A stretch of 29,032 bases of DNA from positions 1 to 29,032 of the forward strand of contig JACPHN010000144.1 of the NCBI GenBank assembly GCA_016188575.1. Reading direction: 5' to 3'. Position 1 is the first letter of the stretch. Each line of letters starts with the position of its first letter. This DNA comes from Candidatus Schekmanbacteria bacterium. GTDB lineage: Bacteria > CSSED10-310 > JACPHN01. The position numbers and the translations under genes were made by a program. The notes under the pieces were generated by a model, which saw only the letters and a list, made by a program, of their open reading frames with translations, was not told the origin of the DNA and did not search any database. Positions 1 through 29,032 of this stretch are shown here, piece after piece.

Positions 1-66
1 GATGCGAAAATGACATGAAAAGCGGCAGAGACCCTCCACCATAACGTCTGGCGACCCCTTACAGGA

Positions 67-417
67 GTGTCCCAGGAATGCGTTTGGCACCGACTGGACG
101 CAACCGAGAGGAAATCTCCCCCGGGCCGGTGGATTCAGGGTCGGGTTGGCATATGGCGTCCGGCGCTCGCGTGGTGTACAACCATACCAGCAGGCGGTTG
201 CGCCGGACGGTTACCTTTGCCGTCCACCATCGATGCGAGGCTGGAGAAGCGGAACGTGCACAGTCTGGCGCTGCGCGTGGAGCTGCGGGTTACGCGAGGC
301 GGCGAGCCGGTTGACCTCGGTCGGGTCGTGCGCGCGCAGTCCACGAACGGGAACACCCTCAAGGGCAGCATGCGGATTGATTCATCGGCGCGACGGTGCG
401 ACTGGCGGGCGCGATGA
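67..417 (+). CDS. Hypothetical protein upstream of the ABC-3C genes (doubtful)
   Basis: I do not recognise this 116-residue reading frame. It opens with a GTG preceded by a purine-rich AGGA, and its TGA overlaps the ATG of the next gene (ATGA at 414-417), as between the later genes of this cluster. The N-terminal half is low in recognisable protein character; the C-terminal half (about residues 55-105, with an alternating LALRVELRV stretch) looks more protein-like. Core ABC-3C systems do not need a fourth gene, so it may be an accessory gene, the tail of a degraded one, or a chance frame. Nothing else convincing is visible in bases 1-413. The stop/start overlap is the only real support. Confidence 0.25.
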   Translation: MSQECVWHRLDATERKSPPGRWIQGRVGIWRPALAWCTTIPAGGCAGRLPLPSTIDARLEKRNVHSLALRVELRVTRGGEPVDLGRVVRAQSTNGNTLKGSMRIDSSARRCDWRAR

Positions 418-647
418 GTAGCCCATTCGATGCCTCCGCATCCCTTCTCGGGTACCTCTTTCAGGTCCGGATCGGGCTCGCCGACGCTGTTCGGCGTTTG
501 CGGCGGTGCGAGACATTTACCGTGGGCATCGAAACGTTGGACGACGTCGTGTTCGAGACGGTTGGCAGCCCCGTCGAAATCCTGCAGACGAAGCATCATC
601 TGAACGCCAAGACAGGACTCGGTGACGCGAGTGCCGAGGCGGTGTAA
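414..647 (+). pseudogene. Truncated ABC-3C effector, N-terminal nuclease-like fragment
   Basis: A 77-residue product starting at ATG 414. It has the opening of effectors found in three-component ABC systems and of DUF4297/Cap4-like dsDNA nucleases: a GYLFQ motif near residue 13, then an acidic pair (E40, D43-D44), then EILQTKHH (Q58, K60, H61-H62), which fits the E...D...QxK core of a PD-(D/E)xK fold. Family members normally run on to several hundred residues, with an effector body and a C-terminal domain that docks with the ATPase. Here the frame stops at TAA 645-647, directly before the ATG of the middle component, so the body and docking domain are absent. I infer an internal deletion that fused the 5' end to the gene's end. 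It could instead be a stand-alone mini-effector. Family assignment fair, truncation strongly indicated. Confidence 0.6.
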
Positions 648-1148
648 ATGTTGCTTTCGCGATGGTCCGAACGCTCGCCTGAGGAAGCGGCGCTTCTCAA
701 TCCCGCGCTGCTGGCCGTCATCTTGGTCCGAGCAGTCGAGGGGTACCGAGCCGAGGTGGGACGAGGATTGCCGTTCGAGCTGACGTTTCTCGTGCCGCCT
801 GTGGTGTTGGTGAAGGCCACCCGCGAGCGCCTGCCCCGGCAAGCTCGCACGTCGCTTCCCGCCTGGCTGGAAGACAACCCCGATGTCAGGCTCCGATTCG
901 CGGAGACTGCAGTAGCAATGGCGCCGCTCGTCCGCGAGGCAATCGTCTTCGGCTGCTCCCACGGAGTGCTTGCTCTCGACGGCGCCCAAGTTTGTGCCGG
1001 CAAGCTCGACCGAAGTACGACAGGGTTACTGCGGTCGACCACCGATGAGGTCCGAGACGTTGTCAGCCGTTCATCGTTCGTTGGCAGGTGGTATGCGCTC
1101 GCTGGAGCAACGGAGACGGTGATGGCGCTATGGGGCGTGCGACCATGA
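648..1148 (+). CDS. Three-component ABC system middle component
   Basis: A 166-residue protein resembling the 'middle component' of ABC-3C systems. Seen in sequence: an N-terminal RWSERSPEEAALLNPALLA segment, then a hydrophobic block (FELTFLVPPVVL) followed by KATRERLPRQARTSLPAWL, then the REAIVFGCSHGVLAL segment typical of the family. Length is normal. The middle component is thought to link the DUF3732 ATPase to the effector; its biochemistry is not established. The ATG directly abuts the stop of the truncated effector, and its TGA (1146-1148) overlaps the ATG of the ATPase by 4 nt (ATGA), so the three are translationally coupled. No frame damage is visible. Confidence 0.8.
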   Translation: MLLSRWSERSPEEAALLNPALLAVILVRAVEGYRAEVGRGLPFELTFLVPPVVLVKATRERLPRQARTSLPAWLEDNPDVRLRFAETAVAMAPLVREAIVFGCSHGVLALDGAQVCAGKLDRSTTGLLRSTTDEVRDVVSRSSFVGRWYALAGATETVMALWGVRP

Positions 1149-3124
1149 GTTTTCAGATCCGCGACATTATCCTCTACGGCCCGGTCGAGGAGCCTCGCAT
1201 TCTCGGGCTCCGTCTCGGACAGCTCAACATCATCACTGGTGCTTCGAAGACGGGTAAGTCCGCCCTGATCTCGATTGTCGACTACTGCCTCGGGGCGAGC
1301 GAATGCACGGTCGCATATGGACCAATCCGCAGCACGGTTGAGTGGTACGCGCTCCGACTCGCGTTACCGAATCAGGAGATTTTCATCTCCCGCAAGGCTC
1401 CGGATGTCGGTAAGGAGTCCAGTACCGCGATGATCTTCCAGGTGGCCGCATCGGTTGATATTCCGCCGAAGTCAGCCCTGATGCCTACGACGAACGCGCC
1501 ATCGGTGGAGCAACTCCTTTCCCGGGCTGCGGGGATCGGCGACAACCTACACGAGCCGCCACCGGGGCAGACGCGGGATCCGGTTGCTGCGACGATCCGA
1601 CACGCTCTCTACTTCTGCTTGCTGCCCCAGGACGAGATCATCAGTCGGAAACTGCTGTTTTGCCGCCAGGGCGAGCCGCTCATCCCGCAGGCCGTCAAGG
1701 ACGTGCTCCCATACTTTCTGGGCGCAATCGAAGACGACTACATTATCCAGCAGGCTCGGCTGCGTGCCCTGCGTCAGGAGCATCAAAGGATTTCACGGCG
1801 TATTGCCGAAGAATCCGCTCTGCGCGGAGCAGGAGCGTCGCGTGCCGAGAGCCTGCTGTCCGAGGCCCGAGACCTCGGCATCGTGGACCTACCGGCCAGC
1901 GCGTCCACCGGCGAGCAATCAGTCGACCAACTTCGCCGTGTCCTCGACCGAGCGTTGGGCACCGCACCGGAGCTCGATGCCAGCAAGCACGCGGAGGAGT
2001 ACGAGCAGCTTCTCGATGAAAGGCGCGAGCGTACCGTGACGTTTCGCCGGATCGAGGCAGATCTGAAGGCCGCGACGGCGTTAATTCGGGAGCAGAAGGG
2101 CTTCACTAGCGAAGGTGGCGAGCAGGTCGGCCGGCTTAAAAGCATCGGGATGCTTCCGCCGGCTAACGGAGGTCATGTCTGCCCCGTATGCGCTTCGGAG
2201 CTGCCGGAGCTCACAAAGACTGATGAGATCCGGCAGACACTGCTTCGACTTCAGGCAAGGCTTGTTCGCGTTGACCAAGACAATCCGCACCTCGAGCGGC
2301 TGGTCCGCGATCTGGAGGAGCGGCTCCGAGCCGCACGTGCGAGCCTCGCGGAAAATCGGGCAGCGATCGATGCGTTGGAGAAGTCTGCGAACAAGGTTTC
2401 GGAGTGCCGTGACTTTGTCGCGCGTGCGGCCCACATTCGGGGACGGATCAGCCTGTACCTCGAGACGTTGCCCAAGGCTCCCGAGCGGGCAGACGATCTT
2501 GAGGTGACCGCTCGCGAGCTGGCAAGAAAGATCGCTGAGCTGGACGCGGTGCTCAGCGCCGATGCGGTCGCCGAGCGCATCGACTCACTCCTGCACCGCT
2601 TGTCGAGCCACGTAACCGTGACCGCTCGCGAGCTGGAATTGGAGCACTCGGACCATCCACTTCGCTTCAACCTCAAGAAGCTGACGATCGTTGCTGACAC
2701 GCCGACTGGCGCAGTCCCGATGGACCGCATGGGGAGCGGCGCTAACTGGATTGGCTACCACATCGCCGTGCATCTGGCGCTGCACCGCCTGTTCGTGGAG
2801 GCGAAGCGACCCGTTCCTCGATTCCTGTTCCTGGACCAACCGTCGCAAGTCTACTTTCCCGCCGACCGAGACACTGCGGGGCGCCTCGAAGTTGGTCGCG
2901 AGGGTCGTGTGGTCGACGAGGACCGTATTGCTGTACTCCTGATGTTCCAGATCGTCCGCGACTTTGCGTCGAGCCTCCATGGCGAGTTTCAGGTGGTGGT
3001 TACGGAGCACGCCGATCCAGTTCAGGACTGGTACCAAGACAGCGTGGTCGAACGGTGGCGCGATGGCAAAAAGCTCATACCCGCGGAGTGGGCCGAGATC
3101 GCCCGAAGGAGAGACGGTTTGTAA
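1145..3124 (+). CDS. DUF3732 ABC-type ATPase of an ABC-3C conflict system, with zinc hook
   Basis: A 659-residue Rad50/SMC-like ATPase, the signature gene of ABC-3C systems. Seen: Walker A GASKTGKS with K38; long charged coiled-coil stretches on both sides of a CPVC zinc-hook motif (C346, C349); an ABC signature-like GSGANWIGYH; a Walker B FLFLDQPSQ (D564) in which Gln565 stands where most ABC ATPases have the catalytic Glu; and an H-loop VVVTEH near the C-terminus. As I recall, the DQPSQ form is typical of the family, so it is not local damage. The start is ATG 1145, overlapping the previous stop; an upstream in-frame start (1088) lies inside the middle component and is unlikely. By analogy with SMC proteins it may sense DNA or nucleoprotein and control the effector; that is inference. 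The gene looks intact even though its effector does not. An attC-like site begins 47 nt downstream. Confidence 0.92.
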   Translation: MSFQIRDIILYGPVEEPRILGLRLGQLNIITGASKTGKSALISIVDYCLGASECTVAYGPIRSTVEWYALRLALPNQEIFISRKAPDVGKESSTAMIFQVAASVDIPPKSALMPTTNAPSVEQLLSRAAGIGDNLHEPPPGQTRDPVAATIRHALYFCLLPQDEIISRKLLFCRQGEPLIPQAVKDVLPYFLGAIEDDYIIQQARLRALRQEHQRISRRIAEESALRGAGASRAESLLSEARDLGIVDLPASASTGEQSVDQLRRVLDRALGTAPELDASKHAEEYEQLLDERRERTVTFRRIEADLKAATALIREQKGFTSEGGEQVGRLKSIGMLPPANGGHVCPVCASELPELTKTDEIRQTLLRLQARLVRVDQDNPHLERLVRDLEERLRAARASLAENRAAIDALEKSANKVSECRDFVARAAHIRGRISLYLETLPKAPERADDLEVTARELARKIAELDAVLSADAVAERIDSLLHRLSSHVTVTARELELEHSDHPLRFNLKKLTIVADTPTGAVPMDRMGSGANWIGYHIAVHLALHRLFVEAKRPVPRFLFLDQPSQVYFPADRDTAGRLEVGREGRVVDEDRIAVLLMFQIVRDFASSLHGEFQVVVTEHADPVQDWYQDSVVERWRDGKKLIPAEWAEIARRRDGL

Positions 3125-3171
3125 TAGTGGTGGAATCAGGCGGTCTCCCATCGCCATCGTCGTGGCGCCCG

Positions 3172-3235
3172 GTCCAACACGCCGCTGAACCGGACGGTCG
3201 CCTGCGGCGCCCGCCGCTCAGCGACAACGTTAGGA
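3172..3235 (+). other. attC-like integron recombination site 1
   Basis: A 64-bp stretch with integron attC architecture. It opens with GTCCAAC (3172-3178), a perfect match to the R'' consensus RYYYAAC, and closes with GTTAGGA (3229-3235), six of seven matches to the R' consensus GTTRRRY. Just inside lie the paired arms CGCTGA and TCAGCG, and the GC-rich middle can fold further. It sits directly downstream of the ABC-3C ATPase, where a cassette's own attC would be. No integrase gene is in the window. Pairing was judged by eye. Confidence 0.58.
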
Positions 3236-3401
3236 CCCGTAACGAAATAACTGTGTCAAGCACCGAGGCCGAGCGAGAAGGCCGCCGGCGAGGAGCGACG
3301 ACGAAGCGTATCAATGGAGCGATACGGTGAGGAGGAGAGACGAAGCCGGCGGCCTTCGCAGCCGGCCGAATGCAACACAGTTATTTCGTTACGCATCCTT
3401 A
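3230..3401. mobile_element. MITE-like foldback palindrome with 27-bp terminal inverted repeats
   Basis: A non-coding element of about 170 bp bounded by terminal inverted repeats at 3230-3256 and 3375-3401 (24 of 27 positions match; the inner 18, starting GTAACGAAATAACTG, are perfect). Nested inside are a perfect 12-bp inverted repeat (3277-3288 with 3346-3357) and a 6-bp hairpin (3307-3312 with 3321-3326), so most of one strand can fold back. The AT-rich repeat ends contrast with the GC-rich surroundings. No ORF inside is convincing, so it would need a transposase from elsewhere if it moves. Its left end starts at the crossover position of attC-like site 1. It may instead be the non-coding lead of a cassette. 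Confidence 0.55.
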
Positions 3402-3549
3402 GGTGGCTCAGACCATTCTGGAATACGCCGTGGCAGACAAGAGCCCATTGGGACAGTGGTCCGGAAGTGATGCGACACCCGCATGGCAGTTTTCAGTCCC
3501 TGCCTCTGACGGTGTGATGTGCGTGCATTCATTTGTGGAGGAGGTACTC

Positions 3550-3765
3550 ATGCAAGCATATCGCGTTGAAACTACACTCACGCAAGATGGCACGCTCACC
3601 TTACACAGTCTGCCATTCCGGGCGGGCGAGGCTGTGGAAGTGATCATCTTGGTGCCGCCTCCTGTGGCGTTGGGTCTCCCACAGTATCCATTGCGTGGCA
3701 TGCCACTACATTACCTTGATCCCACCGAACCGGTTGCCCAAGCAGACTGGGAAGCGGCACAGTGA
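3550..3765 (+). CDS. VapB-like antitoxin
   Basis: A 71-residue protein encoded directly before a PIN toxin. ATG 3550 is chosen because a strong Shine-Dalgarno (GGAGGAGG, 3537-3544) lies 5 nt upstream; longer in-frame starts lack one. The N-terminal half is strand-rich (YRVETTLTQDGTLTLHSLPF...VEVIIL), as in small AbrB/VapB-like antitoxins. The tail is Pro-rich and ends DWEAAQ, where such antitoxins usually bind their toxin. The TGA overlaps the toxin's GTG start (GTGA at 3762-3765), so translation is coupled. Antitoxins of this type neutralise the partner RNase and usually autorepress; no operator was identified. Family identity is inferred mainly from size and position. Confidence 0.75.
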   Translation: MQAYRVETTLTQDGTLTLHSLPFRAGEAVEVIILVPPPVALGLPQYPLRGMPLHYLDPTEPVAQADWEAAQ

Positions 3766-4154
3766 TTGTCTTGGACACCCATATTTGGGTGTGGTGGGCA
3801 CACGGCGATACGCACCTACCCGACCACTACCGGAGGTATCTGGAGGTACACGAGACGCAGGGTCTCGGGGTGAGCGCGATTTCCTGCTGGGAAGTGGCCA
3901 AGCTAGTGGAGTACAGTCGTCTCACACTGCCATGCCCCGTGGCTACGTGGTTGGAGCAGGCGCTAGTCTATCCCGGCATCCGCTGGCTCGAGCTCACGCC
4001 CCGGATCATTGTAGAATCAACCCAATTGCCCGGGACGTTTCATCGTGATCCAGCCGATCAACTGATTGTCGCAACCGCACGCGTGTACAACTGTCCGTTG
4101 GTGACAGTTGACACGAAGATCCTGGCGTATCCCCATGTGGAAACGCAGCCGTAA
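3762..4154 (+). CDS. VapC-type PIN-domain ribonuclease toxin
   Basis: A 130-residue single PIN domain of normal VapC length. Seen: the opening MIVLDTHIWVWW with metal-binding D5, E44 (SCWEV), D99 (DPADQLIVATA) and D117 (LVTVDTKI), the complete acidic quartet. The opening and DPADQ motif match the Sll0205-like branch of PIN toxins. Such proteins cleave RNA in a Mg2+-dependent way when their antitoxin is degraded. The GTG start at 3762 is set by overlap with the antitoxin stop and by the family N-terminus. It appears intact. The pair is followed within 5 nt by an attC-like site; toxin-antitoxin pairs are classic cassette cargo. Confidence 0.9.
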   Translation: MIVLDTHIWVWWAHGDTHLPDHYRRYLEVHETQGLGVSAISCWEVAKLVEYSRLTLPCPVATWLEQALVYPGIRWLELTPRIIVESTQLPGTFHRDPADQLIVATARVYNCPLVTVDTKILAYPHVETQP

Positions 4155-4158
4155 CACC

Positions 4159-4246
4159 ACCTGACAACGCACTGGAGCCGAGGCCCAATAGCCTCCGCTC
4201 CTACGTCGCTCCGGCTATCGGGCGCGGCTCACCGCGAGCGTTCTTC
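4159..4246 (+). other. attC-like integron recombination site 2
   Basis: An attC-like fold just after the VapC stop. ACCTGAC (4159-4165) matches R'' (RYYYAAC) at six of seven positions. AACGC (4166-4170) pairs with GCGTT (4238-4242). Inner arms GAGCCG...GCCC...ATAGCC (4175-4193) pair with GGCTAT...GGGC...GGCTC (4213-4230) with a one-base asymmetry, as in the extrahelical bases of real attC sites. The R' box (GTTCTTC) keeps only the invariant GTT and the terminal pyrimidine, as can happen when the following cassette supplies the rest. The R' mismatch lowers confidence. Confidence 0.55.
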
Positions 4247-4261
4247 CGACGCTGCGCGCCG

Positions 4262-4398
4262 GAAGAACGGGGCGCCGGGCAAGAGTCGGTTGTTCCGCCG
4301 CGCTGATTCGCGCGGCAGAACAACCGGGTGCAGCGGACAGCGCCCTGCCGTAGTAAGCTACCTCCGGGCGCTGCCGCTGACCCGGCGCCCCGTTAGAC
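4262..4398 (+). other. Large folded element ending in GTTAGAC, possible third attC
   Basis: A perfect 14-bp stem (arms at 4266-4279 and 4380-4393, GC-rich, AAC pairing with GTT) encloses two further hairpins: 4287-4325 (arms CGGTTGTTC and GAACAACCG plus an inner GC stem) and 4331-4379 (arms around CAGCGG and CCGCTG). The whole can form a three-way junction. It ends with GTTAGAC (4392-4398), a perfect R' box, but the 5' box (GAAGAAC) is a poor R''. A separate short hairpin (GTTCTTCCG with CGGAAGAAC, 4240-4268) precedes it. It may be a long attC, an attC enlarged by insertion, or an unrelated structured element. The Rhs fragment on the other strand ends inside it. Confidence 0.35.
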
Positions 4399-6400
4399 GG
4401 CGCGAGTAGAGCTCGTCACTGGTAAGGCGATGAAGGTCGAGGGGCGGTCGCGTTCGTGGATGGTCGGCGCGGCGGTTGCAACCGGATCGAGCGTGGCGCT
4501 GTGGGGGGTGCGCAGCGACTGGCAGGAAGGCCCGGTAACGCCGGAGCCTGTAACTCTGAAACTCACCGCCAAGGTCATCGGCTAGCCGCGCGGCACGCTC
4601 CTCGAGGTGCCGTCGCGTCTCAGCTTCCGGCTCCTCCAAAGCGCGATTGCGGGCATCGCCGGCACCCGCCTCGACCTGGAGGCGCTGCGGCCTTGCCTGC
4701 GCACGACCCCGCAGCTCCGCGGCGAGCTCGTCTGGACGGGCGATGACCGACGATCCCGACGACTTGCACGGCTTGCCGGGCCGCGTGCCTGGTTTGCGGC
4801 CCGGATCAAGGTCCGGGGCCTCTGCGCCCGACGGCCGCAAGAGCGTGCGGTTGGGATCGCACGGCGCGAAGTGCGCAACCGGCATGCGCCACAGCTCCTG
4901 ACCCACGGGATACAGCGCCGCGAGGCGGTGCCGCTCCTCGTCGCTGATTCCCAGCATCGCCAGCGCCGCCGCATCCGCCGCCGAACCGCCGCCGTCGACG
5001 TCGAGCTCGGCGAGGTCCGCGAGCACGCCGAGGATCTTGAGGGTCCGCCCGTTCTCCTCCGGCACCCACACGCCCCGGGTGCGATCGTAGAAGCCGATTG
5101 GCACGCTCTCGCCGACCGGGTAGCCGAGAAAGGTCTCGACGTAGCCGATCACAGTCTGGTCGAAGGTGACGCTTTCCGCCGCCACGGCCTCGGCCTCGCC
5201 CAGCGCCAGCTCGACGGCGTAGGTGTAGGCGACCGTAGGCCCGAGCGGCGCCGGCATCGCCTCGGGGCCGCGGTCCCCGACCGTGTATTCCGTGACGCGC
5301 ACGTGAAATGAGGTCAGATCCTGCGTACCGCCCCCAGGAAGGTGGATCGTGGCGACGGTGCCCGCGGCGATGAAGACCGTGGCCTGCCGCGAGCCGTCGG
5401 CGTCGGTCCCGACCTCGCCGCGCACCACCGCGATCGGATCGGGACCGGCGGTGTCCACGGCCGTGGATACGGCGGCGAGCGGCGTGAGGACGACGTCGTC
5501 AAGCCGGATGAAGGAGTGCCTGGGCACGTCCGCCGGACGGTGCACATCGAGATAACCCGCCTTCGTGTAAGCGACGACGAGCCGCCCGCCGCCATTGACC
5601 GCGAAATCGAAGCCACCATCCGCGCGCGAGGCCGTTTCGCCGAGTTCCGCGTGGTCGAGAATGCCGACCGTGACCGCCGCGACGGCCGCGCCGGAGGGGT
5701 CGAGGACGCGCCCGCGCAGCACCGCGAGGCGCTCGTCGACCATGACGCCCGCGGCGACCCCGGTCTGCGGAGGGTTCGCGCCATAGTAGAGGAAATCCAC
5801 CTGCTCCGCGAAGGTGAGGTCCGGGTCGGCATCGTCTCCGGGCGCGCCCGCGGGGGCCGCCAGGACATTCTCCGGCCCCGAGGTGGGGATCGGCGTGAGC
5901 GTCGGCGTCGGGGTAAGAGTCGGTGTGGCGGTCCAACTAATCGTCGGCGTCAGCGTCGCGGTCGCGGTGGATGATGGCGGCGGCGTGGCGCTTGCCGTGG
6001 CCGTTTGCGTGGAGGTCTCCGGCTCTCCCGGAGGCGGTGTCCCGGTCGCCGTCCCGCTCGCGGTTGCCATCGCCACCAAACCCGGCGTGCTCATCGGAGA
6101 AGGCGATGCCGTCGCCACCAGCGCCGCAGTCGGCGTTGCGGTTGACACCGCTGCCGGCGTGCCGGTCAGGGTCGGCGTGCTCGTAGCCAGTGTCGTGGGC
6201 GTCGCGGTAGGCGTCCCCGGCGACGGCGTTGCGGTCGCGGTCGCCTGCGGCACGCCGGGCGTGGGGCTCAGGATTGCGGCTGCCGTCGCTGTTGCCGTGA
6301 GGGCCGGAGCCCCCGCCGGCGTTTCTGTTGCCACCGCCGTCGCCGTGTCGATCGCCGCTGCCGTCGCGGTCGCGCTCGCTCCCACCGCCGCCAGCGTCAC
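4358..6400 (-). pseudogene. Rhs/YD-family protein, N-terminal fragment truncated at both ends
   Basis: The frame starts at GTG 6400. Residues 1 to about 185 are an Ala/Thr/Pro/Ser linker of ATATPTPT type. Next comes a region I know from N-termini of large Rhs/YD-repeat proteins: FLYYGANPPQTGV, then LRGRVLDPSGAAVAAVTV (a carboxypeptidase-regulatory-like fold), then VRVTEYTVG, PTVAYTYAVELALGEA, FYDRTRGVWVPEENGR and LWRMPVAHFAPCDPN. Homology runs to GSSVI, coded at about 4742, where the Rhs repeat region should begin. Instead an unrelated Arg-rich tail runs 127 codons to a stop at 4358 inside the attC-like structure. There is no signal peptide: an in-frame stop lies just upstream of the GTG and no earlier start exists. 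So both the secretion signal and the whole repeat/toxin part are missing. Rhs proteins deliver C-terminal toxins; this remnant cannot. Confidence 0.72.
4430..4585 (+). CDS. Small hypothetical ORF after the last attC-like site
   Basis: A 51-residue frame starting at ATG 4430, 32 nt after the GTTAGAC box, in the position of a cassette gene. It has a short hydrophobic stretch (WMVGAAVATGSSVALWGV, residues 10-27) followed by a strand-like tail (PVTLKLTAKVIG), and GC-biased third positions. The upstream GGTAAGG is too close to the ATG to be a good ribosome site. It overlaps, antisense, the non-homologous tail of the Rhs fragment. It resembles nothing I recognise and may be chance. Confidence 0.22.
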   Translation: MKVEGRSRSWMVGAAVATGSSVALWGVRSDWQEGPVTPEPVTLKLTAKVIG

Positions 6401-6478
6401 CGCCTCAACGGGCCCGCTCCCCCATCGTCACCGCTGACTGCCGCGAAGCGCCGCGCTTCCGCCCGTAACTGTTCACCT

Positions 6479-6498
6479 CCCCCCCGCTTGCGGGGGGG
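6479..6498. repeat. C/G palindrome copy A
   Basis: Seven C, then GC, a TT loop, GC, and seven G: perfect 9-bp arms. It lies 21 nt upstream of the DUF559 start. Its core is the reverse complement of copy B on the far side of that gene (GCTTGC here, GCAAGC there), so the two are inverted relative to each other. Confidence 0.8.
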
Positions 6499-6519
6499 AC
6501 AGAGGGGGGGAGATCAGGA

Positions 6520-6906
6520 ATGGCGCAACAACGCGCTCGGGCCCGCTCTCTGCGGACCGAGATGACCAACGCTGAACGACTTATCTGGGCGAGGTTGCGA
6601 CGGCGGCAGTTGCATGGACGTCGGTGTCGTAGGCAACATACATTAGGCAAATATATTGCAGACTTCGTGTATCTCGCGGAGCATGTCATCGTAGAAATAG
6701 ACGGTGGACAGCATTCCCATCGGGAAGAATATGACTCTATAAGAACACAGTTCTTTCTTGAACGATGGTTCAAGGTATTTCGGTTCTGAAACAATGATGT
6801 TTTTGACAACCTCGAGGGGGTGCTGTCGACCATCGTCGATGCGCTTGGCGATCACGTTTCTACCCCCCACGCCGACCCTCCCCCCGCAAGCGGGGGGAGG
6901 GGGTGA
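6520..6906 (+). pseudogene. DUF559 (Vsr-like) endonuclease-domain gene, broken by TGA at a Trp codon
   Basis: ATG 6520 with a purine-rich site (GGGAG) upstream. The first 89 residues match DUF559 proteins: TNAERLIWARLR, then GKYIADFVYL (D48), then IVEIDGGQH (E59, D61), the PD-(D/E)xK-type core related to very-short-patch-repair endonucleases. The frame then hits TGA at 6787-6789 after FKVFRF. In the family the next residue is Trp (RFWNND), and the following codons continue the family sequence (NNDVFDNLEGVL...IVDAL) to TGA 6904-6906. So a single TGG-to-TGA change splits the gene; readthrough or an assembly error is possible. The last residues are coded by palindrome copy B. Lower GC than its neighbours suggests acquisition. 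Function of DUF559 proteins is largely unproven. Confidence 0.8.
6877..6900. repeat. C/G palindrome copy B
   Basis: A perfect 11-bp-arm palindrome with a two-base AA loop (CCTCCCCCCGC with GCGGGGGGAGG). It forms the 3' end of the DUF559 reading frame and mirrors copy A. Confidence 0.82.
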
Positions 6907-6940
6907 ACAGATACATCGTGCCAAGCCGCCAGCGTGCCCT

Positions 6941-6980
6941 GGATCCACCGCCTGTTCGACGCCGACGCGACAGCTCCCCC
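6941..6980 (+). repeat. 40-bp dispersed repeat, copy 1
   Basis: Shares with copies at 12097 and 26876 the pattern CACCGCC, three variable bases, T-n-GACG, two variable bases, G-n-CGCGAC-n-GC-n-CCCCC, with identical spacing. It lies just after the DUF559 gene and palindrome B, in a gap with no intact gene. Confidence 0.65.
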
Positions 6981-6983
6981 CTC

Positions 6984-7093
6984 CGTCCCTCCTCATCCCT
7001 TCATCAGCCAGTCCGAAACCTCATCTTCCACCCTTCCGGGGTTCCCAGCTGACGCCCGTCCCTCCTCATCCCTTCATCAGCCAGTCCGAAACC
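6984..7093 (+). repeat. Perfect 37-bp direct repeat (two copies, 73-bp period)
   Basis: The 37 bases at 6984-7020 recur without change at 7057-7093, separated by 36 bp. The unit starts CGTCCCTCCTCATCC and ends AGTCCGAAACC. No gene depends on it. Copy 2 overlaps the end of the transposase scrap on the other strand. Only two copies exist and the spacer matches neither, so it is not a CRISPR. Confidence 0.85.
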
Positions 7094-7221
7094 CCGCCAG
7101 GGCGGAATCGCCGCGGCACCCCACCATTCAGGCCGGCATCCTGATTGGTCAGGTCCAGGATGCGCCAGGGCACCACCATGTCGATGCCCAGCGCCGTCTC
7201 CAGGCGAGCGGTGGTCCCCAC
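7066..7221 (-). pseudogene. IS4/Tn5-like transposase C-terminal remnant
   Basis: On the minus strand a 51-codon frame ends at TGA 7066-7068. It contains ARLETALGIDMVVPWRILDL, which resembles the C-terminal region of IS4/Tn5-type transposases, where family members read roughly RLETALAxxxxVAWRILYLT. Homology covers only about 22 residues (7138-7209); upstream and downstream residues do not fit. No DDE catalytic residues or inverted ends are visible. I read it as a scrap of an old insertion sequence in the 0.5-kb gap between the DUF559 gene and the cyclase gene. Confidence 0.45.
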
Positions 7222-7419
7222 GGCTCGAACCCAGGGGGACGAGGCGTTTGCAGGAACGGGTGAGCAGGGATAGGATGCAGCCGCGGTTCGACTCCTTCGG
7301 CGGACCCCCGGATCGAACGTGCGGTGCTGAAGCCGAACCGTGCTCCCGCCAGCCCCGTCACGGCAACAGCGCGATCATCACCTGGCCGAAACGAGGATAG
7401 AGACCGAGGAGGGCCATCG

Positions 7420-10400
7420 ATGGCTGCCTGCCGCGCGTGCGAGACCCAGTTGCCCGAGCGCGCGAAGTTCTGCCCCGAGTGCGGCGCGCGCCAGCCGCAG
7501 CCTTGCGCCGCCTGCGGCCTGGAGCTCGGGCCGGGGGCGCGATTCTGCAGCGACTGCGGTGCGGCGGTCCCCGGGCCGGCGGCGGCATCCCCTGCTGCCC
7601 AGCCTGCCGCCGCGCCGGCAGCCCCGGTGGCGGGGCCGCAACGGCCGCCAGGCGCCGCGGAGCTGCGTCCCGTCACTGTGCTCTTCGCCGACGTCAAGGG
7701 CTTCACCACCATGAGCGAGACCCGAGACCCGGACGAGGTGCACGAGCTGATGCAGCGCCTCTTCGGCATCACGGACCGGCACATTGCCGAGCAGGGCGGG
7801 CGGATCGACAAGCATATCGGCGATGCGGTCATGGCCCTGTTTGGCGCGCAGCGCTGGCGCGAGGACGCCCCGGCGCAGGCGATCCGCGCGGCTCTGCGCT
7901 TCCAGGCCGAGGTCCAGGAGCTGGCCGATCAGCTCGAGCTGGAGGGCTATCCTCGGCTGTCCTTGCGGGTGGGCATCAATACCGGCCGGGTGCTGGTCGG
8001 GGAGGTGAGCGCCGGAGCGCTCGGCGAGACCTCGGTGCTCGGCGATGCGGTTAACGTGGCCGCGCGCCTCGAGGGGGCCTGCCCTCCGGGAAGCGTGCTG
8101 ATCTCGCACGAGACGTACCGACATGTGCGCGGCCTTTTCGAGGTCGACGCACAGCCTCCGATCCACCTCAAGGGCAAGCGCGAGCCGGTCAGCACGTATT
8201 TGGCGCGCTCCGAGAAGGAGGCCTGCCTCCACATCGGCACTCGCGAGGTGCTTGGGTACGAGACGGACATGATCGGCCGTGACGAGGAGCTGGCGGTGTT
8301 GTGGGACTCCTTCAGTCGGTGCATGGCACGGCGTCAACCGCAACTGGTCACGGTGCTGGGCTCGCCAGGGATAGGCAAGAGCCGGCTGCTGTTCGAGATG
8401 GAGAAAAGGCTGGAGGCCGCGCCGCTGCACGTGGTGCTGCTGCGAGGGCGTGCAGCGCCGAGGACGAGCGGCCAGCCGTTCGGGCTGATCGGCCAGGCTA
8501 TCCGAACAGCGGCGGGGTTGCACGACGGCCAGCCGACCGCACAATCGCGGCAGCGGCTGCTGAGCTGGGTCGAAGAGCGGCTGCGCGAAAGGCGCTCCGG
8601 GGGCCGGCGCTCCTCCGACCGCGAGGATGCGGAGGCGCCGCGGGCCGCGGCCTCGGCCGGGCCACAACCCGACGGAGCGGCCCCTGCCGAGAGAGTCGCC
8701 CACCTGGCCGGCGAGCTCATCGGACTGCCCTTCCCGGATTCGCCGCACGCCGGCCCGCTGCGGCAGGACCCGAAGCGACTGCGCTACCAGGCATTCGTGG
8801 CCTTCGAGAGGCTCTTCGGGCACTGGGCCCGGCGCGCGCCGCTGGTGCTGGAGCTGGAGGACGTGCACTGGTCGGATCGCTCGTCGCTCGAGCTTCTGGA
8901 TCACCTGCTGCGCTCGGTGAAGGATGTCCCGCTGCTGGCGGTGGTGGCGGGGCGGCCGGATCTGGCCGAGGCGCACCCTGGCTGGAGCGCCCGCGTGCCG
9001 CACGCCTCGACCGTCTCGCTGCAGCCGCTGTTGCCCGCGCAGGGCCGGGAGCTCGCGGCGCATCTGCTGCGGGCCATCCAGGGCCTGCCGGATCGGCTGG
9101 TTGAGGAGGTGGCGCAACGCTCGGCCGGTACGCCGTATTTCGCCGAGGAGCTGGTGCGGAGCCTCGCGGACCTGGGGGTGCTGGCCCTGGACCGCGATGG
9201 GCTGAGCTTCCATCCCGAGAGGCTGGCTCCCCTGGCGATCCCCTCGACGGTGGACGGGCTGCTACAGGCCAGACTGGACCGCCTTAGCCAGGAGGAGCTC
9301 TCGGTGGCGCGGATGGCCTCGGTTGTCGGCCGGGTCTTCTGGGACGCAGCGCTGGTGGCGCTCTCGCGCGGTGCCTTCTCCGCGGCGCAGGTGGATGAGG
9401 CGCTGCTGGGTCTGGTGGCGCGGGACATCGCGCGGGCCGAGCCGCGCTCGGCACTGGCGGGCTGCCACCAGTATTCGTTCGTGCACGACCTGATGCGCGA
9501 CGTGGCGTACCGGGGCCTGGTCCGGCGCACCAGGAGCCAGCTCCACGGCCTGGCGGCGACCTGGCTGGAGGGCAGGGCCGAAGGCAACCCCACCGCCTGG
9601 GGATCGCTGCTGGCGGAGCACTGGGAGCAGGCCGGAGAAAGAGAGCGGGCGCGCACTTGCTACCTGACCGCGGCGCGGCGTGCGGCGGCGGGCTTCGCGC
9701 ACGAGGAGGCCGAGCGCATGTACCGGGCATACCTGCGGCTGGTGGATGCACCTTCTCCCGAGAGCGTGGCTGCGCGCAACGAGCTCGGAGAGAAGGTCCT
9801 GCTGATGCGCGGTCGCGGCGAGGAGGCCATCGCGGAGCACGAGCTGGCGGTGGGGGAGGCGCGGCGCCTCGGAGAGCGGCGGCTGGAGGCCGAGGGACTG
9901 CGCCTGCAGGGATTCGTGTATTGGAGGAACGGCCAGATGGGGCCGGCGCGGCAGGTCTACGAACACGCCCTGGACCTGGCGCGCGCGGTGGGTGACCGGC
10001 GCCTGGAAGGAATGGTGACCGGCAACCTGGGCGTCATGTACACCGGACTGGGGCGGGTGGAGGAGGAGCGGCAACTCTACGAAATGGCACTCGCGATTCA
10101 CCGCGAGGTGGGAAACCGCCAGTTCGAGGGCATCGTGCTCGGAAACGTGGGCGCGCTGCAGCTCGAGCTGGGGCGGGTGCAAGAGGCGTGGCAGCCTTTG
10201 GAGCAGGCCCTCGCGATTCACCGCGAGGTGGGAAACCGCCAGTTCGAGGGCATCGTGCTCGGCAATCTGGGCTTCATGCACCACGAGCAGGGGCGGCTCG
10301 AGGAGGCGCGGCAACTCTACAAGCAGGCGCTGGACCTGGCGAGCGAGGTGGGCGACCGGCGGACGGAGGGATACGTGCTCGGCTTCCTGGGTGACCTCCT

Positions 10401-11069
10401 GCGCGGCGACCAGGGACGGTCACAGGAGCGGCGGCGACTCTACGAAGATGCTCTCGCGAAGCACCGAGAGGCGGGCAACCGGCGGTCTGAGGGCAGCATG
10501 CTTGGCAACCTGGGCAGCCTGGACTTCGAGCAGGCACGAATGGAACAGGCGCGACAGCTTCTGGACCAGGCCCTCGCGATCCACCGCGAGCTGGGCAACC
10601 GGCGCGGCGAAATCTGGGTGCTCGGCGAGTTGGCGGGCCTGAGCCTGATCGTAGAGCGCGATGCTGTGGAGGCCAGCAGGCTCGCCGGCGAAAGCGAGCG
10701 CCTCCTGCAGTCAATGGCCCATGCGCCCGCGCTCGACCAGCTCTCGCTCAGCGTCCTGTGCATCCGGGGGCATGTCGCGCTGGCCTCGGGCCAGGACGCG
10801 GCCGAGCTGCTGACGCAGTCCCGGGCGCTGGCCGCGGCGGACGGCGCCCGGGCCGCGAGCGAGCGCGGCGAGCGACTCGTGAAGCTGGAGCGGGCGCAGT
10901 CGGCGCGAGACGCGGGACAACCGCTGGTCCGGGCCACTGTGCCGAGGACCTGTCGACCCACCAGATCCGGTGGCTGCGCGAGCACCGGCCCGAGGTCGTC
11001 CCGCCGCAGGTGCTGGCCCGGCTCGAGGAGGACGGCGCGCTGCTGCCGGCGCCGGACGGCGAGCCCTGA
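7420..11069 (+). CDS. Zinc-ribbon, class III adenylate cyclase, AAA-ATPase, TPR signalling protein (one probable frameshift)
   Basis: ATG 7420 follows a good ribosome site (GAGGAGGG, 7406-7413). Residues 1-50 hold two zinc-ribbon units (four CxxC pairs). A class III cyclase domain follows: metal ligands D91 (FADVKGFT) and D135 (IGDAVMALFG), adenine-selecting K131 and a LGDAVNVAARLE motif with the Asn and Arg of the transition-state site, so it looks active and ATP-specific. Then an AAA/STAND-type ATPase with Walker A GSPGIGKS (K320) and a LELEDVHWSD Walker B-like segment, then about eight TPRs of 40 residues. The frame of the first 1,168 codons continues to a stop at 11187 with unlikely sequence. 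A shift near 10930-10945, equal to one missing base, restores a sensible end (GHCAEDLSTHQIRWLREHRP) stopping at 11069, about 1,216 residues. Likely a cytosolic sensor making cAMP; its input is unknown. Confidence 0.88.
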
Positions 11070-11237
11070 TGCAGGGGCAGGAGCCGAAAGTGGGAGGTTT
11101 CATCGCCCGAGCCACGCGCTGGGGTCGAGTCGGCTCGCCCGATGCTTCCTCGCCGGGCTCCTTGAAGGAATCGCCAATCTCGTGTAGATCAGAATCCCAG
11201 GCGAGCCCGGCGCTCGCACGAAGAAGGAGGATGAACC

Positions 11238-12092
11238 ATGTACGTCATCGCAGGAGTCACAGGTCACGTCGGCTCGATCGTCGCGGAGCAGTTGCTCGCG
11301 CAGGGGCAGAAGGTGCGGGTAGTGGTTCGGGACGAGGCCAAGGGTGCCACGTGGTCCCGGAAGGGCGCGGAGGTCGCCCTCGGGACGCTGGAGGACCAGG
11401 CGTTCTTGACGAGCGCCCTGGGTGGTGCGGGCGGCTTCTTCACGCTGCTGCCGCCGAGCTTCGTCGTCTCCGACTTCTACGCGTACCAGCAGCGGACGTC
11501 GGATGCGATCGCGGGCGCGGTCGCGGCCAGCGGCACGCCGCACGTCGTGCTGCTCTCGTCGGTGGGCGCCGATCTGCTCGACGGCACCGGGCCGATCAAG
11601 GGACTCCACTACTTGGAGGAGGCGCTGCGCACGGCGGGCACCAAGCTCACCGCGATCCGCGCCGGCTATTTCCAGGAAAACATCGCCAACGCGCTCGGCC
11701 CCGCCCGTCACGCGGGCGTGTTCCCGAGCTTCGTATCGTCGGCGGACTTTCCCATGCCGATGATCGCCACGCAGGACATCGGTGCGCTGGCAGCGAGGTC
11801 GCTGCTTTCGCCGCCCGCTCATAGCGAGATCATCGACCTCCACGGGCCCGCCTACTCCATGCGGCAGCTCGCGGAGAAGCTCGGCGACGCCCTGAACCAG
11901 ACGCTGCGGGTGATCGACATCCCCCCGCGGGGCTGGGTCGAGGCCATGATGCAAGGCGGCATGCCCAAGCACATCGCGGAGGTCTTCGCAGAGATGTATT
12001 CGGCCTTCGCCGCCGGGATCATCCGGCCCAAGGGCGACCGGATGGAGCAGGGGAAAACGACGATCGACGAGGTGATCAAGACGTTGGTCTAG
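11238..12092 (+). CDS. NmrA-like NAD(P)-binding oxidoreductase/regulator
   Basis: A 284-residue atypical short-chain dehydrogenase of the NmrA/SDR-a5 kind. Seen: the nucleotide-binding motif GVTGHVGS (residues 6-13), an Arg-rich VRVVVRDEAKG after strand two that suits NADP, LLSSVGAD after strand four, and IRAGYFQENI, a typical NmrA-like substrate-side motif. There is no YxxxK catalytic pair, as usual in this branch, whose members are redox sensors or quinone/isoflavone-type reductases. The start is supported by AGGAGG at 11226-11230. It stands alone, 168 nt after the cyclase gene, followed by dispersed repeats. The specific substrate cannot be told. Confidence 0.9.
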   Translation: MYVIAGVTGHVGSIVAEQLLAQGQKVRVVVRDEAKGATWSRKGAEVALGTLEDQAFLTSALGGAGGFFTLLPPSFVVSDFYAYQQRTSDAIAGAVAASGTPHVVLLSSVGADLLDGTGPIKGLHYLEEALRTAGTKLTAIRAGYFQENIANALGPARHAGVFPSFVSSADFPMPMIATQDIGALAARSLLSPPAHSEIIDLHGPAYSMRQLAEKLGDALNQTLRVIDIPPRGWVEAMMQGGMPKHIAEVFAEMYSAFAAGIIRPKGDRMEQGKTTIDEVIKTLV

Positions 12093-12096
12093 CCCA

Positions 12097-12136
12097 AATC
12101 CACCGCCCACTTGACGACGGCGCGACGGCGCCCCCT
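12097..12136 (+). repeat. 40-bp dispersed repeat, copy 2
   Basis: Same spaced pattern as copies 1 and 3 (CACCGCC, T-n-GACG, CGCGAC, CCCCC). It begins 5 nt after the NmrA-like stop and runs directly into palindrome copy C. Confidence 0.62.
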
Positions 12137-12177
12137 CCGACCTTCCGCTGGCGGGGGGGAGGGTCGGGGTGGGGGGC
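12131..12177. repeat. C/G palindrome copy C (imperfect)
   Basis: CCGACC-TTCCGC pairs with GCGG...AGGGTCGG around a TG loop; outer CCCC and GGGG runs extend it. It resembles copies A, B and D and occupies the 219-bp gap between the convergent NmrA-like and small membrane protein genes, where it may help terminate both transcripts. The rest of the gap shows no gene. Confidence 0.6.
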
Positions 12178-12311
12178 GGACAGCGGCGGGCTCTCCGTTC
12201 TTCCCCTCTAACGGCCTCCCCCCAGTGAGAAGAGGAGGGTTACTGCGCGCTGCCACTCCCTCTCCGAGCGCGTCTGGGAAGCTGAGCTCGGGGGTCTTCC
12301 TGATGCGCTTT

Positions 12312-12695
12312 CTACTCGTTCTCCCTGCCGGCATCTTCGTCCGCGTCCATCGCGCCCCGAAGGTAGGTGAACGAGCCGACCAGCCACACGAGCGTGCCAA
12401 CGCCCAGGACCGCGAGCGTGGCGCGGGCGAACGGGACGGCATTCTCGAAAAGCAGGTCGCCCATGTCGGCGTCCATCCCGCCGGCAAAGCACACAGCGCA
12501 GTACAGGACCACGCCGACAATGGTAATGACGAAGCCGGCGAAAATCATGCCCTTGCCTGCCCTCTGCAGGGACTCCGCACGCGCGGCCGGTGACGTGCGC
12601 GGCGCGGACCGAGACGCCGCGCAAGGTTCATCGTAGACGGGCAGGACAGCGTCGCCGCGGCCCAGGCGGAAGGAAGAAGCTGCGTTGGTATTCAT
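12312..12695 (-). CDS. Small two-helix membrane protein
   Basis: A 127-residue protein I do not recognise by family. A polar N-terminal tail of about 45 residues precedes two hydrophobic helices (about 49-71 and 92-112) joined by an acidic loop containing MDADMGD; the C-terminus is acidic. The ATG at 12695 overlaps the stop of the upstream transporter gene (ATGA) and has GGAGG at a suitable distance, so the start is firm. Being translated with a TehA/SLAC1-type transporter suggests an accessory subunit or a protein used under the same conditions. That is inference from position only. Confidence 0.72.
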   Translation of the reverse strand: MNTNAASSFRLGRGDAVLPVYDEPCAASRSAPRTSPAARAESLQRAGKGMIFAGFVITIVGVVLYCAVCFAGGMDADMGDLLFENAVPFARATLAVLGVGTLVWLVGSFTYLRGAMDADEDAGRENE

Positions 12696-13873
12696 CGTGG
12701 ACCTCCATGTGATGGTTGGTTGGCGCTCGCGCGTTCGAGCGATGAAAAAGCTGACAACGGTGATACGGAAGCCGCGAACGGCGGCCTCAGAGCTCGCCAT
12801 GCGATCAACAGCAGGTAGAGAAAGCGGGCCACCAGGCCAAAGAAGGTGAACATCCAGGCGATGATGGCCACGACGATGAAGCCTCTCGCGATCCAGGCCA
12901 GGAAGGGCAGCTCGAAGGTCTCGACGAGGCGGTAGGTGCACACGCAGTACATCCCGAGAGGGAAGACCAGACCCCAATAGAGCGGGTCGTACGCGAAGGC
13001 CACTCGACGCACCGCGTGGCGCCAGATTCCGAGCACCACCAGCATCGGGATCCACCATGTCGCCGTCGCCCAATACAGGATCGTGAAGCCCTTCACGAAC
13101 GAACGGATCGAGCCCATGAATGGCGAGTCGCCTGACGCGGCGATGAGCGCGGTGCCCGCCAGCGTCGAGATCGCCACGGCTCCCATGTTGATCCAGTACG
13201 GAGGCATGAGGTCGGTCGGCAAGAACCGAAAGAACGTGTACCGGTAGAAGATCAGCGAGATCATCCAGATGTAGAGCATCCCGCCGCACAGCCAGAACGA
13301 GGTGAGGAAGAACAGCGCGGCATCCCGATTTCCCAGACGGTCGGGAAGGACGAGGCAGCCCAGGACGCAGATGGACTGCGTGGCGACCACCGCCAGCAGC
13401 CAACCGCCGTTGATGCCTTCGGCCAGCGATGGCTTCTCCTCGCGAATGCTGAGCGCGACGAAAACCGTGTACGTGCAGATCACCCAGAGCAACAGGCCCA
13501 GAACCCACAGGCCGAACCCGATGCCTGGGACGTGCCGGAGCAAGACGAGCTGGCAGCCCAGCACACACGTCGCGGCGACCGTCGTGAAGAAGCCCGGGCC
13601 ACGCTGGTGACTGGACCAGTCCGCGAGGAACGCCTTCGGGAAAAGCAGCACGCGGGTGATCGTGGCCAGCCAAAGGACGCCATACGCTGTCACGTTAATC
13701 CAGAGCAGGAGCGCCGACAGTTCCCGCAGGCCAAGCAGGTGACACGCGATGGAGACGATCCCCGTCGCCATCGACATCGCGAAGTAGGCCGGGTGCAACG
13801 TCGCCAGCCGCTCGCCGAGGTAGCGGCGAACGCGTCCCGATCTGGCGTGTAATGACGACCTGCTCGACTCCAT
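12692..13873 (-). CDS. TehA/SLAC1-type (TDT family) membrane transporter or anion channel
   Basis: A 393-residue, about ten-helix membrane protein. The opening HPAYFAMSMATGIVSIACHLLGL is characteristic of the tellurite-resistance/dicarboxylate transporter family, which includes TehA, yeast Mae1 and plant SLAC1. Further helices with family-like aromatic and proline spacing follow (FFTTVAATCVLGCQ, PPYWINMGAVAISTLAG, DPLYWGLVFPLGMY). Members pass C4-dicarboxylates, sulfite, chloride or nitrate; the substrate cannot be told. The ATG at 13873 has no clear ribosome site. A 101-bp gap separates it from the response-regulator stop and could hold its promoter, or it may be cotranscribed. Its stop overlaps the small membrane protein start. 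Confidence 0.87.
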   Translation of the reverse strand: MESSRSSLHARSGRVRRYLGERLATLHPAYFAMSMATGIVSIACHLLGLRELSALLLWINVTAYGVLWLATITRVLLFPKAFLADWSSHQRGPGFFTTVAATCVLGCQLVLLRHVPGIGFGLWVLGLLLWVICTYTVFVALSIREEKPSLAEGINGGWLLAVVATQSICVLGCLVLPDRLGNRDAALFFLTSFWLCGGMLYIWMISLIFYRYTFFRFLPTDLMPPYWINMGAVAISTLAGTALIAASGDSPFMGSIRSFVKGFTILYWATATWWIPMLVVLGIWRHAVRRVAFAYDPLYWGLVFPLGMYCVCTYRLVETFELPFLAWIARGFIVVAIIAWMFTFFGLVARFLYLLLIAWRALRPPFAASVSPLSAFSSLERASANQPSHGGPR

Positions 13874-13974
13874 ACGTAGAACATTGAACGGAAGCCGACG
13901 CGCCCGGTATCGGCTGGCGTCTGATGACCACGTAGGAAGAACAGAGGGAGACCGTCGGCGCTCGTCCTACAACA

Positions 13975-14607
13975 TCAACCGACGAGCCCGTTGCGAACCG
14001 CGTACTGCATGACTTCGGCGTTGGATTCCAGGGACATCTTTTCCAGGATGCGGGTCCGATACGTGCTCACGGTCTTGACGCTGAGATGGAGCCGTTCGGC
14101 GATCTCCGACACCGATTTGGCCGCGGCCAGCAGCAAGAAGACCTCGAGCTCCCGGCTGGAAAGAGCTTCGTGGGGCTTCCCCTCGTGGTCCTTGGCCAGG
14201 TGATCGGCGAGCTGCTCGGCCAGCGCCTCCCCGAGGTAGCGCCGACCGGCGCGGACGGCGCGAATGGCCTTGAACAGCTCCGCGTCCGCGGCCTGCTCTT
14301 TCGTAAGATAGGCGGACGCCCCATCCGCAAGCGCCCGGACGACGAATTGCCGCTCGCCGTACATGGAGAGCACGATGACGGGCAGCTTCGGACACGCTTC
14401 CTTCAGCTTTGGCAAGGTGCTGAGGCCATTCTCCGCTCCCAGCGCGACGTCGAGGATCACCACATCCCACTGCGCCGCCTTCACCTTGTTGAGCAGCTCT
14501 GCGCAGGTCGTAGCCTCGCCGATCACGACGTCCGGAAACTCCAGATCGAGGATGTGTTTCAGGCCAGAGCGAACAATCTTATGGTCGTCGGCGATCAGGA
14601 TCTTCAT
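13975..14607 (-). CDS. NarL/FixJ-type response regulator
   Basis: A 210-residue two-domain regulator. Receiver: acidic pair D7-D8 (IADDHK), phosphoacceptor D53 (VVILDVALG), S81 (VLSMYG) and K103 (YLTKEQ). Output: a LuxR-type helix-turn-helix at about 147-205 (LSSRELEVFLLLAAAKSVSEIA...LSVKTVSTYRTRILEKM). The ATG at 14607 overlaps the kinase stop (ATGA at 14604-14607), so the pair is coupled and surely cognate. Targets are unknown; the downstream transporter is the natural candidate by position. Confidence 0.95.
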   Translation of the reverse strand: MKILIADDHKIVRSGLKHILDLEFPDVVIGEATTCAELLNKVKAAQWDVVILDVALGAENGLSTLPKLKEACPKLPVIVLSMYGERQFVVRALADGASAYLTKEQAADAELFKAIRAVRAGRRYLGEALAEQLADHLAKDHEGKPHEALSSRELEVFLLLAAAKSVSEIAERLHLSVKTVSTYRTRILEKMSLESNAEVMQYAVRNGLVG

Positions 14608-16454
14608 GCCCACTGCTCCCTGCCCGGCACTGTATCGGGCGAGCTCGGTGTTTCCCGTGGTACTTCCACGACGATCGTGGTGCCTTTCCCACGCTCTCCC
14701 TGCATGCGAAAAGTGCCGCACAGCAGATGGACACGCTCTCGCATGCCCAGGATCCCGAGCGACTGTGGCCCTGCCGTCGCCGCTGGCTCGATCCCCTTGC
14801 CATTGTCGTGAATCGTGAGGGACAACGTGGTCTCGTTGCCCACGAGGTCGACGCTGACCGCGGTTGCACCAGCGTGTCGGACGACGTTGGTCAAGGCCTC
14901 CTGCACAATCCGGAATACGGTGATCGAGACCAGGCCGTCGATCGGCTCCGAGACGTTGCTGGCGTTGAGAATGATCGAAAGGCCGGACTTCGCCTCGCGG
15001 TCTCGGGCGAGCCAGTCGATGGCAGCGGCGAGCCCCAGCCGATCGAGCACGGGAGGACGCAGCTCCGATGCAATTCGCCTGACCGAGTCGATGGCGCAGT
15101 CTATTTGCTCGCTCATCTTGACAATCGCCTGATCCCCGGTGGAGGGATCCGCCTTGCGTGAGCAGACGCGGCACACGGTCGAGAGCTCCATCTTCAGACC
15201 CGTCAGAAGCTGGCCAAGCTCGTCATGGAGCTCACGCGCGATCCGACCCGCCTCTTCATCCCGGGCCGCCTGCAGACGGTGAGAGAGGGCGCGAAGCCGA
15301 TCCTGAGCCTCAAGAGCCTCATGCTGCCGAGCGGTCAAGGCGTCAGCCATGTTGCTGAAGGAGAGGGCGAGCTCTCGCAGCTCACCGTGACTCCCGGGCA
15401 GCGGTGCGCGTGCTGCGAGGTCGCCGGCTGCGAACCTGCGCACCGCGCGCGTCAGCGCGCGCAGGACGCGCAAGACAGAAAGCTCGGCCGCGAACAAGGC
15501 AGCCGCGATGGCAAAGATCGTCACGAGGATGAGCCCCACCAGCGTCCGATAAAACGCCCGATTCGCCGTCCCTTGCACGCGATCATAGGGCAATCCGGCG
15601 ACGACAAAAATGCCCGGGATACCCTCCATTGGGGTGGCCACGAAGTACCGCGACGCCGCGGGGGAGCCGATCTCCAAAACGGCACCCCGTGGTCGACCGA
15701 GCGCTTCAGCGAGGGCAGGGATCGGACGGTCCTGTTCGGCGATGAGATCGCGCGTGGCCGCTCCCGAGCGCGCAAGCACGCGGCCCGTACGATCCGTGAT
15801 GAGCAGCGAGTAGTCTGCGGGAAGATTCGCTTGCTCAGCCAGTTGGTCCAGCCAGCCGAGCTCGACCGCCACGAAGGCGACCGCGCAAGGTGCGCGCTTT
15901 GGACCACGGATCGCGTATGCCAGGTGCAGCACCGGACGGCCGATGAAACCGACGACATACGTTCCCGCCTCGACCTCGGCAGAGCTGAGAGCACGCTCGA
16001 AGGCGATGTTCGTCTTCAGGCTCGCCGAGTGCTGGATGGGCGCGGCACTGCAGACGACCTCACCACCAGGATCGGCGACTCCGATGTTGGCGAGCTGCGG
16101 AAATCCGCTCAGCAGGGCCGGGAGGTAGTCGGGACAGACAGGCGCGGTCGCTGGTGCCTGACTCTCGCACGCGAGCACGCCGGCAAGGCGGCGAAGGAGT
16201 CGTCTGCCTCCGTTGAGCTGATGAGCGTGTTCCCGAGAAGCCAGGCTGCCCAGATGGCGCGCCTCGGTTTCCATCCTCTCCAGGGAAAGCTCGCGCTCCT
16301 TGGCCGCCGCGAAGAAGATGAACAAGATCGCTGGAACCGTCGCGAAGCAGACGAGCAAGATCAGGCGACCTCGGAGGGTGAGGAACACCGTGACGAACCT
16401 GCGCGCGGTCGATGGTTGCTGCTCGGTGGTCCCCCGGTTTCCCCGTCTCCTCAT
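14604..16454 (-). CDS. Cache-domain sensor histidine kinase (HisKA_3, NarX/DegS type)
   Basis: A 616-residue membrane sensor. Helix 1 at about 29-51; an extracytoplasmic region of about 250 residues with double-Cache character (VCSAAPIQHS, ADYSLLITDRTGRVLARS); helix 2 at about 303-324; HAMP at about 325-378; dimerisation domain with phosphoacceptor H410 (RIARELHDELGQLLTG); and a HATPase with N-box FRIVQEALTNVVRHA, G1 HDNGKGI and G2 GILGMRERV. Double-Cache sensors bind small metabolites such as amino acids or carboxylates. The ATG at 16454 overlaps the stop of the upstream gene (ATGA at 16451-16454) but has a weak ribosome site of its own, which fits coupled translation. Intact. Confidence 0.94.
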   Translation of the reverse strand: MRRRGNRGTTEQQPSTARRFVTVFLTLRGRLILLVCFATVPAILFIFFAAAKERELSLERMETEARHLGSLASREHAHQLNGGRRLLRRLAGVLACESQAPATAPVCPDYLPALLSGFPQLANIGVADPGGEVVCSAAPIQHSASLKTNIAFERALSSAEVEAGTYVVGFIGRPVLHLAYAIRGPKRAPCAVAFVAVELGWLDQLAEQANLPADYSLLITDRTGRVLARSGAATRDLIAEQDRPIPALAEALGRPRGAVLEIGSPAASRYFVATPMEGIPGIFVVAGLPYDRVQGTANRAFYRTLVGLILVTIFAIAAALFAAELSVLRVLRALTRAVRRFAAGDLAARAPLPGSHGELRELALSFSNMADALTARQHEALEAQDRLRALSHRLQAARDEEAGRIARELHDELGQLLTGLKMELSTVCRVCSRKADPSTGDQAIVKMSEQIDCAIDSVRRIASELRPPVLDRLGLAAAIDWLARDREAKSGLSIILNASNVSEPIDGLVSITVFRIVQEALTNVVRHAGATAVSVDLVGNETTLSLTIHDNGKGIEPAATAGPQSLGILGMRERVHLLCGTFRMQGERGKGTTIVVEVPRETPSSPDTVPGREQWA

Positions 16455-16822
16455 GGATCACGCGAAGGCCGCTCGCGAGTCGCGGCGAGAAAGCTCTGAA
16501 TGTGCGCCTTCACCCGCGGTCCATCGAGATGCGGAGCGACGAGCACCTCGCGGACCGCGCGGAGCTGAGCGGCGATGACATGCACATCGGCGGCGACAAG
16601 CTCGGCACAGGTCGCATGGAGCCCGCCCGCGCCCGCCGCGAGCGTGTCGCGGTCTCGCTTTCCGACGATGAACGAGACAACCTGATGACTTTCCACATCA
16701 ATGGCGGTGTGGTCCCGCCGTTCCCCTTTCCGCTGATCCTCGGGAACTTGAGCATCACAGCTCATCCAACGGTCGAGGCTGCATCCCGAAGCTCCGACGG
16801 AGGCCCCATTGTCTGTCTGCAT
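16451..16822 (-). CDS. Hypothetical protein encoded before the sensor kinase
   Basis: I do not recognise this 123-residue protein. ATG 16822 is preferred because GGAGG lies 8 nt upstream; an earlier TTG (16837) is also in frame. It is hydrophilic without membrane segments; the centre reads AIDVESHQVVSFIVGKRDR and the C-terminal half is Ala/Val-rich and probably helical. The stop overlaps the kinase start by 4 nt, and a perfect TATAAT lies upstream, so it is probably the first gene of a B-kinase-regulator operon and may feed the kinase. The centre slightly resembles IS1-type transposases, but the rest does not. Confidence 0.5.
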   Translation of the reverse strand: MQTDNGASVGASGCSLDRWMSCDAQVPEDQRKGERRDHTAIDVESHQVVSFIVGKRDRDTLAAGAGGLHATCAELVAADVHVIAAQLRAVREVLVAPHLDGPRVKAHIQSFLAATRERPSRDP

Positions 16823-16843
16823 TGCCGCGTCCTCCAATTGGCC

Positions 16844-16877
16844 ATTATACAGATAACCGGAACGTGCGCACCGTCAA
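16844..16877 (-). promoter_or_regulatory. Candidate promoter for the hypothetical B/kinase/regulator operon
   Basis: On the minus strand a perfect TATAAT (16849-16844) lies 21 nt upstream of ATG 16822. TTGACG (16877-16872) sits further up, but the 22-nt spacing exceeds the sigma-70 optimum of about 17, so it may not be the true -35. AT-rich DNA here is rare in this GC-rich window. The region overlaps the stop of the upstream hypothetical gene. Confidence 0.4.
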
Positions 16878-17443
16878 CCGTGAGCGCGGTCCCCGCGGTC
16901 GAGAAATGCACATCCTGCGCGCTCATTCCTGGACCTCGGAGCTGAGTCCTCCGCACCGGACACGACCGAATGATTGAGCTTGGCCGAAATCCCCATTCTG
17001 ATGCCTGCTTTCGGGAAACTGACCCGGGCGCTGGCGAACGGAATCCCCCGCGCCTCTTCCGCGACTACCCGGCTCTGCTCGACGAGCGCCACGGCGTTGG
17101 TGACGTGGGCCTCGAGCTCCTCTGGAGCGCGGGGCATTTCGCCGGCGAGCCCATGTCGCGCGAGCCCGCGTTCGCCGAGAACATCCTCGACGCGGCTGCG
17201 CGCGAGGATCACAAGTGCCGATAGCCCGGCGGCCGCCGCGTCTCGGGCATCGCGCGCCACCGGCTCATCCTCCCGTTCGACCGTATGGGCGAGCTCGGTA
17301 TGGCGCAGCGCCTCGGTGTTACGGCTCAGCAGCTCGCGCAGCCAGCCGAGGACCGAGCTGAGGACCTCCGCGGGCGGCGCGGCCGGCAGCTTGCCGAGGT
17401 CCTCCAGCGCCCGGTCCAGGTGGTGGCCGCCAGCAGCGGCCAT
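16874..17443 (-). CDS. Hypothetical protein upstream of the kinase operon
   Basis: A frame of 189 codons from ATG 17443, with AGGTGG upstream as a modest ribosome site. The sequence is mainly helical and acidic (LDRALEDLGKL, VLGWLRELLSRNTEAL, AHTVEREDEPVARDARDAAAAGLSALVILARSRVEDVL, then GLARHGLAGEMPRAPEEL). No family is recognised. It runs in the same direction as the next gene, with a 51-nt gap. The open frame extends further upstream, but those bases code on the other strand for a detached Rhs tip, so the later ATG is chosen. Opposite-strand frames are long here too, so it may not be real. Confidence 0.42.
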   Translation of the reverse strand: MAAAGGHHLDRALEDLGKLPAAPPAEVLSSVLGWLRELLSRNTEALRHTELAHTVEREDEPVARDARDAAAAGLSALVILARSRVEDVLGERGLARHGLAGEMPRAPEELEAHVTNAVALVEQSRVVAEEARGIPFASARVSFPKAGIRMGISAKLNHSVVSGAEDSAPRSRNERAGCAFLDRGDRAHG

Positions 17444-17546
17444 CGTTTCGCCACCTGCGCCCGTGCCAGACCGTTTCGAAGCTGCCAAGGCGGCGCAGAC
17501 GCCTGTGCTCGTGGCTCGGCAGGCCAAGCTGCTCCGGGTGCTCCGT

Positions 17547-17732
17547 CCGATCAACTGGGTCGATCCGGATGGACTGACAAAGGGAGGCAAGCAAAACATC
17601 GAACCATCGGTGGGCGACCCGATCGGTGGCAAGATTCGCCACATGATGGACGATCCCGCCCTGAGCTCCGCAGACAAGAACAGACTTCTCAAAGACTTGG
17701 AAAAGGAGATCAGCGAGGTTTCTTCACCGTAA
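17547..17732 (+). pseudogene. Detached Rhs C-terminal core end and toxin-tip fragment
   Basis: The frame reads PINWVDPDGL at 17547-17576, the sequence that closes the conserved Rhs core (usually NNPxNWVDPxGL), then a 51-residue tip beginning TKGGKQNIEPSVGDPIGG and ending in a charged helix, stop TAA 17730-17732. GKQN right after the core is common in Rhs tips. Upstream the same frame loses all Rhs character at once, so the rest of the protein, several hundred residues, is missing. The frame has no start or ribosome site of its own. It is probably a relic or a recombination reservoir tip. Palindrome copy D follows 21 bp later. Confidence 0.55.
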
Positions 17733-17753
17733 CAGCTCACCTCGCCCTACCCT

Positions 17754-17780
17754 GACCTTCCCCCCGCACCCGGGGGGAGG
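17754..17780. repeat. C/G palindrome copy D (imperfect)
   Basis: CCTTCCCCCCG faces CCGGGGGGAGG around a CAC loop, preceded by CACCTCGCCCTACCCTGA. It resembles copies A to C and lies between the Rhs tip and the phosphodiesterase gene, which converge; it may act as a bidirectional terminator. Confidence 0.65.
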
Positions 17781-17834
17781 CGGTCACCGGTTCGCGCGGC
17801 GGCCACCAGCGTCTCGTGGGCCGCCGGCGGGCCG

Positions 17835-19814
17835 TCATGGTTCGGAGCGCACCTCGACGGTCGCGGTCGCGGCGTTGAAGGCGGGCATCGTGGCGCTTAT
17901 CGCGATCTCTTCGGCGGCGGGCGTAAAGCTCAGGCTGGCCAATCCGGAGGCGTCGGTCGAGGCCTGCGACGCCTCGGAGCCGTTGGTCAGGTTGACCTCG
18001 GCCCCCGCCACTGGCGGCCTGGCGCCCAGCTCATCAGCGTCGTCTTCCTCGACGCTGACGCCGACCAGCGCCGGCTCGCCGACAGTGAGCTCCTCACCTC
18101 CGGCGATCCCCAGGTGCAAGGACTGCAAATAGACGTTACCGCCATTGGCGACGAACTGGACTCCGGCGTCGCGCATGCTCTGCTCGGGCGACCGCGGATC
18201 GTAGTTTTTGCCGAGCTGTTCCATGCCATGGTCGGCGGTGAAAACGATAGCCGTCTCGTCCAGTACGCCGGCGCTCTTGATAACGTCCACGATCTTGCCG
18301 ATCCGCTCGTCCGCCTCCTGATAATAGACGGGGAGCTCCGGCGACCAGGGCCCCAGGGCGTGCCCGGCGACATCGGTGAGCCCGAGGTTGATCTGCACGT
18401 GCTTCGGCTTGGGATGCAGGAAAGAGTTGAAAATCGCCTTCAACTGAAAGATGGCCGCATCATCAGCCAGTCGCGCCGCGGAGATTTTTCCGTCCGGCGT
18501 CGTCGCCGCATCGGGATTGATCGGCGCGACCCGCTGGGTGACGTTGCCGAAGCGCAGCTCCGTGGTGGCATAGATGGCCCCGCGGCTGCACGGATCGTTG
18601 ATCGAGGCGGTGTATGCGCCGCTGCGATTGTTCGTGATGTGGTGAATACCAAACGTGCGGTGAACGGCCTCAAACAGCGTCTCGACATCGGTCGCGAGAT
18701 AATGCTCGGTCTTGATGAAGTCCTCGATCGGGTTGACGAGCTCGCGGCTGGAGCGCAGGTAGTAGTGATTGCCGATGAGTCCGTGGTGGGTCGGAAAGGC
18801 GCCCGAGCCGACCGTGTTGTGATTCGGATAGGTGACACTTGGGAATCCGACGATGGTGCCATATCGCAGCATGACGCCGTTGGCGGCCAGCGCCGCGACA
18901 TTTGGCATTTTTCCTTCCTGAAGCAGGCCGGCCATCAGTGTCGCGCTCATGCCGTCGGAAATGATGATAACCGAGCGCGCTGCCTGGCCCTCGCCGGTGA
19001 TGCGGTCAGCGAGCACGCCACCATCCTGCTGCAGCAGAAACACGCTGTCGGAGCTTTCGCCGTTGAGCGTCCTGCCTGAGCGTTTCTGGACGCCGAGGAG
19101 CGCAGCGAGCGTCGGCGAAATATCGACACTCCTGACGAGGTCGTCGGCGAGGTGCGCGCTGCCCTCTGGGGCCTTCTTGAAGCCGGCCCCGGAAAGCACG
19201 AGTGGCGCCCTGCTCTGGGTGACATCCATCGACCCGTGTGTGCCGCCGGAGCCCTGCCCTGGCTTCTCGAAGTAGAAGAGGTCCCCGGCGTTAGGATCGT
19301 CAAAAACCAGGCTGGCGCGCTCGAGCAGGTATGGGTAGAACTGGTTTTCCGGCTCGATCACGCCATCGGCACCGGCGGCCGCGCGCTCCTCGGCCAACGT
19401 GGCCAGACCGCGAGGGTCGTCACGGGCGATGAGGTCGGGTCCTGAAGTTTCCAGGATCGTGTAGGCAAAGCCAGCGCCTTGCGAAGCGCGGGTGTAGCGG
19501 ACGAAGGCGTCGCCTCCCGGCCTGCGAGCGTGAATCTCATAGGCGTCGCGCCCATCCGCGCCGCGGCGGAAAACGACCACCATGTCGACGCGGCTGTTAT
19601 CCAGCAGCGCGCTGATCGCCAACTCGGCCGCGGTGGCCTCGCTGGCGTTGACGCCCTGATCGACAGCATCTAGGGGGAGAGCGGCAGTGCTGGTGGAGAT
19701 CCAGAAGAGGGCGCCGATGGCGACGGCGATGCCTGCCAGGAACCAGCTCGGGATGAGGCGGCGGTTGGACCGATGCAACCCATGTTCGAGAGCGAAGGCG
19801 GGCAATTTGGACAT
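17835..19814 (-). CDS. Alkaline-phosphatase-superfamily phosphodiesterase with permuted motif order
   Basis: ATG 19814 gives 659 residues with an N-terminal signal/anchor (IPSWFLAGIAVAIGALFW, 21-38). Motifs of the type I phosphodiesterase/nucleotide pyrophosphatase family are all present but rotated: the usually C-terminal block comes first (GTHGS with H193, SRAPLVLSGAGF, SVDISPTLAALLGV), followed by the usual N-terminal block (IISDGM with D287, then VTYPNH with nucleophile T328, then PTHHGLIGN), then LTDVAGH (D481, H485) and TADHGM (D528, H529). I recall actinobacterial relatives with the same order, so this seems a family trait. A C-terminal Ig-like domain follows from about 575. It is probably periplasmic or surface-bound and hydrolyses phosphodiesters or phosphomonoesters; substrate unknown. 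It is last in the run, 87 nt after the GT-C-like gene. Confidence 0.87.
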   Translation of the reverse strand: MSKLPAFALEHGLHRSNRRLIPSWFLAGIAVAIGALFWISTSTAALPLDAVDQGVNASEATAAELAISALLDNSRVDMVVVFRRGADGRDAYEIHARRPGGDAFVRYTRASQGAGFAYTILETSGPDLIARDDPRGLATLAEERAAAGADGVIEPENQFYPYLLERASLVFDDPNAGDLFYFEKPGQGSGGTHGSMDVTQSRAPLVLSGAGFKKAPEGSAHLADDLVRSVDISPTLAALLGVQKRSGRTLNGESSDSVFLLQQDGGVLADRITGEGQAARSVIIISDGMSATLMAGLLQEGKMPNVAALAANGVMLRYGTIVGFPSVTYPNHNTVGSGAFPTHHGLIGNHYYLRSSRELVNPIEDFIKTEHYLATDVETLFEAVHRTFGIHHITNNRSGAYTASINDPCSRGAIYATTELRFGNVTQRVAPINPDAATTPDGKISAARLADDAAIFQLKAIFNSFLHPKPKHVQINLGLTDVAGHALGPWSPELPVYYQEADERIGKIVDVIKSAGVLDETAIVFTADHGMEQLGKNYDPRSPEQSMRDAGVQFVANGGNVYLQSLHLGIAGGEELTVGEPALVGVSVEEDDADELGARPPVAGAEVNLTNGSEASQASTDASGLASLSFTPAAEEIAISATMPAFNAATATVEVRSEP

Positions 19815-19901
19815 GACCTGATCTCCGGCGAGGAGCTGAAGCGCATGACGCGGCGCGCCAGACGAATAGTTGCCGCACTGTAGCACAGGTCGCCGCTCAG
19901 C

Positions 19902-21626
19902 TCAAGATCCGTCTTGCGGCGCGCTCCGCGGAAGCGCCTCTTTCACGCTGACGGCCGCTCCCGGCTCGCCGTGCACCACCGTCCTGGGCGCGACAGGGCA
20001 CAGCCGCAGGCCGCGGTCCAGCTTGGATGGCAGCGGCCGGCACACGTCATGGCGCGGAGAGAGCCCGAACTGGCCGAGTACCTCGCGCTCTCTGCCTTCG
20101 TTGGCCCAGGTGCTGAGCAGCCAGATCGGGCCCGCATGACGGGCCAGGACCGCTCGCATCTCCGCTTCCAAAGCCGGTGCACAACGAGGATGGCAAAGGT
20201 TGGAGAACAGGCGCACCACCCGCGCCTGTGCAGGGGCCGCCGTGAAGGCATACCCCACCGGGTCCCAGGAAGCGATGACGATAATTGGCGGCGACCCGCC
20301 GTCGCCAAGGTCGGGAAACTCCACCCCCGTCAGTGATCCGGACCAGTGCGTGCGACCGCGATCCGGGAGCTGCGTCCCCGCCGCTGCGGTCGCCGCCAGC
20401 GCCGCCGCGAGGACGAGGCGGCCGCGGCCCCCGAGTGGAAGCGCGCCCAGCAGCCCCAACGCGACCAGACCAGCAAGCAGCTCGAGCGGCATCGCGTACC
20501 GGTAGTTCGCAAACGCCAGGAGCCACAAGCCGTAGCCGCTCACCCAAAAAGCAAGCAGCGCTCTCCACGAGGCGCGCGCCAACCCCGACGTCCGGGCGAG
20601 GCACAGGTTTGCCAGTGGCCGCCCCAACAGACGCGCAAGTCGCGCCGCCATTGCAATCCCCGCGGCAGCAAGCAGCAGCGACCAGACAATCGCGAGGCGC
20701 GGGTCGGCGAAGAGGACGTCATCCGCGAGCTCGTTGCCGGTCGCCAGATAGTATGGGTAGAACAGCCACTGGTGCGCATCGCGAGGCAGATAGCGCCGGT
20801 CCGCCAGCTCGCGGCAAGGGGCGTACGGCGAGCAGAAGAGGCCGTTTAGGTAGGGAAACAAGGGGTTCCCGGTGCGCCGGTACAGAGACACCGCCCAGAC
20901 CCCTCCCGTCAGGGCGAAACCGGCCGCCGCCGCGACGGCGACCCCAGCGGCGCGACGCACCGCCCAGCGCGCCGCGTTATCCGAAAAAAGCGCGGCAATG
21001 ACCAGCGCGAGCCCGAACACCCCGGCCGTGGGCTTGAGCCCCGCGGCGGCGCCGACGATTATCCCCGCGCCCGCGAGGTGCTTCGCGCTTGCCGCCGGCG
21101 CCCCGTCGCACGCCGGGAGTGGCGCTACCGGCCTGAGCAGCAAGAGAAGCCCGCTCAGGACGAGGATGCTGACGAGGTTGTCACCGAAGCTCGTGCCCAT
21201 CTCGGAGAGGCTGCCGGCGCCAAGGCACCCCAGCGCCGCCGCCACCATCGCCCAGGTGCCGGGGTGGCGCCATTGCCCCGCCATGAGCAGCCGCCTTCCG
21301 AGCGCGCAGAGCACCCAAAAGGTCGCGCCCTGTAACGCGGCGACGGCAAGCGCGGCCGCGGGAGGAGCGAAGGCGCGATGCGCGGCGTAAAACGGCAGAT
21401 CGAGCAGCGGGTTGTAATAGGTCTGGAGCTGGGCCGGCAGGTAGTCGAAGCCGTTTCTGCCCTGCAGCCACGCGTACGGGTTGTAGAGGTGGTAGTTCTT
21501 CAGATCCCAGCTTGCGTCCTGCCCGAGCGCCAGCGCCGCCATTCCGTAGCCAGCGGCGCCAGCGAGCGCGATCGCCAGAGATTGTGCCCGGCCCCTTCCG
21601 GTGCTCGGCGGCCGCACCACATCCAC
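19902..21626 (-). CDS. Polytopic GT-C-like membrane glycosyltransferase (putative)
   Basis: A 574-residue integral membrane protein with about ten hydrophobic helices and a soluble C-terminal domain of about 150 residues. The first loop carries SWDLKNYHLYNPYAWLQGR, an acidic-aromatic loop of the kind that holds the catalytic Asp in lipid-linked-sugar (GT-C fold) transferases. Later loops with RRTGNPLFPYLN and LFYPYYLATGNELADDVLF fit the same group. The start is a GTG at 21626, 7 nt after the TonB receptor stop; no strong ribosome site, so coupling is likely. Donor and acceptor cannot be named. A transporter is a less likely alternative. Confidence 0.68.
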   Translation of the reverse strand: MDVVRPPSTGRGRAQSLAIALAGAAGYGMAALALGQDASWDLKNYHLYNPYAWLQGRNGFDYLPAQLQTYYNPLLDLPFYAAHRAFAPPAAALAVAALQGATFWVLCALGRRLLMAGQWRHPGTWAMVAAALGCLGAGSLSEMGTSFGDNLVSILVLSGLLLLLRPVAPLPACDGAPAASAKHLAGAGIIVGAAAGLKPTAGVFGLALVIAALFSDNAARWAVRRAAGVAVAAAAGFALTGGVWAVSLYRRTGNPLFPYLNGLFCSPYAPCRELADRRYLPRDAHQWLFYPYYLATGNELADDVLFADPRLAIVWSLLLAAAGIAMAARLARLLGRPLANLCLARTSGLARASWRALLAFWVSGYGLWLLAFANYRYAMPLELLAGLVALGLLGALPLGGRGRLVLAAALAATAAAGTQLPDRGRTHWSGSLTGVEFPDLGDGGSPPIIVIASWDPVGYAFTAAPAQARVVRLFSNLCHPRCAPALEAEMRAVLARHAGPIWLLSTWANEGREREVLGQFGLSPRHDVCRPLPSKLDRGLRLCPVAPRTVVHGEPGAAVSVKEALPRSAPQDGS

Positions 21627-21633
21627 GTCTCAG

Positions 21634-23610
21634 CTAGCCGGGGAGCCGAAACGTGAGCTGCAGCGACGCATTGCGGCCGTCCTGTCGCACGCCAAGCGGT
21701 ACATGCTCGTCCCCCGCCGGATCGTAGGCCGCCTCGTCGAGCGCGTTGCGAACTGCGACGTGCGCGGAGAACCACGGCACCAGACCGCGCAGCGAAATCG
21801 TCGCTGCGAGGCTCGTGTAGGCGTCCACCTCGACGCCCGGATCGCGCGTGCGCCGCGACCCCACGTAGTTGGCCTCGAGCGCGCCGCGGAGCCAGCCCAC
21901 GCCGAGAGGTGCGGACAGCGCCACGGAACCTAACCACTTGGGCGCGTTGATCCGGGGGCTTCCCGCTTCCTCGGCGCTTTGATACGTGGCGTTCGCCCGC
22001 ACGGTAGCGCCCGCGTACAAGCTCGCCGTGGCGCCCGCCTGCAGGCCCTGCGTACGCACGCGGCTCACGTTCATGTATTGCAGGCGCTCCTCGTCGAGCT
22101 CCGGAACGTACACGGGCACCTGCACGATGAGATCGCGCACGTCGCTGCGAAACGCCGAGAGGAAGATCGAGCTTTTGGACCCGAGGCGCTGCTCCCACAC
22201 GAGCTCCGCGGTGCGCACCGTCTCGGAGTCCAGCTCCGGGTTGGCGATCAGGTCGATGCCGTCTTCGAAGTACGCCTCATAGACGCTGGGATTGCGAAAT
22301 CCCGTGCCGTACAGGAGCTTGAACGTTGTCGCCGGGACGGGACGCAAGATCAGCGCCAGCCGCGGCGTGAACGCCGAGGCGAAGAGCGAGCTCCGGCTGT
22401 AGTGGAGCCCGGTGATCACCGTCAGCCGATCCAGCACTTGCCAGTCATTTTGGACGTAGATGGCGCCGTAGGTAAAGTCGGTCGACAGGTGGATTCCCTC
22501 CTCACCGATCAGACCGGCCGCCTGGGAGACCTGGTGCCGCTTGAGCTCCCCGCCAACGGTCACGCGGTCACGCGTGTGCGGCGTCCAATTCACTTGCAGC
22601 TCGCCTCCACCCCAATGGTCGGTGCCGATATCCCGAAACTTCCCGTCCTCCCCGTAGTCGAGATAGTCGTCGTACCGATAATAGTCGTAGTACAGCCGAC
22701 CCATGAGGTCGAGCTTCTCGCCGAAATCGCGATGCGCCTTCATTTCGACGAAATGCCGAGTGTCGCGCACCTCGTTGTAGTCCGATCCGAAGACCGTATC
22801 GAAGGGCGCCGTTGGCATTCCCTTGCGGCGTTCGCTGCCCTTCGCCAGGAGCTGAAAGTCCTTGTAGCTCACCTTGAGGAGGCTACTCCAGAGGCGCGTG
22901 AAATCGGTCCCGGACGTGCGGCCGCTCCCTTCCTCGCCGGCAAACTCGGCGAAGGAGAGGTCGGGACCGGCTGCGTCCAGCCAGGTCGCGGAGGCCAGCA
23001 TCTCGAGCTCCGCGAGCTTTCGGCCGAAGGCGACGTGGCTTCGATAGGTGTCGAAGCTCGCCGCTTCCACGGTAGCGATTGCGCCAACGTCGGCCGCTGG
23101 TCGCGTGAGGATGTTGATAACGGCGAAAAAGGCGTTCGATCCGTACAGCGCCGACCCAGGTCCGAGCACCACCTCGATGCGGTCGATCAAGTCGATGTCG
23201 ACGCCGAGGTCCGTGCCAATGGGGGCGTATGCCGCCCAATCCTCGTTGATGGTATGGCCGTCGAGCAGCACGAGGATGTGGGTATTGAAATCACCGGGCG
23301 TGCCGAAGCCGCGCACGCCCAGGGTTTCCCAAACGCGATCGTACGAGACGTGCAGGGCGGCGATGCCGCGGAGGGCGTCGGAAACAGTCCGGTAGCCGCG
23401 CCGTTCGATTTCTTCGCGCGTGACCACGAAGACCAGCGCCGGCGCCTCGGAAATGCGCTGGAGCTTCTTGGATGCCGTCATGACGAGCTGATCCTCAAAC
23501 AGCAAATCGCCGCCCGCGGGTCCGGTGGTGCCCTGGGCGTAGACGTGATATGGCCTCGCGAACGACGCTGCCAGCGTGATGGCGAGAATCAAACAGTACA
23601 ATCGCTTCAC
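21634..23610 (-). CDS. TonB-dependent outer-membrane receptor
   Basis: A 658-residue receptor with signal peptide (CLILAITLAASFARPYHVYA), a plug domain (about 40-170: VMTASKKLQRISEAPALVF, DALRGIAALHVSYDR, GVRGFG, HILVLLDGHTINEDW, DRIEVVLGPGSALYGSNAF, VINILT) and a 22-strand-type barrel ending ASLQLTFRLPG. The plug follows the BtuB/siderophore-receptor pattern; a TonB box may lie around DQLVMTASK. Such receptors import metal chelates, cobalamin or glycans; the ligand is not evident. The GTG start overlaps the stop of the PhnD-like gene (GTGA at 23607-23610). The terminal residue is Gly rather than the usual Phe, with Phe three from the end. Confidence 0.94.
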   Translation of the reverse strand: MKRLYCLILAITLAASFARPYHVYAQGTTGPAGGDLLFEDQLVMTASKKLQRISEAPALVFVVTREEIERRGYRTVSDALRGIAALHVSYDRVWETLGVRGFGTPGDFNTHILVLLDGHTINEDWAAYAPIGTDLGVDIDLIDRIEVVLGPGSALYGSNAFFAVINILTRPAADVGAIATVEAASFDTYRSHVAFGRKLAELEMLASATWLDAAGPDLSFAEFAGEEGSGRTSGTDFTRLWSSLLKVSYKDFQLLAKGSERRKGMPTAPFDTVFGSDYNEVRDTRHFVEMKAHRDFGEKLDLMGRLYYDYYRYDDYLDYGEDGKFRDIGTDHWGGGELQVNWTPHTRDRVTVGGELKRHQVSQAAGLIGEEGIHLSTDFTYGAIYVQNDWQVLDRLTVITGLHYSRSSLFASAFTPRLALILRPVPATTFKLLYGTGFRNPSVYEAYFEDGIDLIANPELDSETVRTAELVWEQRLGSKSSIFLSAFRSDVRDLIVQVPVYVPELDEERLQYMNVSRVRTQGLQAGATASLYAGATVRANATYQSAEEAGSPRINAPKWLGSVALSAPLGVGWLRGALEANYVGSRRTRDPGVEVDAYTSLAATISLRGLVPWFSAHVAVRNALDEAAYDPAGDEHVPLGVRQDGRNASLQLTFRLPG

Positions 23611-24587
23611 AGTCTGTTCTCCGGAGTGGAAGACGGCGAGGGCGCGGAGAGATTGCCCTCGATTCCAGCGAGCGGCAGATCCAGGGGCGAAATCGGCAGC
23701 GCCGGCCAGGGGCCGAGCGGCGCATCGGGCTTGGGAGGCTCGGCCGCGAATGCCGCCTGGAGGATCCCGAGACTGGGTATCGGGTTGTCGAGCAGCGCGA
23801 AGTGGTCCAAGGCGAGTGCCCGGTCCAGGTGCGCGGCGAGCTCGGGAGGGAGCGCCGCAAGCGCTCGAAGTGGTTCTTCGGCCTGACGGCTCTGCTGCCG
23901 AAGGCAGAGCAGCGGCAGCGGCAAGGCTCGCGAGGTCAGAAGCACCCTGAGCTTGTCGCGCTCGTGGTGCGCTCGCAAGCGGCTGGCGGGAACGAGAGCA
24001 GCATCGTACTGGCCGATGGTCACCGCCACGAGCGCCGATTCGGCGTCGACGGTTCGCTCCAGCTTGAAGAACTGGCTCGCGGCGGCGACCTCGCCCTCGA
24101 GCACGGCGGCGGAGAGATAGCGGTCGAGCGCCGCATCGTCGAGCGAGGACGCCACCGTCAGGGAGCGGCCCTTGAGATCGGCAAGCCCGTGCGCCGAATC
24201 GTCGCTCCGGACCACGACCTCGAGCGGTTGCTCGGTCTTGCCGCCGACGACGCCGACCATGAACGGCGTGTAGGCTAGCAGCGGCGAGATTGCGGCGTAG
24301 AGCTCGGCGTCCACGAGCACGGCATCCGGGCTCTGGCCAGCAATGAAGTCTCTGAGATCAGCGAAGCGGCGGAAGTAGCTCCACTTGACGACGGCGCCGC
24401 CGCCTGCGGCCCACGCCGCCGAGAGCAGCTCCAGGCTGGTGATTACCGCGGCCGCCTGGGTCGCGCGCGGCGGGGAAGAGCACGCCACGGTCAGCGTTTC
24501 CGCGGCCATGGGCCGCGCCGGCAGCGCCAGAAGCGCGGCGAGAACGGTGGTCGCGGCAGTCCTGCCAAGCGTCCGCCGCACGTTCAT
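23607..24587 (-). CDS. PhnD-like periplasmic substrate-binding protein
   Basis: ATG 24587 gives 326 residues with a signal peptide (ALLALPARPMAAETLTVACS). Features of the PhnD/SsuA-like binding fold: ELLSAAWAAGGGAVVKWSYF, DAVLVDAELYAAI, LEVVVRSDDSAHGLADLKGRSLTV, then YDAALVPASRL. Related proteins bind phosphonates, phosphite or thiamine precursors, or serve as orphan sensors. No ABC permease or ATPase genes are adjacent, so it may instead hand substrate to another importer or act with the TonB receptor. The start overlaps the TPR gene stop and its stop overlaps the receptor start, each by 4 nt. The C-terminus is a Pro-rich tail of about 50 residues. Confidence 0.82.
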   Translation of the reverse strand: MNVRRTLGRTAATTVLAALLALPARPMAAETLTVACSSPPRATQAAAVITSLELLSAAWAAGGGAVVKWSYFRRFADLRDFIAGQSPDAVLVDAELYAAISPLLAYTPFMVGVVGGKTEQPLEVVVRSDDSAHGLADLKGRSLTVASSLDDAALDRYLSAAVLEGEVAAASQFFKLERTVDAESALVAVTIGQYDAALVPASRLRAHHERDKLRVLLTSRALPLPLLCLRQQSRQAEEPLRALAALPPELAAHLDRALALDHFALLDNPIPSLGILQAAFAAEPPKPDAPLGPWPALPISPLDLPLAGIEGNLSAPSPSSTPENRL

Positions 24588-26758
24588 GGTGAAAGTCCCC
24601 AGATGCGGTGGACGGTGTCGATGCGGTCCGCGATTTCCTGCAGACAGACGGACAGCTCTTGTTTTCCGCAAGCGCCGCTCAGGTCACCGGCGCGCTGCGC
24701 CGCGAGGCGGCGAGCGGCATCGAGATCCGCGAGCTCATCGGCCGGCCGACCCAGGCGGCGGTGAAGGCGGGCGCGGTTGACGCGCACCAGGAACTGGACT
24801 GCCGGGTTGCTCTCGTTCTCGGCGAGGTGAGTGCTCAAGGCCGCCAGGAGCTGCCCTGAATCGAGCTCCCTCCACCGGGCAAGGACGCGGCCGATTTTGG
24901 CCTCTGACAGGGCCGGCTGGTACGCGAGCGCCTGCTCGTAGGCACGCAGCGCGTCCGTTGCGGTGCCGCTCTCCAGGAGGGCGGTGGCGTTGCGAGTCCA
25001 GACCGCGGCCAAGAGCTCGGGCTCGACCGCCGTCGTGTCGCTACTCGCGGCGCCGGGTGGCGTCACGAGCTCGGCAGGGGCGCCGGACCCGGCGGCGGTC
25101 AGGAGCCTGGCGCGCTGGTACGCGCCAGTCAGCGCGCCGTCCAGGTGGTCGGGAGAGACATTGGCAAGTCGTTCGCGAGCGCCGGCAAGATCTCCCAGGG
25201 CCAGCGCGCAGAGCCCGGCATTGAACCATGCGGCATCGTGACCCGGAGAGCTCCGCGCTGCGCAATCGAACTGCTCCAGTGCCGCGCCGAGCTGACCCAA
25301 CCCGCAGCGCGCCAGCCCCTGGAGAAAACAAGCTTCCGGCTGCAAATTCGGCGGCAGTGCCTGAACGGCCGCCTGCAGGTCCGCATCCGCCTGCGTCAGG
25401 GCGTCCGGCGATCCGGCCGCGGCGGGGAGGCCGCAGTGGACAGGGGCGCGCAGATCCTTCAGGAGCTCCCGTGCCCGTCCGACGCGGGCGGTGGCCAGCG
25501 CTGGCTCATCGGGCGCGCCACCGGCGGCGCGCAGTCGGTCGAAGGCGTCGATTGCGTCGGTGAACCGCGCGAGCGCCAGGTAGGTGCGCGCGATTCCTTC
25601 GAGCGCCTTGGGCAGGGAGGCGTAGCTCAGCGACTTCTCATAGTCAGACAGCGCCGCGGGATAGTCTTTCTTGCCCCGCAGCACCTCGGCGCGAAAGAGG
25701 AATGCCGCCGCGATGTTACGCGATAGCTTCTCATTGAGGCCGGGCTTCACCTCGGACCCCGGGTCCAGCTCGGACGCCCGCAAGTAGTGGGTCACCGCGG
25801 GCTCGAACTTGTCCGCGTCGCTCAGCGCTTCGGCCAGACGCAGGTGCAGTGCGGCGAGCAGGGCGGGCGTGGGCGGCGCCGCGGTCCCGGTGCCTGGCAG
25901 ATCGAGGCGCGCCAGCTCCTGTTCGGCTTTCGCCGCATCTCCTTCGTCGAGCCAGGCCGTGACCAGCTCTGCCCGATATTCTGGAGTGTCCGACAGCTCG
26001 ACGGCGCGCTGCAGGAACTTCCGCGAGGCCTTCGTGTCGCCGCGCGCGCGCGCCATGATGCCCCGGCAGTAGTGCAGCAGCGGCTGCGACCGGTCCAGCT
26101 TCTCGTCGAGGTCGACGGCCTTGGCGAACGCTTCTTCCGAAGTCTCGAAGCGATCCAGGCGAAAGCGGGCCATGGCGAGGTTGAACCAGGCGAACGCATC
26201 TTGTGGCCGCCGTGCGACCAGGTCCTCGAACAGTGTCGCCGCCTTCGCGAACTCATCGCGGCCGTAGTGGAGCGAGCCGAGCAGCAGCAGGGCCCGCGGC
26301 GGGAGCTCCTCAGGAGGCGACGGCATTTGCAGGATTCGCTCCGCGGTCGCGATGGCCTCGTCCACGCGCCCCGCGCTGCGATAGGCGACCGCCAAGTTGA
26401 GCAGCGGCTCCCCAGGCGCGTCGGTTGAGAGCGCGACGCCGCGCATCAGCGCCTCGACTGCCGCTGCCGGCTCGCCAAGGCGCAACAGGGCGATACCGAG
26501 GTTGTTCCACGCCGCCGCCATGTCGGGATCGTGCTTGAGAGCCTCGCGGTAGAGCGCGACAGCACCGGCGAAATCGTTGGCCGCCGCCCGGTCGATGCCG
26601 CGGTTGTAGCGATCGATCGCGAGGTTCTGGCGCGCGACGTCAAGCGCCGGCGCCGGGGTCGCGGCAGCCGCGGGGTCCGCCGCCGGATCTGCGCGGCAGG
26701 GAAGGGGTGCTGCCGCCACGAACAGGGCGAGCACAATAGCGATAGGTCTTGGTGTCAC
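24584..26758 (-). CDS. Secreted TPR-repeat protein
   Basis: GTG 26758 is chosen because it places a typical signal peptide first (PRPIAIVLALFVAAAPLPCRA); an upstream GTG (26815) is possible but would bury it. About 724 residues, almost entirely tetratricopeptide repeats: AAWNNLGIALLRLGEPAAAV, AFAWFNLAMARFRLDRFETS and others to the end. It has no enzymatic domain and is probably a periplasmic scaffold. It is the first gene of an overlapping unit with the PhnD-like protein and TonB receptor, so it may assemble or regulate that uptake machinery. GAGG sits right against the chosen start, so the ribosome site is poor and the exact start uncertain. Confidence 0.85.
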   Translation of the reverse strand: MTPRPIAIVLALFVAAAPLPCRADPAADPAAAATPAPALDVARQNLAIDRYNRGIDRAAANDFAGAVALYREALKHDPDMAAAWNNLGIALLRLGEPAAAVEALMRGVALSTDAPGEPLLNLAVAYRSAGRVDEAIATAERILQMPSPPEELPPRALLLLGSLHYGRDEFAKAATLFEDLVARRPQDAFAWFNLAMARFRLDRFETSEEAFAKAVDLDEKLDRSQPLLHYCRGIMARARGDTKASRKFLQRAVELSDTPEYRAELVTAWLDEGDAAKAEQELARLDLPGTGTAAPPTPALLAALHLRLAEALSDADKFEPAVTHYLRASELDPGSEVKPGLNEKLSRNIAAAFLFRAEVLRGKKDYPAALSDYEKSLSYASLPKALEGIARTYLALARFTDAIDAFDRLRAAGGAPDEPALATARVGRARELLKDLRAPVHCGLPAAAGSPDALTQADADLQAAVQALPPNLQPEACFLQGLARCGLGQLGAALEQFDCAARSSPGHDAAWFNAGLCALALGDLAGARERLANVSPDHLDGALTGAYQRARLLTAAGSGAPAELVTPPGAASSDTTAVEPELLAAVWTRNATALLESGTATDALRAYEQALAYQPALSEAKIGRVLARWRELDSGQLLAALSTHLAENESNPAVQFLVRVNRARLHRRLGRPADELADLDAARRLAAQRAGDLSGACGKQELSVCLQEIADRIDTVHRIWGLSP

Positions 26759-27097
26759 CTCGGAAACGCTCCGGGTCCAAAGCGGCCGGCGGTGAACACA
26801 ACCTTCGCGGTCCACGGCCCTCGCCGCGTATTTCTACACCGCCGGCAGCGAATCGGCAACCCGGTTTGCCTGCTTGAATTCACCGCCTATTTGACGTCGA
26901 CGCGACAGCGCCCCCCTTTCTGGCACCGGGCGCCGTGCCCCGAAACGGTGTCGGACCGGAGCACCTGACGCAGCCAGTTCGCGCGAACCCGCCGTCGAGG
27001 ATCCTCGTATGCCTCCGCGACGCCCGTGAGCCGTCGCGTCGCCACCCGCGGGCGCAGAGTCGCTCGTCGCCATCGACCGGCGTCGCTTCCGCCTGGC
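26759..27097. other. Intergenic region upstream of the TPR/PhnD-like/TonB run
   Basis: No convincing gene. It lies between the end of the SBBP surface-protein gene and the start of the TPR run, both leftward. It contains copy 3 of the 40-bp dispersed repeat and a small hairpin (GGCAC 26922-26926 with GTGCC 26935-26939). Several overlapping frames exist on both strands but none shows protein character. The promoter of the TPR run should lie here; I cannot pick a clear one. Confidence 0.5.
26876..26916 (+). repeat. 40-bp dispersed repeat, copy 3
   Basis: Matches copies 1 and 2 in CACCGCC, T-n-GACG, CGCGAC and CCCCC with identical spacing. The variable positions differ in each copy, so these are diverged copies and not a recent duplication. 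Confidence 0.65.
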
Positions 27098-29008
27098 TCA
27101 CGATGCGCCGGACAGCGGAGCTGGTGCACTTTCGTCACCGGGCCGCTGGCTTCGGCGCCTAGCCCCGGTGAGCGCGGCGGCGGTGGCAGTCGCCAGAAGC
27201 AGCACCGATCCTACCGGCACCGCGGGGTCGCCATCCTGAATCGTGACCGTCACGGTGCTCGGGCTGACCTCGATGGCGCCCTGCGAGTCGCTGAAGCCGA
27301 CCGTGAAAATCTCCGCGCTCTCGGTCTCGGTGTCCGGGAGCAGGGCGATAGCAAGCGTCTGCGTCGCGCCGTCGGGGCTGCCGGCGGCGAATCGGAAAAT
27401 GTGCTGCCGGCCATGGCAAAGTTGCCGCTGGAGTCCACGGCGACGGCCAGGCATTCATCTCCGCCGGTTCCGCCGAGAAAGGTGGCGTACGAAATCGCAG
27501 ACCCCGCTGTGTCGAGCACGGCCAGAAGTGCCTTTCCGTTGGCGCTCATACTGGTGTCGAAGGCGTCGCTGGTGAGCGGGAAGTCGGACGATCCTGAAAA
27601 GCCGCAGGTTATCAGCCGGTCCGTGCCGTCGACCGCAATGCCACCAAGACGCTCGCCGGAGCTGCCTCCGAGAAAGGTGGCATACCCGAGGCTGCCGTCA
27701 GGCAAGACCTTGGCGAGAAAACCGTCGCCTGAACCTCCGAGGGTCGAGTCGAGCGCGTTCGCGACTGCAAAATCCATCGAGCCCGTTCCGCCACCGACAT
27801 AGAGGTTTCCGGCCCCGTCGGCAGCGATCGCGTTCACGTAATCGTCCTCGGAACCTCCGAGGTAACTCGCGTAGACCAGCTCCGCGCCTGACGGGGAAAT
27901 CGAGGCGACGAAGCCGTCGATGCCCAGCTCCTCGTCGTCGGCCTTGGTCGGTTGGAAGGCGTTTGCCACCGGGAAATCGAGCGAGTAGGTGTTCCCGGCG
28001 AGCAGAATACCGCCTGCTGGCCCCAACGCCAGGAAGGTGGGGAAGTCGGAGCTGCTCCCGCCGATGACCGTCGAGTAGAGAAGTTGCTGGCCGTTGGGCG
28101 AGAGCTTGCTGACGAAGGCGTCGGGCAATGCATTCCCGCCTGGATTGAGCGGATCGGTCACGGGAAAACCGTCTCCCTCTGTTTCTCCGCTAACATAGAG
28201 GTTGCCGTCGCCGTCGACCTGGATGTCGCGGATGTAGTCATAGAGGCCTCCGCCCCAATAGGTGGCGTGTCGAGCACAGGGTCGATGATCAGCGGAAGAT
28301 CCGGGCGCACCGCGGTCGCATCCAGGGAAAAGGCAACTCGCCACGTCGGCGAAGGTCCGAGGCGACGGGTGAGTCGATAGGCGCAGGACACGGGACGGTG
28401 GTCGAGCTGACCGGCTGATACGCCACGGGGCGGCGCAGGCGCAGCTCGCCGGCAGCGGTGCCGAGCACCAGGTCGCCGTCATCGTCGAGCGCCGCGGTGC
28501 TGGCGCCCTCCACGTCGATGGCCACCGCGGCCGCGTCGGCTCCGGGCCGCATCGTGACGTCCAGCTCCACCGCGCCCCGGTTTCCATAATAGGCGAGGTC
28601 GATGCCCGGGTAGACCCCGCGCGCCTCGACTCGACCAAAGTGCGGCACTTCCCGGCGCCAGCGCGCGTGGTCGCGCCCGATCAAATAGTGGCTTCGTCCC
28701 GGTAGTGCGTCCGCCCCGGCGAGCTCGGCCACGGGGTTGGCGCGAGCGAAGAGCAAGAGCACCGGTGCCACACTGTGGTCGGCGCCGCGGGGAACCACAA
28801 CCACCTCGTCCGCCCGGATCGCCACCCGGTAGCCGCGGGCGCGGGCGACGAAGGCTTTCTCCCCGCTGCCCAAGGTGCGCGGCTCGAAGTGCAGCGGCAA
28901 GCCCGCGAGCAGGCTCGGGGCGCTGGAGGCGGGAAGCGCGCCGGTCCCCCAGGCCGTCAACAACAGGGCGAAAAGCGACGCGACCAGGCGAACGTGCAGC
29001 GACTTCAT
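27098..29008 (-). pseudogene. SBBP-repeat/Calx-beta surface protein with three frameshifts
   Basis: ATG 29008 has AAAGGAG 8 nt upstream and a signal peptide (LVASLFALLLTAWGTGALPA). Frame 1 encodes the N-terminal domain (VYPGIDLAYYGNRGAVELD; RLRRPVAYQ). The family continues in frame 2 from about 28389 (SCAYRL...VAFSLDA...LPLIIDPVLD), and frame 3 from about 28267 holds the SBBP beta-propeller units (ATYWGGGLYDYIRDIQVDGD, YASYLGGSEDDYVNAIAADG, YATFLGGSSGERLGGIAVDG, YATFLGGTGGDECLAVAVDS). Near 27400 the frame changes again into a Calx-beta-like domain (AIALLPDTETESAEIFTV) and a tail PVGSVLLLATATAAALTGA followed by RRR. Each shift equals one missing base; at 28267 an extra T would restore DYATYW, and at about 27398 a fifth T would bridge the frames. 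Either a decayed gene or assembly indels. About 636 residues if repaired. Probably cell-surface. Confidence 0.78.
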
Positions 29009-29032
29009 CGGCGGGGCTCCTTTCTCGTCACG

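Follow-up and report, generated by a model that had tools for sequence, protein, structure and literature searches.

A structured gene-less cassette that closes a chromosomal integron array in a genome with unusually large defence cassettes

Background

Three hairpin-forming sites follow the ABC-3C genes and a toxin-antitoxin pair in the stretch of DNA analysed here (the window, 29,032 nucleotides), which is the entire contig C262 of a 9.2-Mb genome assembled into 275 contigs. An earlier note, made from the letters of the window, had read these sites (3172-3235, 4159-4246 and 4262-4398) as attC-like and as parts of a possible integrase-less cassette cluster (CALIN). The locus raises the question of whether these are real attC sites and, if they are, what kind of array and what kind of cassettes they delimit. 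The unexpected part of the answer is the third site, which belongs to a gene-less cassette with a folded structure, of a class met with in several lineages; the defence cassettes of the genome are, in addition, unusually large.

Results and discussion

The attC sites of the window

We scored the window with two covariance models, R1, trained on 13 attC sites of the same genome with the window sites excluded, and R2, trained purely on attC sites from other phyla. When R1 was run over the 29 kb without filters, attC 1 to attC 3 (Table 1) were the three top matches and the runner-up reached 11.1 bits; with R2 the same sites were again the top three, with a runner-up at 11.9 bits. Because the training set of R1 contains one copy of the site-3 type, the R1 score of site 3 is near-trivial, while sites 1 and 2 are independent of the training. 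In many other phyla, R1 also picks out series of spaced sites, all on one strand, downstream of the integron integrase, indicating that it recognises attC sites generally. The bottom-strand folds, which the earlier note had proposed as a check, were better than those of shuffled sequences at all three sites (z = -4.6, -2.8 and -10.1 for sites 1, 2 and 3, respectively). The three attC-like sites are confirmed by these results. They share a single orientation, which is also that of the genes, as claimed, and ORF stops adjoin them: the PIN stop codon ends at the base before attC 2, and the LmuB stop lies 43 nt upstream of attC 1.

Table 1. Features of the window (positions on the forward strand)
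Feature	Position	Strand	Remarks
Dispersed-repeat end	1..139	+	about 25 genome copies; contig breaks inside
lmuA remnant (Cap4-type nuclease effector of Lamassu)	414..647	+	PADLOC LmuA profile, 4-71 of 373
lmuC (ABC-3C middle component MC3)	648..1148	+	PF20131, E 1.8e-37; PADLOC LmuC
lmuB (ABC-3C ATPase, DUF3732 C-terminus)	1145..3124	+	PF12532; PADLOC LmuB, E 2e-127
attC 1	3168..3231	+	closes Lamassu cassette; crossover after G3229; R1 37.3, R2 39.4 bits
Palindromic MITE-like element	3232..3400	+	ends AGGACCCGTAACGAAATAACTGTGT; fold z -8.5; about 22 near-complete genome copies
VapB-like antitoxin candidate, 71 aa	3550..3765	+	overlaps PIN gene; weak NCBIfam antitoxin match only
VapC-like PIN-domain toxin	3762..4154	+	PF01850, E 8e-14
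attC 2	4155..4242	+	closes VapBC cassette; crossover after G4240; R1 30.6, R2 30.4 bits
Cassette B, gene-less, 152 bp	4241..4392	+	attC plus inverted copy of its own arms
Hairpin 1 of B	4240..4268	+	GTTCTTCCGACGC-loop-GCG(T/C)CGGAAGAAC; stem opens with crossover GTT; 13/13 positions paired in four sequence families
Outer-stem 5' arm of B	4269..4279	+	inverted copy of L'R' arm; pairs with 4381-4391
Hairpin 2 of B	4285..4328	+	5' arm is inverted R''L'' copy; R'' and L'' of attC 3 lie in the 3' arm
attC 3	4311..4394	+	attC of cassette B; crossover after G4392; R1 55.1, R2 49.0 bits

The sites thus lie near the positions first given for them, but the extent of the third has to be corrected. It had been described as a 137-bp attC (4262-4398); the attC itself is the shorter segment in Table 1 and the remainder makes up the body of a cassette without genes. 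The element boundaries of the other two sites also shift in part: the R prime assigned to site 1, GTTAGGAC, reaches into the palindromic repeat inserted at about 3232-3400, and that assigned to site 2 (GTTCTTC) consists of the opening bases of the following cassette. In an Rfam search no family reached its gathering score, and the weak matches within 3000-4500 were at chance level.

Two integron integrases of the genome are intact, scoring 476.7 and 424.2 bits against TIGR02249 (cut-off 265); on further contigs there are several integrase fragments. The best identities of the IntI matches are 66-72% and are spread over several phyla. At least 59 attC sites were found genome-wide on about 26 contigs (R1, E up to 1e-3), and an ORF of at least 100 aa ends between -60 and +25 nt from the attC start at 62% of 39 attC sites, from which the sites of the type of attC 3 were excluded, versus 13% of random positions. 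Co-orientation, adjoining stop codons and this genome-wide excess bear out the cassette cluster at 3168-4394. Taken together with the integrases and the attC sites elsewhere in the genome, the attC sites of the window identify this segment as the distal end of a chromosomal integron cassette array, which stops at attC 3 (4392); the next large ORF beyond is on the opposite strand. The left border of the array is not visible because the contig breaks within a dispersed repeat (Table 1); of the repeat copies examined with their flanks, three likewise lie near contig ends.

As to the integrase platforms themselves, the attI sites of the genome fall into three or more families, and several platforms, some intact and some broken, are present (L039, L041, L043, L044, L052, L053 and L120). 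Some of the intI genes are codirectional with the array, and two platforms show the classical divergent arrangement with a promoter-like sequence, TTGAC(A/G)-N17-TACG. Both intact integrases (L039 2583-3965 and L041 9370-10773) have an N-terminal extension of roughly 110-140 residues.

A chance resemblance to attC, with the hairpins being no more than GC-rich terminators or repeats of the REP type, is hardly credible. The region is indeed GC-rich and an unrelated palindromic repeat lies within it, but in the covariance search, also proposed by the earlier note, the two models gave 30-55 bits at all three sites, compared with 11-12 for the strongest chance match, ORF stops adjoin the sites and the genome encodes integrases; this explanation was dropped on the model scores and the ORF-attC spacing. 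We regard as evenly balanced, on the other hand, whether the cluster is a true CALIN or the outer end of an integron that has its intI across the break in the contig. The 29-kb contig contains no intI, and many pairs of an attC and a cassette of the kind at site 3 are isolated elsewhere in the genome on long contigs without intI, which favours a CALIN; against it, the contig opens inside a dispersed repeat.

The first two cassettes

The Lamassu/ABC-3C operon of the window has the LmuB ATPase, whose reading frame is open from 1088, and the LmuC middle component. lmuA is cut to its first approximately 75 residues, with lmuC beginning right after its stop codon, and the stump aligns to a 402-aa LmuA over residues 2-80 only; neither the PADLOC profile nor this 402-aa relative disclosed a complete LmuA effector in the operon. 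Since LmuA is a stump, the system is probably inactive as it stands or may work with another effector. The earlier note had considered an ABC-3C module ending in attC to be unusual. attC 1 does close the lmuB side, and the module is likely to be a cassette, though one with no visible left border.

The second cassette carries a VapBC-like pair, whose 71-aa antitoxin candidate could not be assigned to a family with confidence. The palindromic repeat is inserted right at the beginning of this cassette. We considered the repeat as a part of attC 1 or as a cassette in its own right and set it aside, since its copies elsewhere in the genome are not at or near attC; it is outside the integron machinery.

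Cassette B: copies and insertion sites

A search of the genome with 3100-4450 retrieved two repeat families, the palindromic repeat (3232-3400) and the segment 4241-4392, which we call B. Eighteen full copies of B with identical ends are present in the contigs examined, and several further copies are truncated or joined to other sequence. Among the 24 copies with an intact 5' end, 19 stand directly behind an attC, four at attI-like sites and one at a site assigned to neither kind, and 23 of the 24 have G at position -1; at the 3' end, full copies show CCCCG|TTNNN in nearly all cases. B thus occupies the G|TT crossover in a wide range of attC sites as well as in attI sites, and its orientation is constant. 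Upstream of one copy, on C43 (L046:8816-), neither an attC nor an attI is recognisable. In C43, gene cassettes alternate with B.

Pairs of attI sites with and without B were available for comparison. The attI of C177 (with B) and that of C88 (without B) match at 96.7% identity across the 300 bp before the crossover and end in ...TTACAAG| and ...TTGCAAG|, respectively. Likewise, the attI of C197 (with B) and of C140 (without B) share 93.7% identity up to the crossover, and C197, C140 and C159 (the latter also without B at this site) are alike up to ...ATTGTTG|. Such precise placement at the crossover, together with the empty sites, is characteristic of insertion by IntI, and a transposon is unlikely to account for it. 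B has the features of a gene-less integron cassette: it is inserted at G|TT of attI and attC, has matching empty sites, carries its own attC at the 3' end and contains no ORF.

Some gene cassettes have only the 5' end of B or only its attC (L121 7233 and L126 7168), and one (L043 16230-18923) has both ends of B with genes between them, hinting that B-type attC sites may become joined to genes. By sequence, relatives of B were found neither in plasmids nor among 59 genomes, including the seven others of its phylum, and its exact 5' hairpin had no match in GTDB r220 contigs or IMG/VR; relatives emerged by architecture alone.

Anatomy and predicted fold of B

A canonical attC fills the 3' half of B, and the 5' half consists of the inverted arms listed in Table 1. 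As a single strand, the B consensus folds at -78 kcal/mol (z = -12). Closing the consensus into a circle would place the crossover within a single perfect hairpin of 24 bp and would let the opening bases of B, GTTCTTC, pair at 6/7 positions with its own R'' (GCAGAAC). R1 gave a weak attC-like match on the opposite strand within B (4302-4266), which is expected of an inverted copy. A scan covering sigma-70-like promoters and U-tract terminators detected neither in B. Covariation within 23 near-identical copies did not exceed that in shuffles, the copies being too alike for it to be shown within the genome. The copy on C159 (L053 10478-10450) has a two-sided compensatory change in hairpin 1, from TTCTTCC/GGAAGAA to CTCCTCC/GGAGGAA. 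At the level of sequence, the placement of B, its single orientation, its own attC and its conserved predicted fold are demonstrated.

The same folded design in other bacteria

All attC matches in integrase loci of other bacteria were scored for inverted arms like those of B. This screen singled out three loci, from a Nitrospira sp. MAG (L137), a member of Syntrophaceae (L139) and MAG JPNA_maxbin.176 (L136). The elements in each have hairpin 1, the outer stem, hairpin 2 and an attC, and in each locus one element stands directly at attI. In L137, two further elements, one of them a short form, stand behind gene cassettes, and gene cassettes alternate with these elements in the array. Genome-wide, the Nitrospira genome has four copies and the Syntrophaceae genome one full and one short copy.

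Expressed as a rule of architecture, [GTT S loop S' AAC][X...X'][GTT], the design recovered the elements of all three loci and an additional one behind an attC in L257, from the phylum of L137; two matches were likely false (L206, and L170 at relaxed settings). In a control of 708 kb of reversed sequence, there was no match at strict settings and one at relaxed settings. Identity between families is 56-67%, versus 47-52% for shuffled sequence. In the three helices of four families, 159 of 167 cells are standard pairs, and 22 of 43 positions show compensatory differences, in which both sides have changed and pairing is kept; these counts lean towards structure and are supportive rather than proof, because the cross-family alignment was built by structure and one bulged base of L136 was omitted.

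On balance, we favour, with some reserve, the view that these elements form a class of minimal cassettes defined by structure, consisting of an attC and inverted copies of its own arms. Such cassettes would spread in trans via attI and attC and would be interleaved with very large multi-gene defence cassettes; four or more bacterial lineages would have evolved or retained them, with sequences that are mostly dissimilar.

A proposed mechanism and its alternatives

We put at about 85% the probability that 414-4394 is a distal array of Lamassu, VapBC-like and B cassettes, in which B would be a minimal, probably self-serving cassette moved by IntI. IntI links cassettes through a cut 3' of the G in the G|TT of attI or attC. 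The first cassette would be the Lamassu (ABC-3C) operon with its broken effector, the second the VapBC-like pair, which the palindromic repeat would have entered later, and the third B, which has no gene and in which the R and L arms of the attC recur, inverted, ahead of the attC itself. We infer that an integrase of the genome excises B as a circle through the bottom-strand attC and that the circle is re-inserted by IntI in trans. The 24-bp hairpin in the circular form should favour extrusion and single-strand folding, which may explain the abundance of B. B would then fill free attI and attC sites between large defence cassettes. The alternation of gene cassettes and B would result if B circles were plentiful and inserted at attI in the intervals between captures of gene cassettes, or if B were kept as an insulator; a side role as an RNA insulator or stabiliser is conceivable.

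Two other explanations of B were weighed. Insertion sequences of the IS1111 type that target attC, and group IIC-attC introns, insert at a fixed place in attC; they encode a transposase or reverse transcriptase and are not known to occur at attI or to have an attC of their own. B might, by analogy to these, be a non-autonomous transposon (a MITE or an IS1111-type element) targeting attC, not an integron cassette, and its strong inverted repeats, its many near-identical copies without a gene and its constant position and orientation in attC would suit such an element. We consider this improbable, since B also occurs at attI sites, which have little in common with attC besides the G|TT crossover, carries a canonical 3' attC of its own (55 bits) and, as a circle, pairs its opening bases with its own R''; moreover, neither a target duplication nor a longer, transposase-bearing version was seen. 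The other explanation, which we hold to be possible but doubtful, is that B is kept between cassettes as an insulator, terminator or RNA stabiliser acting at the RNA or DNA level and is not a mobile parasite. The alternation of B with gene cassettes in C43 and in the Nitrospira array agrees with this, as do the compensatory changes in three helices between families, and large operon cassettes may carry their own promoters. Against a maintained function are the lack of a sigma-70-like promoter and of a U-tract terminator in B, the many arrays and attI sites of the genome that do without B, and the persistence of short and truncated forms. The reading as an IntI-moved, probably self-serving cassette is preferred.

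Large defence cassettes in the genome

Cassettes of this genome reach 4-9 kb and hold multi-gene defence systems. C197 has a complete ABC-3C/Lamassu system, consisting of a Cap4 nuclease (386 aa), a middle component and an ATPase (634 aa), in 4.1 kb bounded by a B cassette and an attC with no attC-like site between; its ATPase and that of the window are alignable only in short stretches such as the P-loop. In C102, a segment of about 9.4 kb bounded by B and an attC encodes an HsdR-like protein (1203 aa), a helicase (1232 aa) and an HsdS-like protein (448 aa), with no internal attC-like site above 11.4 bits. On C56, the genes between attC sites include those for an Avs2-like protein of 1393 aa and a radical SAM protein resembling viperin. 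Defence-rich cassettes were noted at L051 4884-14275, L048 10624-16820, L046 and L119 7856-10705, their contents being HsdR/HsdS/helicase, Avs2-like and viperin-like radical SAM proteins and restriction and methylase fragments.

A 2025 review (PMC12409362) described integron defence systems as size-reduced, with systems of more than two genes notably absent. The genome studied here resembles the Vibrio integrons treated there in keeping anti-phage genes as cassettes, but what lies between its attC sites includes a three-gene Lamassu system of 4.1 kb and, at 9.4 kb, a type I-like set of R, S and helicase genes. The cassettes of C197, C102 and C56 do not fit the picture of compact systems only, and with three-gene and 9-kb defence cassettes the upper size of cassettes becomes testable.

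Comparison with known systems

The window operon agrees with known Lamassu/ABC-3C systems (LmuABC, DUF3732) in its lmuA-lmuC-lmuB order and in its MC3 and DUF3732 families, and differs from them in ending in an attC and in having lmuA reduced as described above. As in CALINs and sedentary chromosomal integrons, the cassettes are co-oriented and bounded by attC, and no integrase stands next to them on the contig, which opens inside a repeat; unlike those, this genome has several integrase platforms, intact and broken, and unusually large cassettes. B shares a fixed place in attC with IS1111 elements and group IIC-attC introns, but is gene-less, occurs also at attI and has its own attC.

Gene-less cassettes are usually regarded as oddities or promoters. 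The recurring architecture, the compensatory changes, the many copies and the empty sites make B a testable case of a cassette under selection for the way its own DNA folds and moves. We found no description of such a cassette class in the open-access literature searched, most subscription papers being outside it. The closest comparison is with the gene-less cassettes of Vibrionaceae and oral Treponema (PMC11014356, PMC6557892), which, like B, have an attC, no ORF and a place in a chromosomal array. Most gene-less cassettes of Vibrio show promoter activity (PMC11014356), and those of Vibrionaceae and Treponema are mostly promoter cassettes, whereas B has no recognisable promoter. Unlike them, B is present in 18 full copies, combines an attC with its own inverted copy and represents a structural class found in several lineages.
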